NCBI GenBank assembly: GCA_030539275.1
Contig: JAUNSK010000011.1
Span: 1 to 64,000 of the forward strand
Direction: 5' to 3'
DNA: 64,000 nucleotides
Source: Oscillospiraceae bacterium
GTDB lineage: Bacteria > Bacillota > Clostridia > Oscillospirales > Ruminococcaceae
The translations under genes and the position numbers were made by a program. This document shows positions 1 through 64,000 of the stretch, piece after piece. The notes under the pieces are model-generated. The model searched no databases and was not told the origin of the DNA. It saw nothing but the letters and a program-made list of their open reading frames with translations. The first letter of the stretch is position 1. Each line of letters starts with the position of its first letter.

Positions 1-43
1 TTTGCCTGTCTTTCAAGTTGTTCTCTCGTCCGACAGCTTTATT

Positions 44-72
44 ATTCTATCATACTTGTCGACTCTTGTCAA
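44..72 (-). promoter_or_regulatory. Sigma-A-type promoter reading out of the window to the left
   Basis: On the minus strand TTGACA (67-72) is followed by a 17-bp spacer and TAGAAT (44-49). Transcription would start near base 37 and run leftward into sequence not provided. The gene it drives is unknown. Confidence 0.55.
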
Positions 73-117
73 CCCTTTTTTAAAATTTTTTTAAAAATAC
101 TTTTTAATGATTATAGC

Positions 118-146
118 TTGATTTTTAGTCTCTAAAGTTATACAAT
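118..146 (+). promoter_or_regulatory. Putative promoter of the acylation operon
   Basis: TTGATT (118-123), 17-bp spacer, TACAAT (141-146). It lies about 45 bp upstream of the first gene, divergent from the leftward promoter at 44-72. Confidence 0.5.
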
Positions 147-192
147 ATTATAGTATATTATATAAGACTATGGCAAAAAGGAAGGTTTTAAG

Positions 193-1011
193 TTGAACAA
201 TTACGACTTTACACAGTACGATATCATTGACGCACACGCTCACATTTTTCCTGACAAAATATTTCATAAGGCCACTGAGGCTATCGGTGACTTCTATCAT
301 CTTGCAATGGCAAGTGAAGGCAGCTCTGACCTTCTTCTTAAAAGCGGCTCTGAAATAAAAGTATCAAAATATCTTGTATGTTCTAGTGCCACTACTCCAA
401 GACAGACACAGAGCATTAATGACTATATTAGCGAACAATGCAAAAATCACAGCGAATTTATCGGATTCGGTACTCTCCATCCTGATATGACTGAGGATGA
501 GATACATTCAGAGCTTAAGAGGATAAGCGACTTAGGTCTCTGCGGCATTAAACTGCACCCTGACTTTCAGGACTTTGACATAGACTGCAAAGCTGCAGAT
601 AAGATCTACGATGCATTAGGTGACTCCATGCCTGTACTTATTCACATGGGCGACAAAAGATATCACCGCTCAAATCCTGCAAAGCTTAAAACCGTTCTCA
701 AACGCTTCTCTTCACTGCATGTTATGGCTGCACATCTTGGCGGTTATACCGAATGGGAAGAAGCATCTGATACACTTCGTGGTCTCAGTGAATATCTGAG
801 ATTTGATACAAGCAGCTCCCTATCCCTTATATCCCAGGATTATGCAAGAAAACTGATACTCGGATTCGGCATTGAAAACTGTTTCTGGGGCTCTGATTTT
901 CCTATGTGGACACATGAATCAGAATTCAGAAATCTTATTGATCTTGGTTTCAGTGAACAGGATAACAGAAAGATTTTTTCTGAGAATTTTAAGAATTACT
1001 TTAATATATGA
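193..1011 (+). CDS. Amidohydrolase family protein (metal-dependent TIM-barrel hydrolase)
   Basis: A 272-residue cytosolic protein of the amidohydrolase-2/TatD-like superfamily. Metal-ligand motifs are visible in the expected order: HAH at 15-17, a lysine in IKLHPDF (K120), His151 in IHMGDK, His181 in AHLGG and Asp235 in WGSDFP. Such proteins hydrolyse or decarboxylate small substrates; the substrate here cannot be told. The start is TTG, supported by AAGGAAGG about 7 bases upstream and no better ATG. Only 11 bases separate its stop from the MBOAT gene, so it is probably co-transcribed with the acyl-transfer genes, although a role in that pathway is inference. Confidence 0.85.
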   Translation: MNNYDFTQYDIIDAHAHIFPDKIFHKATEAIGDFYHLAMASEGSSDLLLKSGSEIKVSKYLVCSSATTPRQTQSINDYISEQCKNHSEFIGFGTLHPDMTEDEIHSELKRISDLGLCGIKLHPDFQDFDIDCKAADKIYDALGDSMPVLIHMGDKRYHRSNPAKLKTVLKRFSSLHVMAAHLGGYTEWEEASDTLRGLSEYLRFDTSSSLSLISQDYARKLILGFGIENCFWGSDFPMWTHESEFRNLIDLGFSEQDNRKIFSENFKNYFNI

Positions 1012-1022
1012 GGACCCGTTAA

Positions 1023-2426
1023 ATGGTATTTTCCAATCTGTTCTTTTTATACTTTTTTCTTTTTATTTTTCTGCTGTGCTACTATGCAGTGCCGGGGATT
1101 AAATCGAAAAATGCTTTACTCGTAGTATTCTCCCTGATTTTCTATGCGTGGGGAGAACCTGTTTATGTTCTTCTTTTGATAGCAAGCACTATATTAAACT
1201 ATATATCAGGTTTAGTGATAAGCAAATTCCGTGATCGTGTTCCGTCAAAAGCTGCCTTTGCAATGTCTCTTGTTATCAATATCGGCATGCTTATGGTTTT
1301 TAAATACAGTGCTTTTATTATTACTAATATAAACACATGGTTTTCTCTTGATATTCACGTTCCCGATATTTCACTCCCTATAGGCATAAGCTTTTATACT
1401 TTTCAGGCTATGTCCTATACTATTGACTGCTATTGGGATACGGTCAAGGTTCAGAAAAACTATTTTAAATTTCTTATGTACGTTTCACTGTTCCCGCAGC
1501 TCGTTGCCGGCCCTATCGTAAGATACAGCGATATTGAAAATGAGATCTCATCACGAACAATATCACATGCCGATATAAGCACGGGGATCACCAGAATTAC
1601 AATCGGGCTTGCTAAAAAAGCCATAATAGCGAATAATCTTTATACTGTAGTCAAGTCATTCTTCTCAAACGATATTTCTTCAGTTTCTGTAGCCGGAACA
1701 TGGTATGCAGTAACAATGTATGCATTATACGTGTACTTTGACTTTTCAGGTTATTCGGACATGGCAATCGGCCTTGGCAATCTGTTAGGTTTTCATTTCA
1801 ATGAAAACTTTAATTATCCGTTTATCTGCAAGGATGTTACGGAGTTCTGGCAGAGATGGCATATTTCACTCAGCACGTTCTTCAGGGATTATTTATTGTA
1901 CATACCGATTTTCGGAAAACGTCGCCAGACGCTCAACCTCTTTATTGTATGGTTCTGCACAGGACTCTGGCATGGTGCAAGCTGGAACTTTGTATTCTGG
2001 GGACTTTATTTCGGAATATTTATTTTTATAGAACAGCTCATCGGCAAAAAGAGAATCAAAAAAATTCCTCTTGTTATAAGACATATATACAATAAACTGG
2101 TTATAATTGTAGGCTTCGGAATTTTCTACTTTGAGGATCTCGGATCACTCGGAAACTTTTTTAAGAATCTTATAGGACTCAACAACAATGCTCTGATAGA
2201 TGATCACCTTCGCATATCAATTACAAACAACATATTTCTTATCATCGCTGCAATAGTAGCATCACTTCCTGTTTCACGTCTTTTCAGAGCTGACAACAAC
2301 TCAAGTCCTTTCAGGCTTTGTCTGATAGGAACAGCAAAAATTGCGTTTACACTTACCATTTTCATTATTTCCAGCATTCTGCTTGTAGACGCAACAAACA
2401 ACCCGTTTTTATATTTCAGATTTTAA
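1023..2426 (+). CDS. MBOAT family O-acyltransferase (AlgI/DltB-like)
   Basis: A 467-residue polytopic membrane protein with many hydrophobic segments from the N-terminus on. It carries the two MBOAT signatures: the WQRWHISLS block (His280) and the invariant His317 in GLWHGASWN. The family (AlgI, DltB, PatA) moves an acyl group from a cytosolic thioester donor to an acceptor outside the membrane. Its neighbours match this: an AlgX/DltD-like partner, an FkbH-type acyl-loading enzyme and an acyl carrier protein follow on the same strand. The acceptor is probably a cell-surface polymer, but nothing in the sequence names it. Confidence 0.93.
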   Translation: MVFSNLFFLYFFLFIFLLCYYAVPGIKSKNALLVVFSLIFYAWGEPVYVLLLIASTILNYISGLVISKFRDRVPSKAAFAMSLVINIGMLMVFKYSAFIITNINTWFSLDIHVPDISLPIGISFYTFQAMSYTIDCYWDTVKVQKNYFKFLMYVSLFPQLVAGPIVRYSDIENEISSRTISHADISTGITRITIGLAKKAIIANNLYTVVKSFFSNDISSVSVAGTWYAVTMYALYVYFDFSGYSDMAIGLGNLLGFHFNENFNYPFICKDVTEFWQRWHISLSTFFRDYLLYIPIFGKRRQTLNLFIVWFCTGLWHGASWNFVFWGLYFGIFIFIEQLIGKKRIKKIPLVIRHIYNKLVIIVGFGIFYFEDLGSLGNFFKNLIGLNNNALIDDHLRISITNNIFLIIAAIVASLPVSRLFRADNNSSPFRLCLIGTAKIAFTLTIFIISSILLVDATNNPFLYFRF

Positions 2427-2436
2427 GAAAATTTTT

Positions 2437-2464
2437 ATATCCGGTAATAATTCTTACCGGATAT
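2437..2464 (+). other. Intergenic hairpin between the MBOAT and AlgX-like genes
   Basis: Perfect 11-bp arms (2437-2447 and 2454-2464) around a 6-base loop. No T-run follows, so it is not a normal terminator. It may stabilise or process the polycistronic mRNA. Confidence 0.6.
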
Positions 2465-2501
2465 ATTATTATGCATCACATTCCTAAGGAGATTTTTTTA
2501 T

Positions 2502-3956
2502 ATGAATGATGATTTTCCAAATGATTTTAATAAAATTGATATAGATATAAGTATCCCGAAAAAGAAACTTACACGTGCTGAAAAGAATCAGAAAATTATA
2601 AGATTTTTTTCAAAAGCAAATATCGTGATCTTTGCATCTGTTTTTTCTGTTATCTCAATATATCTTATGGTCGGAAAACGACCGACTGTTTCTGAAACAG
2701 AAAACAGAACACTTGCAGAGTTCCCTGAGTTTACTGTACAGTCGCTTCTCAGCGGTAAATATACTGACAAAATAGAAGCATTTTACAATGATACAGTACC
2801 GGGAAGAAACAAATTCAAAAATTATGCTGCCTCAATAAAATCACACTGGGGCAGGGAATTTGACGGTATAAAAGTTCATACCATTAATAAGGGAGATAAT
2901 CAGAATACCGTTTCAAAGAAGCCTGCTGTAACGCAGGCAGTTACCACTGCTTCAACTACATCAATACCCGCCGCAACTGATTTGTCAAGTGATCAGATAA
3001 AGCAGACAACTCCTGCTGTTACAACTGTAGAAACTACCACCGTAACCCAGGCACCTATTCCTGAGGATGATCCGGCAGATGCAGGAGAACTCAGCAACAA
3101 CATTATGATCTATAAGAACAGAGGCATTCCGATATACTACGGAAGCTTTGATTCCGGAACAGAATATGCGTCTATTCTTAACAAATACAAGTCTGACCTC
3201 GGCGACAGTGTAAATCTGTATTCAATGGTCTGCCCTACTGCAATATCATTTTACTGGCCTCCAAGCTCTGATATTTCACATGGCAGTGAGAAAGACAATA
3301 TCAACAATATCAATGCGTCCCTGTCAGGTGTTACTCCTGTGAATATCATTGACACCCTTATGAATCACAGAAATGAACCAATTTATTCGAGAACTGATCA
3401 CCACTGGCAGCCAAGAGGCGCTTATTATGCAGCACAGGAATTTGCAAAACAGGCAAATGTCCCTTTTGACGATCTTTCAGAATATCAGGAGGTCGTAGTT
3501 CCCGGTTATGTCGGAACACTGTATGGCTTCTCCGGTGATGCAGCACTTAACGATAATCCGGAGGATTTTATATTCTACAGACCGGACAACAGCTACACCA
3601 CACACTACTATACTCCTTCTTTTGAATTTGAAAATGACGGCGAGCTTCTTGTAGAAGCATATGGCTCATCCATGTACTGTACATTTATGGGCGGCGATGA
3701 AAAAATTGTTCATATCGAAACTGACGCTCCTAATGATAAAACTCTTTTCATTATTAAAGACAGCTATGGCAATGCTCTCGTTCCGTTCCTTACAAATTCA
3801 TTTAAAAATATATTTGTCGTAGATATGAGATACTTTAATCTTAATATTATTTCGTTTATGAAAGAGCACCATGCAACTGACCTGTTATTTGCTATGAATA
3901 CATTCTCAGCAACAGGTTCGAACTATCTTTCACTTGAAACAATAAGAACCCAATAA
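2502..3956 (+). CDS. AlgX/DltD-like membrane-anchored SGNH-type protein (DHHW family)
   Basis: A 484-residue protein: short cytosolic N-terminus, one membrane anchor at about residues 36-56, a Thr/Pro-rich spacer around 130-190, then an extracellular catalytic-type domain. The DHHW motif is at 299-302 (TDHHW), and a candidate serine motif IKDSYGN lies further on. This is the layout of proteins that act after an MBOAT enzyme in alginate O-acetylation or teichoic acid D-alanylation, passing the acyl group to the extracellular acceptor. The start is ATG with AAGGAG upstream. It sits between the MBOAT and FkbH genes, the latter beginning just after its stop. Confidence 0.88.
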   Translation: MNDDFPNDFNKIDIDISIPKKKLTRAEKNQKIIRFFSKANIVIFASVFSVISIYLMVGKRPTVSETENRTLAEFPEFTVQSLLSGKYTDKIEAFYNDTVPGRNKFKNYAASIKSHWGREFDGIKVHTINKGDNQNTVSKKPAVTQAVTTASTTSIPAATDLSSDQIKQTTPAVTTVETTTVTQAPIPEDDPADAGELSNNIMIYKNRGIPIYYGSFDSGTEYASILNKYKSDLGDSVNLYSMVCPTAISFYWPPSSDISHGSEKDNINNINASLSGVTPVNIIDTLMNHRNEPIYSRTDHHWQPRGAYYAAQEFAKQANVPFDDLSEYQEVVVPGYVGTLYGFSGDAALNDNPEDFIFYRPDNSYTTHYYTPSFEFENDGELLVEAYGSSMYCTFMGGDEKIVHIETDAPNDKTLFIIKDSYGNALVPFLTNSFKNIFVVDMRYFNLNIISFMKEHHATDLLFAMNTFSATGSNYLSLETIRTQ

Positions 3957-3979
3957 TGCTTTATACAGAGGTAAAACAT

Positions 3980-5773
3980 ATGAACATATTGTCCTACCCA
4001 TTTGACGGGGATTACATATTAAAGCACAAAAAAGCTGTTAAAAAGCAGCTTCTTTCAGAAAATACAGGCAGAATCAAAATAAAAATTGCTGTACTCGGCG
4101 GTTCAACAACAAATGAGATTGTAAATATCATGGAGCTTTTTCTTCTGAGTTACGGACTTGAACCGGACTTTTATCAGTCAGAATATGCTCAGTACTGGCA
4201 GGATGCTGTTTTTTCCAGCCAGACCCTTGATGACTTTCATCCGGATCTGATATATATCCACACGACAAACAGAAACATTACTGAATTCAAAGCTGATATG
4301 ACACTGTCACAGGAACAGACTGATGAGGCAGTTATGAGGCAGTTCAGACATTTTGAGGAGGCATGGACAGCACTCAGCGACCGCTTCGGATGTCCGATAA
4401 TTCAGAATAACTTTGAAATGCCCTTTTACAGACTGCTTGGCAACAAGGATTCTACAGATCACAGAGGCCGTCTTAACTTCATAAACCGCCTGAATGTTAT
4501 GTTCGCAGAGTATGCTTCATCACATAAAAATTTCTACATCAATGATATCAACTATGTATCGGCATGCTTCGGTCTCGACAGATGGTCTGATATGCAGGTA
4601 TGGTACATGTACAAATATGCCCTTGCAATATCAGCCATTCCTGAACTGGCTTTCAATACTGCAAATATAATAAAATCGATCTACGGAAAAAATAAAAAAA
4701 TGCTGGTACTCGACCTTGACAACACTCTGTGGGGCGGAGTTATCGGTGATAATGGTGTAAATGGCATTGAAATAGGCCATGAAACCGGTATGGCTGAAGC
4801 ATATACAGGTTTTCAGGAGTATATAAAGGAACATAAGCAGCTTGGCGTACTTCTTGCAGTAAACTCAAAAAATGACCGTGAAAATGCCTTATCAGGTCTC
4901 AGACATCCTGATACTGTTCTCACAGAAGACGATTTTGTTACTATAAAAGCCAACTGGAACAACAAGGATGACAATATACTTGAAATAGCATCGGATGTAT
5001 CTATTCTGCCTGAAAGCTTCGTATTTGCCGATGACAATCCAGCTGAACGTGCTATTGTTGCGTCACAGGTTTCAGGAGTTTCCACACCTGAGCTTGATAC
5101 TGTTGAAAACTACATAAAAATTCTGGATAGGAATTCTTATTTTGAGCTTACTTCATATACCGCTGATGACGTAAAAAGAAATGATATGTACAAGGCAAAT
5201 CTACAACGTCTGCAGTCGATGAAGAAATTCTCAGATTATAACGAATATCTATTAAGTCTTGACATGAAAGCTCAGATAAGCGATTTTGAGCCTGTATATC
5301 TTGAACGTATCGTACAGCTTACAAACAAAAGCAACCAGTTCAATCTCACTACAAAACGATACACTATGGCAGAAATGTCAGATACATTTGAAAGTCCTGA
5401 TTACATACGTCTCTTTGGCAAGCTCACTGACAAGTACGGTGACAACGGCATAGTAAGCGTCGTGATCGGAGAAATAAAAAATACGCAGCTGCATATTGAC
5501 CTGTGGCTTATGAGCTGTCGTGTTCTGAAAAGGAATATGGAGTATGCAATGCTTGATGAACTGATAAGTCAGTGCAGCAAACGCGGCATCAGTGAAGTAT
5601 ATGGCTACTACTATAAAACTGCCAAAAACAGCATGGTTGAAAATCTGTACGGTGATTTCGGATTTATGCAGACAGAAAACAATGAAGACGGCAGCCGTGT
5701 ATTCAGGCTCTGCACCGATGACTATATGGGTAAAAATAAAGTAATTAAAGTTAATGATAACGGAGGAAATTAA
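3980..5773 (+). CDS. FkbH-like HAD-IIIC protein (acyl/glyceryl-ACP loading enzyme)
   Basis: A 597-residue three-part protein. An N-terminal SGNH-like region (GGST near residue 25) is followed by a HAD domain with LDLDNTLWGG (nucleophile Asp245, Asp247) and by a GNAT-like C-terminal domain holding the NKSNQFNLTTKRY block typical of FkbH proteins. Characterised FkbH enzymes take 1,3-bisphosphoglycerate, dephosphorylate it and load a glyceryl group on an acyl carrier protein. I chose the ATG at 3980 because AGAGGT lies 7 bases before it; an ATG at 3956 overlaps the previous stop and has no ribosome site. The ACP gene follows after one base. Confidence 0.88.
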   Translation: MNILSYPFDGDYILKHKKAVKKQLLSENTGRIKIKIAVLGGSTTNEIVNIMELFLLSYGLEPDFYQSEYAQYWQDAVFSSQTLDDFHPDLIYIHTTNRNITEFKADMTLSQEQTDEAVMRQFRHFEEAWTALSDRFGCPIIQNNFEMPFYRLLGNKDSTDHRGRLNFINRLNVMFAEYASSHKNFYINDINYVSACFGLDRWSDMQVWYMYKYALAISAIPELAFNTANIIKSIYGKNKKMLVLDLDNTLWGGVIGDNGVNGIEIGHETGMAEAYTGFQEYIKEHKQLGVLLAVNSKNDRENALSGLRHPDTVLTEDDFVTIKANWNNKDDNILEIASDVSILPESFVFADDNPAERAIVASQVSGVSTPELDTVENYIKILDRNSYFELTSYTADDVKRNDMYKANLQRLQSMKKFSDYNEYLLSLDMKAQISDFEPVYLERIVQLTNKSNQFNLTTKRYTMAEMSDTFESPDYIRLFGKLTDKYGDNGIVSVVIGEIKNTQLHIDLWLMSCRVLKRNMEYAMLDELISQCSKRGISEVYGYYYKTAKNSMVENLYGDFGFMQTENNEDGSRVFRLCTDDYMGKNKVIKVNDNGGN

Positions 5774-5774
5774 G

Positions 5775-6020
5775 ATGGAAAAACAGATGATAATCAAAAA
5801 ACTTACTGAAATATTCAAGGACGTATTTGACCTTGATGATGTTGTAATTACAGAAAACACTACAGCAGATGACATAGAAGAATGGGACAGTCTTGAACAC
5901 ATAAATCTGATAAATGCCGTTGAAAAAACCTTTAAAATGAGATTTAAAATGCCTGAGGTTTCTACAATGAAAAATGTCGGCGAAATGATTTCAATTATTG
6001 AAAGCAGATCAAAGCTGTAA
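5775..6020 (+). CDS. Acyl carrier protein
   Basis: An 81-residue acidic helical protein with the EEWDSLEHINL motif; Ser39 is the expected phosphopantetheine attachment site. The start at 5775 is set by GGAGG at 5762-5766 and lies one base past the FkbH stop. It is not a fatty-acid operon ACP by context: it closes the MBOAT/AlgX/FkbH operon and is the likely carrier of the acyl group, as DltC is in D-alanylation. Confidence 0.92.
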   Translation: MEKQMIIKKLTEIFKDVFDLDDVVITENTTADDIEEWDSLEHINLINAVEKTFKMRFKMPEVSTMKNVGEMISIIESRSKL

Positions 6021-6029
6021 TAAATAAAA

Positions 6030-6066
6030 AAATCTCTGTATGAAGAATTTTCATACAGAGATTTTT
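6030..6066. terminator. Bidirectional rho-independent terminator
   Basis: Arms of about 15 bp (6031-6045 and 6050-6064) flanked by A-run and T-run. It ends the acylation operon on the plus strand and the convergent gene at 6067 on the minus strand. Confidence 0.85.
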
Positions 6067-6600
6067 TTAAAACCCGAGTGCCAGGTAATCTTCCCTAATA
6101 AATCTGTGATAAGTAATACACAGACCTTCATCAGTAAGACAGTAATAATAATCATCCGGAACACCGTCCTCAAAGAAGATCAGATAGTCAAATTCTCCGT
6201 TATCGACCTCCTGAACATGCACATTTTCAGAGTATTTTCTGAAAACCTGAATAATATCAAGTTCTCTTGTTCCCCATTTACCTAAAACAGCAATGAACTC
6301 TTTAAGAAATTCACTTGGAGTTATATTATCATGTACATAATCAGCGCCTTTAGGAGGAACTTTCAAGCAGAACATACTGCCTGACTGTGTTATCTGGATT
6401 TTCCCGAATCTGTCGCTTATCTCATCAGTAAACTCTTCAAGTTTTGTATTCATCTCTTCAATACTGCAGTCGCATCCGGTTATGTTTTTTAATGATGTAA
6501 AGGAATAATTAAAAAGCATAGTATTGCTCTCATATCCCATTTTAAGCTGTGCTTCAAGTATCATGTCAGATAAATGTCTTTCAAGTTTTGCAGTATTCAT
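6067..6600 (-). CDS. Hypothetical protein, possibly DUF3877-like
   Basis: A 177-residue soluble acidic protein without signal or membrane segment. It may belong to DUF3877, a small family of unknown function in Clostridia, but that is from memory of the family's look. The start at 6600 is chosen because GGAGGT lies 5 bases before it; a longer frame reaching 6639 has no ribosome site. It is convergent with the acylation operon and divergent from the ECF sigma gene. Confidence 0.7.
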   Translation of the reverse strand: MNTAKLERHLSDMILEAQLKMGYESNTMLFNYSFTSLKNITGCDCSIEEMNTKLEEFTDEISDRFGKIQITQSGSMFCLKVPPKGADYVHDNITPSEFLKEFIAVLGKWGTRELDIIQVFRKYSENVHVQEVDNGEFDYLIFFEDGVPDDYYYCLTDEGLCITYHRFIREDYLALGF

Positions 6601-6731
6601 GGTTACCTCCGCCGCGGATATTACAACAATAATTTGCACCGCATTATAATTTTAAATCAACAGTATAAATTATATCATATTAAACTGTATAAATCAAACA
6701 GTAATAAATCCGGATCAATAAAACCGTAAGA

Positions 6732-6762
6732 ATTTCAGAATTGTACTCCACGACTCTGAAAT
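6732..6762. other. Inverted repeat upstream of the ECF sigma gene
   Basis: ATTTCAGA (6732-6739) and TCTGAAAT (6755-6762) separated by 15 bases. It could be an operator or a weak hairpin; no T-run is attached. Confidence 0.35.
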
Positions 6763-6807
6763 ATTATTTATTATATGAGATTTTTTTAAGCGTTCAGCTG
6801 TTATATA

Positions 6808-6823
6808 TATGAAGTACTTCATA
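6808..6823. promoter_or_regulatory. 16-bp perfect palindrome before the sigma gene
   Basis: TATGAAGTACTTCATA reads the same on both strands and ends about 10 bases before the ribosome site of the ECF sigma gene. This is a possible operator or 5'-UTR control site. Confidence 0.4.
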
Positions 6824-6846
6824 ATAAAAAAGAAAGGAGCCTGTAA

Positions 6847-7350
6847 ATGACATATGATGAATTTTCAGAAAAATTAAGTGCATACAAAGATACAGTTTTA
6901 AGGATAGCATTTGCTTACTGCAGAAATATGAGTGATGCGCAGGATATCAGTCAGGATGTATTTCTCAAATTATATACAAAAGCTCCCGATTTTTCAGACA
7001 GCCACCAGGAAAAAGCATGGATAATCAGAGTTACTATAAATATGTGCAAAAATCTATTAAAGCTTCACTTTTACTCAAGACGTGAAGATCTTGAAGAAAA
7101 TATTCCTGACAAACCTCAGTTTCGGGAAAGCGAACTTGATCTTCTGCAGGCAGTCTTCAAGCTTCCTGATAAATACAGACTGGTTATTCATCTGTACTAC
7201 TATGAAGATTATTCTGTATCTGAAATATCAATTGCAACAGGCAGGAAAATTTCGACCGTTCAGACACAGCTTGACAGGGCCAGAAGAATGCTAAAAAAAA
7301 TACTTGTAAAGGAGAATCCGTATGAGACAACTGTACAAACAAACATTTGA
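6847..7350 (+). CDS. ECF-type RNA polymerase sigma factor
   Basis: A 167-residue sigma-70 family protein with region 2 (about 10-80, including SDAQDISQDVFLKLY) and region 4 (about 105-155, with the helix-turn-helix YYEDYSVSEISIATGRKI). Such factors direct polymerase to a small stress or envelope regulon. The start ATG follows AAGGAG. Its 3' end overlaps the next gene by 29 bases, the usual coupling of a sigma factor to its membrane anti-sigma factor. Confidence 0.92.
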   Translation: MTYDEFSEKLSAYKDTVLRIAFAYCRNMSDAQDISQDVFLKLYTKAPDFSDSHQEKAWIIRVTINMCKNLLKLHFYSRREDLEENIPDKPQFRESELDLLQAVFKLPDKYRLVIHLYYYEDYSVSEISIATGRKISTVQTQLDRARRMLKKILVKENPYETTVQTNI

Positions 7351-8347
7351 TAAAATAGCTATGGATCCATTTCTTGAACGAAAAATATTAAGCACAGTTA
7401 CATCAAAACACTCACGAATGATAAATGTGAAGAAACTGATTCCCATAGCTGCAGCTGCATTATGTCTGACTGGCGGAATAACTGCTGCAGCTATTGAATC
7501 GGATATAATAAAAACCCTCTTTGGAGTAACAGATCAGGAAGAGATCACCGGTGAACTCAGACAGATGGAAGGACATACTGACAACCTGATCCTGGCCGGT
7601 GATGATAATATGACAGTTACTCCTGCAGGAATGATCGGAGATGATAAAAATATCTACTGTGTTTTTGATCTCACTACAATTAACGATGATCTGAAAAGTG
7701 ATTCCCATTATTCTTTTATTGAAGGTCCGAATGAAATGATGCTCATTAACGGAGAGCCAGCACTTAATACTAACTTCGGATGTATGACAGATACCCCTTT
7801 TTTCACTTACCAGAAAACTGATCATCAGCTTATGATATTTGCAAAAAGTGAAAGCAGCCTCAGTTTTCATAACAGCGATAAAATCACGTTTCCTGTAAGC
7901 ATCATTGAATGGCCGAATGAAGCTGAGAATAATATAGCACCTGTTCATTCATACTGTCTTGAGTTTACCATTAATTTCGAGCCTCAGAAAAAAAACCGAA
8001 CCATATGCATAGACAAAACTATAGACTGTATTATGAACGACACACACTACAGCCTGCATATAGATGAAATTACAGTTTCAGGTTTCGGTTATACAGTCAG
8101 AGGTACTTCAAATTCATTTGAATGCGGCTTTGACACATCCGCCATATCAGACAAAGGTGAAAAAATCAGCACACGCTCATCTCAAGGCCTTAATCCCGGT
8201 TTATCCGGAGGCTCTGCATCTCTTAATTCCGGCGGAAAGTATGACCTGACTCTAGACGGAAGTTTCAGTGTACCTGTAATGCCCGACAGCATTACAGAAA
8301 TCGATATAGGCGGTACACGTATAGTGCTTAGTGATTATCCTGAATGA
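7322..8347 (+). CDS. Putative anti-sigma factor, DUF4179-type membrane protein
   Basis: A 341-residue protein: a cytosolic N-terminus of about 38 residues, one membrane segment at about 39-56, and a large extracytoplasmic domain rich in beta-strand pattern. This matches DUF4179 proteins encoded next to ECF sigma factors in Firmicutes. AAAGGAG lies before the ATG at 7322, inside the sigma gene, so translation is coupled. The short N-terminus would be the part that binds the sigma factor. The signal it senses is unknown. Confidence 0.8.
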   Translation: MRQLYKQTFDKIAMDPFLERKILSTVTSKHSRMINVKKLIPIAAAALCLTGGITAAAIESDIIKTLFGVTDQEEITGELRQMEGHTDNLILAGDDNMTVTPAGMIGDDKNIYCVFDLTTINDDLKSDSHYSFIEGPNEMMLINGEPALNTNFGCMTDTPFFTYQKTDHQLMIFAKSESSLSFHNSDKITFPVSIIEWPNEAENNIAPVHSYCLEFTINFEPQKKNRTICIDKTIDCIMNDTHYSLHIDEITVSGFGYTVRGTSNSFECGFDTSAISDKGEKISTRSSQGLNPGLSGGSASLNSGGKYDLTLDGSFSVPVMPDSITEIDIGGTRIVLSDYPE

Positions 8348-8418
8348 TTTAAGACTTTTTATACTTAACTTATCCATAATACTGACGGGGTGTCAAATCT
8401 ACAGCTTAACCGCAAAAA

Positions 8419-8450
8419 GCTCCCTGTGCTTTTATTGCACAGGGAGTTTT
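8419..8450 (+). terminator. Rho-independent terminator of the sigma/anti-sigma pair
   Basis: 10-bp arms CTCCCTGTGC (8420-8429) and GCACAGGGAG (8437-8446), then TTTT. Confidence 0.85.
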
Positions 8451-8542
8451 CGTTTTGTTTGTCTTTTCAACATTTTGCAGATTTTGAATTGAGACAATAA
8501 CATCTAAATACATTTATGTAAAATAATGTCATGCAAGTATAT

Positions 8543-8572
8543 TTTTTTAGGCTGGCATTTATGCCAGCCTTA
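8543..8572 (-). terminator. Terminator of the rpsF-ssb-rpsR operon
   Basis: Arms AGGCTGGCAT (8549-8558) and ATGCCAGCCT (8561-8570), with a T-run on the minus strand (8542-8548). Confidence 0.8.
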
Positions 8573-8584
8573 AAAATTATGAAA

Positions 8585-8839
8585 TTAATCACTTACGTAA
8601 GGTAATAATGCTACGTGTCTGGATCTCTTGATTGCCTTAGTCAGCTCACGCTGATGGAAAGCACATGTACCAGTTACACGTCTTGGAAGGATCTTAGCCC
8701 TGTCTGTCATGCATTTTCTGAGTCTTGCAACGTCCTTATAGTCGATTACTTCAACTCTGTCAACGCAGAATGAGCAAACCTTTTTACGAGGTCTCTTTGC
8801 TCCACGAGGACTTCTTTCCCTATCTCTATCCTTTTCCAT
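8585..8839 (-). CDS. rpsR: 30S ribosomal protein S18
   Basis: An 84-residue basic protein with the S18 core ([22 protein letters not shown]). Cysteines in CSFC and again near 43 and 59 suggest the zinc-binding form. It binds S6 and 16S rRNA in the platform of the small subunit. Last gene of the conserved rpsF-ssb-rpsR operon. Confidence 0.97.
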
Positions 8840-8898
8840 TGATAACCCTCCTCAATACTTATTTTAAAACTTGAGCGAAAAATTTTGATCGGTCAAAA

Positions 8899-9384
8899 TT
8901 AAAAGGGAACGTCACCATCGCTTAATATTTCTTCGAAATCATCTAAATCGCCAATCTGTACAGACTCATTTGAAGTCTGCTGAGCAGGTTCTGCATTTTT
9001 ATATGCAGGCTGAGCAAAATTGTTCTGCTGACCTGATCCGCCTGAATAACCTTCAGACGCAGCCTTGGACTCACCAAAAGATACCTTGTCTGCCTGAACA
9101 TTCATAGAATAGTGCTTAACACCGTCTTTGTCAGTGTAGTTATCATTTCTGAGTGCACCTTCTACTATAATCATTTTTCCCTTGGAGAAATATCTGCTGA
9201 CAAATTCAGCTGTCTGTCTCCAGGCAATAATAGTTATAAAATCTGTCTGTTTTTCACCACCGCTGGCAGCATTATAAGGCCTGTCCAGTGCGATAGTAAA
9301 ACGGCACATAGATACATTATTTGTAGTTTGTCTCAAATCTGGATCTGCAACCAGTCGTCCCATCAGAATTACTTTATTAAGCAT
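8899..9384 (-). CDS. ssb: Single-stranded DNA-binding protein
   Basis: A 161-residue protein: OB-fold domain over the first ~105 residues beginning MLNKVILMGRL, a Gln/Ser/Gly/Ala-rich linker, and the acidic tip DDFEEILSDGDVPF that recruits repair and replication partners. GGGAGGA precedes the ATG. It lies between rpsF and rpsR, as in most Firmicutes. Confidence 0.97.
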   Translation of the reverse strand: MLNKVILMGRLVADPDLRQTTNNVSMCRFTIALDRPYNAASGGEKQTDFITIIAWRQTAEFVSRYFSKGKMIIVEGALRNDNYTDKDGVKHYSMNVQADKVSFGESKAASEGYSGGSGQQNNFAQPAYKNAEPAQQTSNESVQIGDLDDFEEILSDGDVPF

Positions 9385-9402
9385 ATGTCCTCCCTTTGTT
9401 CC

Positions 9403-9711
9403 TTACTTAGCAGCTTCAGCGGATGAAACAGTTACTAAAGAACGAAGAACGCCTTCTGAAATGTTAAGTACTCTTTCGATCTCAGCTGGGAAATCCGGCT
9501 TTGATTCAAAAGTGTAGATTACATAATAACCTTCTGTTTCATCTTCAATAGCGTAAGCAAGTTTACGCTTACCCCATTCATCAACTGAAGTAAGAGTAGC
9601 TTCCTTCTCAATCTTTGTCTTGAACTTTTCTGCGAGGTCCTTAATTCCCTCTTCGCCAAGCTTTGTATTGAAGATAACCATCAATTCGTAATTTGCGTTT
9701 ATTTTTGCCAT
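9403..9711 (-). CDS. rpsF: 30S ribosomal protein S6
   Basis: A 102-residue S6 protein (YELMVIFNTKLGEE at the start, GKRKLAYAIEDETEGYYV in the middle). It heterodimerises with S18 in the 30S platform. First gene of its operon, with GGGAGGTG before the ATG. Confidence 0.97.
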   Translation of the reverse strand: MAKINANYELMVIFNTKLGEEGIKDLAEKFKTKIEKEATLTSVDEWGKRKLAYAIEDETEGYYVIYTFESKPDFPAEIERVLNISEGVLRSLVTVSSAEAAK

Positions 9712-9727
9712 ACTTGCACCTCCCTTT

Positions 9728-9760
9728 GGATTTCGCCCACAATGGCTATTGCGAGCAAGG
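9728..9760 (-). promoter_or_regulatory. Hairpin in the rpsF leader
   Basis: The leader mRNA contains a 9-bp stem (GCTCGCAAT with ATTGTGGGC, two wobble pairs) around loop AGCC, at about 9737-9758, just before the ribosome site. S6-S18 autoregulatory leaders are known upstream of rpsF, but I do not see their full consensus, so this is only a candidate. Confidence 0.35.
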
Positions 9761-9771
9761 ATAACAGATAT

Positions 9772-9800
9772 ATTATATCAAAAAGAAAACTAAAAGTCAA
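9772..9800 (-). promoter_or_regulatory. Promoter of rpsF-ssb-rpsR
   Basis: Minus strand TTGACT (9795-9800), 17-bp spacer, TATAAT (9772-9777), about 60 bp before the rpsF ATG. Confidence 0.75.
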
Positions 9801-9808
9801 TACATAAA

Positions 9809-10684
9809 TCAAAATTTACTTACAATATCTTTCAGGTAATCACGGAATTCGGGGCCGAAATCCTGATTCTGCAGACCAACCTCAACTGAAGCCTTCAGGA
9901 TTCCAAGCTTATTGCCCATATCATATCTTGTACCTGTAAAATCTACTCCGACCATTCCATCAGTCTGTGCAAGAACCTTCATCGCATCTGTGAGCTGAAG
10001 CTCGTTTCCGGCACCAAGAGGTGTATTTTCAAGAATATCAAATATCTGCGGAGGCAGAACACATCTGCCAAGTATTGAGTAAAGTGAAAAGATCTTGTCC
10101 GGTGTCGGCTTTTCTATCATGTCACTTATACTGAACAGATTATCTCTGAGACTCTCAACCTTCATAGATGAATACTTCTGGATAGCTTCTTTGGAAACCT
10201 CTTTTATTCCGACTACGCCCTTGCCGTACTCGTCATATGCCCTGCATAACTGTCCGATACAGGGATCCTCGCCGATAATAACGTCATCACCATACATTAC
10301 TGCAAAAGGTTCATTTCCAACATATTTTTTTGCCTGAAGAACGGCATGACCCAGACCCTTCTGTTCCTGCTGTCTTATATATGTAATATTAGCAAGCTTG
10401 GAGATTGATACAACCTGATCAAGAAATTCTTTTTTACTCTCTCCGCCTGCTGCAAGTTTTGCCTCAAGTTCAGGGGAACGATCAAAATGATCTTCTACTA
10501 TTGATTTTCCCCTGCTTATTATAATAAGGATATCTTCTATGCCGCTTTTTACAGCTTCCTCAACTATATACTGAATAGCCGGTTTATCAACTATAGGAAG
10601 CATTTCCTTCGGCATCGCTTTTGTTGCAGGAAGAACTCTTGTACCCAGACCTGCGGCTGGAATAATAGCTTTTTTTATGCGCAT
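9809..10684 (-). CDS. galU: UTP-glucose-1-phosphate uridylyltransferase
   Basis: A 291-residue nucleotidyltransferase with the GalU N-terminus (KKAIIPAAGLGTRVLPATKAMPKEMLPI), containing the nucleotide-binding loop and active-site lysine region. It makes UDP-glucose for surface polysaccharides and glycolipids. GGAGGG precedes the ATG. The gene upstream on the same strand is 41 bases away, so they may share a transcript. Confidence 0.95.
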   Translation of the reverse strand: MRIKKAIIPAAGLGTRVLPATKAMPKEMLPIVDKPAIQYIVEEAVKSGIEDILIIISRGKSIVEDHFDRSPELEAKLAAGGESKKEFLDQVVSISKLANITYIRQQEQKGLGHAVLQAKKYVGNEPFAVMYGDDVIIGEDPCIGQLCRAYDEYGKGVVGIKEVSKEAIQKYSSMKVESLRDNLFSISDMIEKPTPDKIFSLYSILGRCVLPPQIFDILENTPLGAGNELQLTDAMKVLAQTDGMVGVDFTGTRYDMGNKLGILKASVEVGLQNQDFGPEFRDYLKDIVSKF

Positions 10685-10725
10685 TTTACCCTCCGTTAAT
10701 AATTCTTCTCATATCATTTTATTTT

Positions 10726-11655
10726 TTAAAAATATGCTTTAAAATATGCTGCAGCTGTTACAGCAGCAAAGGCTATCAATACCAGTGTTGCTTCTATAAG
10801 CATTATTATTATTACTGATACAATGCTTGTCCCGCCTTCTGACCTTACTCTGAATCTGTACTGAGCGCTGTCTTTCGAAGCCGCCCTGAATTTTTTAAGC
10901 TTGTTTATAGTATGTCTGTAATATATGTTGTTGGCAAATAATCCAAACAGAATCCTTGTGATAATATTACAGCTGTACAGAATACCTGCAAAAAGACCCT
11001 TAGTGTTGATATCTCCTGCAAATCCGGCAGTAACTGAGCCGAATCCTGCTAATGCATCAATAAATTCAGGTGTGGAAAAAACAAGACTGAGTAGTGTAAG
11101 AATTCCTGACCACAAATACATCTTTCTGCTCGCACAGTAATAGTTAGGAAAGAAAAAAGCAAAAATATTAAAAGAGATCTTTATGCCCGAACTGCGGATT
11201 CTTTTAAAAACTGACAGATAATAAAGCTTGTTGTTTTTAACATAATCTCCAACCTCGCCAAGTGTAACCGTTCCCTCATCATCCATCTTTTCATCAGGAT
11301 TCATACCAAAATACTGATCACTCAGATCAATTTTGATAAAATCTGCATCATTTAATCCGGGTTTAATATTTGCATCGTCCAGCCGTGCTCCGCATCCGGA
11401 ACACTCAGAAGCATCATGTGCATTTTGTTTGCTGCACCGGGGACAGATCTTTTCGTCCTTAACTTCTTCATTGTCATTGCACTGTGGTTTCCAGCTCTGA
11501 TGACTTTCATGCAGTTTTTCATTTATGCACCTGCCTGCTTCCTGATAGCAGCTCCTGTGATAAGGGGTGCCGCACTGCGGGCATACTACTATGTCATCTT
11601 CCTGGTCAAACTTTTTGCTGCATACAGTGCAGATTTCTCCGGAATATTTAGACAT
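10726..11655 (-). CDS. RING-like zinc-finger membrane protein
   Basis: About 309 residues. The N-terminus has a CxxC...CxxC...H...C pattern (ICTVCSKKF, VCPQCGTPYHRSCY) of the prokaryotic RING-like class, then a second zinc ribbon (ICPRCSKQN, CSGCGARL) near 75-95, and several membrane segments in the C-terminal half with a cytosolic zinc head. Function unknown. The ATG at 11655 is preferred over an in-frame TTG at 11676, though neither has a clear ribosome site. Confidence 0.75.
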   Translation of the reverse strand: MSKYSGEICTVCSKKFDQEDDIVVCPQCGTPYHRSCYQEAGRCINEKLHESHQSWKPQCNDNEEVKDEKICPRCSKQNAHDASECSGCGARLDDANIKPGLNDADFIKIDLSDQYFGMNPDEKMDDEGTVTLGEVGDYVKNNKLYYLSVFKRIRSSGIKISFNIFAFFFPNYYCASRKMYLWSGILTLLSLVFSTPEFIDALAGFGSVTAGFAGDINTKGLFAGILYSCNIITRILFGLFANNIYYRHTINKLKKFRAASKDSAQYRFRVRSEGGTSIVSVIIIMLIEATLVLIAFAAVTAAAYFKAYF

Positions 11656-11797
11656 TTTATCATTGTACCTGTTCAAGTTTGTTCAAATAACCATAAACGG
11701 ATACAACTTTCACACCTGCTCTCGTACAAATTTTTAGGTTCAGACAATGTTATTATATCATATCCTATTTTTTTTTTCAATATATGATTCAAACTAT

Positions 11798-11826
11798 TTG
11801 CAGTTTACTTTTTTTTATAGTATAAT
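11798..11826 (+). promoter_or_regulatory. Promoter of prfB
   Basis: TTGCAG (11798-11803), 17-bp spacer, TATAAT (11821-11826), about 42 bp before the prfB ATG. Confidence 0.65.
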
Positions 11827-11868
11827 TATATCTAATACATGTAAATCAAAACATGAAAGGAATTTAAT

Positions 11869-12987
11869 ATGCTGATCTTAGATAATCTAAAAGTTGAGCT
11901 TGCAGGTTACAGACCTGAGCTTAAAGAACTTCATAACGTACTCGATATAGATAACGCACAGCAGAAGCTTGCTGAATTTCATATGATGGCTGAACAGCCC
12001 GGTTTCTGGGACGATGTTGACAAATCACAGAAAATCATGCAGACCGTGAAGGGTCTCGAAAACAAGATTTCGGAATACGAATCACTCACAAAGCTTCTTG
12101 ATGATGTTCTTACTCTTATAGATCTCTCCATAGAAGAGGATGATGAGAGTGTTGTCGATGAAATAACGCAGGAAGCCGAAAGATTTAAAATACAGCTTGA
12201 AGAAGCAAAACTGTCAACACTCATGACAGGTGAATATGACAGTTCAAATGCAATTATCACATTCCATGCAGGGGCAGGCGGAACAGAAGCTCAGGACTGG
12301 GCCGAAATGCTCTACAGAATGTACAATCACTGGTGTGAGAGCCACAACTTTACCGTAAAACTTCTTGATTATCTTGACGGCGATGAAGCTGGAATGAAAA
12401 GTGCATCGATCCTGATTGAAGGAGCAAATGCGTACGGCTTCCTCAAATCAGAAGCAGGAGTTCACAGACTTGTACGTATTTCACCATTTGACGCTTCAGG
12501 AAGAAGACATACATCATTTGCAGCAGTAGAAGTAATGCCTGAGATCGATGACAGCATAGAAGTAGACATCCGCCCTGAGGATCTGAAAGTAGATGCCTTC
12601 CGTGCAAGCGGTGCAGGCGGACAGCACATCAATAAAACTTCTTCAGCAATACGAATCACTCATCTGCCGACCGGTATTGTTGTATCATGTCAGACACAGC
12701 GAAGCCAGTATCAGAACAAGGACTACGCTATGAAAATGCTGCGTTCAAAGCTTATTGAAATAAAAGAACGTGAACATCTTGAAAAAATTGAAGATATTAA
12801 AGGAATACAGAAAGAGATCGCCTGGGGTGCCCAGATCCGCTCCTACGTATTTATGCCTTATACGCTTGTCAAAGACCACCGTACCGATTATGAAAACTCA
12901 AATGTCGGTGCTGTAATGGACGGAGATCTCGATGGTTTTATCAACGAGTACCTCAAGGGACTGGCACACGGAACTCTGAAAAAATAA
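11869..12987 (+). CDS. prfB: Peptide chain release factor 2
   Basis: A 372-residue class I release factor. The stop-codon recognition motif SPF is at 205-207 and the peptidyl-hydrolysis motif GGQ at 250-252, both intact; the SPF tripeptide marks RF2 (UGA/UAA) rather than RF1. The frame is continuous: the place near residue 25 where most bacterial prfB genes carry an in-frame UGA and +1 shift reads straight through as LDIDNA. A strong terminator follows. Confidence 0.96.
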   Translation: MLILDNLKVELAGYRPELKELHNVLDIDNAQQKLAEFHMMAEQPGFWDDVDKSQKIMQTVKGLENKISEYESLTKLLDDVLTLIDLSIEEDDESVVDEITQEAERFKIQLEEAKLSTLMTGEYDSSNAIITFHAGAGGTEAQDWAEMLYRMYNHWCESHNFTVKLLDYLDGDEAGMKSASILIEGANAYGFLKSEAGVHRLVRISPFDASGRRHTSFAAVEVMPEIDDSIEVDIRPEDLKVDAFRASGAGGQHINKTSSAIRITHLPTGIVVSCQTQRSQYQNKDYAMKMLRSKLIEIKEREHLEKIEDIKGIQKEIAWGAQIRSYVFMPYTLVKDHRTDYENSNVGAVMDGDLDGFINEYLKGLAHGTLKK

Positions 12988-13012
12988 AACTCATATATCA
13001 GTTATTATGTAA

Positions 13013-13051
13013 AAATGCCTGAGCATCATACAGATGTTCAGGCATTTTTTT
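13013..13051. terminator. Rho-independent terminator after prfB, shared with the convergent gene
   Basis: AATGCCTGA (13014-13022) pairs with TCAGGCATT (13038-13046), followed by TTTTT on the plus strand and flanked by an A-run. Confidence 0.85.
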
Positions 13052-15089
13052 AATCCGGATGACTTTTCAGCACATCAAGTATCTGATCATAATTTGCAAC
13101 AAAAGCATCTACTACACGCGGATCAAAATGTTTTCCCCTGTCAGCCACAATTATATCATATGCCTTTTTCTCATTCATTGCCTCCTTATATGATCTTTTG
13201 CTTACAAGTGCATCATATACATCCGCAACAGCAACTATACGGCTGAAAAAATCTATCTGATCCCTGGCATATCCGAGATAACCTGATCCGTCCCATTTCT
13301 CATGATGCTGAAGTGCTATTGTTTTTGCCCTGTCCATCACTTTTCCGGGAGAATTGTGCATCAGACGTTCTCCCTCAGTAACATGTGTCTTTATTATATC
13401 AAATTCCTCAGGTGTCAGCTTTCCGGGCTTCTCAAGTATAGATGCAGGAATACTCAGCTTGCCGACATCATGCATCATTGATGCTATTCTCAGTGTCTCT
13501 ACGTCCTCATCACTCAGACCAAGACTCTTTCCCAGTACCCTGCTGTACTCAGATACACGCTTGACATGTCTTCCTGTCTGACCTGATTTTGACTCTGTTA
13601 TCTCTGCAAATGAGATTATCAGCTGTTCCTGTGTTCTGAGCATATCATCTGTAAGCTTTGAATTCTGTTCGTACAGTCTGCACATATTTTCATTGACCAA
13701 ACGGTAATTCACCTGTCGTCTGAGAGATTCAAAAGACGTGTTTATATATCTCATCCACCGTGGAAAGTACTGATTATATGTATCTGCTTTTCCGTCATAT
13801 TCAAGGACAGTATACCCGAAGCTCCTTTTGTAAAAATGAAACGGAGTAAAATAAAATACAGCCGGTTTATCACGCTCATCATACAGGTGAGGATATATTA
13901 TTTCTTTTTTAAAAACTATATTTGATTCTACAGGTTTGTCTTCCCTGCGTTTATCAAATATCATTTTCATTTCATCAGTATATCCTGTGTTTTCATCTGT
14001 CTCAAAATCCTCACCGTTGAGCAGGTCATCATTTATACATATAGAAAATCTGTCAAAGCCCTTAAGAAAGCAGGTATACCAGTCTACTGATGTCAGATAA
14101 TCCTTCAGATCTGATGATTTTATCATATTCTCATGCATAAAATCATACAGGGTTAAAAAGCCGCCCGTATCGTCAATATACTCAAAGCCTTTATTTACAT
14201 ATTTTTTTAGTTCTTCCGGCTTCTTTTTACATCCGCATGTATCTCCTATGGTGATATTTTTATCATTATTTTCATATGGTACATATTTATCAGAGTTGAT
14301 AAGAGATACTATTTTTCTTGCAGCATTTATTCCGGTAGTATGTATATCCCTGGCATATGACGTAAGAACTCCTGACTTATAAATACGTTCTCCGTCAGCA
14401 TCAAATCCCGCAAATGCAATATCATCCGGAATTTTCACTCCCTTTTTTTCAAGTGCACTCATTATTCCCAGAGCCATAGGTTCATTTGCACATACTACTG
14501 CATCAGGAAGCTTGTCACGATTGAGTATTTTTGAAGCATAATCCGGACCGACATCATACCAGAAGTCACCGTATATAACATTTTTATCATCATATACAAG
14601 GCCATGATTTTCAAGTGAAGTTCGGTATCCGTTTATTCTCATAATTGAATGAGGATGTCCTTCAAATCCGGCGATAAAAAGTATATCCTTATATCCATGC
14701 TCTTCTATAAGATGATCTACAACCAGCTGCATTCCCTTTTCGTCATCCGTCATTATAGTTTCATATCTGGTATCTGTATAATCAACACAAATTGTAGGCT
14801 TACTGCACTTTTTATGAATATCGTCAAGAAATCTTCTGGTTTTATCAACTGTAAGGGCCAGAGTATCCGGAACAAGTACCAGCCCGTCAAGCCTGTCATA
14901 ATTAATAAGAGAGATGATATTGTATTCACCGCTGATATGGTCCTCTTCCATGCCGTTCCTGCACAGAGGAGTAAACACCGCAACATCACAATCTGCTTTT
15001 AGCATCTGCGGCAGAAAACTGCTGATAAACCTTTTCTGATAAGGCGGAGTTACATCTGAGATAACTACTCCGATCAGTTTTCTTTTCAT
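13050..15089 (-). CDS. LacI-type sensor domain fused to an HD-GYP domain
   Basis: A 679-residue cytosolic protein. Residues 1-285 form a periplasmic-binding-protein-like ligand domain as in LacI regulators, but no helix-turn-helix precedes it. A middle region of unknown fold (285-480) follows, then an HD-GYP domain from about 490: HDVGK at 540-544 and HHEKWDGSGYLG at 595-606. The fingerprint GYP is GYL here. HD-GYP domains break down c-di-GMP. The build suggests a ligand-controlled phosphodiesterase. It has its own consensus promoter and no partner genes. Confidence 0.82.
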   Translation of the reverse strand: MKRKLIGVVISDVTPPYQKRFISSFLPQMLKADCDVAVFTPLCRNGMEEDHISGEYNIISLINYDRLDGLVLVPDTLALTVDKTRRFLDDIHKKCSKPTICVDYTDTRYETIMTDDEKGMQLVVDHLIEEHGYKDILFIAGFEGHPHSIMRINGYRTSLENHGLVYDDKNVIYGDFWYDVGPDYASKILNRDKLPDAVVCANEPMALGIMSALEKKGVKIPDDIAFAGFDADGERIYKSGVLTSYARDIHTTGINAARKIVSLINSDKYVPYENNDKNITIGDTCGCKKKPEELKKYVNKGFEYIDDTGGFLTLYDFMHENMIKSSDLKDYLTSVDWYTCFLKGFDRFSICINDDLLNGEDFETDENTGYTDEMKMIFDKRREDKPVESNIVFKKEIIYPHLYDERDKPAVFYFTPFHFYKRSFGYTVLEYDGKADTYNQYFPRWMRYINTSFESLRRQVNYRLVNENMCRLYEQNSKLTDDMLRTQEQLIISFAEITESKSGQTGRHVKRVSEYSRVLGKSLGLSDEDVETLRIASMMHDVGKLSIPASILEKPGKLTPEEFDIIKTHVTEGERLMHNSPGKVMDRAKTIALQHHEKWDGSGYLGYARDQIDFFSRIVAVADVYDALVSKRSYKEAMNEKKAYDIIVADRGKHFDPRVVDAFVANYDQILDVLKSHPD

Positions 15090-15122
15090 TATATCACCTC
15101 AATTCGTATTATTTTTATAGAC

Positions 15123-15140
15123 ATGTACAAAACAGTACAT
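15123..15140. promoter_or_regulatory. Dyad in the leader of the HD-GYP gene
   Basis: ATGTAC and GTACAT arms separated by 6 bases, about 35 bp upstream of the start codon and downstream of the -10 box. It could be an operator or an mRNA hairpin. Confidence 0.35.
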
Positions 15141-15164
15141 TATACCAGCTATTATTTCATCATT

Positions 15165-15193
15165 ATTATACACTTTAGGCTAAATGTTGTCAA
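15165..15193 (-). promoter_or_regulatory. Consensus promoter of the HD-GYP gene
   Basis: Minus strand TTGACA (15188-15193), 17-bp spacer, TATAAT (15165-15170): both hexamers match the sigma-A consensus exactly. Confidence 0.8.
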
Positions 15194-15291
15194 TATCATT
15201 TTAAATATTTTGAATGTTTTTATTATTTTTGGAATGAAAAACTCTAAATAAAATATTTTATGCAGTTTTATGTCAATTTTACGTTTTTAAA

Positions 15292-15320
15292 TTGCAAATG
15301 TGATTATTATGTGATATACT
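15292..15320 (+). promoter_or_regulatory. Promoter of the LysR gene
   Basis: TTGCAA (15292-15297), 17-bp spacer, TATACT (15315-15320). The expected transcription start near 15327 rules out the in-frame ATG at 15329 as the usual start. Confidence 0.7.
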
Positions 15321-15349
15321 ATTGATGTATGGTACGTGAGGTGAATAAT

Positions 15350-16288
15350 ATGATTTCAAATTTAAATTTAAACCAGTATAAAATCTTTTATTGTGTTGCC
15401 TCAACCGGAAATATCAGCCGTGCATCTGAACTTCTTTATATAAGTCAGCCTGCCATAAGCAAATCGGTCTCAAAGCTCGAAGAAAATCTGGGTACGGTAT
15501 TGTTTATGAGAAATCACCGCGGGGTCATACTTACCGAAGAAGGAAAGATCCTTTACGACAGCCTTAAAACGGCTTTCTCATCAATAGATTATGCTGAATC
15601 ACGAATAAAACAGAATTCACTCCTTGAGATTGGAAACATCCGGATAAGCGCATCTGCAACATTGTGCAGATATATCCTTATCCCGTATCTGAACGAATTT
15701 GTAAAAAAATATCCTCATATAAAAATTACAATAGAGTGTCAGTCATCAGTGGGAGTGATCACCGCTCTTGAAAAGAATACTATAGACATCGGACTTGCGG
15801 TCAGACCACAGCATGGCAAAAGCATTGACTTTTTTTCTCTTGGCGAGATCGAAGATATTTTCGTGGCATCACAGGCTTACATAGATAATCTGAAACTCAG
15901 AGAAAATACAGGTGAGCTGCTTACAGCACGGTCGCAGACAGAGATATTTTCAAAAGCAAACCTTATGATGCTTGATAAGATGAACCTTACAAGAAAGCAC
16001 GTAGACTCATATCTGAACGAAAATAAGATAGAAGCTACCCATGCTATAGAAATTGATAATATGGAACTGCTTGTAGAATTTGCAAAGATCGGACTTGGCA
16101 TAGGCTGTGTTATCAAAGAATTTATCGAACCTGATATCATTAACGGAAGTCTTATTCAGATTCCTCTGATGAAGCCGGTCCCAAAAAGAGAAATCGGCTT
16201 TATTCATATGAACAATACCACTCTTAATTCCTCGGCCCGTAAATTTATTGATTTCTACAAAGAGGCAGGCAACCTGATAAAAAAATAA
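15350..16288 (+). CDS. LysR family transcriptional regulator
   Basis: A 312-residue regulator: winged helix-turn-helix at the N-terminus (ASELLYISQPAISKSVSKLEENLGTVLF) and a LysR substrate-binding domain from about 90. The start at 15350 has GAGGTG 8 bases upstream. No metabolic gene lies next to it: the HD-GYP gene is divergent and a LytTR regulator follows, so its target and ligand are open. Confidence 0.93.
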   Translation: MISNLNLNQYKIFYCVASTGNISRASELLYISQPAISKSVSKLEENLGTVLFMRNHRGVILTEEGKILYDSLKTAFSSIDYAESRIKQNSLLEIGNIRISASATLCRYILIPYLNEFVKKYPHIKITIECQSSVGVITALEKNTIDIGLAVRPQHGKSIDFFSLGEIEDIFVASQAYIDNLKLRENTGELLTARSQTEIFSKANLMMLDKMNLTRKHVDSYLNENKIEATHAIEIDNMELLVEFAKIGLGIGCVIKEFIEPDIINGSLIQIPLMKPVPKREIGFIHMNNTTLNSSARKFIDFYKEAGNLIKK

Positions 16289-16353
16289 AATAACAGTAAA
16301 AATGTTAAGAAAACAATTAAAAATATTGTATTTTTTTCTCATATAATGTATAA

Positions 16354-16382
16354 TTGACAAAATTATCATGATATGCTATTAT
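16354..16382 (+). promoter_or_regulatory. Promoter of the LytTR gene
   Basis: TTGACA (16354-16359), 17-bp spacer, TATTAT (16377-16382). Confidence 0.7.
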
Positions 16383-16412
16383 TAATAAAAGCGTAAATAT
16401 TAATAAGATTGG

Positions 16413-17138
16413 ATGTGTAATACTGTGGTTAAAATCGCAATTTGTGAAGACAACGATATAACCAGAAGGCTCACTGTCGAAATGCTCAGGAACATCAGCG
16501 CGCTCAACGATTTTAGTTATTATGAATACACGTCCGGCAGCGCTCTTCTTGACAGCGATGAAGCATTTGACTGTGATATCATTCTGATGGATATACAGCT
16601 GAGCAAGGATGACGACATGAACGGATTTGAGGTTGCAAAAAATCTTCGTGATGCAGGATGCAAAGCCAAGGTTATATTTATTACTGCGTCTCCTGACCAT
16701 GTATACAAATCCTTCGAAGTCAAGCCATTCAGATATATTCTGAAACCTACAATATTTGATGAGTTTGAGGAAGCCATTACTTCTGCCATCAATTATCTTG
16801 AATCATCGCCTGCAATAAAAATAAAAATTGACAAGTCATATGTTACTATAGATATTGATGATATAATTTACTTTGAAGCTGACAAGAGATACATAAACAT
16901 CAGAACTGAGAAACAAAACTATACCGTTATTGACAACCTTACAAACTTTGAAGAAATGCTCTCCAACAGATTTTTCTTCAGAACTCACAGAACATATATA
17001 GTTAATTTCAGACATATCGCAAACATCAACCAGCAGGTTATAGAAATGAAAAATGGTGAATGCGTTCTTCTGAGCAGATATAAAAAAGCAATGTTTGAAG
17101 CAGCATACAACGATTTTCTTAAGCTGAACTTAAAATAA
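16413..17138 (+). CDS. LytTR-family response regulator
   Basis: A 241-residue two-domain protein. The receiver (about 6-125) has the acidic pair ED near 12-13 and the phospho-accepting Asp60 in ILMDIQ. The C-terminal LytTR DNA-binding domain spans about 140-240 (IIYFEADKRYINIRTEKQNYTV; FFRTHRTYIVNFRHI). Such regulators bind direct repeats and control virulence, biofilm or peptide systems. No histidine kinase is adjacent, so the partner is elsewhere. A GTG at 16425 with GGATG upstream is an alternative start. Confidence 0.92.
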   Translation: MCNTVVKIAICEDNDITRRLTVEMLRNISALNDFSYYEYTSGSALLDSDEAFDCDIILMDIQLSKDDDMNGFEVAKNLRDAGCKAKVIFITASPDHVYKSFEVKPFRYILKPTIFDEFEEAITSAINYLESSPAIKIKIDKSYVTIDIDDIIYFEADKRYINIRTEKQNYTVIDNLTNFEEMLSNRFFFRTHRTYIVNFRHIANINQQVIEMKNGECVLLSRYKKAMFEAAYNDFLKLNLK

Positions 17139-17159
17139 TTTTATATTTATACATATCAG

Positions 17160-17222
17160 AAGCCCCTGACTAAGCTACACAAATATCAACTGAGATTTTG
17201 TTTAACTTAATCAGGGGCTTTT
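17160..17222. terminator. Bidirectional terminator between the LytTR gene and the P-type ATPase
   Basis: AAGCCCCTGA near 17161 pairs with TCAGGGGCTT near 17211, with an internal secondary pairing and a T-run after it on the plus strand. Confidence 0.7.
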
Positions 17223-17231
17223 GCGCATTTA

Positions 17232-19082
17232 TTATTTATACTCTGACATGTTGAGTGCTCTCGCAGCATTCAGTATAGCAAGAACCGACACACCCACATC
17301 AGCAAATACTGCTGCCCACATTCCTGCATATCCGATTGCTCCGAGAAGCAGGATAAGCAGTTTGACAGTAAGTGCGAAAGCAATATTCTGATGAACTATC
17401 CTTAACGTTTTCTTTGATATACTGATACTGGCAGCTATCTTCGCAGGATTATCATCCATGAGTACGACATCTGAAGCCTCGATAGCTGCATCGGATCCTA
17501 TCGCTCCCATTGCCATACCTATGTCTGCACGCATAAGAACCGGCGCATCATTGAGTCCGTCACCGACAAAGACAAGGCTTGAGTTTTCTTTTTTATCTGC
17601 AAGCAGCTTTTCAAGACATGAAACCTTTCCTTCCGGCAGCAGTTCACAGAATACCTCATCTATTCCGAGCCTTGAGGCAACATTTTCACCTACCTTGCGG
17701 ATGTCTCCTGTAAGCATGACTGTTTTGCTTATACCTATGGATTTGAGCTGTTTTACTGCATCGGCTGACTCTTCTTTTATTTCATCCGAAATAACAATAT
17801 GTCCTTCATACTTTCCGTCTATAGCAACATGAACTGTTGTACCTGTATGATGGCACGGGTGCCACATAACGCCTGCTTCTTCCATAAGCTTTGAATTACC
17901 GACCAGAACACTGTGTGAATCAATAACAGCCTTTATTCCCCTGCCTGATAACTCTGTCAGCTCACCTATACGGCTTTTGTCAGGTGATTCACCATATGCA
18001 TCCCTGAGTGACCTTGATATAGGATGTTCACTGTAACTCTCAGCGAGTACTGCCGTCTCCAGCAGCTGATGCTGTGATACACTTTCCGGGTGAACAGCAG
18101 TAACATTGAAAACGCCCTTTGTCAGTGTACCTGTCTTGTCAAAAACGACCACATCAGCTTTCGACAGGGTATCCATGTAGTTTCCGCCTTTAATAAGTAT
18201 TCCGCATCTGGAAGCGCCCCCGATTCCTCCGAAGAAACTGAGAGGTACAGAAATAACCAGTGCACACGGACATGATACAACAAGGAAGATCAGTGCCCTG
18301 TGTATCCACACTGAAAAGTCTTTTGTAAGGATACCGCCAATCACGGCAAGCATAACAGCCAGTATTACAACAACCGGTGTATAGACCCTTGAGAAACGGC
18401 TTATAAAATTTTCTGACTTTGATTTTTTATTGGAGGCATTTTCAACGAGGTCAAGAATCCTGGATGCTGTTGATTCACTGTACTCTTTTGTTACCTGTAC
18501 ACGAAGAACACCGGATTTATTAATACATCCGCTTATTACATCATCGCCTGCATATACATCACGCGGAACGGATTCACCTGTTATAGCAGACGTATCAAGG
18601 GATGATCTGCCTTCGATTATAATACCATCAAGCGGTACTTTTTCAGAGGCTTTGATTACAATAATATCTCCGGTTTTAACCTGCGAAGGATCGACCTGCT
18701 GCAAATGTGAATCAACCTCTATATTTGCATAGTCAGGACGTATATCCATCAGTGAGGCAATGGACTTTCTTGATTTCCCCACAGCGTAGCTCTGAAACAA
18801 TTCACCGATCTGATAAAAAAGCATAACCGCAGCACCTTCTGTATAATCCCCGGTAAAAAATGCTCCTGTTGCAGCAATAGACATCAGAAAGTTTTCATCA
18901 AATATCTGACCATGTAGTATGTTCCTTCCTGCTTTGTAAAGAACATCCCATCCGATTACAAGAAACGGAACAATGTATGACGCTGCAGCTATTATACCGT
19001 GAGGATTTATTATACGCACCGCTGCCAGCAAAACAGCACTTATTATCACTCTTATCAGAATTTTCTTTTGTTTCCTTGTCAT
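17232..19082 (-). CDS. Heavy-metal P1B-type ATPase (Zn/Cd/Pb exporter type)
   Basis: About 616 residues. It has the CPC metal-transport motif (VSCPCALVIS), the phosphorylation site DKTGTLT, the SEHPIS motif of P1B ATPases and GDGLNDAP. CPCALVISVP with no copper-specific tail signs points to the ZntA/CadA class that pumps Zn, Cd or Pb out of the cell. The usual N-terminal HMA domain is missing; the upstream gene encodes it as a separate protein. I prefer the ATG at 19082 (GGGTGA upstream) to the GTG at 19091. Confidence 0.9.
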   Translation of the reverse strand: MTRKQKKILIRVIISAVLLAAVRIINPHGIIAAASYIVPFLVIGWDVLYKAGRNILHGQIFDENFLMSIAATGAFFTGDYTEGAAVMLFYQIGELFQSYAVGKSRKSIASLMDIRPDYANIEVDSHLQQVDPSQVKTGDIIVIKASEKVPLDGIIIEGRSSLDTSAITGESVPRDVYAGDDVISGCINKSGVLRVQVTKEYSESTASRILDLVENASNKKSKSENFISRFSRVYTPVVVILAVMLAVIGGILTKDFSVWIHRALIFLVVSCPCALVISVPLSFFGGIGGASRCGILIKGGNYMDTLSKADVVVFDKTGTLTKGVFNVTAVHPESVSQHQLLETAVLAESYSEHPISRSLRDAYGESPDKSRIGELTELSGRGIKAVIDSHSVLVGNSKLMEEAGVMWHPCHHTGTTVHVAIDGKYEGHIVISDEIKEESADAVKQLKSIGISKTVMLTGDIRKVGENVASRLGIDEVFCELLPEGKVSCLEKLLADKKENSSLVFVGDGLNDAPVLMRADIGMAMGAIGSDAAIEASDVVLMDDNPAKIAASISISKKTLRIVHQNIAFALTVKLLILLLGAIGYAGMWAAVFADVGVSVLAILNAARALNMSEYK

Positions 19083-19105
19083 TTTTATCACCCGTTCATT
19101 TTAAA

Positions 19106-19327
19106 TTATTTTAATACTATCTCGCAGTCGGGTTCAACCTTTGCACAAAGCCTGACAGCTTTTTTAAGTACAGCATCAAACACATCGTCCTTAGCCTCAA
19201 GAGTAAGCTTCTGTGTAAGAAAATTTACCGAAACAAACTGTACACCATCAAGTTTTCTTATTGCATCCTCCATTTTTTGTGCACAATTGGCACAATCAAG
19301 ATCAACCATATTAAATACTTTTTTCAT
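19106..19327 (-). CDS. Small HMA-domain metal-binding protein
   Basis: A 73-residue ferredoxin-fold HMA protein with the metal-binding CxxC motif in DLDCANCAQKM. In most transporters of this class the domain is fused to the ATPase; here it is free and lies directly upstream in the same operon, so it probably feeds or regulates the pump. The start is at 19327, with AAGGAAG upstream; the longer frame to 19369 would run through the operator. Confidence 0.88.
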   Translation of the reverse strand: MKKVFNMVDLDCANCAQKMEDAIRKLDGVQFVSVNFLTQKLTLEAKDDVFDAVLKKAVRLCAKVEPDCEIVLK

Positions 19328-19351
19328 AAAAAAACTTCCTTTCGTATAAAT

Positions 19352-19398
19352 ATATGAACATCTATTCATATGATACTATATAAGTTCTTATTTGTCAA
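19352..19398 (-). promoter_or_regulatory. Metal-responsive promoter with ArsR/SmtB-type operator
   Basis: Minus strand TTGACA (19393-19398), 17-bp spacer, TATCAT (19370-19375). The dyad ATATGAA-N6-TTCATAT at 19352-19371 overlaps the -10 end. It closely resembles the TGAACA-type operators of SmtB/CadC/CzrA repressors, which release DNA on binding Zn or Cd. No ArsR-family gene is in the window. Confidence 0.65.
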
Positions 19399-19454
19399 TA
19401 TGGTAAAAAAATAATTTTCTTTATTAGTAACTTGCATGATTTTAGGGCATTTTG

Positions 19455-19483
19455 TTGACAGATAGCGAAAATTATTATATAAT
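19455..19483 (+). promoter_or_regulatory. Perfect consensus promoter of the Cas6-like gene
   Basis: TTGACA (19455-19460), exactly 17 bp, TATAAT (19478-19483). The gene should be strongly and constitutively transcribed unless repressed. Confidence 0.8.
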
Positions 19484-19516
19484 TACAGTGACAATAAACA
19501 AAGGTGAGGTGAAAAT

Positions 19517-20242
19517 ATGCTTAATCAAACAGATTTTTATATTTCATGTGACAAATTATCGGATGTCAGCGCAGATATTTCCCCGAAACTTACACGGTAT
19601 TTAATGAGAAATATTCTTCCTCAGTATGCAAAGGAGCTAAGGAAACTGCCTTTACGTCCGTTTTCGGCATACTCAATGCATGCTGAATCCGGAATCCTCT
19701 TCCGGCTGTCGACATTAAATGATCAGGCTATTCATCTTACTGACGTTCTTGCAAGAAAAAATACAATAGAACTCGGTGAGACCTGTACCGCCTATAATAT
19801 CCAGCAGGTTTCAAAAAAGAATGAAATGCATGAGACTGAACTTTTCTCATCACTGGCAGGAAAAAACTTTAACCTGAATATTATCACTCCTGCAATGTAC
19901 AGGGCATCAGGTATTATTTCGAATGCTCCTGTGATTCAATCATACTTTTATTCAGTAATATGCAGGATAAATATGTTCTCAGGTATAAAAATAGATTTCA
20001 GAGAATTTCTTTCAGCTTATAAAAGTCTGATCATTAACTCCTATTCACTGAGCAGCACAACATACTCGCTTTGCCAAAGCTGTGTTCCTGCTGTAACCGG
20101 AGAAATGAACATTACATTCAGCAATGACAATATCCGGTCAGAAAAGATCGTCAAAACTGTACTTGCATATGCCATATACAGCGGTATCGGCTCTGACACC
20201 TCACTTGGAATGGGTGGATTTTCAGCAGAACCGGTTCAATAA
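19517..20242 (+). CDS. cas6: Cas6-like CRISPR RNA endoribonuclease (solitary)
   Basis: A 241-residue RAMP-type protein. The C-terminal glycine-rich loop GIGSDTSLGMGG (223-234) and the preceding VTGEMNITF...AYAIYSG region follow the Cas6 pattern, as do LPLRPFSAY near 44-52 and ITPAMYRASG near 123-132. Cas6 cuts the CRISPR precursor within repeats. At the position where many Cas6 enzymes have the catalytic His (before the RPFS block) this protein has KELRK, so activity may rest on other residues or be lost. AGGTGAGGTG precedes the ATG. No array or other cas gene is seen nearby. Confidence 0.75.
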   Translation: MLNQTDFYISCDKLSDVSADISPKLTRYLMRNILPQYAKELRKLPLRPFSAYSMHAESGILFRLSTLNDQAIHLTDVLARKNTIELGETCTAYNIQQVSKKNEMHETELFSSLAGKNFNLNIITPAMYRASGIISNAPVIQSYFYSVICRINMFSGIKIDFREFLSAYKSLIINSYSLSSTTYSLCQSCVPAVTGEMNITFSNDNIRSEKIVKTVLAYAIYSGIGSDTSLGMGGFSAEPVQ

Positions 20243-20326
20243 TAATATTCTGCAAAATTTTTTACACAAATTATTTGTCTTAACATACAAAATGATAATA
20301 TATTAATGTTTTTTTACTATTTTTTG

Positions 20327-20355
20327 TTGATATATTATAAATCATGTGATACAAT
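20327..20355 (+). promoter_or_regulatory. Promoter of the GGDEF-SBP operon
   Basis: TTGATA (20327-20332), 17-bp spacer, TACAAT (20350-20355), about 40 bp before the first start codon. Confidence 0.6.
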
Positions 20356-20394
20356 AATGGTGACACAATTATTCTCGTATAGCAGGTGATAAAT

Positions 20395-21717
20395 TTGAGA
20401 AAATCCATAAAAAAACAGACCTCTATAAGAATTTTCATTCTGATGCTTGTATCATGTCTTATTACCATATTAATATCACATCTGCTCCTGTTCATGTATA
20501 CTGATGACAGCAGCAACGATATATCTGACAGTGCTGTTGAATTTGCATCCATTACAATAGATCCTGACAGTGCAAAAAACTATCTTACTACAAGAAAAAT
20601 TGATGAACAATATGAAGATACACTCAATGATCTCAATACATATGTTACAAACATTGATAATGTAATTTCAATTTCACTCGTCAGCTTCAGTGTGTCTGTC
20701 GGACATGTGATATATGACACAGACAACAATAAAATAGGTACCAAGATAGATTATGATGACTACACATCAACAGTAAAGAATGATCTGATCGAAGGACGAA
20801 AATCCTGGAGTGTCGTTGAGGACAGGCTCCTGTATACTTACCATCCGATACGTACTATTGACGACAAGATCGCAGGATATCTGATAATCAGAACAACACA
20901 GAAACAGTCATACAACTATGCTGCAATGCTGATTATCGGGACCGGTATAATACTGTTTATGAGTCTTCTCTTCAGCAAAATATCCATGACGTTCTTTGAC
21001 AAGGAAATTTTTGACCCGATTGATAATTTTTCTAAGACTGCTCTTGATTTTACCGGTTCTGTCTCAAGCGGAGGAAACATTAAGACGATCGAACTGTTCA
21101 AAACCAGTAAAGACAATGAGATCGGATACCTTGGAAATGCTATCAATAAAATGATCCTTGATATCAATGATTCAACAGAAAACCTTTCAAATGCCATATT
21201 TGAAGCATCTCATGACGGTATGACACAGTTGTTCAACAAAAGACACTACAACAATATCAGCGCAAACTTCAGAAAATGTTCTTCTATATGTGTGATTTAT
21301 TTTGATGTAAATAACCTTAAAATGATGAATGATACTCTCGGCCATGAACATGGTGATTACGTAATCAAAAAGGCTGCAGAATATATAAGAAATCTGAATG
21401 TATTTATAGAAAATTCTCAGCATGATACCGGAACAGCAGCAAACGGCGGTTTCAGTTTCAGAATGGGAGGAGATGAGTTCTTATTTGTAATCAGTGAATG
21501 TTCTTTTAAACTGATTGACATGATAATAGAAAAAATCGAAACTGATTCCCCTGTTATTCTGAGTATGGAAGAGGATCATATAAAATGTGCTTTATCATAT
21601 GGTTATTCTTATGCAAAAGGCATATACTCATATGATACTCTGCTGGCTGAAGCAGAGGATAATATGTATAAGAATAAAAATAAGCTGAAAAAAGCTTTAC
21701 ATATGCCTGACAGATAA
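20395..21717 (+). CDS. Membrane-bound diguanylate cyclase (GGDEF)
   Basis: A 440-residue protein: membrane segment at about 10-34, an extracytoplasmic sensor domain (35-175), a second membrane segment at 177-194, a HAMP-like linker, then a GGDEF domain. The active-site GGDEF (358-362) and the metal-binding YFDVNNLK block are intact, so it should make c-di-GMP. The RxxD inhibitory site five residues before GGDEF is absent. The start is TTG at 20395 with AGGTGA before it; the GTG at 20386 lies within that ribosome site. First gene of an operon with the pseudokinase and two binding proteins. Confidence 0.88.
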   Translation: MRKSIKKQTSIRIFILMLVSCLITILISHLLLFMYTDDSSNDISDSAVEFASITIDPDSAKNYLTTRKIDEQYEDTLNDLNTYVTNIDNVISISLVSFSVSVGHVIYDTDNNKIGTKIDYDDYTSTVKNDLIEGRKSWSVVEDRLLYTYHPIRTIDDKIAGYLIIRTTQKQSYNYAAMLIIGTGIILFMSLLFSKISMTFFDKEIFDPIDNFSKTALDFTGSVSSGGNIKTIELFKTSKDNEIGYLGNAINKMILDINDSTENLSNAIFEASHDGMTQLFNKRHYNNISANFRKCSSICVIYFDVNNLKMMNDTLGHEHGDYVIKKAAEYIRNLNVFIENSQHDTGTAANGGFSFRMGGDEFLFVISECSFKLIDMIIEKIETDSPVILSMEEDHIKCALSYGYSYAKGIYSYDTLLAEAEDNMYKNKNKLKKALHMPDR

Positions 21718-21744
21718 GAAAGACATTACAGGTGGTGATAAGAA

Positions 21745-23412
21745 ATGAAAAATGATTTAAATGAAAACAGCAAAGTAAGTTTCCTTTCAAATATTAAAAT
21801 CAACAATAAAATTCTCTTTGTTTGTATTTTTGCTTTTCTGCCATCTGTAATTTTATTATTATCCATCTCGGTTTTTGTGAATCAGATCGAAACAGACAGA
21901 AGAAATGAAACAATATCATCCATGTCAAATGTGTCAGAACAATATGTCAATACTTCAATAGAAAATATAGTCGCCATTGCAAAATCGGTCTATACAAACA
22001 ATACACTATATAATTTTCTTGATACCAGATATGAGTCGACTGTCGATTATTTTGATGCATTCCACAAGCTGACTGAAAACAATTCTCTGATCATAGCTGA
22101 AAACAGCAATATAAATAATTTTACGATCTACTCAGATAATGACACTATTCTCAATGGAGGCAATATCTGCAAACTGTCTGAAGTAAAAGATGAAGAATGG
22201 TACAACAACTTCATAAAGCTTAATAAAAACATGATCCTCTACTGTGACAAAGATGCATCCAGTCTGTCGCTGATACGAAAGCTTGATTATTTTAAAGTTA
22301 ACAGCGGAGACTGCTTTCTTAAAATTGACTTTAACTCGAACAATCTTCAGACAAACTTTGAAAATCTGAAATTTGACGGAACAATATATGTAACATCCGG
22401 AGATACAGTATTATACAGCACCCAGAAAAACGCCTCAGAACAAACTCTTCCTGACTTTTCTGATTATGAGCTTTTCGGGAAAAACTACTATACCGTAGAA
22501 ATACAGTATTATATCAAAGTAAATAAAGGAAGCATATTCACCGTATTGGATATGTATAAACTGTACTCTGTTCCGGTATTTATTCTTTTTGCTGCATGTA
22601 TGATCTTTATTTTTAAGCTTATCCGGAATATTTCTTACAGAGTTAATGAGATCGTATTATCATATTCCAAGCATCAGAACTTTGATATGCTCAGACATTC
22701 CAATTACGGAAATGACGAAATAGGACATCTGCTCAACTACTGTCTGGATGTTTCATCAAGACTCAAGCATAATATGAGAGAATCAGACAAGCTCAACACC
22801 CAGATATGTGATTACAGAAATAAAAACAATAATCTTCTGACAGAACTCCTGAGTTATGAAGCTAAAAAGAATTACCTGTATTATTTTAATCCTGAAGTGA
22901 TGAACAATTCGAATCTCAACAGATCATTTATTTGTCTTGATGAAGAAATTGAAAATATTTTAAAGTATAAAGAAGAATTCAAAAAGAAATTCAACAAGGA
23001 ACTGATGATCAATATCAGCAATAACGTCTCTGAAAGCAAAAAAATATATATCCCGATCTATTCAATGCTTTCAATTACAGATGAACTTGTAAAGCGTGCA
23101 CTTAATGAAGATAAAACACCTGACTTTAAGATCACTTTCAGTGACAACAAGAACAAGTTTGTAATTACAATAGCAGCTGATGAAACATATTTCTCACCCG
23201 GAAGACTTCTAAAACTCAGAGCTATTTTTGAAAACGATTCGGGTTACGAGGACTGGAAATATGTCCGTGACAGTAAATACAATCCGTATAACAGACTTAA
23301 ACATTTTTACGGAAGCAGTATAAATCTTGAAGTAAGTTCATCAAGCAACAGTACAATTGAACTGACTATAGACAAGACTACAATGCAGCTTATCGAGAAT
23401 CCCAAAAGTTAA
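21745..23412 (+). CDS. YesM-like sensor protein with degenerate kinase region
   Basis: A 555-residue protein: membrane segment 23-46, extracytoplasmic Cache-like sensor, second segment at about 273-293, HAMP-like linker, then a region laid out like a YesM/LytS-type histidine kinase. In those kinases the phospho-accepting His sits in an NPHFLxN motif; here the matching place reads FNPEVMNN (381-388), with no His. The C-terminal part keeps an ATPase-like outline (ITDELVKRAL) but the glycine boxes are poor. It is probably a pseudokinase, and no response regulator is adjacent. It lies 27 bases after the GGDEF gene. Confidence 0.7.
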   Translation: MKNDLNENSKVSFLSNIKINNKILFVCIFAFLPSVILLLSISVFVNQIETDRRNETISSMSNVSEQYVNTSIENIVAIAKSVYTNNTLYNFLDTRYESTVDYFDAFHKLTENNSLIIAENSNINNFTIYSDNDTILNGGNICKLSEVKDEEWYNNFIKLNKNMILYCDKDASSLSLIRKLDYFKVNSGDCFLKIDFNSNNLQTNFENLKFDGTIYVTSGDTVLYSTQKNASEQTLPDFSDYELFGKNYYTVEIQYYIKVNKGSIFTVLDMYKLYSVPVFILFAACMIFIFKLIRNISYRVNEIVLSYSKHQNFDMLRHSNYGNDEIGHLLNYCLDVSSRLKHNMRESDKLNTQICDYRNKNNNLLTELLSYEAKKNYLYYFNPEVMNNSNLNRSFICLDEEIENILKYKEEFKKKFNKELMINISNNVSESKKIYIPIYSMLSITDELVKRALNEDKTPDFKITFSDNKNKFVITIAADETYFSPGRLLKLRAIFENDSGYEDWKYVRDSKYNPYNRLKHFYGSSINLEVSSSSNSTIELTIDKTTMQLIENPKS

Positions 23413-23466
23413 TGCAGCCATATATATGACGAGTAATTATTCTGACAAAAAAGGAGCTGATCAACA

Positions 23467-25116
23467 ATGAAAAAACTATCCACAGTATCTATTGCAGCAA
23501 CTATTCTATTTTCATCCATCCTATGCAGCTGTTCCCCGCTGCTTCGGAATTCTGCATCTGATGCATCATCAAATGCACAAAACATCAAAGTATTTACCAG
23601 TTTCTATGCTAAACCAGGCACTCCGATCAGTGACGACAATATAATCCAGCAAAAGATAGCTGAAAAGATAGGTGCAAAATGCATAGAGTCATGGCTTCAG
23701 AACGGCGAGACCGCAGAAGATGCGATCAGCAAGATGATTCTTTCAGGTGAATACCCTGACTTTATCTATCCTGAAAACACACAGCATCAGCGCCTTATTG
23801 ATGCCGGTGCCTATATTCCGATCGACGAATACTGGGATGAATATCCTAACCTGAGAAACTATTTTACAGATGACATCTGGGATAAACTGAGAGCAGATGA
23901 CGGGCATATATATATAATTCCGGCATTCTCAAATGTTTATATGCACTCAACACAGCCGAAACACGGAGAAGAAGCCTTCTGGGTACAGGTCAAGGTACTC
24001 AAATGGGCAGGATATCCTGAAATAAAAACACTTGATGAATATTTTGATCTGCTTGACAGATACCTTGAGGCAAACCCTACTGACGAAAACGGAAATGAAA
24101 ATATAGGATATGAAATACTGACTGACGGATATCTGTATTTCTGCCTGGAAAACCCTCCGCAATTCCTGGACGGATACCCGAATGACGGCTGCTGTATAGT
24201 AAATCCTGATACTCTTGAAGCCGTAGATTACAATACAACAGATACCGCGAAAAAATGGTTTAAAAAATTAAATGAAGAATTCAAAAAAGGAACAATTGAT
24301 TCAGAATGTTTTCTTCTGACACAGGATCAGTATTACAGCAAGATCTCTTCAGGTAATGTACTTGGAATGGCAGACCAGGGATGGAACTATCAGATCGCCA
24401 CATATAATCTTCCTGATGAGTGTCAGTATGTTCCGATAGGAGTAGTAATCGACGACAGCATCAGTCCACACTACTTAAGTCAGCCTACCTTTGATTATTC
24501 ATCAGGACTAGGCATTACAGTCAGCTGTACTGACGTTGACGGTGCTGTAAAGTTTATCAACGACCTTCTTGACCCTGAGATTCATGATCTTCGTTACTGG
24601 GGCATTGAAGGCCAAAATTACAACGTTGATGAAAACGGTCTTTTCTATTTGACGGATGAACAGTATGAAACAAGAAAATCGTCTGATTACGTAACGAATG
24701 TCAAATGTGAATATACATACTTCCCGTTCTATGGTGGCATGGATCTGGATGGGATCAATGCATCTACCCCGTCAAACCAGCCTTCTGTTTTCTTCAGTCA
24801 GTTAAGTGATATCATGAAGGAATGCTTTACTGCATACGGCGTGCAGACATTTGTTGACCTTCTTAACAAACCTGAAGAAAATGAGCCATGGTTTCCTATG
24901 TGGTCATATTCAAATACATTTACATCCGATACTGATTACGGAAAAGCTAAGGAAGATATGGACAGAGTAAAACACGAATATCTGCCGAAAGTCGTTATGA
25001 GTGATGATTTTGAAAGCTCATGGAATGAATATCTCGGTGTATATTATTCAGAATGTGACATAGACGCTTACCTCTCTGAACTTACAGCAGAAATCAGAAG
25101 ACGTGCGGGAAAATAA
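23467..25116 (+). CDS. Extracellular solute-binding lipoprotein, copy 1
   Basis: A 549-residue protein with a lipoprotein signal (positive start, hydrophobic stretch, likely lipid-modified Cys22) and a family-1 (sugar-binding type) solute-binding fold. It has many aromatic residues expected of a carbohydrate pocket. The downstream gene is a close paralogue over its whole length. No ABC permease or ATPase gene is near, which is odd for a transporter part and suggests a sensing role with the upstream membrane proteins. AAGGAG precedes the ATG. Confidence 0.85.
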   Translation: MKKLSTVSIAATILFSSILCSCSPLLRNSASDASSNAQNIKVFTSFYAKPGTPISDDNIIQQKIAEKIGAKCIESWLQNGETAEDAISKMILSGEYPDFIYPENTQHQRLIDAGAYIPIDEYWDEYPNLRNYFTDDIWDKLRADDGHIYIIPAFSNVYMHSTQPKHGEEAFWVQVKVLKWAGYPEIKTLDEYFDLLDRYLEANPTDENGNENIGYEILTDGYLYFCLENPPQFLDGYPNDGCCIVNPDTLEAVDYNTTDTAKKWFKKLNEEFKKGTIDSECFLLTQDQYYSKISSGNVLGMADQGWNYQIATYNLPDECQYVPIGVVIDDSISPHYLSQPTFDYSSGLGITVSCTDVDGAVKFINDLLDPEIHDLRYWGIEGQNYNVDENGLFYLTDEQYETRKSSDYVTNVKCEYTYFPFYGGMDLDGINASTPSNQPSVFFSQLSDIMKECFTAYGVQTFVDLLNKPEENEPWFPMWSYSNTFTSDTDYGKAKEDMDRVKHEYLPKVVMSDDFESSWNEYLGVYYSECDIDAYLSELTAEIRRRAGK

Positions 25117-25160
25117 GCACGGTTAATTTTCATGTTGTAAATAAACAGGAGGTGTAGAAA

Positions 25161-26801
25161 ATGAAAAAAAACAGATATTTATCATCACTGCTTATTGTTA
25201 TTGCCGCTGCAGCAGCTGCAGGAGGATGCAGCAGTATTTCAGATAAACAGGCTGAAAGCAGTCAGGAAATCAAAACATTCACAGGAATATTTGCCTCACC
25301 TCAGGTAACTATCAGTGAAGACAATGTTATAAAAAAATTAATTGCCGAAAAAACAGGTGCACAGTGTGATGAAAGATTTCTTGAGGACAGTAAGGATCTT
25401 GTGGATATCGCATCAAAAATGATAAATTCAGATGATTATACCGACTTTGTATTCGCGAATAACGAACAGAATCTTTTCACTGACTCCAACTCTTTTATTG
25501 CCATAGATGAATACTGGGACGGATGCGACAATCTGAAAAACTACTTTTCCGAGTATGAGTGGAACAAGATAAGGTCGGATGACGGACATATATATTTCAT
25601 TCCGATCTACTCAAACGTATATATGTACGACACAGCCACTACACAGGATGAAGAAGCTTTCTGGGTTCAGGTCAAGGTTCTTAAATGGGCCGGATATCCG
25701 GAAATTACTACACTTGATGAATACTTTGATCTTCTCGAGCAATATATCAGGGCAAATCCAAAGGCAGAAGACGGCAGTGATAATATAGGCTATGAAATAC
25801 TTACAGACGGATATCTGTATTTCTGTATGGAAAACGTTCCTCAGTTTCTTGACGGTTATCCTAACGACGGATGCTGCATAGTCGACCCTGATAAACTTGA
25901 GGCAGTAGATTACAACACAACCGATACCGCTAAAAGATGGTTTAAAAAGCTTAATGAAGAATACCACAACGGAATTATCGATCCTGACTGCTTTGTTATG
26001 ACTTCAGAAGAGTATATGCAAAAGCTTAATACCGGAAATGTACTCGGCATGGTAGATCAGTTCTGGAACTTCAGCGGCGCAGTATCATCTCTTCCTGATG
26101 AATGTGCATATATTCCTCTTGGAGTTGTTATAGATGAAGGGATAACTGAGCATTATCATTCTGAAGTAGCTCTCAACGCATCACAGGGTATTGGTGTTAC
26201 AGTAGGCTGTAACGATAAAAAAGGTGCAGTAAAGTTCATCAATGACCTGCTTGATCCTGAAATACACAGACTCCGCTTCTGGGGATTAGAAGGAAAAGAT
26301 TATTCAACAGACAGTGAGGGAAAATTTTATTTTACAGATAAGCAGACTCAGCAGAATGAAGATAAGGATTACTATATAAAAAACAAGTGTGTTTATCCAT
26401 GCTTTCCATACTATAAAGGAATGGATCGTGACGGCATAAATGCTTTCAGCCCACAGTATCAGCCAAGTGAGTTTTACAAAAAACTCAGCAGTATAATCCA
26501 GGAATGTTTTTCAGCTTATGGAGTCCAGACATATTCTGAGATGCTCAACAAAACAGAAAAATCAAAACCATGGTACCCGATGTGGTCATATGCAAATACA
26601 TTTTCACAGACAACTCAGTTCGGAGAAATCAAACTTTCAATGGACACAGTTAAACATGAGTATCTTCCGAAGGTCATAATGAGCGATGATTTTGAATCAG
26701 CATGGAATGAGTACATGCAGGTATATTCCTCTGAATGCGACATCAGAACTTATTTAAAGGTGCTGACAGATGAAGTTAAACGCTGTGCCGGTCAGCAGTG
26801 A
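25161..26801 (+). CDS. Extracellular solute-binding lipoprotein, copy 2
   Basis: A 546-residue lipoprotein (AAGGC lipobox, Cys23), a tandem paralogue of the preceding gene. The central stretch from FWVQVKVLKWAGYPE to AVDYNTTDTAK is nearly the same in both. The N-terminal 90 residues differ more, as if ligand contacts had diverged. AGGAGGTG precedes the ATG, 44 bases after copy 1. A C-terminal stump of a third copy follows directly after the stop codon. Confidence 0.85.
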   Translation: MKKNRYLSSLLIVIAAAAAAGGCSSISDKQAESSQEIKTFTGIFASPQVTISEDNVIKKLIAEKTGAQCDERFLEDSKDLVDIASKMINSDDYTDFVFANNEQNLFTDSNSFIAIDEYWDGCDNLKNYFSEYEWNKIRSDDGHIYFIPIYSNVYMYDTATTQDEEAFWVQVKVLKWAGYPEITTLDEYFDLLEQYIRANPKAEDGSDNIGYEILTDGYLYFCMENVPQFLDGYPNDGCCIVDPDKLEAVDYNTTDTAKRWFKKLNEEYHNGIIDPDCFVMTSEEYMQKLNTGNVLGMVDQFWNFSGAVSSLPDECAYIPLGVVIDEGITEHYHSEVALNASQGIGVTVGCNDKKGAVKFINDLLDPEIHRLRFWGLEGKDYSTDSEGKFYFTDKQTQQNEDKDYYIKNKCVYPCFPYYKGMDRDGINAFSPQYQPSEFYKKLSSIIQECFSAYGVQTYSEMLNKTEKSKPWYPMWSYANTFSQTTQFGEIKLSMDTVKHEYLPKVIMSDDFESAWNEYMQVYSSECDIRTYLKVLTDEVKRCAGQQ

Positions 26802-27001
26802 TATACGCCTTACAGACTTGTAAAGGAAAATATGGATAAGGTAAAACATGAATATCTTCCTATAGCTGTAATGAGTGAAATTTCGATTCTTCATGGGATG
26901 AATATATAAATGTAAATAACGAAAGATGTGATGTAAAGTCATATCCGGATGCTCTTACAACGTATATCAGAGACTGCCGGGACAAGTACGGTGAAAATTA
27001 A
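26802..27001 (+). pseudogene. C-terminal remnant of a third solute-binding lipoprotein
   Basis: From 26811 the frame reads YRLVKENMDKVKHEYLP, matching the KEDMDRVKHEYLP region of the two upstream genes, then AVMSE. After a one-base loss near 26880 a second frame continues FDSSWDEYINV...CDVKSYPDAL to a stop at 26999-27001, matching FESSWNEYLGV...CDIDAYLSEL. There is no start or ribosome site. The first part is in frame with copy 2, just past its stop. Confidence 0.8.
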
Positions 27002-27004
27002 CTA

Positions 27005-27048
27005 AAAAAATAAAGGAACAGCTTTGTGAGCTGTTCCTTTGTTTTTTA
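27005..27048. terminator. Bidirectional terminator
   Basis: 12-bp arms at 27012-27023 and 27029-27040 with flanking A- and T-runs. It ends the GGDEF/SBP operon and the convergent hsp20 gene. Confidence 0.85.
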
Positions 27049-27053
27049 GTTAT

Positions 27054-27497
27054 TTATTTAATTTCGAGTTTTCTTGCAGCCTGAGCCTTCTGGGTTTTCT
27101 TCGGAAGATTCAGTTGAAGAACTCCGTTTTCATACTGAGCATCTATGTGCTCATCATCTATATCGGCAATATTGAAGCTCCTCTGGAAACATCCGTATGA
27201 ACGTTCTCTGCGGACATATCTGCCTTCCTTATCCTTCTCGTCTTTATTATCTTCATGTTTTGCAGATATCGTGAGCATTTCGTTGTCAATGTCTACACTG
27301 ATATCTTCTTTATTGAATCCCGGAAGTTCAGCCTCGAGAACAAACTTGTCGCCCTTATCTTTGATGTCTGTTCTGAATCCATTTTTCATTAACCCATTAT
27401 ATGAAGTCAGATCTCTGTCAAAGAAATTCTTTTCAAAATCATGAAAAACGTCAAATAAATCGTAACCCTTGTTTTCATATGGTGTCAGTCCAAACAT
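27054..27497 (-). CDS. Hsp20/alpha-crystallin family small heat shock protein
   Basis: A 147-residue chaperone with an alpha-crystallin domain from about 40 to 135 (FVLEAELPGFNKEDISVDIDN; YGCFQRSFNI) and the C-terminal YENGVLQLNLPK strand. It holds unfolded proteins in an ATP-independent way. AGGAGGT precedes the ATG. A CIRCE operator lies about 155-180 bp upstream, so HrcA control is possible, though that distance is long. Confidence 0.94.
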   Translation of the reverse strand: MFGLTPYENKGYDLFDVFHDFEKNFFDRDLTSYNGLMKNGFRTDIKDKGDKFVLEAELPGFNKEDISVDIDNEMLTISAKHEDNKDEKDKEGRYVRRERSYGCFQRSFNIADIDDEHIDAQYENGVLQLNLPKKTQKAQAARKLEIK

Positions 27498-27641
27498 AAT
27501 AACTACCTCCTGTTATACTTTATGTATATTTAATTTATTTTGTACCGAACTGAGCTGATGTGTTATACTTTCTCATCTCTTCCTTTCGGTGATTATATAA
27601 TAGAATTATTGTATGTACGGAATATTAACATTCTGTGATAA

Positions 27642-27690
27642 AACAATGAAAATTAGCACTCTCGATGTGAGAGTGCTAATTTTCATTGTT
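27642..27690. promoter_or_regulatory. CIRCE operator inside a 49-bp perfect palindrome
   Basis: TTAGCACTC (27653-27661), 9 bases, GAGTGCTAA (27671-27679) is an exact CIRCE element, the binding site of the HrcA repressor. The symmetry extends without mismatch to 22-bp arms (27642-27663 and 27669-27690) around loop GATGT. The rightmost bases include the stop codon of the dehydrogenase remnant. Confidence 0.9.
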
Positions 27691-27799
27691 AATAAGTCCC
27701 CGGCTTTTCCGGGATTATTAATAACTCATCGTTTTTAAGAACAGCTTTTATCACCGCTCCGTTATGGGAATCTTCAAATGCCTGATTGATGTCCTTAAA
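27689..27799 (-). pseudogene. C-terminal remnant of a zinc-type alcohol dehydrogenase
   Basis: On the minus strand 36 codons read FKDINQAFEDSHNGAVIKAV and on to a TAA at 27689-27691. The DINQAF...GxxIKAV pattern is the C-terminal end of medium-chain zinc alcohol dehydrogenases. A TAG lies in frame directly before it (27800-27802) and no more of the gene is present. Confidence 0.6.
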
Positions 27800-27836
27800 C
27801 TATACCACTAATTATCACTTTTTATCATATAAAATA

Positions 27837-27866
27837 AAAAGGGTGCCCTGTTTTAAGCACCCTTTT
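27837..27866. terminator. Terminator after the MYG1 gene
   Basis: 10-bp arms AAAAGGGTGC and GCACCCTTTT with a T/A-rich flank on the minus strand. Confidence 0.75.
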
Positions 27867-27906
27867 ACTTGAGTTTTATATATAATTAATTATATAATCC
27901 ATGTAT

Positions 27907-28740
27907 TTACTTTTCTATTTCAGACTGTTCAAGCGTTTTTTGAATCGCTGTTTCACATGCCTGCATATCCGATGCACTTATCATATGACGTCCTACATGA
28001 CAGAACTTCATACCCCTGATCCCTGAAACCTGTTCAAGTTCTTCATCACACAGACCAGCCCAGCTTTCCGGGAACATAACTTTTGGATGCTGTTCATTTA
28101 CGGCCGGAACCCCGACTACTGCATATCCGCCGCGCTGAGACGGGAACATTACGAACTTAGCCGGAGAATTTTCCAGCACATCCTTCCACGGAACATATTT
28201 TTCAAGTTTTACTGTCGTCTTGTCACTGGAACTGTAAGCTTCATGTACAATTTTTTTTGCGGCTTCTACGCTTTTGTATTTGCCGAAGATCTTTATAAGT
28301 ATACGCAGTGCAAAATCAGTTGCCTCATTGAAAGCCTCATCCTGACTCTTGACTGAATTCCACTGAGGATTGAAAGCTGAGATGATTTCAGCAACCTGAT
28401 TATATTCACCTGTATTGTCGCTGAGATCAAGAGGTGCAACGAATCTCTCATCAAAACCAAGTGCTTTTTCACGGCCGATTATTCCTGCACCGAAATCACG
28501 CCACAGCAGACCGAATGCTGCATACTTGATTCCGTTGGGACGTACCTCACACTCAGGCATATGATGATCATATTTTCCCCGGCCGATATCATAAACCAGA
28601 CCGTCAAAATCGTCCGGTACATCGTTTACACGGATAATCTGAATATTTGGATTGAGATACCTCACAAGTGCTGTTGAAAAAACGTCATCTGCATGAAATC
28701 TTCCGGAATGCGTACAAGCCTTTTTATATATAAATTTCAA
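27907..28740 (-). CDS. MYG1 family protein (UPF0160)
   Basis: A 277-residue protein that starts with the metal-site motif THSGRFHADDVFSTAL and has DIGRGKYDHHMPE near 70-83, the pattern of the MYG1/UPF0160 family. Members resemble DHH phosphoesterases; the eukaryotic protein is a 3'-5' RNA exonuclease, but the role in bacteria is not settled. The start is TTG at 28740 with AAAGGAG about 8 bases upstream. Confidence 0.9.
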   Translation of the reverse strand: MKFIYKKACTHSGRFHADDVFSTALVRYLNPNIQIIRVNDVPDDFDGLVYDIGRGKYDHHMPECEVRPNGIKYAAFGLLWRDFGAGIIGREKALGFDERFVAPLDLSDNTGEYNQVAEIISAFNPQWNSVKSQDEAFNEATDFALRILIKIFGKYKSVEAAKKIVHEAYSSSDKTTVKLEKYVPWKDVLENSPAKFVMFPSQRGGYAVVGVPAVNEQHPKVMFPESWAGLCDEELEQVSGIRGMKFCHVGRHMISASDMQACETAIQKTLEQSEIEK

Positions 28741-28777
28741 ATATAACTGCTCCTTTCATATCGCGGCTTAAATAAAA

Positions 28778-28804
28778 GAGAGTGGCAGGATAGGTTCCAC
28801 TCTC
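28778..28804 (-). terminator. Terminator of the thiamine operon
   Basis: 8-bp arms GAGAGTGG (28778-28785) and CCACTCTC (28797-28804), followed on the minus strand by TTTTATTT. Confidence 0.75.
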
Positions 28805-28852
28805 AGTTAATTATATAATTAATACCACACTGTGTCAATACTATTTATAGCT

Positions 28853-29509
28853 TTATTTTTCCATATTATATATAAATTTGCTATTTGCATTGCCCAGACT
28901 TTTAAAAAATGATATTTTATCTGATAGTTCATCTTCTGCACAGCACATAAGACCGGACATAACACACACTCCTGCCGCTCCTGCGCCGATAACAGAGGCT
29001 GCATTTTTTTCAGTAATTCCTCCTATCGCAAATACAGGAATTTTTACCTTAAGACAGATATTTTTCAAAGACTGAATACCTCTGGGCGGGACTCCTTTTT
29101 TGCACTGAGTGTTAAAAATATGACCGTAGATCAGATAAGAAGCACCGTTTGCGTATGCTGTGACTGCTTCATCACATGAATGGACAGATACCCCAATACA
29201 GGCAAAACCCTGTGTCCTGTCCCTGTTGTTCATAAAATCATTAAATGACAGCTGAATTCTGGTTATACCGGCATTTCTGGCAGCCATAGTGTATTTGTTT
29301 GCAATAAGAAGTTTGCTTTCGTTGCCGCTCTGTGATATCAGGCTGCATAAAAGCTGCTCATACGCATCTTCATCCATATCTTTTTCTCTAATAATGATCC
29401 CATCAGGTTTTTCAGAACAAATTCTGCAGATCCTCCTGAAATATGATTCCTGCGGCGATAAAGTACCGTATGTCTGACAAAGTGACCTGTCTGATACACA
29501 AATCAGCAT
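28853..29509 (-). CDS. thiE: Thiamine phosphate synthase / TenI-like protein
   Basis: A 218-residue TIM-barrel protein of the ThiE/TenI family, with YLIYGHIFNTQCKKGVPPRG and the phosphate-binding PVFAIGGITEKNA and GAAGVCVMSG. ThiE joins the pyrimidine and thiazole parts of thiamine; TenI is a thiazole tautomerase with the same fold. The chain starts directly at LICVSDR and is less regular than typical ThiE, so TenI-like action is possible. Its start overlaps the thiH stop by 7 bases. Confidence 0.8.
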   Translation of the reverse strand: MLICVSDRSLCQTYGTLSPQESYFRRICRICSEKPDGIIIREKDMDEDAYEQLLCSLISQSGNESKLLIANKYTMAARNAGITRIQLSFNDFMNNRDRTQGFACIGVSVHSCDEAVTAYANGASYLIYGHIFNTQCKKGVPPRGIQSLKNICLKVKIPVFAIGGITEKNAASVIGAGAAGVCVMSGLMCCAEDELSDKISFFKSLGNANSKFIYNMEK

Positions 29510-30675
29510 ATCTGTGCAGATCCTGTGTTAATATAGTCGGTAAATACAGGCTGCAGACCCTTTGACGCAATAGCACTTCTTACCTCATCAACACTTCTCG
29601 GATCTGATATCTCAAACTGTTCATCACCCTTTGGTTCTCCGTCATGTCCCCCGATTCCCACCTTTACACCGGCTGAGATCTTTGTTGCAGCGAGACCTGT
29701 TACGTTGTCACGAAAGCCCTGTCTTTCTCTGGTAGAGATAGTTATTCCGGCAAAAGGCATAAACAGCCTGTATGCCATCATAACCTGCAGAAGCTGTTTT
29801 TCATGTACATCATGAGGATTGTTATCTGCGTTATTTTTATAAGGTCTGAGTCTCGGGAATGAAAAAGATATCTCTGCGTGAGGATATTTTCGCTGGATAT
29901 AATATGCCTGCATACCTGCAGCAAATGCATCCTTTCTGAAGTTGTCAAGTCCCAGAAGTGATCCGAATGCAACGCCTCTCATACCGCCCATTATTGCTCT
30001 TTCCTGAGCGTTGAATCTATAGGGATAGCATCTCTTCGGTCCAGCCGGATGGACCTGCTCATACTTGTCTGTATTGTAAGTTTCCTGATATACGCTGACA
30101 AAGTCAGCACCGCACTCCTGCAGGTACCTGTATTCATCAGAATTTACAGGATATATTTCAATTCCAATAGTGGTAAAATATTTTTTTGCCAGGCGCACTG
30201 CCTGGCCTATGTATTCCACTCCTGATGCACTTCGGCATTCACCGGTAAGGATCAGTATCTCCTGCAGACCGGTTGCGGATATGACCTTAAGCTCATGCTC
30301 TATTTCTTCATAATTAAGCTTTCCGCGGTTTATCTTGTTTTTGCAGTTAAAACCGCAGTATACACACTGATTTTCACAGTAGTTTGCTATATAAAGAGGA
30401 GTAAACATACAAACCGAATTTCCGAAATGCTTTGCAGTTTCCTGCTTTGATCTCTGAGCAATTATCTCAAGCATATTTGTTGCAGCCGGAGACAGAAGTG
30501 CCGCAAAGTCTTCCTTTGAAGGGTATGCTGCATTAACAGCTCTTAAAACGTCAGCCGGAGTATATGAGTCATAATCATATGCCTGCATATCAGCAAGAAC
30601 CCTGTCCATAATATCAGACTCTATAGCTTCCATGCCCTTCTGATATTCCATATGATTGAATTTTTCCTGTATCAT
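29503..30675 (-). CDS. thiH: 2-iminoacetate synthase ThiH (radical SAM)
   Basis: A 390-residue radical SAM enzyme. The iron-sulfur motif CENQCVYCGF is near 87-96. ThiH cleaves tyrosine to dehydroglycine (and p-cresol), the glycine-derived precursor of the thiazole ring in anaerobes. It lies between thiG and thiE on the minus strand, 17 bases after thiG. Confidence 0.95.
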   Translation of the reverse strand: MIQEKFNHMEYQKGMEAIESDIMDRVLADMQAYDYDSYTPADVLRAVNAAYPSKEDFAALLSPAATNMLEIIAQRSKQETAKHFGNSVCMFTPLYIANYCENQCVYCGFNCKNKINRGKLNYEEIEHELKVISATGLQEILILTGECRSASGVEYIGQAVRLAKKYFTTIGIEIYPVNSDEYRYLQECGADFVSVYQETYNTDKYEQVHPAGPKRCYPYRFNAQERAIMGGMRGVAFGSLLGLDNFRKDAFAAGMQAYYIQRKYPHAEISFSFPRLRPYKNNADNNPHDVHEKQLLQVMMAYRLFMPFAGITISTRERQGFRDNVTGLAATKISAGVKVGIGGHDGEPKGDEQFEISDPRSVDEVRSAIASKGLQPVFTDYINTGSAQIC

Positions 30676-30692
30676 TACTGTCCCTCCCCCTG

Positions 30693-31466
30693 TCAGTCTG
30701 CCAGAAATCCTGTAAGCGGACTTGAAGCCTCTGCTTTAAAATCAAGTACACGTCCTGTACCTGCAAGATATGCAGTTCTTCCTGCCTCTATCGCAAGTCT
30801 GAATGCCTTTGCCATAGCTGCAACATCACCGGCAGTTGCAACAGCCGTGTTTGCCATTACAGCTGAAACACCAAGCTCCATAGCCTCACATGCCTGTGAC
30901 GGTTTGCCTATGCCTGCATCAACTATAACAGGAATATCTATCTCATCCACAAGTATCTTTATAAACTCTTTTGTAAGCAGTCCTTTATTGCTTCCGATAG
31001 GCGCAGCAAGAGGCATTACACTTGCAGCTCCGGCATTAACAAGTGATCTTGCAGCAACAAGGTCAGGGAACATATACGGCATAACAATAAAGCCTTCCTT
31101 TGCAAGTATTTCTGTAGCCTTTATTGTTTCATAGTTATCGGGCATAAGATACTTTGATTCATGTATGATCTCAAGCTTTACAAAATCGCCGCATCCTATT
31201 TCTCTTGCAAGTCTCGCAATTCTCACTGCTTCTTCAGCATTTCTTGCACCCGATGTATTCGGAAGAATAGTGATTCCCTCCGGTATGTAGTCCAGAATGT
31301 TTTCATTTACACCTGCATTAGCACGCCTGAGTGCCATAGTAGCTATCTCTATCCCGCCGTTTTCAGCTGTAGTTTTTATCATGTCCAGTGAAAACTTGCC
31401 TGAACCAAGAATAAATCTTGAACTGAATTCCTTTGAACCTAAAACCAGCTTATCATTGTCTTTCAT
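30693..31466 (-). CDS. thiG: Thiazole synthase ThiG
   Basis: A 257-residue TIM-barrel enzyme that forms the thiazole phosphate from deoxyxylulose phosphate, dehydroglycine and the ThiS thiocarboxylate. The GSGKFS start, [20 protein letters not shown] block, active-site lysine in FVKLEI and [14 protein letters not shown] are clear. The start is ATG at 31466 with AGAGG upstream; an ATG at 31475 lies inside thiF. Confidence 0.95.
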
Positions 31467-31467
31467 A

Positions 31468-32271
31468 TTAAACATCCTCTATTCCTGTTAATAATCTTAA
31501 AATCATATTTGCCTGGTGACCGGCACATATAAGAACTCTGGGGGCCATAAGACCGCACCCCTGTCTTGCCTCATTTGTCTCATCTCCGCATATGTAGAGA
31601 TTTTTCATACGTCTGACGGTCCTGATTTTATTTGAACTTTCAAGCCCTGCCATTCCGGAACCGGAGACGATCTTAATGCCGGGCATTTTTTCATAAAGAG
31701 TATTTACAAGCATTGCCTTTGCCTGTGCATTATCAAATGCCTCACACACTATGTCACAGCCGCGAAACAGATCTGCGGCATTACCGCCGTCGACCCGTTC
31801 ATTGTAAGTAATTATATCTATATAAGGATTAATACGGCTCAGCTGCTGTCTTAGTGCGTCTGTTTTATACAAACCAAGATCTGAAACATAGTATGACTGC
31901 CGGTTGAGATTGCTCGGCTCTACTACATCAAAATCCACAAGAACAAGTCTTCCGACTCCTGTTCTGGCAAGAGCAGCAGCGATATTTGAACCGAGTCCGC
32001 CGAGTCCTGCTATTCCTACTGTTGCTTTTTTTACAGCTTCATGTACGTGCGGCGTATGTCTTGCGCACATCATTTCACTGAGGTCAGCTTTGTCCGGCAT
32101 TTTTCCCGCGGGAATAATAAATAACTCATCATCTTCCCTTATAGCACAGTCATCACTTACCTGAAAACCATTTATGATTATTAAATCCTTTTCATCAAAC
32201 AATTCTTTTCTTAATTTATATACGCTCCCGCAGCTGCACTCATAGTCCTTTGCATTGAGCTTTATTTTCAT
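31468..32271 (-). CDS. thiF: ThiS adenylyltransferase ThiF with N-terminal ubiquitin-like domain
   Basis: A 267-residue E1-like enzyme. Residues 1-60 form a ThiS-like beta-grasp domain without the terminal Gly-Gly. The ATP-binding [11 protein letters not shown] and [15 protein letters not shown] motifs follow, then cysteines in [13 protein letters not shown]. It activates the ThiS C-terminus for sulfur transfer. The ATG at 32271 has GGGGG upstream and begins 4 bases after the thiS stop; a TTG at 32289 lies within thiS. Confidence 0.92.
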
Positions 32272-32275
32272 TATA

Positions 32276-32470
32276 TCAGCCCCCGCCAACGAAACTTACT
32301 ACTTCAAGTGTATCTTCGTCGCTTACTGTTACACTTTCATACGTCGATCTTGGTACTATTTCTCCGTTTTTTTCAACAGCTATTCTTGCAATATTGTACT
32401 TCATATCAACGAGCAGCTGTTTGAGATTTACCGGTTTTTCAAGATCAATTATCTCAGAGTTTATTTTCAA
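32276..32470 (-). CDS. thiS: Sulfur carrier protein ThiS
   Basis: A 64-residue beta-grasp protein ending in FVGGG, the Gly-Gly tail that is adenylated by ThiF and becomes the thiocarboxylate. First gene of the operon; start TTG at 32470 with GGAAGGA about 7 bases upstream. Confidence 0.92.
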
Positions 32471-32512
32471 CGCAAATCCTTCCTCTCACTTTTTTCCATT
32501 AAGACAAAATAA

Positions 32513-32544
32513 AATGGGATGCACCCGCGGTGGTGCACCCCATT
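32513..32544 (-). terminator. Attenuator-like hairpin in the thi leader
   Basis: 11-bp arms (32513-32523 and 32534-32544, one wobble pair) around a 10-base GC-rich loop, followed on the minus strand by TTTATTTTG. It sits between the promoter and thiS, so it can end transcription before the operon. Confidence 0.65.
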
Positions 32545-32576
32545 ACTTAACAAAGTATTTTGTTGTGGTAAGATAT

Positions 32577-32605
32577 ATGTTAGCATATTTTATAAATAAA
32601 GTCAA
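32577..32605 (-). promoter_or_regulatory. Promoter of the thi operon
   Basis: Minus strand TTGACT (32600-32605), 17-bp spacer, TAACAT (32577-32582). Confidence 0.5.
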
Positions 32606-32740
32606 CCATATATTTAAACCGTCAGACTGTGTATCTTATAAACGTCTGCTTAATATACGTCTTATTTTCCTGTTTATACAAATAATAGGTGTCTGTTATA
32701 AATAATTTATACAGATTGCAGCTTTTGTCATACATAATTA

Positions 32741-32770
32741 TTGACACTATTTATATATGAATGATATAAT
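32741..32770 (+). promoter_or_regulatory. Promoter of the LRR-dockerin gene
   Basis: TTGACA (32741-32746), 18-bp spacer, TATAAT (32765-32770). Confidence 0.7.
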
Positions 32771-32843
32771 AAAAATTACATTAATAAAAACTTTATCCTG
32801 ATTTCGTCACATGATCCGGGGACTTATAAAAGGGGGAAATATC

Positions 32844-35570
32844 ATGACATTTAAAAAAATTGCTTCAATAATTACAGCCGGACTTATGACTCTGTCATGT
32901 ACAGGGATCTCGGAGGCTTTTGATTTTCGCACTGACGCTGTTGTTTTTGCCGCATCTTATCAGGGCAGCGGAACATATGAAGATCTCAGCTATGAAAACT
33001 ATGGTTCATACGTTGAAATAACGGAATGTGACAAGTCAGCAACAGCTGTAAAAATTCCTGATGAAATTGACGGCGTAAAAGTTACAAGAATACAGGAATA
33101 TGCTTTTTCAGACTGCAGCAGTTTAAAAAGCGTATATATTCCCCGGTCCGTTCATTCAATAAAAGCCGGTGCTTTTGCAGGCTGCGTGAGTCTTGAGTCC
33201 ATTAATCTGCCGCAGGGTATCAGGTATATAGATTGTTATACATTCTATAACTGTACTTCCCTTACCGGTATAAGCATTCCTGACAGTGTTGCTATAATTG
33301 ATGATATGTCTTTTTACGGCTGCTTCAGTCTTAAAAAGATTACGATACCTGACAGTGTTACATATATAGGATCCCTCGCCTTTGCTCAGGATGATGCTGA
33401 TAAAAGCAGTCTTACTGATCTTAAACTTTCAGAAAATCTCGTATACATCGGTTCATCAGCTTTTGCTGACTGCAAAAAACTAACAGACATAAAGATTCCT
33501 GACAGTGTCAGGGAATTGTATATGGACTCATTTATCGGATGCGACAGTGAAGAGTCACTGTCTGTTCCATTAACAGCCTCTATTTTATCAGCACGTCATG
33601 TAAACTACAATTATGAAAAATCAGGTGACAATATTTCCCGCAACGATATCGACTATCATTATATTGAGACATCAGACAAGAGTTATGCCAAACGTTACGA
33701 CTCCCCGATGTATTCTAACTTATTCAGGGAAACTGACGGGAGTCTGACAAGAGTTCATTATTATTACGGCAGGGTATTCATTGAAAACTACAATGATGAC
33801 TGGACTGTTAAAAAGAGAACTGTAATTAAATCCGAGCTTTCAGAATTCGGGGGCTTTTATTGCGGTGAGAAATATAATTTTATTGTCTTTGGTCAGGACT
33901 GTCCTGATATCCAGACAGTAAATGATGACTTTGAGGTTATCCGCATAATAAAGTATTCAAAGGACTGGAAGAGACAAGGCAGTGCCTCATTTTCAATGTC
34001 TCAGACTGATGCCTGTGCTCCTTTTGATGCCGGTTCTCTGAGAATGGCTGAATACGGCGGGAATCTGTTGCTCCACACTTCTAGGCAGATGTATCATGAA
34101 TATCCTCATCAGTCAAATCTCACAGTATGCATAAATGAAGAGACAATGAGCTCAGACGGTATAAATCTTTCATCACCATATTCAAGTCATTCTTTCGGAC
34201 AATTCGTTAAAACGGACAATGAGTATGCATATTTTGTTGACCACGGTGATGCATATCCGCGTGCAGTTCTCCTGAGCCGGTCAGGTCTGACACCTGATGT
34301 CAGGGATCCGGGACTTAAGTCAAACGAAGTTCTGAAAATTCAGGGTGAAACAGGTGACAACTTTACAGGTTTATCTGTCGGCGGCTTTGAGCTGTCAGGC
34401 AGCAGCTGTCTGATTGCCGGAAATTCTGTTGATCACAGCAACTCACAGTCGTATGACTTATCGGGAGTTAAAAATATTTTTCTGTGTGTATCTGACAAGG
34501 ACCTGAAAGATACAAAACAGATATGGATCACAGATTATGCAAAAGATGACGGTGTTACTGTAAGAACTCCGCAGCTTGTCAGAATCAATGATGATAAGTT
34601 TGTTCTGATGTGGGAGGAGCTTTATAAAGACAGCGTTACCACAAAAACTGCACAGGTAAACGGCAGCGGAAAACTTATATCCGGCATAGAAACACAGAAT
34701 GTCCGTTTGTCAGATTGTCATCCTGTCCTTGATAAGGAAGGTTTCATTGTATGGTATGTAACCGATGAAAAAAGTACCCTTACGTTTTATCGGATAGATC
34801 CTGATAACCTGAATGAAAAAGCTGAGGAGATCACTGCAGCGCATCCAGGTGACTGCATATCCGAAGAATTTGACCCTCTGTCAGACCCACACTACTTATA
34901 CGACTATGAAATTTCAGACGACTGCGTTTCAATAATCACTCTTGCAAAACCCGACAATATTCTCGGCTCAGGCATAACTGATCTGAAGGTTCCTCAGACA
35001 ATCGATAATTTACCTGTCACAGAAATCTGCGCCGGCGCGTTTTCGCAAGCCGGCAGTCTTGTCAGTGTCAGTCTGCCTGACAGTATTGAAACGATCGGAA
35101 ACTCCGCATTCTCAGGCTGTAACAGTTTAGTCTCAGTCAATATACCTGAGAAAGTGTCGACAATCAATTCCTATACTTTTTTAGACTGTAACCTGAAAAG
35201 TCTTGTGATACCCGCGTCTGTCAGGTATATCGGAAGATATGCTGTTGGTTACGAGTATAAAATTATATCAAACGGCGACGGCAGCTACAGCTACACAATT
35301 GAAAAGGATAATGATTTTACTGCCATTATCGGACTGTCCGGTACTGCTGCACAGGATTATGCGCGTTTGAATAATATATCTTTCAAAGAACTTGAAACAG
35401 GTGACGTAAACAATGACGGAAATATAAATATTACTGATGCAGTAATGATAAAAAGATGGATTCTGTGTTCAGGCAGCATGCCATCACTGCAGGCTGCAGA
35501 TCTTAATCACGACGGCACAGTAAATATCTTTGATCTGATGAGACTCATGCAGATGCTCACCAGTCACTAA
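32844..35570 (+). CDS. Secreted BspA-type leucine-rich-repeat protein with C-terminal dockerin
   Basis: A 908-residue secreted protein. A signal peptide covers about the first 35 residues. LRR_5 (BspA/TpLRR) repeats with the IPDSV...IG...AFxxC pattern run about 50-240 and again about 710-830. Between them is a long region of about 450 residues that is not LRR and has a repetitive beta-strand look. A full type I dockerin starts at 853, with calcium loops DVNNDGNINITD and DLNHDGTVNIFD, for docking to a cohesin scaffold. The ATG at 32844 follows AGGGGGA; an in-frame ATG at 32811 has no such site. Confidence 0.88.
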   Translation: MTFKKIASIITAGLMTLSCTGISEAFDFRTDAVVFAASYQGSGTYEDLSYENYGSYVEITECDKSATAVKIPDEIDGVKVTRIQEYAFSDCSSLKSVYIPRSVHSIKAGAFAGCVSLESINLPQGIRYIDCYTFYNCTSLTGISIPDSVAIIDDMSFYGCFSLKKITIPDSVTYIGSLAFAQDDADKSSLTDLKLSENLVYIGSSAFADCKKLTDIKIPDSVRELYMDSFIGCDSEESLSVPLTASILSARHVNYNYEKSGDNISRNDIDYHYIETSDKSYAKRYDSPMYSNLFRETDGSLTRVHYYYGRVFIENYNDDWTVKKRTVIKSELSEFGGFYCGEKYNFIVFGQDCPDIQTVNDDFEVIRIIKYSKDWKRQGSASFSMSQTDACAPFDAGSLRMAEYGGNLLLHTSRQMYHEYPHQSNLTVCINEETMSSDGINLSSPYSSHSFGQFVKTDNEYAYFVDHGDAYPRAVLLSRSGLTPDVRDPGLKSNEVLKIQGETGDNFTGLSVGGFELSGSSCLIAGNSVDHSNSQSYDLSGVKNIFLCVSDKDLKDTKQIWITDYAKDDGVTVRTPQLVRINDDKFVLMWEELYKDSVTTKTAQVNGSGKLISGIETQNVRLSDCHPVLDKEGFIVWYVTDEKSTLTFYRIDPDNLNEKAEEITAAHPGDCISEEFDPLSDPHYLYDYEISDDCVSIITLAKPDNILGSGITDLKVPQTIDNLPVTEICAGAFSQAGSLVSVSLPDSIETIGNSAFSGCNSLVSVNIPEKVSTINSYTFLDCNLKSLVIPASVRYIGRYAVGYEYKIISNGDGSYSYTIEKDNDFTAIIGLSGTAAQDYARLNNISFKELETGDVNNDGNINITDAVMIKRWILCSGSMPSLQAADLNHDGTVNIFDLMRLMQMLTSH

Positions 35571-35586
35571 AATACGTAATAATATA

Positions 35587-35626
35587 AAAATACCTCTGCC
35601 GTTTTTAGCTGCAGAGGTATTTTGTT
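35587..35626. terminator. Bidirectional terminator after the LRR-dockerin gene
   Basis: 13-bp arms (35587-35599, 35611-35623) with flanking A/T runs; also placed after nadV on the minus strand. Confidence 0.85.
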
Positions 35627-35663
35627 ATACACATGATTAAAAGTTTATTGTCTGTTAATTATT

Positions 35664-37256
35664 TCAGAAAGCATTTCCATGCAGACGTCTGCGTATGTCG
35701 CTCAGGCTGTCATCAACCAGAAGCATACCATCCCTGAAAACCGGCTGCAGAAGATTATTTTCCATTTTAGCTGCCTCTTCGATCGTAAGTTCATCCTTAT
35801 AAAGAATATCCTCACCATCTCTGTATACACAGCACATACCCTTCTGGGACTTTTTAAAGTTTGCGCCCTTCACCTTATCTGTTTTCGGATCCTTGAAGAT
35901 CTGTCTTTCCTGTCCGTCAACGATACTGTTTGTTGCCTTGAGTGCCTGACCCAGAGAATCACGTGTCACATACTGATAAGTATATGAACCTATTCCAAGT
36001 GTGACATTGCTTGCAGCAAATCCTCTTTTCACAAGTTTTGCGTATATCTCACAGGCTCTTTCGTATGTGATGGCATCCCCGTAAATTACACCTATATGAC
36101 TGTCAAGCACCTTGTATCCCTTGTCATTTATGAAACCGCCGAATATCCTCCACAGACATTCTGTTGTTCCGAGTTCCTCCGGAGTATATTCTTTTTTGGG
36201 GTCAAGAGGTCCGTCAGCTGTTCCGCAGATAATATCAACAGGATTGCCTGAATCTCCTCTGATGATTATTTTTCCGTCTCTTGCCATTATGCTTTCTTTG
36301 AGTGACGGGATCATGTTTGTTACTACGTTCCAGTAGTCATATGTGTCAGATACGATACTGAGAAGACCTGTTTTGAATACATCCTCTATCAGGTGACGGT
36401 AGCACTCATATTCACCGTCTCGTCCGTATGAGCTCATGACACTGTGTTCAGTTGACGGAACACCTCTGCCTACGACTTCCTTTTCACAGTCGCAGTTGTA
36501 GTATGCCTCAAGCCATGCTATTGAACCGATAGTTGCTGTTGATGTAAACGAAAGCAGATGAGCTGCACTGCTTTTTTCAGCGCCTTCAATACTAGTCATA
36601 CCTCTCATAGAGAAGTCCCCGCATGCTGCACTTCTTGAAGCAGTAAGCAACTGGTCACATGATGACTGTTCTTCAATCCCGTTTTCATCAAAAACAACCT
36701 TTTTATCTGCTTTATCAGATACAGTCATTTCATAGTACTTGTTTACTATCTGACGATATGCATAAGCTACACTTGCAGAGTTCATAGGATACCATACATT
36801 TACTGAAATAAAAGTTTCAAGATAATTTACAAGCCATCCGAAGCCCTTGACAGTATTTGATATCTCATATACAGGAGTCTTGATATTTACCCTTGTTCCC
36901 TCCGGAACAGCCTTTATCATTACAGGCAGATAACCCAGATCATACAGCTTTTCGATCTCTGTAGTATCTGCTGCCTGAACAGACATTGTATTGCTTATGA
37001 TGCGTCTGTACTCACCCAGTATCTCAGATTTATCTCTTCTGAAAAAGTTTTTATTGAAAAGATCACACAGGTATTCTTTTATAAATGCCTGCATACCAAA
37101 TACTACGACTTTGTCAATGTATTCATATCTTGACATTCTTGGAGTCCAGTATGAAACAAGATATTCGAGCTTCGGTGTATATGCCAGATGGTGTATAGTC
37201 TTATAGAAATCTGTAAGCAGCAGCGGATCCATTCTTTTAAACTCTGTAACATTCAT
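35664..37256 (-). CDS. nadV: Nicotinamide phosphoribosyltransferase (NAMPT/NadV type)
   Basis: A 530-residue protein, the length of NAMPT and longer than nicotinate enzymes. It begins DPLLLTDFYKTIHH and contains IIRGDSGNPVDI and VIYGDAITYERACEI, hallmarks of the NAMPT class. It makes NMN from nicotinamide and PRPP. It is the last gene of a four-gene operon that also supplies PRPP, which supports the assignment. Confidence 0.9.
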   Translation of the reverse strand: MNVTEFKRMDPLLLTDFYKTIHHLAYTPKLEYLVSYWTPRMSRYEYIDKVVVFGMQAFIKEYLCDLFNKNFFRRDKSEILGEYRRIISNTMSVQAADTTEIEKLYDLGYLPVMIKAVPEGTRVNIKTPVYEISNTVKGFGWLVNYLETFISVNVWYPMNSASVAYAYRQIVNKYYEMTVSDKADKKVVFDENGIEEQSSCDQLLTASRSAACGDFSMRGMTSIEGAEKSSAAHLLSFTSTATIGSIAWLEAYYNCDCEKEVVGRGVPSTEHSVMSSYGRDGEYECYRHLIEDVFKTGLLSIVSDTYDYWNVVTNMIPSLKESIMARDGKIIIRGDSGNPVDIICGTADGPLDPKKEYTPEELGTTECLWRIFGGFINDKGYKVLDSHIGVIYGDAITYERACEIYAKLVKRGFAASNVTLGIGSYTYQYVTRDSLGQALKATNSIVDGQERQIFKDPKTDKVKGANFKKSQKGMCCVYRDGEDILYKDELTIEEAAKMENNLLQPVFRDGMLLVDDSLSDIRRRLHGNAF

Positions 37257-37288
37257 AAAAATACCTCCTGTGAATTCTTGTTTGTTAT

Positions 37289-38092
37289 TTACTTTCTGAA
37301 GCTTCTGACTATTTCAATGTCCGGATGATGTCCTGTGTAAATCGAGTCTGTAGTAAACACGCGGTCTATAAGTCCGCTCTTTATCATATCACCATCAAGA
37401 ATGGAGTTTTCACAATGTGTTACATACAGATATATATTGCCTGCCCCTGCTTTTTTAAGTTTATCTGCGCTATGGTAGAAGGTTCCCCCTCTGCTGCAGA
37501 TATCATCTATAATAAGAACTCCGAAGCCCTGTTCACCGATCTCTCCGAGAAGTCTGAGATTATTGATCTTACCGCTGCGCCAGTCCCTCTCTTTTTCACC
37601 TTTAAGGTAAGGATACTCAAGTATTCCTTCGTACTTTTTAGCACATCCTGCATCCGGATAGAAAAGATAATCTGAACTCTTGTCAAAATTTATCTTCGTC
37701 ATGACCTCATTTATTATATCTGTATGAGGAATGATCCTTATCCTGTCGATAAGTGCCTGTGATACGTTTGAATGAGGATCATAGACATTTACACTTTCAA
37801 ATTTCATTGAATTGAGAAGAGAAGCAAAATACTTAAGTGTAAATACCTCATCATTGTTTTTTACCCTGTCCATTCTTGCATTCGGTATATACGGCATCGT
37901 AAGTGATATCTCAGCTTTGCTGCAGATACTTCTGATATGTGAAACAAGATAATACAGCATTACGAGCTCATCATCACTGTCATAGCACCAGATTACTTCA
38001 AACTTTGTGCTGCCTGAAGCATCATACCTCATAAGCTTTGTATTATCAGGAAACTGTTTGTTTTCTATTATTGCGTCATTTATTTTAATCAT
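37289..38092 (-). CDS. Ribose-phosphate pyrophosphokinase-like protein
   Basis: A 267-residue PRPP synthetase homologue, shorter than the ~315 residues of housekeeping Prs. It has MPYIPNARMDR in place of the catalytic loop region and the PRPP-binding motif VLIIDDICSRGGTF near 190-203. The short form next to NAMPT is typical of NAD-salvage cassettes, including those of some phages, where it makes PRPP for the transferase. It begins 13 bases after the nicotinamidase-like gene. Confidence 0.87.
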   Translation of the reverse strand: MIKINDAIIENKQFPDNTKLMRYDASGSTKFEVIWCYDSDDELVMLYYLVSHIRSICSKAEISLTMPYIPNARMDRVKNNDEVFTLKYFASLLNSMKFESVNVYDPHSNVSQALIDRIRIIPHTDIINEVMTKINFDKSSDYLFYPDAGCAKKYEGILEYPYLKGEKERDWRSGKINNLRLLGEIGEQGFGVLIIDDICSRGGTFYHSADKLKKAGAGNIYLYVTHCENSILDGDMIKSGLIDRVFTTDSIYTGHHPDIEIVRSFRK

Positions 38093-38105
38093 TACGTCAC
38101 CTGCT

Positions 38106-38621
38106 TTATTTTATTTCTATCTGGCACATTTTCATTGCATCAAGGGCTGTCTGATGACTCTGAACTGATACTCCTGCACAGCAGTCACTCAGTACACAAA
38201 CAGGAATCTCAGGTGAAAGTGCCTTTATTGTCATTGCATTGCTGATTACACATATATCAGTACAGAGTCCTGTAAGAATTACCTCGTCAGGATTTCTGTC
38301 CTTTATATACTGTGCAAGTTCATATGAACCAAATGTATTTTTATCAAATATTTTTTTCTCATCATACTTATTGCATTTTTTTATCTCATCACATATCTGC
38401 CAGCCGTCAGTACCTTTGATACAGTGTCTGACCGGAAGTTTTGTTCCTTCCTGAGTGGATTCATAATTATCAAAATGTGTGTCTCTGGTAAAAACGACCT
38501 CTGAGTCGAATGCATTTATTGTATCAGCGACATTTGATACAATTGCCTTAGCCTCCTCAGTTCCAAGTGAACCTGAAATAAAATCGTTCTGCATATCAAT
38601 TACTACAAGAAGCTTTCCCAT
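38106..38621 (-). CDS. Isochorismatase-family cysteine hydrolase, probably nicotinamidase
   Basis: A 171-residue hydrolase with the catalytic Asp in VVIDMQNDF near residue 10 and the nucleophile Cys in LTGLCTDICV, in the family pattern. Context in a NAD-salvage operon makes nicotinamidase (nicotinamide to nicotinate) the best guess, but the family includes other amidases. Start ATG at 38621 with AAAGGTG upstream; a GTG at 38630 lies in that ribosome site. Confidence 0.83.
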   Translation of the reverse strand: MGKLLVVIDMQNDFISGSLGTEEAKAIVSNVADTINAFDSEVVFTRDTHFDNYESTQEGTKLPVRHCIKGTDGWQICDEIKKCNKYDEKKIFDKNTFGSYELAQYIKDRNPDEVILTGLCTDICVISNAMTIKALSPEIPVCVLSDCCAGVSVQSHQTALDAMKMCQIEIK

Positions 38622-38705
38622 AAGTATCACCTTTCTTTGGTTTGTTTTATCCTAAGAAGTTTATATTCTTATTATATACATCATACCTCATTTTGTCAAC
38701 ACTTT

Positions 38706-39500
38706 TTAAATTTTTTTTCTGTACAGAACTGCTCTTTTGTGCTGACCTGTTTCCTGACTTGTATCAGTCTTTACGATCTTCTGATCAAACAGCCTGTGAA
38801 TGACTTCCTTGCTGACAGGATGTCCTGCTATAAGACCATAAACAGCCTGCATCTGAGGAATGCTGAACTGCTCATCAAGCAGATGAAAAATACAGTCTGT
38901 TGTGTCAAGCCTCATCATAAGTGAGTTAAGTGCATCTGCAATGATCTGCATATGATCAAATGCAAAACGTCCGTAGGATTCAGATATATACGATCTTTTT
39001 CCGTCGGATGTAAAACTGAAGTCGATCTTTTCATCTGAAGAAATCAGAGAAACATGATAATTTCCTTCGTCATCTGTAATAATGCAGTCAAACCACTGTG
39101 CCTTCAGTGCATCTGTCCTGGCGTAACAGTTTTCCGTTATCTGAGACATCAGACAGGTATATGCACATGATATTATTCTTCCTCTTGGATCTCTGTCTAT
39201 CCCGCTGTATGTCCTGAACTGTTCAGGGCACACATTTTTAAGACCCGTTTCCTCAGTAAGCTCCCTGCATGCACATTGTTCTATTGTTTCATTCATTTTA
39301 AGAAAGCCGCCCGGCAGTGCCCACATGTTTCGAAACGGCTCTATACCCCTTTTTATAAGCATAAGCTTTAACTTTTTTACGGAGCTTTTTCTCGGACTGT
39401 CAGACTTTTCTTCATCAACAGCAAATACAGCAATGTCTGCTGCAACCGACGGACGCTCATAATTGTTTATATCATAATCATCAGGAAAATTATCATTCAT
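38706..39500 (-). CDS. nrtR: Nudix domain regulator/hydrolase (NrtR-like)
   Basis: A 264-residue protein: N-terminal Nudix domain with a full Nudix box (G65 to L87, REL and EETG present) and a C-terminal winged-helix region (about 200-264). This is the NrtR layout, a repressor of NAD synthesis genes that senses ADP-ribose. The intact box means it could also hydrolyse a nucleotide. It is first in the operon and a dyad overlaps its promoter, which fits autoregulation. AGGAG precedes the ATG. Confidence 0.85.
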   Translation of the reverse strand: MNDNFPDDYDINNYERPSVAADIAVFAVDEEKSDSPRKSSVKKLKLMLIKRGIEPFRNMWALPGGFLKMNETIEQCACRELTEETGLKNVCPEQFRTYSGIDRDPRGRIISCAYTCLMSQITENCYARTDALKAQWFDCIITDDEGNYHVSLISSDEKIDFSFTSDGKRSYISESYGRFAFDHMQIIADALNSLMMRLDTTDCIFHLLDEQFSIPQMQAVYGLIAGHPVSKEVIHRLFDQKIVKTDTSQETGQHKRAVLYRKKI

Positions 39501-39539
39501 TATTTACTACTCCTCATTAATATATATAAATAACAGCCC

Positions 39540-39575
39540 ATCTGCTATTATAGCATAACAGATTCTGCAATACAA
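39540..39575 (-). promoter_or_regulatory. Promoter and candidate NrtR operator of the NAD-salvage operon
   Basis: Minus strand TTGTAT (39570-39575), 17-bp spacer, TATAAT (39547-39552). The dyad ATCTGCTAT-N6-ATAACAGAT (39540-39563, one mismatch) covers the -10 box and would block polymerase when bound. Confidence 0.6.
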
Positions 39576-39700
39576 TGTATGTCAGTTTTTTATAAATGTA
39601 ATCAGCTGATAATTTAGAATATTTATACCAATAATTATTCTGTGTAAAACTATTTTTGTGAAATAGCTCAAAAAAACATCAAAAAAATATAGCAAAACTA

Positions 39701-39729
39701 TTGAAAAATATTTTAGCATATGTTATAAT
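39701..39729 (+). promoter_or_regulatory. Promoter of hpf
   Basis: TTGAAA (39701-39706), 17-bp spacer, TATAAT (39724-39729). Confidence 0.7.
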
Positions 39730-39781
39730 AACGTTATCAACATAGCAGATATATATGCTGTGCGAACAAGGAGGAATTGCT

Positions 39782-40306
39782 ATGAAAACTACCATATCAG
39801 CCAGACAGATGAACATACCTCAGGCATTTAATGATTATGCCACACAGAGGCTTGAAACAAGATTATCAAAATTCTTTGGAGATGATGCTGAAACTAAGAT
39901 CACTATTTCAGAATTAAAAGGACAGATAGTAATCGAATTAACTGTTAGATATAACAATATGATATACAGATCTGAAAAGAGTGCTATTAATAAAAATGAT
40001 GCACTCGATGCAGCTATTGATAAGATCGTAAGGCAGATAAGGAAAAACAAGACCAGAGTCGAAAAGAGACTCAAGGATGCAGCCTTCAAAGGTCTCAACT
40101 CTGATGTCGCAGAAGAATATGATTTTGAAGTTGTAAAACACAAAAAGTTCATTATGCGTCCGATGGAGCTTGACGAAGCAATTCTTCAGATGAATCTTCT
40201 CGGTCATAACTTCTTTATGTTCAGCAATGCAAAATCAGGATCAACTAATGTTGTCTATAAGAGAAGCGACGGAAACTATGCAGTTCTTGAGCCAGATGCT
40301 GAGTAA
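39782..40306 (+). CDS. hpf: Ribosome hibernation-promoting factor, long form
   Basis: A 174-residue protein: N-terminal ribosome-binding domain of about 100 residues (KTTISARQMNIPQAFNDYA...) and the C-terminal domain (VVKHKKFIMRPMELDEAILQMNLLGHNFFMF) that dimerises 70S ribosomes into 100S in Firmicutes. The start at 39782 follows AAGGAGG; a longer frame from 39755 would contain that site. Confidence 0.96.
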   Translation: MKTTISARQMNIPQAFNDYATQRLETRLSKFFGDDAETKITISELKGQIVIELTVRYNNMIYRSEKSAINKNDALDAAIDKIVRQIRKNKTRVEKRLKDAAFKGLNSDVAEEYDFEVVKHKKFIMRPMELDEAILQMNLLGHNFFMFSNAKSGSTNVVYKRSDGNYAVLEPDAE

Positions 40307-40368
40307 AAAAGCCACTACTGCATATGTACAAAGTACATACGCTTAGATAAACTTGCCGAAAGGCCAGG

Positions 40369-40405
40369 CTTCCGCACCGGATCCACACTGGTGCGGAAGT
40401 TTTTT
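40369..40405 (+). terminator. Terminator of hpf
   Basis: CTTCCGCACC (40369-40378) and GGTGCGGAAG (40390-40399), then TTTTTT. Confidence 0.9.
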
Positions 40406-40408
40406 ATG

Positions 40409-40437
40409 TTGACATGGTATTTATTATATGTTAAAAT
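40409..40437 (+). promoter_or_regulatory. Promoter of the rhomboid gene
   Basis: TTGACA (40409-40414), 17-bp spacer, TAAAAT (40432-40437), directly after the hpf terminator. Confidence 0.75.
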
Positions 40438-40468
40438 ATGATTAAAAAAAGAACATGGAGGGAATTCA

Positions 40469-41047
40469 ATGAAAAAATTTTTGCAGAAGTTTCAGTACAA
40501 CTCACCCGTTATACTGACATTCACCCTTATTGCAGTTATCGTTCAGCTGATCAGCTGTATACCGGGTACTGAGTGGTTTCACAAGCTGTTCTGCGCATAC
40601 CGCGGATCTCCCATCAACCCACTTACCTATATCAGACTGTTCACACATGTGATCGGTCACAGCGGATGGCCGCACCTGATAGGCAACTTTACATACATTC
40701 TTCTCGTCGGTCCGATGCTTGAAGAAAAGTATGGAAGCAAAAAACTTCTTATTATGATGGCTATCACAGCATTTGTAACAGGTCTTGTCAATATCCTGAT
40801 CTTTAATGTTACTCTGTGCGGAGCAAGCGGAATCGTATTTATGCTCATTCTCCTTGCATCATGTGCTAACTTCAGTGAAGGCAAGATCCCTGTAACTCTT
40901 ATACTTGTAGGAGTAGCTTACATCGGAAATGAAATGATCGCTGCTTTCAGTGACGATAATATTTCTCAGCTTTCACATATCATCGGCGGTCTCTTCGGTG
41001 GTTTCTTCGGTTATCTGTTTGCCAAAAAGGAATATAAAGATTACTGA
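40469..41047 (+). CDS. Rhomboid family intramembrane serine protease
   Basis: A 192-residue protein with about six membrane segments. The catalytic dyad is visible: Ser120 in GASG and His170 in SHIIGG; HSGWPHLIGN near 64-73 matches the family's HxxxN region. Rhomboids cut membrane protein substrates within the bilayer. GGAGGGA precedes the ATG. Confidence 0.93.
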   Translation: MKKFLQKFQYNSPVILTFTLIAVIVQLISCIPGTEWFHKLFCAYRGSPINPLTYIRLFTHVIGHSGWPHLIGNFTYILLVGPMLEEKYGSKKLLIMMAITAFVTGLVNILIFNVTLCGASGIVFMLILLASCANFSEGKIPVTLILVGVAYIGNEMIAAFSDDNISQLSHIIGGLFGGFFGYLFAKKEYKDY

Positions 41048-41121
41048 TATGGCAAAGCAGTATACAGCAAAAGATTTTTTTACTTCGGATCATAATAGCA
41101 TTTTATACGTACGCATTATAG

Positions 41122-41160
41122 AAAAACAGGTCAGCTCATTACGAACTGACCTGTTTTTTA
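41122..41160. terminator. Bidirectional terminator
   Basis: 13-bp arms (41122-41134, 41146-41158) with A- and T-runs. Shared by the rhomboid gene and the convergent RluA-type gene. Confidence 0.85.
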
Positions 41161-41162
41161 CG

Positions 41163-42125
41163 TTACTTTATACCTGAAAACCATATATCTGAAATCTCAA
41201 ATGATTTTGAATCCAGATAAGAAAGAAGCCCTGGTTCACTGTCCGGCATAAAAATAAGCTTATATGCGCACAATGCCTGATATCTTAGTCCGAATTTTTC
41301 GTTTACTGTTTTGCTGCCGTACTTTGCATCACCTATAATAGGGCATCCCAGAAATGCAAGATGAGCTCTTATCTGATGTGTTCTCCCGGTAAACAGCTCT
41401 ACATCTATCAGATTACAGTCTGTGAGCCTTTTTACAACAGTATATCCTGTAATTATCTGTTTATATCCCTCGCAGGGCTTTGCTCTGATCGTAACCTTAT
41501 TTGTAGTACCGTCCTTCCTGTGGTATGCATATGCTTTGTCAGACATCTTCGGAGGCATTGATGCAGACAGACAGAGATAATGCTTGCTGATTGTAGAGTT
41601 TCGTATTTTTTCATTGACTGCCCTTAGTGCTGCTGCATTTTTTGCAGCAATAACAAGTCCCTGTGTATTTCTGTCAAGCCTGTTGCATACAGCCGGCGCA
41701 AATGAATTTTCATCCTGCGGAGAGTATTCATTTTTTTCATAGAGATATTTTTTTACACGGTCTACAATTGTATTTTCAGTAATCGTTTTATCCGGATGAA
41801 TTACGCTCCCGCATTTTTTATTTATTATCATTATATTATCGTCTTCATATACAATGTCAGAAGAAATATCACAGGCTTTCAGAAAGCTGCACGACTTCTG
41901 CTCATTTTTCTTTTCTTCCCCGAGTACATCGTCCTTTATATATACCCTGAGAACGTCACCTTCCTTAAGACAGTCAGATATGTCACAGCGCTTTGCATTC
42001 AGCTTTATGTCCTTTTTGCGTATAGCCTTATACATTGCACTTTTCGGCATAGCAGGAAGTGTTTTAGTCAGAAACTTGTCTAATCTCTGACCTGCATCGT
42101 TTGAATTTATAATGTACTCTCTCAT
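41163..42125 (-). CDS. RluA family pseudouridine synthase
   Basis: A 320-residue RNA-modifying enzyme: S4 RNA-binding domain at the N-terminus (RLDKFLTKTLPAMPKSAMYKAIRKKDI) and a catalytic domain with RLDRNTQGLV, whose Asp is the nucleophile, and FTGRTHQIRAHLAFLGCPIIGD. It converts uridines in rRNA or tRNA to pseudouridine; the exact site is not readable. Confidence 0.94.
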   Translation of the reverse strand: MREYIINSNDAGQRLDKFLTKTLPAMPKSAMYKAIRKKDIKLNAKRCDISDCLKEGDVLRVYIKDDVLGEEKKNEQKSCSFLKACDISSDIVYEDDNIMIINKKCGSVIHPDKTITENTIVDRVKKYLYEKNEYSPQDENSFAPAVCNRLDRNTQGLVIAAKNAAALRAVNEKIRNSTISKHYLCLSASMPPKMSDKAYAYHRKDGTTNKVTIRAKPCEGYKQIITGYTVVKRLTDCNLIDVELFTGRTHQIRAHLAFLGCPIIGDAKYGSKTVNEKFGLRYQALCAYKLIFMPDSEPGLLSYLDSKSFEISDIWFSGIK

Positions 42126-42294
42126 TTATGATACCGCTTACCTCTCATTATTTTCATAACAGATCTATGAGTTATTTTAACACAAATATAAAGCAAATAC
42201 AAGGCTCACTGATTTTATAGGCTTTTTACCTCCGGGCACATAGATTACAATGATCAACCTGATTGTTTTCAGATAGGTTTATACTTATACAGAT

Positions 42295-42330
42295 AAAAAA
42301 AATTACAGCCGGCGGCTGTAATTTTTTTTA
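42295..42330 (-). terminator. Terminator of the YG-repeat protein gene
   Basis: AAAAATTACAGCCG and CGGCTGTAATTTTT pair with almost no loop, and a T-run follows on the minus strand. Confidence 0.8.
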
Positions 42331-42331
42331 T

Positions 42332-43816
42332 TTATCCGATTATTGTTCCGTTGGAATCAGTAATGATCTGCTTTCCATCCACGTTAAATGTACCTTCGCG
42401 TACAACACCGTCATCACCGAAATAGTGCATTGCTCCGTCGACATTACACATGCCTGTCTCAAGTGCACCTTCAGGAGTGAAATAATATCTCTGATCATTT
42501 ATATTTACGTAGCCCGAAACGCCTCTGCCGTCAGAATTGAAATAGTACTTTGTTCCTGACATATCGACCCAGCCCTGCTGCATCATACCCTGGTCATTCA
42601 TAAAATACCTGTTGCCGTCAACAAGAATATACCCCTTCTGCATAACACCGCTGTTTCTGTTGAAGAAATAATTCATTTTATTTATGATCTTGAATCCTTT
42701 TGCCATTATTCCGGTTGATTCGTCATAGTAATATGTGTCTGTTCCGTCTTTCTGGAATCCTCTGAGCATTACTCCCTGTGAATCAAAAAGATATGTGCTT
42801 CCGTTTATATCGGCCTTTCCTGTAATTATCGAACCGTCCGGATTTGCATAGTATGTTTTGTCACCCAGTGTACAGAATGCTCTCATAAGGAAACCATCAT
42901 CAGTAAAGCCGTATTTTACGCCGTCGATCTCTTTAATACCCTTAGCAGGTGTACCGTCTTCAAGAATATACTGCTTTCTTGAATCTGTTTCCTTCCATCC
43001 ATACGTAACCTCCGGCGCAGGCTGTGTCTGCTCCTGCATCTTCGGATCTTCAACAGGAGGTGTAGTTACAGGAGGCTCGGTTACTGCAGGCTTCTTTGTT
43101 TCTCCTCTTGAAATGAGTTTTCCTTCATCATCAAAAACACATGGAACCCCATTTACAATTGCTTTTCCGGTCTGTACACATCCCGATTCGTTAAGATAAT
43201 ATTCATCGTCTTCATATACTATCCAGCCTGAACGGACATGTCCGTCATCATTTGCATAGTATTTTTTGTCATTATCTTCGCTTATTCTGAACCAGCCCTT
43301 CTGCATTATACCTTCTGAATTAAAGTAATAGAGATTATCATCTATACTATGAAAACCTTTCAGGACCTTTCCTTCATCATCACAGTAATACAGATTGTCA
43401 GCATATGAGACAAATCCATGCTGGATCTCTCCTGTCTCCTCGGACAGAAAGTATGTATAGCTGTCTATATCCTGCAGACCTTTTTTAATCAGTCCGTTTT
43501 TGGCTATATACAGTGTCTTGCCTTCATACTCAGTCCATCCAGGATTAATTTCTCCTGTTTCACCAAAAAGGTAACCATCGTTGCCGATCATATATAACCC
43601 GGTAGCCCTGGCTCCTGTATCGGGATCTATATAGTATGATAATCCTTCCTCTGTATGCCATCCTGGTACCGGTCCGGTTATGTCTGTATTCATATTTTTT
43701 GTTACAATGGGAAGCGCAACTAACAGACCCGCTCCTATAACACAAAGAGCTATAAGCATAGGATCTTTTTTGCCGCCAGCTGTCTGACCCCAGTTAGCCG
43801 GGCGTTTATCTGCCAT
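42332..43816 (-). CDS. Membrane-anchored protein with cell-wall-binding (YG) repeats
   Basis: A 494-residue protein: short cytosolic N-terminus, one membrane segment at about 24-43, then many repeats of about 20 residues with the GW...YYxxxxGxxxxG pattern of choline-binding/glucan-binding repeats, split by a Pro/Thr linker near 240-270. No enzyme domain is seen, so it is probably a surface adhesion or wall-binding protein. It lies 15 bases after the DUF5662 gene and is likely co-transcribed. Confidence 0.85.
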   Translation of the reverse strand: MADKRPANWGQTAGGKKDPMLIALCVIGAGLLVALPIVTKNMNTDITGPVPGWHTEEGLSYYIDPDTGARATGLYMIGNDGYLFGETGEINPGWTEYEGKTLYIAKNGLIKKGLQDIDSYTYFLSEETGEIQHGFVSYADNLYYCDDEGKVLKGFHSIDDNLYYFNSEGIMQKGWFRISEDNDKKYYANDDGHVRSGWIVYEDDEYYLNESGCVQTGKAIVNGVPCVFDDEGKLISRGETKKPAVTEPPVTTPPVEDPKMQEQTQPAPEVTYGWKETDSRKQYILEDGTPAKGIKEIDGVKYGFTDDGFLMRAFCTLGDKTYYANPDGSIITGKADINGSTYLFDSQGVMLRGFQKDGTDTYYYDESTGIMAKGFKIINKMNYFFNRNSGVMQKGYILVDGNRYFMNDQGMMQQGWVDMSGTKYYFNSDGRGVSGYVNINDQRYYFTPEGALETGMCNVDGAMHYFGDDGVVREGTFNVDGKQIITDSNGTIIG

Positions 43817-43831
43817 ATTAACACCTCATTT

Positions 43832-44386
43832 TTATTTTTTTTTCAAGATTTCTGTTCGGATATATGCAAAGGCTGCAGTTTCACCGTTATCTGCAAGTTC
43901 TTTAAGCATCTTTTCCAGGATCAGCATAGAATCCGGGTCCATTATATAATGCTTCCTGGAAGCAATATAATAATCATACGGTGCACTGTCACTGTACTTT
44001 GAGCCTAAATACGTTTTACTTGCCGCCATTCTGTCGCAGAACATCTCAACGACATATCTGACCGGCATTTTTACCCCTTCGATATCGCCTGATCCCCTTG
44101 TTGAATAGTCAGTCCAGTACTCCATGTGGTGCTTGTTTCTTCCCTTATGATGAAGCCAGGCAGCACTGTACCCCTTATCCCTTCGTTCACCCTCGTTCGG
44201 ACTGCGTGTCCCCTGATAATATTTTACTCCAGGCCAGAATTCAGTAATTGAAAACTTAGACATATCATGAAATAATCCCTGTCTGTACAATCCCACTCTG
44301 AAACAATGTATCAAAACAAGCTTTTTATGATGCAAAACAGTGTGAAGATGATTGAAAAAATTAGAAGTATAACTACTGCTTTTCAA
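43832..44386 (-). CDS. DUF5662-like protein
   Basis: A 184-residue soluble protein with a histidine-rich helical pattern: LFHDMSKFSITEFWPGVKYYQG near 38-59 and WLHHKGRNKHHMEYW near 76-90. The HDxSK motif recalls HD-type metal enzymes, and the whole fits my memory of DUF5662, a family without known function. Start TTG at 44386 with AAGGGGA upstream. Confidence 0.75.
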   Translation of the reverse strand: MKSSSYTSNFFNHLHTVLHHKKLVLIHCFRVGLYRQGLFHDMSKFSITEFWPGVKYYQGTRSPNEGERRDKGYSAAWLHHKGRNKHHMEYWTDYSTRGSGDIEGVKMPVRYVVEMFCDRMAASKTYLGSKYSDSAPYDYYIASRKHYIMDPDSMLILEKMLKELADNGETAAFAYIRTEILKKK

Positions 44387-44691
44387 TATTTTTTCGTCCC
44401 CTTAAATTTATTACGCTCTTAAAATAATATCATATAAATAAAATTATTTCAACAGATATATCCTTTTTGTTTTGTATTATTTTAAAATAAAATACAGAAT
44501 TCTGCGGATATAAAACTGCTGTTATTTAAATAAAATTTACTTTAATGCAATTTACAGATAAACATAAAATTCATAATATAATTATGTCAAAAATCTATAT
44601 ATTTTAACCCTCTATATTATTAACTATAATTGTTCATATCATGTTCACTATTATTAATTATAATGAAAACATAAAAATACGGAGGTACTTA
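44387..44691. other. 305-bp AT-rich divergent intergenic region
   Basis: No gene or RNA was recognised. It should contain the divergent promoters of the DUF5662 and HD genes; TATAAT near 44625 is a possible -10 box for the latter. Confidence 0.5.
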
Positions 44692-45147
44692 ATGCTTAAC
44701 GATAAAATAATCTCTGATGAAACATATCTCAGCTATATTTGTGACCTTCTTAATGAGCAGACTTTTAAGCTCAAAGGATTTACTCATCATAAATATACCA
44801 CCAGATTTCAGCATTGTCTCAATGTATCATATTATAATTATTTAATCTGCAGATTTTTAAAACTTGATGCCAGGGCTGCTGCGAGAGCAGGACTGCTTCA
44901 TGATTTTTATTTTTATACACGCGCAGAATTCAACCTTGACACCACTGGGAAGAAACATTTTAAATCACATCCTGCCATTGCGCTCAAGAACGCCTCAGAC
45001 TGTTTCGATGTAAATAAAAAAGAGGCAGATATTATACTTAATCATATGTGGCCTGTTACGATCAGGCTTCCTAAATACAAAGAATCATTTGTTATTGTCT
45101 TTGTTGATAAGTTCTGTGCTGTTATGGAACGTCTTAAACGAATATAA
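44692..45147 (+). CDS. HD-domain phosphohydrolase-like protein
   Basis: A 151-residue protein with His41, the HD pair at 70-71 (GLLHDFYFY), His118 and Asp139, the metal ligands of the HD superfamily. Members hydrolyse phosphate esters of nucleotides; the substrate is unknown. The start at 44692 follows GGAGGT; a longer frame from 44641 has no ribosome site. Confidence 0.86.
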   Translation: MLNDKIISDETYLSYICDLLNEQTFKLKGFTHHKYTTRFQHCLNVSYYNYLICRFLKLDARAAARAGLLHDFYFYTRAEFNLDTTGKKHFKSHPAIALKNASDCFDVNKKEADIILNHMWPVTIRLPKYKESFVIVFVDKFCAVMERLKRI

Positions 45148-45189
45148 AAAAATAATCTCCGCAGATAATCTGCGGAGATTATTTTTTTA
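45146..45189. terminator. Bidirectional terminator
   Basis: 15-bp arms (45151-45165, 45169-45183) around TAA with flanking A- and T-runs. Confidence 0.9.
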
Positions 45190-45432
45190 ACATGCCAGCA
45201 TGTCTTCTACTATGTACTTCGCATGAACAGGTGTAACAAAGTTTCGTATCATTGTTTCAAATATCATGCTTGCCTTTTCCTGTACTGTTGACACATCGTG
45301 AATATCTACTGTTTCACAGCTGTCTGATACTGTAATACCATATGCTGTTCTCTGTTCCCCATCTGTTTCGATTTGTTCTTCGAACAGATCATAATTTACA
45401 CTGCCCACTGTTTCTTTTATAAGGTTCCTCAT
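45187..45432 (-). CDS. Small DUF6514-like protein
   Basis: An 81-residue acidic protein, probably soluble, that may belong to DUF6514, a family common in Oscillospiraceae without known role. GGAGG precedes the ATG, and it has its own terminator. Confidence 0.7.
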   Translation of the reverse strand: MRNLIKETVGSVNYDLFEEQIETDGEQRTAYGITVSDSCETVDIHDVSTVQEKASMIFETMIRNFVTPVHAKYIVEDMLAC

Positions 45433-45564
45433 ACTAATCCTCCATTAATTTATCTCTATGTTCTTAATTTTATCAGTAATGCCATGTCATTTCAATTCCA
45501 TTGATGACACATTTACGGCAATTGATAATTATGAAAAGACTGTAGTATTTGGTAACATATTACT

Positions 45565-47115
45565 CTATTTGTAGCATTCAAACACTTTTTCTACTTCTTT
45601 TTGGTCACTATTACTAGTCAAAGCACTTACGACTGGTACGATGATCAAACCGAAGATCATTGCAATTGCTCCAGCATTTATAGGAGACGCTAAATTAAGT
45701 TTGAGTGACGCTGCTGATTTTGTAAGTTCCGGGAAAAGACCGAGACTGAAAATGCACATATGTACAACTGTAATTCCAACACCGGAAATAAAGCTTGCAG
45801 CTACTGCAGCTCTGGTAACCTTTTTGCTGAAAAGGCCATACATAAACGGTGCAAGGAATGCACCTGCAAGTGCGCCCCATGAAATTGACATAAGTGTTGT
45901 GATATATGCGTTTTTATTAAGTGCAAGAACAACTGAAATGATAAGGAAGATCGCTATAAACACTCTCATAATAAGTATTTCTTTCTTTTCACTCAGCTTG
46001 CTTTTCATCATCGGACGTACAAGATCTATTGTAACTGTAGAACTGGATGTCAGCACAAGTGATGATAGGGTCGACATTGATGCACTGAGAACGAGTACGA
46101 CAACAAGGCCGATCATTATTTCAGGAAGACTTGAATCAAGAAGTGCAGGTATTATTGCATCAAAGTCAAGTTTTCCGTTTGCAAGCTTATTTATTAATAT
46201 TCTGCCGGTGCCATCCTGTGCATCTGCAGTACAGTATACTCTGCCGAGTCCTCCGAGGAAATACGAACCGCCTGCAACTATAAAAGCAAATAAAGTTGAA
46301 ATAACAGTACCCTTCTTTATTGCCTCTTCACTTCTGATAGCATAGAACTTGTGTACCATCTGAGGCAGTCCCCATGTTCCGAGTGATGTAAGGATAACGA
46401 CACCTATAAGATTTATCGGATCCGGACCTGCTATGGAATTAAGTGTCTGTGCAGGAACTCCGTCATCTATTTTACCGAGCATATCCATGATCTGTGACAT
46501 GCCGCCTTTTTTCTGTACTGCAAAAATTACAACTGCTGCAATTCCGCCGAGCATGATGATTCCCTGTACAAAGTCATTTATAGCAGTAGCTGCATATCCG
46601 CCGAGAATAACATAAACAGCCGTAAGCAGTGCCATTGCAATTATACATACAGAATAGTCAATGTTGAAAGCCATTGAGAACAGTCTTGACAATCCGTTAT
46701 ATACTGATGCTGTATATGGAATAAGGAATAAGAAGATAATTATTGCTGCAGCTACCTTGATCTTTTTGGATTTGTATCTTTTTTCAAAGAATTCAGGCAT
46801 AGTAGATGCCTTAAGATATGTACTCATAGTCCTTGTTCTGCGTCCGAGGACCAGCCATGCAAGTGCACTTCCGAGCACAGCATTTCCTATACCGATCCAT
46901 GTTGATGCTATGCCGTAGTTCCAGCCGAACTGACCCGCATATCCTACAAATACCACTGCTGAAAAATATGATGTACCGAATGCAAATGCTGTAAGCCACG
47001 AGCCTACATTTCTTCCGCCGAGCACGAAGCCGTCGATAGAAGAGCCGTTTTTTGACGTTGATACGCCTATGCCTATCATCATCAGAACGTACAGAATTAA
47101 AATAAGCCAGATCAT
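45565..47115 (-). CDS. Sodium:solute symporter family transporter
   Basis: A 516-residue membrane protein with about 13 membrane segments and the SSF pattern (GGRNVGSWLTAFAFGTSYFSA at 34-54; GGYAATAINDFVQG). It takes up a small solute (proline, pantothenate, sugar or similar) with sodium; the substrate cannot be read. AGGAGGT precedes the ATG. The 5' leader is made of short tandem repeats. Confidence 0.9.
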   Translation of the reverse strand: MIWLILILYVLMMIGIGVSTSKNGSSIDGFVLGGRNVGSWLTAFAFGTSYFSAVVFVGYAGQFGWNYGIASTWIGIGNAVLGSALAWLVLGRRTRTMSTYLKASTMPEFFEKRYKSKKIKVAAAIIIFLFLIPYTASVYNGLSRLFSMAFNIDYSVCIIAMALLTAVYVILGGYAATAINDFVQGIIMLGGIAAVVIFAVQKKGGMSQIMDMLGKIDDGVPAQTLNSIAGPDPINLIGVVILTSLGTWGLPQMVHKFYAIRSEEAIKKGTVISTLFAFIVAGGSYFLGGLGRVYCTADAQDGTGRILINKLANGKLDFDAIIPALLDSSLPEIMIGLVVVLVLSASMSTLSSLVLTSSSTVTIDLVRPMMKSKLSEKKEILIMRVFIAIFLIISVVLALNKNAYITTLMSISWGALAGAFLAPFMYGLFSKKVTRAAVAASFISGVGITVVHMCIFSLGLFPELTKSAASLKLNLASPINAGAIAMIFGLIIVPVVSALTSNSDQKEVEKVFECYK

Positions 47116-47144
47116 TGAATAAACCTCCTGTAAATTATCAATTT

Positions 47145-47190
47145 GCTTTATGTCTTTATGTCTTTATGGCTTTGTGCCTTTAAAGCTTTA
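47145..47190 (-). repeat. Tandem 8-bp repeats in the symporter leader
   Basis: On the minus strand five to six copies of an 8-base unit AAAGNCAY follow each other (AAAGGCAC, AAAGCCAT, AAAGACAT, AAAGACAT, AAAGCAAA). They lie in the predicted 5' untranslated RNA. Confidence 0.7.
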
Positions 47191-47201
47191 ACGCAATATA
47201 T

Positions 47202-47230
47202 ATTATAGCAAAGCAAACTATAAATGTCAA
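47202..47230 (-). promoter_or_regulatory. Perfect consensus promoter of the symporter gene
   Basis: Minus strand TTGACA (47225-47230), 17-bp spacer, TATAAT (47202-47207). Confidence 0.8.
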
Positions 47231-47243
47231 TAGAATATAAAAA

Positions 47244-47310
47244 AACTGGCAGCACATCCCCCCTGCTTCTGCAACTGCATAATACAGGGAATATGCTGCC
47301 ATATCTTTTT
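47244..47310 (-). terminator. Terminator of glgX
   Basis: TGGCAGCA near 47249 pairs with TGCTGCCA near 47296, with further pairing of a C-run and GGGA inside, and a T-run on the minus strand. Confidence 0.6.
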
Positions 47311-47319
47311 TTACTTTTA

Positions 47320-49479
47320 TCAGCTCTCGTTTGTAAGCTTTATATCATTGTCAAGTCTTTTTTCCGGACCTGCTACCGACTGCGATACTGCGATCACAAC
47401 TGTTCTCGGCTGTATAACAACCGTATTTCCGTATCGTTCGGTATAGAAGTTATAGTGTTCCTCACTGCTGTGCTCAATATCAGTATTCATTACTATCTTC
47501 CATGTCATACCGTCCGGAAGGTCCGGAAGCGTAACATTCTGCTTTTCCCAGTATGCATTGATACTCAGATATACTATATCGTCGCAGTCCGTATCCTTGT
47601 TTTTACCGGAAAACATTACTCCGATCACTCTTGAATCATAGCTGAAGCTTGAATTCCAGGGGGAGTTATTGTGTATGCTTATATCAGGAAAACCGCAGGC
47701 TGCAGGCTGTGTTGTACGTCTGATGACGTCATGTGCTTTTCTGAATGCGATCATATATCTGCAGAATTCATGCATTTCCTTATATTCATCAAGCCTTGAC
47801 CAGTCAAGCCATGACGTAATGTTATCCTGACAGTATGCATTGTTGTTTCCGAACTGAGTATTGCAGAACTCATCGCCCGCAAGAAACATTGCTGCACCAC
47901 GGCTGCACATAAGGACTGCAAAAGCATTTTTTCTGAGTCTGTTTCTGAGGCTGAGCACGGTCTTGTCTGTTGTTTCGCCTTCTATACCACAGTTCCAGCT
48001 GTTGTTGCCGTTGTCACCGTCGGTATTGTTCCATCCGTTTTTCTCATTATGCTTGACGTTGTATGCATACAGATCATACAGAGTAAATCCGTCATGGCAG
48101 GTGATGAAGTTTACTGAGGCATTGTCGCCCCTGCGTTCAGGAGTATACATATCCTTGGAACCTGTGATCCTGTTTATTGCTGCAGCTGCCATTCCTCCGT
48201 CACCCTTGAGGAAGCACCTGATATCATCACGGTATTTTCCGTTCCATTCCGCCCATCTGTTCCATGACGGAAAGCTGCCGACCTGATAAAGTCCGCCTGC
48301 ATCCCATGCCTCTGCTATCAGCTTTACTCTTCCGAGTATCGGGTCAAAGGCAAGACTTTCGAGAAGCGGAGGATTGCTCATCGGAGAACCGTCTTCATTT
48401 CGACCCATGATCGTGGCAAGATCAAATCTGAAGCCATCAATACGGTAATCTATGACCCAGTGTCTGAGACAGTCAAGAATAAACTGGTGTACTATCGGAT
48501 GATTGCAGTTGAGTGAATTTCCGCATCCGCTGAAGTTATAGTAATGTCCGTCAGGAGTGAGAATGTAATATATGTTATTGTCAATACCCTTGAATGAAAA
48601 GAACGGACCTCGTTCGTCTCCTTCTGCCGTATGGTTGAATACAACATCAAGAATTACCTCTATTCCGTTTTCCTTCAGAGCTTTTATAAGAGTCTTGAGC
48701 TCGTGCCCCTCTCTGTTATATTCAATAGCTGACGTATATCCGGTATTTGGAGCAAAGAAGCATACTGTATTGTATCCCCAGTAATTGTACAGCATATTTC
48801 CGTCTATAACACGTATATCTTCCATTTCATCGAACTCAAAGATAGGCATGAGTTCGACAGCATTTACGCCGAGTTCCTTAAGATATGGTATCATTTCCAT
48901 CACACCGGCAAATGTACCCTTGTGCTTGACTTTTGATGACTTATCGTAGGTAAATCCTCTTACATGCAGTTCATATATGATCAGATCCTGAAATTTTATA
49001 TCAGGCTGTTTAACTTCATCCCAGTCAAAAGTATCAGAAACAACTCGTGCACGGTATGCTGACTTGCTTTCATTATGTTTTTTGCCCCACTGACTCTGAC
49101 CTGTAACGGCTTTTGCATACGGATCAAGCAGTAAAGCATTTTTATTGAAAATAAGTCCTTTTTTCTTATCATATGGTCCGTCTATCCTGTAAGCATACTC
49201 AAATTCTTTTATATCAAGTCCAAAAACAAACATTGAAAATGTGTTGCCTATCCGATATGTTTCAGGAAATTTTAAAACTGCGTACGGCTTAACCTCTTTA
49301 CGATGAAACAGCAGAAGCTCGCATGATGTGGCGTTATAGGAATGAATCGTAAAATTTACCCCGTTTTCCATTGCAGTTGCACCATTGATAAGATAAAATC
49401 CCGGTCTTACTTTATATCCGCTGATCTCATCAACAGGCACAAGCTGTTCCTTCATTCCGTTAATCAAGTTATATTTCAT
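47320..49479 (-). CDS. glgX: Glycogen debranching enzyme GlgX / isoamylase-type protein
   Basis: A 719-residue GH13 enzyme: N-terminal CBM48-type domain, then a catalytic barrel. Family motifs are visible: VILDVVFNHTAEG, DGFRFDLATIMGR (nucleophile Asp), LIAEAWDAGG (acid Glu) and FITCHDGFT. It hydrolyses alpha-1,6 branches of glycogen or related glucans; pullulanase-like use of dietary starch is also possible. No signal peptide, so it is cytosolic. The ATG at 49479 has GGGAGA upstream. Confidence 0.93.
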   Translation of the reverse strand: MKYNLINGMKEQLVPVDEISGYKVRPGFYLINGATAMENGVNFTIHSYNATSCELLLFHRKEVKPYAVLKFPETYRIGNTFSMFVFGLDIKEFEYAYRIDGPYDKKKGLIFNKNALLLDPYAKAVTGQSQWGKKHNESKSAYRARVVSDTFDWDEVKQPDIKFQDLIIYELHVRGFTYDKSSKVKHKGTFAGVMEMIPYLKELGVNAVELMPIFEFDEMEDIRVIDGNMLYNYWGYNTVCFFAPNTGYTSAIEYNREGHELKTLIKALKENGIEVILDVVFNHTAEGDERGPFFSFKGIDNNIYYILTPDGHYYNFSGCGNSLNCNHPIVHQFILDCLRHWVIDYRIDGFRFDLATIMGRNEDGSPMSNPPLLESLAFDPILGRVKLIAEAWDAGGLYQVGSFPSWNRWAEWNGKYRDDIRCFLKGDGGMAAAAINRITGSKDMYTPERRGDNASVNFITCHDGFTLYDLYAYNVKHNEKNGWNNTDGDNGNNSWNCGIEGETTDKTVLSLRNRLRKNAFAVLMCSRGAAMFLAGDEFCNTQFGNNNAYCQDNITSWLDWSRLDEYKEMHEFCRYMIAFRKAHDVIRRTTQPAACGFPDISIHNNSPWNSSFSYDSRVIGVMFSGKNKDTDCDDIVYLSINAYWEKQNVTLPDLPDGMTWKIVMNTDIEHSSEEHYNFYTERYGNTVVIQPRTVVIAVSQSVAGPEKRLDNDIKLTNES

Positions 49480-49504
49480 AGACAAATCTCCCAACAATAG
49501 CGTC

Positions 49505-49525
49505 ACTAATCAATCATATTAGTGG
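49505..49525. other. Small hairpin in the glgX leader
   Basis: CACTAAT and ATTAGTG arms around a 7-base loop, about 25 bp before the glgX start; a possible operator or mRNA stem. Confidence 0.4.
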
Positions 49526-49565
49526 ATTTGATGTATTTTTACCAAAACACATACACACGTACATT

Positions 49566-49594
49566 ATTTTACTACAATTCTGCTTTTATGTCAA
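49566..49594 (-). promoter_or_regulatory. Promoter of glgX
   Basis: Minus strand TTGACA (49589-49594), 17-bp spacer, TAAAAT (49566-49571). Confidence 0.7.
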
Positions 49595-49795
49595 CAAAAT
49601 TACATAAAAAATGTACGGCCGCCGTTCATGTTTTCAGCTGACCGTTATATTAGCCGTGCTGAATGCCTTACATATATTATTGCTTCAGCCAGTGACTTAA
49701 TACTATTGAGACTGTTCTTTATACTATAATATGCAGGGATTTTTGTTTGAGATATAAAATATCTTTATATAAATTTTGCTGACAAATAAAAAAAA
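49595..49795. other. Non-coding stretch between glgX and phoR
   Basis: I see no gene, RNA or repeat here. It is AT-rich apart from a short GC-rich patch near 49617-49624. Confidence 0.5.
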
Positions 49796-49843
49796 GCATT
49801 TCATCGTTTATATTTTTATGGCTTTAAAAAACGATGAATGCCG
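49788..49843 (-). terminator. Terminator of the pst-pho operon
   Basis: GCATTTCATCGTTT (49796-49809) pairs with AAACGATGAATGC (49829-49841) with one bulge; eight T follow on the minus strand. Confidence 0.75.
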
Positions 49844-49858
49844 TATAATTATATGTCA

Positions 49859-51538
49859 TTAAAATGTTATTTCTATCGTTGTTCCCTTTGACAGCAGACT
49901 TTTAATATCTATGACAGCATTGTGATACCTTGCTGCATGCTTTACGATCGACAACCCGAGACCGGTTCCGCCGATCTCCTTTGAGTGACTCTTGTCCACC
50001 CTGTAAAATCTCTCAAAGACTCTGTCTCTGTCTGCATCCGGAATACCTATTCCGTTATCCTCAACACTAAGCTTTGCCTTTCCTTCAGCAGTTGTGAATA
50101 CTGACACTGTAACATTGCCGCCGGGTCTGTTATACTTTATAGCGTTCTCAACCAGATTGAATATCATCTCATCTATGATCTGAGGAACAGCTGATATCCT
50201 GGTATGCTCACCTGTCAGTTCTACGCTGACTTTATTTGACCGGGCAAGTTCACTGAGTCTGAGCACTGCATTTTTGGCATTTGTATACAGATCTATCTGT
50301 TCCTTTTCAAGCGGAACAAGGTTTTCATCAAGCTGTGACAGACGGATGATATCACCTATAAGCTTTATCATGCGCTGTGCTTCAAGATATATATTTTCTG
50401 AAAAATGCTTTATATCCTGCTGTCTGACCATGCCGTTTTTAAGCAGTTCAGCACAGCCTGAAATTGATGTAAGAGGAGTCTTAAGCTCATGTGACACATT
50501 GGCAGTAAATTCACGTCTCATTCTTTCCTGTTCTTCTTTTTCTGTAACATCAAGGATTATGATAACAGCACCTATTGTGTTATCCGCATCCTGCGAAGAT
50601 ATACTGTCCACTGCTCTTACACTGTTTATGAAGACCTGGTATGTCCGTTCTCTGAGTGTCATAAAGTCTGCACTGCTTCTTCCCTTGAGAGCATCAAGTA
50701 CATTGTTTCTGAACTCAGAGCTGCGGTTAAGTACAAACACACTCTGCTTGTCAGGAATCTGCGCCGAGTCAAATATCTTAAGTGCACTTTCATTGTACGT
50801 AAGAACATTTGTCTTTGAATCTATTATCAGCAGTCCTTCACTCATGTTCTCTGTAATAGTTATGAATTCCTGTTGTTTTCTTTTGAGCTCTTCGATCTGG
50901 AGCTTGATCTGTCTGTTCTGTGAAGCGATCTTGTCCAGAAGCGGTGTAAGCTCTTCATATACAACATTCTCATCAGGATTTTCTATATCTATGAGATTTA
51001 TAGGCTTGACAATGCTCTTTGAAAGCTTTGATGAAAGAAATGCCGAAAGAATAACAACTGCAATGAGAATGATCAGAATAGGCTGGAGCATTCCGAGAAG
51101 TATACTGAACATTGTATATCTGGTTCCTGACACTCGCAGAATTTCACCGCTTTCAAGACGGACCGCATAGTTATAGGTTTTTTCGGCTATCGTGCTTGAG
51201 AAACGTTCACTTGATCCGGTTCCTTCTTCAAGAGCCTGTATAACCTCTTCCCTGTCGCCGTGATTTTCCATCCTGCTGATATCTGCCTGATTGTCAAACT
51301 CAACTGTTCCGTCAGCAGCAATCAGTGTTATTCTGTTAGTATCGCTTTCACTGTAATCTGCTATGGTTTTACTTGATGACGAATTGATAAATTCTGATAT
51401 ATTTAATGCGTCATTGATTATCTGCTTCTTATATGATGATACAAAGTATCTTGACATTACATCTGATACCATAAGAAACAATACAGTCATTGATATAAGA
51501 GCTGCAAAGAAAATTGCTCTGAATATTCGTTTGTTCAC
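49859..51538 (-). CDS. phoR: Phosphate-regulon sensor histidine kinase
   Basis: A 559-residue kinase: membrane segment at about 7-26, extracytoplasmic sensor domain, second membrane segment near 147-168, PAS domain, then HisKA (FTANVSHELKTPLTS with the phospho-accepting His) and HATPase (VENAIKYNRPGG, VEDNGIGIP, GGTGLGLSIV). Start GTG at 51538 with AAAGGAG upstream. Last gene of the pst-pho operon, which fixes its role as the phosphate sensor. Confidence 0.93.
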   Translation of the reverse strand: MNKRIFRAIFFAALISMTVLFLMVSDVMSRYFVSSYKKQIINDALNISEFINSSSSKTIADYSESDTNRITLIAADGTVEFDNQADISRMENHGDREEVIQALEEGTGSSERFSSTIAEKTYNYAVRLESGEILRVSGTRYTMFSILLGMLQPILIILIAVVILSAFLSSKLSKSIVKPINLIDIENPDENVVYEELTPLLDKIASQNRQIKLQIEELKRKQQEFITITENMSEGLLIIDSKTNVLTYNESALKIFDSAQIPDKQSVFVLNRSSEFRNNVLDALKGRSSADFMTLRERTYQVFINSVRAVDSISSQDADNTIGAVIIILDVTEKEEQERMRREFTANVSHELKTPLTSISGCAELLKNGMVRQQDIKHFSENIYLEAQRMIKLIGDIIRLSQLDENLVPLEKEQIDLYTNAKNAVLRLSELARSNKVSVELTGEHTRISAVPQIIDEMIFNLVENAIKYNRPGGNVTVSVFTTAEGKAKLSVEDNGIGIPDADRDRVFERFYRVDKSHSKEIGGTGLGLSIVKHAARYHNAVIDIKSLLSKGTTIEITF

Positions 51539-51542
51539 TGAT

Positions 51543-52220
51543 TTACTCCTTTACTGACAGCTTATAACCTATTCCTCTGACAGTCTCAATATATTCTCCG
51601 TAATCTCCGAGTTTCTGCCTGAGTGAACGGATATGAACATCTACCGTCCTGCTCTCACCGTCAAAGGAATAGCCCCATATTTTATTGAGCAGCTGATCTC
51701 TTGTAAGAACTATGTCTGCATTTTCAAAGAAAAGACACAGCAGCTCAAACTCCTTAAAGGTAAGAGTGACTTCTTTTTCACCTATTCTGACTACATGTCT
51801 TGAAGGTGATACGAAAAGATCCTTTATCCTGTATTCTTTTTTATTTTCATCATCCGGTTTTGTTCTGCGAATAAGTGCCTTAACCCTTGCTATCAGCTCC
51901 ATCATGCCAAAAGGCTTGGCAATATAATCGTCGGCCCCCTGATCCAGTCCGATCACCTTGTCATATTCACAGCTTTTGGCTGTAAGCAGTATTACAGGTA
52001 GCTTCCTGTATGCTCTGCAGGAACGCAGTTTTTTCAGAACACTCAGTCCGTCCTCTTCCGGCAGCATTATATCAAGAAGCAGAAGATCAGGAACCTTTTT
52101 TTCTATAGCAGCCCAGAAATCAGACGGCTTTTCAAACCCATGTGCCTCATACCCTGTACTGCCCAGAGAATATGTTACGAGTTCTCTTATACTGTTGTCA
52201 TCTTCTAAAATATATATCAT
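51543..52220 (-). CDS. phoB: Phosphate-regulon response regulator
   Basis: About 225 residues: receiver domain (acidic EDD near 6-8, phospho-accepting Asp in LLLDIMLPEEDG) and an OmpR-type winged helix (TRDQLLNKIWGY; GESRTVDVHIRSLRQKLG). It activates phosphate-starvation genes. The ATG at 52220 has GGAGAG upstream and gives the usual family N-terminus; the ATG at 52235 has none. Confidence 0.93.
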   Translation of the reverse strand: MIYILEDDNSIRELVTYSLGSTGYEAHGFEKPSDFWAAIEKKVPDLLLLDIMLPEEDGLSVLKKLRSCRAYRKLPVILLTAKSCEYDKVIGLDQGADDYIAKPFGMMELIARVKALIRRTKPDDENKKEYRIKDLFVSPSRHVVRIGEKEVTLTFKEFELLCLFFENADIVLTRDQLLNKIWGYSFDGESRTVDVHIRSLRQKLGDYGEYIETVRGIGYKLSVKE

Positions 52221-52241
52221 TTCTGAACTCTCCATAGTAAT

Positions 52242-52880
52242 TTATTTTGGCTGGTTTGCAAATGAGATCTGAACCCGCTCGGCTATGTTGACAGCATGAT
52301 CACCTATACGTTCAAGATACTTGGCTGCCATAAAGAGATCAATACATGACTCTCCGTTTGAATCTCCGCTTGCGATCAGCTCAACAATTTCATTTTTGAC
52401 CATATTGAAAAGTTCATCTACCTTGTCATCGTCCTTAATAACTTGTCCTGCAAGGTCTATATCCTTTTTGACAAATGACTCAACACTGTCTGTTACCATC
52501 TTAACCGCTGCATCTGCCATGTCATGAATGTGTATTCTGCTCTTTACTTCTTCGTTCTTGACAAATGCCGCTATTTCAGCCATATCACTTGCCTGGTCAC
52601 CTATTCTCTCCATATCTGATATCATTTTCATTGCTGATGAGATCATTCGCAGGTCACATGCAACCGGCTGCTGCTGAAGCAGAAGTCTCATACAAAGCCC
52701 TTCGATCTCCCTTTCTTTTCTGTCTATTTCATTTTCCAGTTCCTCCACCTTTGCTATAAACCTTGTATCATCCTCCAGCAGAGCCTTAACTGAAATTGAG
52801 ATCGCTTCCTCGCATAATGACCCCATGGTAATCAGTTCGATATTAAGTTTTTCAAGCTGCTCGTCAAAGTAATTTCTCAT
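52242..52880 (-). CDS. phoU: Phosphate signalling protein PhoU
   Basis: A 212-residue helical protein with two PhoU repeats; the E(D)xxxD metal-cluster motifs appear as SDMERIGDQASDMAE and AKYLERIGDHAVNIAE. It links Pst transport to PhoR. Start ATG at 52880 with GGGAGG upstream, one base after the pstB stop. Confidence 0.95.
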   Translation of the reverse strand: MRNYFDEQLEKLNIELITMGSLCEEAISISVKALLEDDTRFIAKVEELENEIDRKEREIEGLCMRLLLQQQPVACDLRMISSAMKMISDMERIGDQASDMAEIAAFVKNEEVKSRIHIHDMADAAVKMVTDSVESFVKKDIDLAGQVIKDDDKVDELFNMVKNEIVELIASGDSNGESCIDLFMAAKYLERIGDHAVNIAERVQISFANQPK

Positions 52881-52881
52881 A

Positions 52882-53631
52882 TTATCCAAACCTCCCTGTT
52901 ATATAATCCTGTGTTCTTTTTTCACGCGGAGTCGAAAACAGTGTCTGTGTATCTGAATATTCTATAATCTCACCCAGCAGGAAAAATGCCGTCTTATCGG
53001 AAATTCGCACTGCCTGCTGCATATTGTGAGTAACCATGATTATAGTATAATCCTTTTTGAGCTCAACTGCAAGGTCTTCTATCTTTGATGTTGATATGGG
53101 ATCAAGTGCGCTTGTTGGTTCATCCATGAGAAGAACTTCCGGCTTTACTGCAAGTGCTCTTGCAATACACAGTCTCTGCTGCTGACCGCCGGACATTCCG
53201 AGCGCACTCTTCCTGAGTCTGTCCTTAACCTCATCCCATATTGCAGCCTTCTTAAGTGACTCTTCAACTATCTCATCGAGCTTTACCTTTGAACGGACAC
53301 CATGTGTTCTGGGACCGAAGGCTATGTTGTCATAAATGCTCATCGGAAACGGGTTAGGCTTCTGAAATACCATGCCGACTCTTTTTCTCAGAGTATTTAC
53401 ATCCATATCTCCATATATATCTTCACCGTCAAGCAGAAACTTTCCTGTTATCCTGCAGTTTTCCACAAGATCATTCATTCTGTTGAGAGATTTGAGAAAA
53501 GTAGATTTTCCGCATCCTGACGGACCGATAAACGCTGTAATTTTATTTAAGTCAATATTCAGATCAATATTTTTAAGGGCATGGAAATCACCGTAAAACA
53601 GATTTGCATCATTAATTTCAAACTTATACAT
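52882..53631 (-). CDS. pstB: Phosphate ABC transporter ATP-binding protein
   Basis: A 249-residue ABC ATPase with Walker [10 protein letters not shown], signature [15 protein letters not shown] and Walker [14 protein letters not shown]. It powers phosphate uptake through PstC-PstA. Confidence 0.97.
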
Positions 53632-53644
53632 ATATTATACCTCT

Positions 53645-54541
53645 CTACTTATCTGGTGCTGAAAGCTTCTTGGCGGCATATGCAGAAATGCAGTTTATTC
53701 CGGCTGTCATTACAAGCAGAACCACAGCAGTTGCATATGCTTCATCTGTATGAAGTCCCTCTGACATAAGAGAATACATATGCACAGCAAGTGTTCTGCC
53801 TGATGACATAATATCCTTCGGTATTCCGGTTACCGTTCCTGCAGTGTAAATAAGTGCTGCCGTTTCTCCGACTACTCTTCCCATACTCAGGATAACTCCT
53901 GATAATATTCCCGGAACCGCACTGGGAAGAACGACCCTGAATACTGTCCTGAGCTTGCCCGCACCCAATCCGAAGCTTCCCTCTCTGAATGAATCCGGAA
54001 CTGACATCAGTGCTTCTTCAGTTGTTCTGAGTATCGTCGGAAGTATCATGATCGAAAGTGTCAGCGCACCGGCAAGCATCGAGTTTCCGAAATGGCATGC
54101 AATTACAAACATCAGATATCCGAACAGTCCGTAGATGATAGACGGAATTCCGGAAAGCGTTTCTGCTGTGACCCGTATGACCCTTACAATCTTGCTTCCT
54201 TTTTTTGCATACTCTGTAAGATAGATAGCTGCAAAGATCCCGGTCGGTACAGCAATGATCATAGAACATATTGTCATCGTAAATGTGTTTATTATTGCCG
54301 GCAGCATTGATACATTTTCTGAATTGTATTTAAGTTCAAAAAGTCTTGGTGATAGTCTTGGAATTCCCATAATAAGAATATAACCGATAAGTAAAAGTAT
54401 AACCGCCCCGGTCAGAACCGCTGCAAGAGACATAAGGATGAAAAGTATCAGTGATAAAGGCCTGCCTGAATATGAACGCAGTTTCCGGGAAAAGCTTACC
54501 TTATTTATTGCTTTGGTACCTTTTGCATTAATATCGTTCAT
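53645..54541 (-). CDS. pstA: Phosphate ABC transporter permease PstA
   Basis: A 298-residue permease with six main membrane segments and the PstA loop (MSVPDSFREGSFGLGAGKLRTVFRVVLPSA). Its ATG starts one base after the pstC stop. Confidence 0.95.
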   Translation of the reverse strand: MNDINAKGTKAINKVSFSRKLRSYSGRPLSLILFILMSLAAVLTGAVILLLIGYILIMGIPRLSPRLFELKYNSENVSMLPAIINTFTMTICSMIIAVPTGIFAAIYLTEYAKKGSKIVRVIRVTAETLSGIPSIIYGLFGYLMFVIACHFGNSMLAGALTLSIMILPTILRTTEEALMSVPDSFREGSFGLGAGKLRTVFRVVLPSAVPGILSGVILSMGRVVGETAALIYTAGTVTGIPKDIMSSGRTLAVHMYSLMSEGLHTDEAYATAVVLLVMTAGINCISAYAAKKLSAPDK

Positions 54542-55390
54542 TTATGCATCTCTCCTATTTACCAGCGAAAACAGAAGATTTATGATAAGGATAAATACAA
54601 ACAGGACAACTCCGGTTCCAATAAGTGCCTCTCTGTGAAGATCTGTTGCATAGCCCATCTCGAGTACTATATTTGCTGTAAGTGTTCTGACTCCTTCAAA
54701 CATACCTTCAGGAAGTACTGCCTGGTTTCCTGCAACCATTACAACCGCCATTGTTTCCCCGACTGCTCTGCCGAGTCCTAATATAACTCCTGCTGTGATC
54801 CCTGACTTTGCCGCCGGAATAGTTGCGAAAAATACACTTCTCTCACTTGTGGCACCAAGCGCAAGAGCGCCCTCGTAATAGCTTTCCGGGACGGCTCTGA
54901 CTGCTGATTCAGATACACTGATTATTGTTGGAAGAATCATGATTCCCAGCAGTATACCAGCAGTAAATATTCCCTTGCCGCCTGTACCCGTAATATTCTG
55001 AACAAACGGTATTATTACTGTCAGTCCGAAAAAGCCATAGACGATTGAAGGAATACCTGCCATCAGCTCAACTGCCGGTTTAAGTATCTTATAGACACAT
55101 GCCGGACAGAACTTTGCCATAAAGACTGCACACAGTATCCCTGTCGGGACTCCAATGATAAGTGCACCTGCAGTAACATAAATACTTCCGATAATCATCG
55201 GAAAAATGCCGTATATATTCTGCTCCGGCTTCCACGACATTCCGAACAGAAAATCCGTCAAACCTATGTTTGAGATTGCCGGGATGCCGTTTACGAAAAG
55301 GAAAATACAAATAAGGACCACAGAAACTATTGATACCAGTGCTGCTGCCATGAAGACAGCCTTCATCAGTGATTCTTTTACTTTGTTCAT
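54542..55390 (-). CDS. pstC: Phosphate ABC transporter permease PstC
   Basis: A 282-residue permease with six membrane segments and the EAA-type loop VPESYYEGALALGATSERSVF. Placed between pstS and pstA as in other pst operons. Confidence 0.95.
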   Translation of the reverse strand: MNKVKESLMKAVFMAAALVSIVSVVLICIFLFVNGIPAISNIGLTDFLFGMSWKPEQNIYGIFPMIIGSIYVTAGALIIGVPTGILCAVFMAKFCPACVYKILKPAVELMAGIPSIVYGFFGLTVIIPFVQNITGTGGKGIFTAGILLGIMILPTIISVSESAVRAVPESYYEGALALGATSERSVFFATIPAAKSGITAGVILGLGRAVGETMAVVMVAGNQAVLPEGMFEGVRTLTANIVLEMGYATDLHREALIGTGVVLFVFILIINLLFSLVNRRDA

Positions 55391-55404
55391 CTTATACCTC
55401 TTGT

Positions 55405-56262
55405 TTACTGAGTTATTTCACTCCATTTTGTTATTTCGCCCATATAGATCTTTTTAACATCTTCACTTTTAAGTTCGCTGTACTGGCTTTCCTTGTTTAC
55501 TATCACAGCAATACCGTCCATTGCTATAACCTCAGCCGTAAGTCCGTCAGCCTTTTCAGAATCCTTGAGTTCTCTTGATGCCATGCCTATATCACATACG
55601 CCTTCCCTGACAGATGTAACACCGGTAGTTGAATCGCTCTGCTGAACCTGGACCTCTGCATCAGGGTTGATCGCTGTATATGCTTCCTTAAGCTTTTCCA
55701 TAACAGGTGTTACTGAAGAAGAGCCTGCTACTGAGATTTTGCCGCTTATATTTTTGCTCTTGTATGCACCGCTGCTGGCAACACTTACATAACCATTGTC
55801 AACAACTACCTTCTGTCCGTCATCACTCATGATAAATGATATAAAATCCTTAGCTGTATCACTGAGATCATCGTTTAAGACAATATTGAATGGCCTTGAT
55901 ACCTTGTAAGAACCGTTCTGAATATTTTCTACTGTCGCATCAGCGCCGTCGATCTTAAGTGCTTTGACACTGTCGTTAAGCGAACCGAGTGAAATATATC
56001 CTATCGCTGACTTGTTGCCCTGAACAGTTGTCATCATAACTGATGTTGAATTTGTAATTTCTGCGCTGTCCTTTGTGGCATCGACCTTTTTCCCGTCTGT
56101 TCCTTCCTTCTGGATCTCAAACAGTTCAACAAACGCACTTCTTGTTCCTGAGCTGTCCTCTCTTGAGATAACACTTATTGTCTGTGACGCTCCGCTGCTG
56201 CATCCTGTAAGCATTACAGCTGCCATAAAACCTGATAATACACTTCCTAAAATCTTATTCAT
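55405..56262 (-). CDS. pstS: Phosphate-binding lipoprotein PstS, circularly permuted
   Basis: A 285-residue lipoprotein (LTGC lipobox, Cys21). The two halves of PstS are present but in swapped order. The chain begins with the block that normally lies in the C-terminal part (ISREDSSGTR, 32-41, through YISLGSL). The block that normally comes first follows at 175-232 (ISVAGSSSVTPVMEKLKEAY ... CDIGMASREL). The phosphate-binding Ser/Thr/Arg loops are all kept. It heads the pst-pho operon and should bind phosphate at the cell surface. Confidence 0.9.
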   Translation of the reverse strand: MNKILGSVLSGFMAAVMLTGCSSGASQTISVISREDSSGTRSAFVELFEIQKEGTDGKKVDATKDSAEITNSTSVMMTTVQGNKSAIGYISLGSLNDSVKALKIDGADATVENIQNGSYKVSRPFNIVLNDDLSDTAKDFISFIMSDDGQKVVVDNGYVSVASSGAYKSKNISGKISVAGSSSVTPVMEKLKEAYTAINPDAEVQVQQSDSTTGVTSVREGVCDIGMASRELKDSEKADGLTAEVIAMDGIAVIVNKESQYSELKSEDVKKIYMGEITKWSEITQ

Positions 56263-56297
56263 ATAAATTATCTCTCCTTATTTTTGATTGCAGTATC

Positions 56298-56418
56298 ATT
56301 ATAATAATAATTCGTTAAATCAAAAATCTCTGCCAGGTTAAATCTGTGTAAAAAATCTTTATGCTTTGTAAAGTTCATCTTACAGATATTGTTCTTATCG
56401 TTGTAAAATCAGTGTAAA
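56298..56418 (-). promoter_or_regulatory. pst operon promoter with Pho-box-like repeats
   Basis: Minus strand TATAAT (56298-56303) is preceded by a cluster of TTTACA-like hexamers: at 56347-56352 and 56368-56373, and a pair exactly 11 bp apart at 56402-56407 and 56413-56418. TTAACA-type repeats with 11-bp period are the binding sites of PhoP in Firmicutes. Confidence 0.6.
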
Positions 56419-56491
56419 GAAACCGGCAGCAGCGCATTTTACAGAGCTTTAAGATTTTTTTATCATGTGCTTATTTAACACATAATTCACC

Positions 56492-56520
56492 TTGAATAAA
56501 GAGGCTGTGCAGTGTATAAT
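56492..56520 (+). promoter_or_regulatory. Promoter of the membrane protein gene
   Basis: TTGAAT (56492-56497), 17-bp spacer, TATAAT (56515-56520). Confidence 0.65.
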
Positions 56521-56576
56521 GTAAAGTAAAATATTTAACCTGAAAAAACATTTTATAAAGAAGGAAGGTTTTAAAT

Positions 56577-58139
56577 CTGAAAAAATCCGGAAGTTTTCTA
56601 TGCCTGTCGGTTATTGCTGTTATACTTGTTTATTTCTATAAGATAACTGCTGACAGCATTCTGACAGTCAACGATGATATCATTACATATATGCAGGTCT
56701 GTAAAGGAGACCTCTGGCATACGGCTATTGCTGATGCAATGCACGGCCGCATAACTCATATTCCTCTCAATCTTCTGCTCTGGCTTCCGTATATGGCAAA
56801 GAGTCACGCAGCACTCAGACTTTTTTCTGTTGCCAGTGTTGTTTTTGATATGGCCGCACTTTACAAACTTGTGAATAACATTACTGACCGGTTAAGTGCG
56901 TATATGTCCTGTCTGCTTTTTATTTCTTTTGCGTGCATTTCTAATCAGCATAATCTTTTCTGTGCCTACACTCTTGCTCACCAGATCACAATAGGACTCG
57001 TTTTTTTATCCCTTGACTTATTTATTAAGTACTACAGGGAGCCTCAGACCAAACATCTTATTTACAGTGCACTGCTCTTGTTTGCTGCATCATTTATCTA
57101 TGAGGCCATGGTAGTTTATATAGTGTTTTTTGCAGCAGCAGCCATGATAAATGTTACAGGAAACATATTTCACAATCTCTTTAAAATACTTAAGGATCTG
57201 AGATTTCATATACTGTTTATGGCTGTTTTTGCCGCCGCTTATCTCTTCTGGCGTTTTCTTTATCCGAGTGATTATGACGGTGCAGTTCTTTACCTTAAAA
57301 ATATTCCGGGTTCCCTTCTGACTATAGCAGTTTACTCTCTCGGAATGATCCCCGGTCTTCCGTTTGCCGCACTCATCGCTTCCGGAAAACTGCGAATATC
57401 TGAGATCCCGTCATATTTTTCGTATGAATGGTTTATAATACCGGTTTTGTGCACGATAACATTTTACATCGTACTCCCAAAAATGAAGCCTGTAAAAAAT
57501 CGTCCGCTCATGTATCTCATGTGCATTGCAGGGATCATACTTCCGAACATTCCTGTAGGACTTACATCAAAGTATATTTCATGGGTCAGACAAAAAAGCT
57601 ACTCCTATGTAACCTCATTTTACAGCTATTTCTTTGTGATTCTTCTGTTTGTTTTGTTTATAAACGGTCTTTATCATAAGCAGAAGAAAAAGAAAAAGTT
57701 TGTACATGGCGTGCTTACTGCGGTCGTCTTTATTGTTTCACTTGCCTGCAGCATAAACAACAGCATATTCAACGCAAAATTTAAAGAACAGCTTGCAGGC
57801 TATACTGCTTTTGAAAATGCTGTATCCGACAAATACTTTGACAACGTTTCTGAAAATGCAGTTGTCTATATACCTGACTATTCAGGCATCCACAACAGTA
57901 TGGAAACTACTGCAGACTTTGCTCATATTTATCTTAATGACGGCATCACATTTGAAAACGATAAGGACAAGCTGGATTTCAGCCGTCCTGTCATATGTAT
58001 GCGCTTTGACGAAAAAACAGGTGCGATGCTTATAGGTGAGATAGATTCTGATTTTAATGCCTCGTCAGTTTATGTTGTCGGGGATGCTGATCCTTCATAT
58101 CTGACAGGTGATCTTGTGAATATGGAGAATGTGTTCTGA
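56577..58139 (+). CDS. Polytopic membrane protein, possible GT-C-type glycosyltransferase
   Basis: About 520 residues if read from a CTG at 56577. That codon follows AAGGAAGG by 8 bases and gives a proper membrane N-terminus (KKSGSFLCLSVIAVILVYF). The first ATG, at 56691, lies after this segment and has no ribosome site. About ten membrane segments follow, then a soluble C-terminal part of about 110 residues. An acidic loop after the first segment (TVNDD) resembles GT-C glycosyltransferases, but I do not recognise the family with confidence. Confidence 0.72.
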   Translation: MKKSGSFLCLSVIAVILVYFYKITADSILTVNDDIITYMQVCKGDLWHTAIADAMHGRITHIPLNLLLWLPYMAKSHAALRLFSVASVVFDMAALYKLVNNITDRLSAYMSCLLFISFACISNQHNLFCAYTLAHQITIGLVFLSLDLFIKYYREPQTKHLIYSALLLFAASFIYEAMVVYIVFFAAAAMINVTGNIFHNLFKILKDLRFHILFMAVFAAAYLFWRFLYPSDYDGAVLYLKNIPGSLLTIAVYSLGMIPGLPFAALIASGKLRISEIPSYFSYEWFIIPVLCTITFYIVLPKMKPVKNRPLMYLMCIAGIILPNIPVGLTSKYISWVRQKSYSYVTSFYSYFFVILLFVLFINGLYHKQKKKKKFVHGVLTAVVFIVSLACSINNSIFNAKFKEQLAGYTAFENAVSDKYFDNVSENAVVYIPDYSGIHNSMETTADFAHIYLNDGITFENDKDKLDFSRPVICMRFDEKTGAMLIGEIDSDFNASSVYVVGDADPSYLTGDLVNMENVF

Positions 58140-58140
58140 A

Positions 58141-58186
58141 ATCTGAAAATGCCCCGGTCAATCTAATAACCGGGGCATTTTCAGAT
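58141..58186. terminator. Bidirectional terminator
   Basis: 18-bp perfect arms (58141-58158 and 58169-58186) around a 10-base loop, with the GC-rich core GCCCCGGT. Shared by the convergent genes. Confidence 0.85.
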
Positions 58187-58190
58187 CTGT

Positions 58191-60377
58191 TTATTTGTTG
58201 CCCGAAAGAATATACTGTTTAAGCTTCAGTTCATCAAATATATTTACTTTACCATCTGAGTTTATATCATAGTTTACATTTTCCTGCGGACTGTCAGTTG
58301 TCGCACCGGTCTGTGTGCCGGTAATCCGGGGTGTCGTCGTTTCTGCAGGTGTTCCGGTTACAGGCGGTTGTGTCTGAACATCAACAGCTGTAAATGTAAG
58401 CTTCCTGCTTTCAGCATATGACTGGGCATATGAGTCTTTTATTCCCTTTATGATACTTATGCTGCTGTTTTTAAATGTATATGTTCCTACCGAAGTGACT
58501 GACTGCGGAATATAGATACTCTGAAGCTTTGTACCTGAAAAAGCAAGATCTGTTATGGTTTTTGTGTTCTCAGGAACGCTGTACTGAAGCAGCGAGGTTG
58601 ACTGAGGACATCTGATAAGAGCAGATTTGTCTGCGTTATAAAGAATTCCCTTGTCAGACGAAAAATATTTATTATTTTCATCTACTGTTATTTCAGTCAG
58701 CAATGCATCACTGTAAAATCTTTCAGGAATAGTTATAACTGACTCAGGCACTATGAGCTTTGAGATATTAACATGACTGAAAGCATCCTGACCAAGCTGT
58801 TCAATATCATCAGGCACAACCACTTCCATAGTATTCACTTTCCATGAACTTAAGTGATTAAAAGCATTGCTGCCTATAGACGAAACATTTTTTCCAAGAT
58901 CAATTTTTTTAATGGAAGTACAGTTTGCAAAAGCATTATCTTTTATAGATACAGTACTATAATCAACTGTGTATGTGATAAGTATTGTATTTGCCGGGCA
59001 TCTGATAAGGGCAGATTTATCATTGCTGTAAAGAATGCCCTTATCAGAGCAGAATGACATATTATCCTGCGCCACATTAATTTCGCTTAGTGTGCTGTAA
59101 TTTAATAACATATCCGGAATACTTCTTACCGATCCAGGAACAGTTAATTTATTTATATCCGTATAGTTAAAAGCATTGTAATCCATAGCTTCTATACAAT
59201 CAGAAACGGTCAGATCTGATATAGACATCTTTTTTATACTATCACCCGAAAAAGCATTTTTTCCTATAACAGCAGTGTTTTTTCCGAGATCAATACTTGC
59301 TATTGAGTAGCATTTGTAAAACGCCTCTGCTGATATCGAAGTAGTAAAGTCGCTTATTTTGTATGACATAAGAGATGTATTCTGAGGACATCTGATAAGC
59401 AGTGTCTTATCTGCATTGTAAAGTACACCTTTATCTGATGAGTATGATTTATTGTTATCCTCAACATTTATATATGTAAGATGATCATTTGAGTATAACT
59501 CAGCAGGTACACCGGAGCATGCAGCGGGTATATTTATTCTTGATATTTTTACATAATGAAATGCGTTCTCGCCCAGTGCCTCAAGATTATCCGGCAAAGT
59601 TATTTCATCAAGGCACATCGGGTCATTATATGAAATACCGGCAAAAGCATATTTACCTATTACTGAAGTATTTTTACCGAGTGAAATACGTTTTAATGAA
59701 ATGCAGTTATAAAAACCATAATCCGAAATACTTTCAACGCTGTCAGGAACTTCAAATGATTTTAAAGAAGTTTTCGCAGGACATTTTATCAGTGTTGTTT
59801 TATCATAGTTAAAAAGTACGCCGTTATCTGAGGAGTAGTAATTATTGCTCTTGTCAACAATTATCTCTGACAGCGCAAGATCAAAGGTAAACCTTATAGG
59901 AATACTCTGAACACTATCAGAAATATTGAGTTTAAGAATCTCTGCATATAAAAAACAACCGTCCGCCATAGTATCTATACTACAGGAAACAGTCAGTTCG
60001 TTTAGTGTTATCATGCTGCCTGAACCAGTTCCTGCAAAAGCAGATTCCCCTATGACTTTTATGTTCTTTCCAAGACTAAGCGTACTCATAGTCCTGCATC
60101 CATAAAACGCTTTGTCTGCAATCTCAGTGACAGGACATCCGTCGATCTCATCCGGGATCACAAGATCGGTCAGATCTGCGTCGTCTGTATGTCCCTTTAC
60201 AGTAATTGTATCGTCAGCATTTTTTACATAGACAAGTCCGCCATATTCACAGTCATCAGCTGATATTATATATGCATTACCGGGCTGTGAGCTGCTGAAC
60301 TTTATAAGTGTGAACGTACCTGCTGATAAAAGAATCAATGAAGAAACAAGTACTGCTGCTTTTCTGATGCCTTTCAT
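58191..60377 (-). CDS. Secreted BspA-type LRR protein with half dockerin
   Basis: A 728-residue protein: N-terminal signal or anchor segment (about 5-25), LRR_5 repeats, a Thr/Pro linker near 668-698, and a single dockerin-type calcium loop DINSDGKVNIFD (704-715). A motif SSDKGxLYNxDKxxLIRCP recurs at 182, 313, 443 and 573, so the LRR part is built of four units of 130-131 residues. A normal dockerin has two calcium loops; only one is present before the stop. It may display on the surface or attach weakly to a cohesin. Confidence 0.87.
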   Translation of the reverse strand: MKGIRKAAVLVSSLILLSAGTFTLIKFSSSQPGNAYIISADDCEYGGLVYVKNADDTITVKGHTDDADLTDLVIPDEIDGCPVTEIADKAFYGCRTMSTLSLGKNIKVIGESAFAGTGSGSMITLNELTVSCSIDTMADGCFLYAEILKLNISDSVQSIPIRFTFDLALSEIIVDKSNNYYSSDNGVLFNYDKTTLIKCPAKTSLKSFEVPDSVESISDYGFYNCISLKRISLGKNTSVIGKYAFAGISYNDPMCLDEITLPDNLEALGENAFHYVKISRINIPAACSGVPAELYSNDHLTYINVEDNNKSYSSDKGVLYNADKTLLIRCPQNTSLMSYKISDFTTSISAEAFYKCYSIASIDLGKNTAVIGKNAFSGDSIKKMSISDLTVSDCIEAMDYNAFNYTDINKLTVPGSVRSIPDMLLNYSTLSEINVAQDNMSFCSDKGILYSNDKSALIRCPANTILITYTVDYSTVSIKDNAFANCTSIKKIDLGKNVSSIGSNAFNHLSSWKVNTMEVVVPDDIEQLGQDAFSHVNISKLIVPESVITIPERFYSDALLTEITVDENNKYFSSDKGILYNADKSALIRCPQSTSLLQYSVPENTKTITDLAFSGTKLQSIYIPQSVTSVGTYTFKNSSISIIKGIKDSYAQSYAESRKLTFTAVDVQTQPPVTGTPAETTTPRITGTQTGATTDSPQENVNYDINSDGKVNIFDELKLKQYILSGNK

Positions 60378-60477
60378 TTTTTCACTCCTTACAGTAATAT
60401 TTTACAAAATATTTTATAACTAATATTACCATGCAGGCATATCCCTGTCAAGTACAGCAACGTTTTCCCGGAAAAAT

Positions 60478-60530
60478 ATAACCCCCGGCTGTCTGAGGCA
60501 ATAAGCCTTAAACGGATAACCGGGGGTTAT
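60478..60530 (-). terminator. Terminator of pcrA
   Basis: 11-bp arms ATAACCCCCGG (60478-60488) and CCGGGGGTTAT (60520-60530) with an inner small stem. Confidence 0.7.
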
Positions 60531-60560
60531 TATATTATTTTAAACGTTCTGTAATACAGA

Positions 60561-62939
60561 TCAGTCTTTTTCTATCTTCTTCATTCTTGAGAAGTTTGCC
60601 ATTATATTTTTAGTGCCTGCTTCTTCAAATGCAATAGAGAGAAGTGCATCGTTCGCCATCTTTTTCATTGATACTACTACGCCTTCGCCGAACTTTTCAT
60701 GCATTACCTTATCACCGAGCGAGTACTTGATCTTCGCTTCCGGCTGCTTTGTTTCAGGTCTGTCATTTCTCATTGCTGAGATCTGCTGCTGAAGTGTCTT
60801 TGAGCCCAGACTCGGTGCAGCCTTTGACTTTGCACTTGCAGGAACTGAAGTTGATGTTCTGTCCTCTATAAGAAGGATATCAGGATCGATCTCCTTGATA
60901 AAGCGTGACTTCATATTTCTGCTTGTTGTACCGAACAACATTCTCTGTGAAGCGTGAATAAGTCTGAGATTTTTCTTTGCACGTGTAATAGCAACATATG
61001 CAAGACGTCTTTCCTCTTCCATATCCTCTTCACTGTAGATGCTTCTGGAGCTCGGGAAGATGTTGTCCTCCATGCCGATAAGATATACGTTGCCGAATTC
61101 AAGTCCCTTTGCTGAGTGAACTGTCATAAGTACTACACAGTCAGCATTGCTGTCCATTCTGTCAAGGTCTGTATACAGTGAAATGTCAGCGAGGAAACCG
61201 TCAAGTGTCGCATCCTCATTGTTCTTCTGATACTCAACCATTGTTGACTTAAGTTCATCTATATTTTCAAGACGTACCTGTCCTTCATCACCCTGAAGCT
61301 TCAGATAATCCCTGTATCCTGTCTTGTCCATAACCTCATCAAGAAGTGTGTCAAGAGGGATAGTATCGGTAAGCTCTGAAAGTGAATCAAAAACAGCTGC
61401 AAGACTCTTGAGACTGTTGGCCTTTTTGGAGAGCATAGGATATGAATCAGCATTTCGCATTACATCTATAGGAGATGCAGCGTTGCCTGTTGCTATCTCA
61501 TCAAGAGATGCAAGAGTAGCCTCACCGATTCCGCGCTTTGGTTCATTTACGATACGTCTGAATCTGAGCATATCATACTGGTTATTGAGCACACTCAGGT
61601 AAGCAACTATATCCTTGATTTCTTTTCTGTCGTAGAAACGAAGTCCGCCGAAAACTCTGTAAGGAATATTGTTCTGTACAAATGCACGCTCGATGATATT
61701 TGACTGTGCGTTCATTCTGTAGAGTACTGCGTTGTCACCGAAGTGTCCGCCGGCTTTCTTTGCTGCCATTATGGAGCTTGCAACATAACGTGCCTCATCG
61801 CTTTCATCTGTTGCATTATAAACATAAACCTTGTTTCCCTCTTCGCCGTCTGTCCAGAGTTTCTTTGCTTTTCTGCCCTTGTTGTTTTTAATAACGCAGT
61901 TGGCAGCATCAAGAATGTTCTGTGTAGAACGGTAATTCTGCTCAAGGCGAATAACCTTTGCATTTGCAAACTGACTTTCAAAGCTCAGAATGTTTTCGAT
62001 CGTAGCACCTCTGAACTTGTATATGCTCTGGTCATCATCGCCGACAACACAGAGGTTGGAGTACCTGGCTGCCAGCAGGCTTACAAGCTTGAACTGTGCA
62101 TAGTTTGTATCCTGATATTCATCAACCATAATGTATCTGTAAAGATTCTGATAATGTTCAAGAACTTCAGGTTCCTCTTCAAAAAGCTCAACTGTAAGCA
62201 TGATGATATCATCAAAGTCAAGAGCATTTGCAGCCAGAAGTCTCTTCTGGTATTCACGGTAGATCTTTGCTATCGTGGTCTTTTTAAAGTCACCCTCGGC
62301 TTCGTCTCTGTATTGTTCAGGTGATTTGAGCTTGTCCTTGGCATTGCTTATCTCAAAGCTTACGCTCTTTGCATTGAACGCTCTGTCTGTTATTCCGAGA
62401 TCTGCCATGCAGTTTTTCAGAAGTCTCTGAGATTCGTCTGCATCATATATTGTAAAGTTACTGTTGTATCCAAGTGTCTCTATTTCTCTTCTTAAAATTC
62501 TTACACATGCGCTGTGAAATGTTGCAGCATTTACGCTGAGTCCGTCTTCTCCGAGAAGTGACTCAAGTCTTGTTTTCAGCTCATTTGCCGCTTTGTTTGT
62601 GAATGTGATCGCAAGTATGTTCCATGGTTTTACAGGTGCTACAGCTGTAAGCTCGGTAAGTCTTTGTACATCATCTGTCTTACCCTGTGCATAATCTTCA
62701 AGGAACTGCATGTCTTCATCTGATGCACCGTATTCTGACTTTTCGTTATATGCATTGCCGAATCTGACCATATTTGCAATACGGTTTACTATTACTGTAG
62801 TCTTTCCGCTTCCTGCACCTGCAAGAATGAGCAGAGGGCCGTTAATAGAGAAAACCGCTTCTTTCTGAGGTTCATTCATTCTATCGAAATATTTTTTCAG
62901 CGCTTCCTGCTTTAATTCATCAAAACTTTGTAACGACAT
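60561..62939 (-). CDS. pcrA: ATP-dependent DNA helicase PcrA (UvrD/Rep family)
   Basis: A 792-residue superfamily 1A helicase: Walker A AGAGSGKTTVI near 36-46, motif Ia ILAITFTNKAANELK, motif II VDEYQDTN, motif III VVGDDDQSIYKFRGA, motif IV LEQNYRS, motifs V/VI TVHSAKGLEF and VAITRAKKNL, and a C-terminal RNA-polymerase/DNA-contact domain (GDKVMHEKFGEGVV). It acts in repair, plasmid replication and removal of RecA. Monocistronic here. Confidence 0.96.
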   Translation of the reverse strand: MSLQSFDELKQEALKKYFDRMNEPQKEAVFSINGPLLILAGAGSGKTTVIVNRIANMVRFGNAYNEKSEYGASDEDMQFLEDYAQGKTDDVQRLTELTAVAPVKPWNILAITFTNKAANELKTRLESLLGEDGLSVNAATFHSACVRILRREIETLGYNSNFTIYDADESQRLLKNCMADLGITDRAFNAKSVSFEISNAKDKLKSPEQYRDEAEGDFKKTTIAKIYREYQKRLLAANALDFDDIIMLTVELFEEEPEVLEHYQNLYRYIMVDEYQDTNYAQFKLVSLLAARYSNLCVVGDDDQSIYKFRGATIENILSFESQFANAKVIRLEQNYRSTQNILDAANCVIKNNKGRKAKKLWTDGEEGNKVYVYNATDESDEARYVASSIMAAKKAGGHFGDNAVLYRMNAQSNIIERAFVQNNIPYRVFGGLRFYDRKEIKDIVAYLSVLNNQYDMLRFRRIVNEPKRGIGEATLASLDEIATGNAASPIDVMRNADSYPMLSKKANSLKSLAAVFDSLSELTDTIPLDTLLDEVMDKTGYRDYLKLQGDEGQVRLENIDELKSTMVEYQKNNEDATLDGFLADISLYTDLDRMDSNADCVVLMTVHSAKGLEFGNVYLIGMEDNIFPSSRSIYSEEDMEEERRLAYVAITRAKKNLRLIHASQRMLFGTTSRNMKSRFIKEIDPDILLIEDRTSTSVPASAKSKAAPSLGSKTLQQQISAMRNDRPETKQPEAKIKYSLGDKVMHEKFGEGVVVSMKKMANDALLSIAFEEAGTKNIMANFSRMKKIEKD

Positions 62940-63316
62940 AACTGGACTCCCATCAAACTTTTTACTTAGAAATATTAGTAATTAATCAATTCATTAAAAT
63001 TACCCGACGAATATTTATTATATCACAATTTTTAAGATATGAAAAGAGAAAACAGATTTATTTTATTCAAGACGGGTTCATTTGTTAGAATATATTATTA
63101 AGTACTTAATATTATTTATTTTTTATGCAATAATTACGTGAGGGCTGACTTACATGTAATCATTTTCAAATATTAAAGGTCAGGTGCATCGTAAAATATA
63201 ACAAAATTATCTCCTGCATCAGCTGCCTTTAAGAATATTTTCAGAAATAATGACTAAATCAGGATTTTGTGTTATAATATAGCTTACACATTTAAATTAT
63301 GTTTCAGGAGAAAAAT
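62940..63316. other. 377-bp divergent intergenic region
   Basis: AT-rich. The minus strand carries a likely pcrA -10 box (TATAAT, 63017-63022) with a weak -35 (TTTTCA, 63040-63045). No RNA gene or small ORF with a ribosome site was seen between 63050 and 63245. Confidence 0.5.
63250..63278 (+). promoter_or_regulatory. Promoter of the right-edge gene
   Basis: ATGACT (63250-63255), 17-bp spacer, TATAAT (63273-63278). Confidence 0.5.
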
Positions 63317-64000
63317 ATGGGTGACGAAAAAAACTTTAATGAGTTTATCCCGAAGGATTCATATTGCGACATTATATATTCGCAGTATATGAATCATATC
63401 TTTGACAAGGAATTAGCTGTGAGCGGCCATGAACTGATCTGCTGCATGAGAGCTAAGAAAAAAATTAAAAACAGGCTGCAGATAAGATCCGGTCTGACAC
63501 TGCTGAAAATTCTTAAGAAGAAATCCCGTATTTCAGTAATGTTCAGAGGTCTTGTGCCTGATGATGATACTCTTGAATTTCATAAAACAACTATGGAAAT
63601 GCTTGATAAAATGTATGACAATGAAATACCTGATGCAGAAACTACGATGTCAGTTATACGCAATCTGATACTGCTGACTTCAAATATCATACTTACCAGA
63701 TATACACCGGAGTACAACAAAATAGTCAGCCTGCGTATCTCAAATACAAACATTGACCTTATCATGAGCTATCTCTATGACAGAAATAAACTCATAGACA
63801 GATATGAAAAAAGCAGATCAAGGCTGTTTAAGCTGCGCAGACCTATTGAAAAAAATATTTATTATCTGCTTTTTCTCATTCCCGGCATAAGGGAACTCGC
63901 ACTGCTGTATCTGTTTATAGTATTTCTTATCTCCCTGAGACTCAGGATCATGCAGAATTACGTTTTTGAATTTAACTACCTCTGCTTTGTCTACAGTCTG
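63317..64000 (+). CDS. Unrecognised membrane-associated protein, cut by the window end
   Basis: The frame is open for 228 codons from ATG 63317 to the last base, with AGGAG 6 bases upstream. The first ~175 residues are soluble, helical and basic, with many Lys/Arg. A long hydrophobic stretch begins near 185 (NIYYLLFLIPGIRELALLYL) and suggests one or more membrane segments that may go on past the edge. I do not recognise the family. Confidence 0.65.
   Translation, partial: MGDEKNFNEFIPKDSYCDIIYSQYMNHIFDKELAVSGHELICCMRAKKKIKNRLQIRSGLTLLKILKKKSRISVMFRGLVPDDDTLEFHKTTMEMLDKMYDNEIPDAETTMSVIRNLILLTSNIILTRYTPEYNKIVSLRISNTNIDLIMSYLYDRNKLIDRYEKSRSRLFKLRRPIEKNIYYLLFLIPGIRELALLYLFIVFLISLRLRIMQNYVFEFNYLCFVYSL

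Follow-up and report, generated by a model that had tools for sequence, protein, structure and literature searches.

A conserved FkbH-ACP and MBOAT-DHHW gene set in an Oscillospiraceae bacterium, a candidate system for glyceryl transfer to a surface polymer

In this study, we report a four-gene system of an Oscillospiraceae bacterium in which an FkbH-type acyl loader and its acyl carrier protein (ACP) are encoded together with an MBOAT O-acyltransferase and a DHHW outer transferase. With moderate confidence, we propose that glyceryl is passed from glyceryl-ACP, formed by FkbH, to the MBOAT protein, then to the DHHW protein and finally to a surface polymer. The single machines were already known; what is new here is the combination of an FkbH-ACP donor module with an MBOAT-DHHW pair, apparently unstudied until now.

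The window, that is, the whole stretch of 64,000 nucleotides that was analysed, starts at the first base of its contig, where the upstream view ends. A sequence-only reading had described an MBOAT-DHHW-FkbH-ACP unit with a leading amidohydrolase; the ORF listing gave the same five positions, and the Pfam and TIGR profiles agree with these assignments. MBOAT, DHHW, FkbH and ACP are closely packed at 1023-6020 on the forward strand, with a one-base overlap of the DHHW and FkbH frames (3956) and a 20-base overlap of the FkbH and ACP frames if the ACP starts at 5754. Judged by consensus matches only, the five-gene unit would be framed by a promoter-like site (TTGATT-17-TACAAT, 118..146, forward strand, 9 of 12 matches), a ribosome-binding sequence (AGGAAGG, 179..185, forward strand, 7 nt 5' of the TTG start at 193) and a terminator-like hairpin of 20 pairs (6025..6069). 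The hairpin, listed on the reverse strand with a stem that reads both ways, lies between the end of the ACP gene and a convergent DUF3877 gene. It must be noted that the promoter-like site is weak evidence by itself, and that the scan, which considers consensus matches only, found 40 such sites versus 23.7 expected. Another hairpin, at 2436-2465 between MBOAT and DHHW, was rejected as a kept element, given that these frames are 6 bases apart in the close relative L064.

The FkbH-type loader (3956..5773, forward strand) comprises FkbH_N (46.2 bits, cut-off 27), HAD-IIIC and a C-terminal SCR region, and it scored 270.4 bits against TIGR01686 (cut-off 146.65). The HAD DxDxT and DD motifs and the SCR cysteine were all found (D253, D255, K305, K337, D359, D360 and C521), and 12 residues, including the HAD aspartates and Cys521, were invariant across 28 aligned FkbH proteins, some of them from polyketide clusters. 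The one solved FkbH relative found by profile was 3SLR (BF1531; E 1.7e-49), whose chain of 387 residues stops where the C-terminal part would start. Glyceryl loading by FkbH proteins is described in the available text of PMC7489565 and PMC8949500, and membership of this family suggests that the FkbH of the window moves glyceryl from 1,3-bisphosphoglycerate to the ACP. The dedicated ACP (5754..6020, forward strand) matched PF00550 with 23.6 bits (cut-off 20.8). Its phosphopantetheine serine had been numbered Ser39, which is correct if translation starts at the second ATG and becomes Ser46 when counted from 5754.

The MBOAT protein (1023..2426, forward strand; PF03062, 78.4 bits, cut-off 27) carries both histidine motifs, H280 and H317, across which the DltB chains 6BUG and 8JEM align with it. 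Its C-terminal hexapeptide is FLYFRF, with the putative acyl-shuttle tyrosine Y464, and we take such a hexapeptide to be the acyl-shuttle motif of Dlt work. A tyrosine at position -4 from the C-terminus was present in 92 of 92 distinct MBOAT proteins and in 20 of 20 further ones. The DHHW/AlgX-like SGNH acyltransferase (2502..3956, forward strand) scored 166.3 bits against PF14286 (cut-off 25) and 28 against ALGX (cut-off 26.5), and contains D299-H300-H301-W302, S421 and D441-M-R443-Y444; a hydrophobic stretch close to its N-terminus, recognized by eye, is a putative anchor. The closest relatives were 4NZK of E. siraeum (E 2.3e-69) and PatB1 of B. cereus (5V8D, E 2.9e-16). A simple pattern for the serine block matched just 83 of 101 DHHW frames. 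The motifs are intact in all four parts, as had been claimed of their active sites.

Going by the families of the proteins, the chemistry, the tyrosine relay and the direction of transfer would be as follows. FkbH would draw glyceryl from D-1,3-bisphosphoglycerate, its HAD domain would strip the phosphate, and Cys521 would probably hold the acyl group before the dedicated ACP receives the load. On the cytoplasmic side, the MBOAT protein (His317) would accept glyceryl from the ACP thioester and transfer it onto its own Tyr464 at the outer face, from which Ser421 of the DHHW protein would take the group and esterify a hydroxyl of the surface polymer, probably a wall glycan. The sequence-only reading had already proposed the logic of loading, crossing and handing over, and this part fits the residues, the gene order and the conservation; the relay through the MBOAT tyrosine hexapeptide was missing from it.

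The unit had been labelled Dlt-like, and this label did not survive the family tests, in which membership failed for DltA, DltB and DltD. No DltA ligase is present in the unit, and the best TIGR01734 match of the same genome reached 261.6 bits, versus a cut-off of 559.85, in a frame of 1655 aa. The MBOAT protein scored 156.5 bits against the DltB model, far under the cut-off of 375, and the Pfam search of the outer transferase gave DHHW and ALGX instead of DltD. The likeness to Dlt (DltABCDX) consists of a carrier protein, an MBOAT protein with both histidine motifs, an outer SGNH transferase and the tyrosine hexapeptide; however, DltA is lacking, DHHW replaces DltD, and the hexapeptide, which in Dlt sits on DltX, is on the MBOAT protein itself. 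A complementarity of FkbH and Dlt was also considered: DltB exceeded the cut-off in 8 of 197 genomes of the family, only one of which also had an FkbH match (G056, 6% contaminated), and this argument was dropped, as one shared genome compares with about 3 expected by chance.

The tests point instead to a PatA1/PatB1-type pair, in which MBOAT adjoins DHHW and the catalytic motifs are kept, with FkbH-ACP as an added donor module that would have been joined to a pair of the acetyl-moving kind. In Bacillus cereus, the same two families stand side by side as PatA1/PatB1, which O-acetylate the secondary cell wall polymer (PMC9487903), and the DHHW protein of the window aligns with PatB1; the same families form CcsH/CcsI of C. 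difficile, proposed to O-acetylate cellulose (PMC7710045). The available text of these papers describes both pairs as moving acetyl and mentions neither an FkbH nor an ACP partner, whereas the window has both. The FkbH glyceryl-ACP modules of polyketide, tetronate and NRPS pathways share the FkbH residues and the neighbouring ACP, but in the window the neighbours are MBOAT and DHHW and not the methoxymalonyl or KSIII partners. A polyketide-type cassette was discarded, as the unit has neither methoxymalonyl dehydrogenases, found in L219 and L223, nor the tetronate KSIII, found in L216, L217 and L221.

Of the genomes sampled, 76 of 197 in the family and 13 of 299 in the phylum gave an FkbH match. 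A neighbourhood confined to one genome had been named beforehand as a refuting outcome, and this outcome did not occur. Among the 43 loci with enough flank to be counted, out of 80 related loci, MBOAT lay within 6 kb of FkbH on the same strand in 41 and ACP in all 43. The order was MBOAT-DHHW-FkbH-ACP in 33 of the 43 and FkbH-ACP-MBOAT in 7; in one, MBOAT lay 4.3 kb upstream and DHHW was absent, and two had no MBOAT. A Rhodobacteraceae plasmid and pSymB of Sinorhizobium meliloti also carry FkbH, ACP and MBOAT grouped together. No further conserved gene emerged: when frames of at least 110 aa were clustered over L001-L081, with FkbH, DHHW, MBOAT and antisense frames set aside and ACPs too short to enter, no other group occurred in more than 25 of the 81 loci.

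The amidohydrolase_2 gene that opens the unit (193..1011, forward strand; PF04909, 79.3 bits, cut-off 26.4) had been noted at the front of the operon. Its profile found two frames in 215 loci, the window's own and that of L064, which places it outside the conserved set and rules it out as a core component. It was absent from the 4 kb 5' of MBOAT in G096, of the same genus (L137), and no trace of it was seen in the 416 bases between MBOAT and the contig end in G181 (L136). No solved-structure relative of the protein was found at E 1e-3.

The same relay might carry a different acyl group, FkbH loading lactyl or phosphoglyceryl, or glyceryl-ACP being altered before transfer. Editing of a hydroxyacyl thioester would fit the cassettes of some relatives. 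In L052 and L073, a MaoC-like gene directly follows those of MBOAT and the outer protein, and at 9 distinct places a VOC gene adjoins FkbH-ACP, sharing the strand of FkbH in 5 cases and lying on the opposite strand in 4. However, the cassette of the window has neither gene and its FkbH retains the residues common to the reference set, so that we consider this alternative unlikely.

It is distinctly unlikely, in our opinion, that MBOAT-DHHW performs ordinary O-acetylation from acetyl-CoA while FkbH-ACP belongs to a separate pathway that shares the operon by chance. Many MBOAT-DHHW pairs of the family indeed lack an ACP (18 of the 20 stretches read, some cut by contig ends), and one such paralogous pair, readable as far as the contig end, exists in the same genome. 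Conversely, FkbH-ACP without MBOAT is found in a sister FkbH clade of 33 rows, 27 of which are linked to a MaoC-like and/or a GNAT-like gene; this clade serves something else, and therefore FkbH-ACP by itself is no sign of surface acylation. Against this explanation stands the joint retention of MBOAT and FkbH-ACP reported above, together with the trees, which were quick, had no bootstrap and contain long branches. In the MBOAT tree, a clade of 36 rows (SH-aLRT 100) included 25 with an adjoining FkbH, 6 with a close FkbH elsewhere in the genome and 3 with neither FkbH nor ACP; in the other two (L226 and L227, of G188 and G108), the ACP remains beside the pair though a more distant FkbH lies elsewhere. 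The paralogue of the same genome fell outside this clade, as did 9 pairs from genomes with no FkbH match, near which no ACP occurred in the stretch read. An FkbH match was present in 30 of the 33 genomes with a clade MBOAT and in 46 of the 164 without one (p 1e-11 in a Fisher test that ignores shared ancestry and uses a cut-off chosen after viewing the list). The three exceptions were G016 (55% complete), G113 (99%) and G192 (98%); no ACP adjoins the pair in the last two, so the MBOAT-DHHW pair can use another donor or was left behind there. In the FkbH tree, 38 of the 46 rows of one clade were MBOAT-linked, 12 of them (11 distinct) to an MBOAT from a different lineage. That one FkbH lineage was joined to two or more MBOAT lineages speaks for a functional connection.

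The relay could also be correct with an acceptor other than a wall glycan: a lipid, a protein glycan or a small molecule that is secreted. No glycan cluster or other acceptor gene adjoins the cassette of the window, and each of the 43 FkbH-bearing genomes searched yielded two or more MBOAT matches to the query, counting split ones, so that several acceptors may exist per cell. However, the secondary wall polymer as target of the DHHW protein PatB1 (available text of PMC9487903) and the sulfotransferase (L119), glycosyltransferase-like (L208, by eye) and capsule-export-like (L116, by eye) neighbours elsewhere make this very improbable.

Glyceryl transfer to a surface polymer is the reading that we favour. 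If true, surface chemistry would be coupled directly to glycolysis via 1,3-bisphosphoglycerate, with no ATP-using ligase. Bacterial surface acylation is mainly known as acetyl and D-alanyl. A natural glyceryl ester occurs on the surface polysaccharides gellan and welan of Sphingomonas (PMC4432689, PMC9104527), and knowledge of such esters goes back to gellan (a reference of 1986 cited in PMC4432689). The available text of both papers names no transferase gene for this glyceryl, and no gene system for polysaccharide glyceryl esters was found in the open-licence literature searched, to the extent of its available text; an old question thereby becomes testable. The gene set is carried by bacteria from gut and rumen samples and by a genetically tractable plant symbiont.

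Tentatively, as a possibility that we do not regard as probable, FkbH-ACP might be a swappable module that, across phyla, converts MBOAT acyl shuttles from acetyl carriers into glyceryl carriers, with add-on genes editing the carrier-bound group. Such a module would supply the genes still missing for glyceryl esters, and perhaps for some lactyl esters, of bacterial polysaccharides, gellan included, and would link the decoration of the surface to glycolytic flux via 1,3-bisphosphoglycerate. In this regard, the VOC protein, of the glyoxalase/methylmalonyl-CoA epimerase fold, could invert C2 and give L-glyceryl, and the MaoC-like dehydratase could yield pyruvyl and then lactyl. The epimerase role is a guess, because methylmalonyl-CoA epimerase ranks below glyoxalase-I and lactoylglutathione lyase among the best solved relatives of the VOC protein.

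No description of FkbH with MBOAT at the cell surface was found in the available text of the open-licence literature, although a subscription journal may contain one. In the text at hand, a paper on an aeruginosin-type peptide names FkbH and MBOAT, but in separate steps, and one on the Campylobacter flagellar glycan names the fkbH-domain gene cj1302. Additionally, the entries 3SLR and 4NZK are both titled uncharacterized protein, and 4NZK is letter-identical to a DHHW protein of a DHHW-DHHW-FkbH-ACP locus.

The source genome is 3.68 Mb in size and the window begins at base 1 of its contig. Five genes were found at 193-6020 on the forward strand in the order amidohydrolase, MBOAT, DHHW protein, FkbH and ACP, packed as the operon that the sequence-only reading had described there. 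They are separated by intergenic gaps of 11 and 75 bases, followed by a 1-base overlap and, if the ACP start is placed at 5754, by a 20-base overlap. The amidohydrolase gene, the first of the unit, is preceded by a promoter-like site and then by a good ribosome-binding sequence, and a strong hairpin stands behind the ACP gene, the last; the next gene, encoding DUF3877, is convergent. FkbH gave a single match in the source genome at E 1e-3. In addition, a hairpin of 12 pairs and its T-rich tail occupy 2436-2465, between the MBOAT and DHHW genes, and could attenuate the genes downstream.

A polyketide cassette was rejected by family tests. So was a Dlt (D-alanylation) system: the operon had been read as Dlt-like, but the tests show a pair of the PatA1/PatB1 type together with a true FkbH. 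The MBOAT-DHHW pair is thus shared with PatA1/PatB1 of Bacillus cereus, whereas the true FkbH is added here. Glyceryl loading by FkbH is described in two papers (PMC7489565, PMC8949500). In the proposed mechanism, FkbH-ACP would supply the acyl group and the MBOAT-DHHW relay would pass it to the surface. It is very probable that the FkbH-loaded ACP feeds this relay, while a glyceryl group and a surface glycan target, taken jointly, are somewhat favoured. No polymer-naming gene lies beside the cassette of the window. The combination is new as a variant of the known MBOAT acyl-transfer type, and no description of FkbH-ACP with MBOAT-DHHW at the cell surface was found in the accessible text of the open-licence literature searched.

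The active sites of all four parts had been considered intact, and the motifs of MBOAT, DHHW protein, FkbH and ACP are indeed present. Both histidine motifs of the MBOAT (H280, H317) align with those of DltB in 6BUG and 8JEM. In the DHHW protein, the DHHW motif is accompanied by the serine S421 and by a DxRY motif, blocks of the kind described for PatB1 in PMC9487903; the protein aligned with 4NZK at E 2.3e-69 and with PatB1 at E 2.9e-16. According to the same paper, 4NZK is EUBSIR_00411 of Eubacterium siraeum, solved without biochemical characterisation. It is identical over 352 aligned residues to a DHHW protein of locus L142 (genome G132; L142:8949-11339), so a structure of an outer transferase of this system exists. 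Two DHHW genes precede FkbH-ACP in L142, and the best MBOAT match of G132 is at another locus. The D[HT]H[WH] motif was present in 99 of 101 DHHW frames and the serine-block pattern in 83 of 101; the ACP serine pattern was present in 131 of 141 frames, and Asp-Ser was kept in all five of the misses inspected.

The FkbH of the window was compared with 27 others (28 rows), among them those of methoxymalonyl-type operons with 3-hydroxyacyl-CoA dehydrogenase, ACP, acyl-CoA dehydrogenase and HAD-IIIC (L219, L223) and those adjoining a KSIII gene and an ACP (L216, L217, L221). Residues D253, D255, T257, K337, D359, D360, D492, S520, C521, R522 and N558 were identical in 28/28 rows, as was a twelfth, W334, of the same block; C521 is presumably the cysteine carrying the glyceryl group. 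Position 305 was K or R, and S304 was T in one row (L222). In a closer set of 52 FkbH proteins these positions were invariant, with the exception of the nearly invariant S304.

The MBOAT of the window ends in FLYFRF. In a paper of 2023, MBOAT proteins are reported to transfer the acyl group onto the tyrosine of a hexapeptide of this kind, which DltX bears in Dlt and which in other systems is fused to the MBOAT itself. A tyrosine four residues from the end was found in all 92 distinct MBOAT frames with a stop among the loci collected, and at the same place in 20/20 further MBOATs from the stretches of an additional MBOAT-DHHW survey. The WHG and [RK]W[HN] motifs were present in 92/92 distinct frames; the S. 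meliloti MBOAT has Asn at the position of H280.

The neighbourhood is conserved beyond the source genome, as the sequence-only reading had proposed to check. Among 84,980 species genomes, a pattern scan picked out 254 stretches with a gene for an FkbH relative, and 43 of the best 80 of these had at least 4.5 kb upstream and at least 1 kb downstream. When genes on the FkbH strand up to 6 kb away were counted, the order was MBOAT-DHHW-FkbH-ACP in 33 of these 43 loci and FkbH-ACP-MBOAT in seven; one (L078) had an MBOAT 4.3 kb upstream without DHHW, two had no MBOAT, and ACP was present in all 43. FkbH matches were found in 76 of 197 genomes of the evenly drawn family sample and in 13 of 299 of the phylum sample (10 above the cut-off), the source genome included in both. 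The 68 loci taken from the family, comprising most long FkbH matches and a few weak ones, were MBOAT-linked in 26 cases and had a link to a MaoC-like and/or GNAT-like gene in 26; of the 16 with neither link, several are truncated at contig ends and L001 is a short piece of the window.

Trees were quick (LG+G4, SH-aLRT, no bootstrap) and have long branches. In that of FkbH, 46 rows form a clade (support 97), with MBOAT upstream in 26 and downstream in 12 (11 distinct, L067 and L149 being identical), DHHW only in two and other neighbours in six. The downstream MBOATs do not belong to the branch (support 100) containing every upstream MBOAT except L208, and are paired with a different outer protein lacking a Pfam name (profile SG071); therefore, one FkbH lineage has come together with two or more lineages of MBOAT. 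Further arrangements were ACP-FkbH-MBOAT-hypothetical-VOC near sulfotransferase genes in Rhodobacteraceae bacterium SC52, and VOC-MBOAT-unnamed protein-ACP-FkbH on S. meliloti pSymB, where the 1021 record reads FkbH in two frames (L116:11644-13751) and a 2011 record matches in one piece. The unnamed proteins of these distant cassettes had no Pfam match and look SGNH-like by eye. The strongest case for the FkbH product feeding the MBOAT is this repeated recruitment.

FkbH-ACP appears to have another role elsewhere, which counts against the proposed mechanism. In a sister FkbH clade, 27 of 33 rows were linked to a MaoC-like and/or GNAT-like gene; in most of L168-L199 and in L117, FkbH-ACP is followed by a MaoC-like and a GNAT-like gene (the latter without Pfam name), which take the MBOAT-DHHW position, and in L118 it lies beside a WcbI-type gene. 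A VOC protein (Glyoxalase_4), often with MBOAT nearby, adjoins FkbH-ACP on the FkbH strand at L208:7216-7626, L116:7656-8333, L067:12029-12427, L158:4390-4791 and L204:3398-3838, and on the opposite strand in L049, L070, L075 and L078; another (L119:11909-12337) is a VOC protein by its annotation. Its best solved relatives are glyoxalase-I and then methylmalonyl-CoA epimerase, and it might invert C2 of a glyceryl thioester.

In the MBOAT tree, whose rows without FkbH were picked from the top of the match list for the 197 genomes, a clade of 36 (support 100) included 25 with FkbH beside them in the upstream-linked arrangement. Six more came from genomes with a close FkbH at another place or contig, adjoined by ACP in four (G132, G162, G071, G099); the two G099 stretches each stop at a contig break and may belong to a single operon. 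Also in the clade are L226, L227 and three members from genomes without FkbH match or visible ACP (G016, G113, G192), while the paralogue of the source genome and nine rows from genomes without FkbH match lie outside. Clade-type MBOATs occurred in 33/197 genomes (31 at E 1e-150 or better and two truncated matches at 58-59%), and FkbH matched in 30 of these 33 versus 46 of the 164 others (Fisher p 1e-11, the cut-off having been set after the list was inspected and shared ancestry being uncorrected). FkbH and this MBOAT type are associated by descent. Against FkbH dependence, the well-assembled G113 and G192 keep the MBOAT-DHHW type without FkbH.

A six-frame check found ACP after MBOAT-DHHW in 2 of 20 stretches, L226:7272-10940 (G188) and L227:5107-8721 (G108), neither with FkbH adjoining; both genomes have a more distant FkbH elsewhere, that of G188 being of the 3SLR/BF1531 kind (E 3.7e-115) beside an ABC-transporter-like gene. 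No ACP was seen in the stretches of the nine outside-clade pairs or of G113 and G192; L235 is just 4.6 kb with no DHHW, and L243 ends at the close of its DHHW. The second MBOAT-DHHW pair of the source genome had neither FkbH nor ACP within 8.1 kb; the contig stops 70 bases past the DHHW gene, so either gene could lie further on. These placements suggest that ACP tracks FkbH dependence and not the MBOAT-DHHW pair as such.

On the reverse strand of the window, the product of 10726-11676 combines a prokaryotic RING finger (Prok-RING_1) with a zinc ribbon and a DUF2628 region. Also on that strand, 13050-15089 encodes a fusion of a LacI-type sugar-binding domain with an HD domain (HD_5), which is a candidate sugar-sensing phosphodiesterase.
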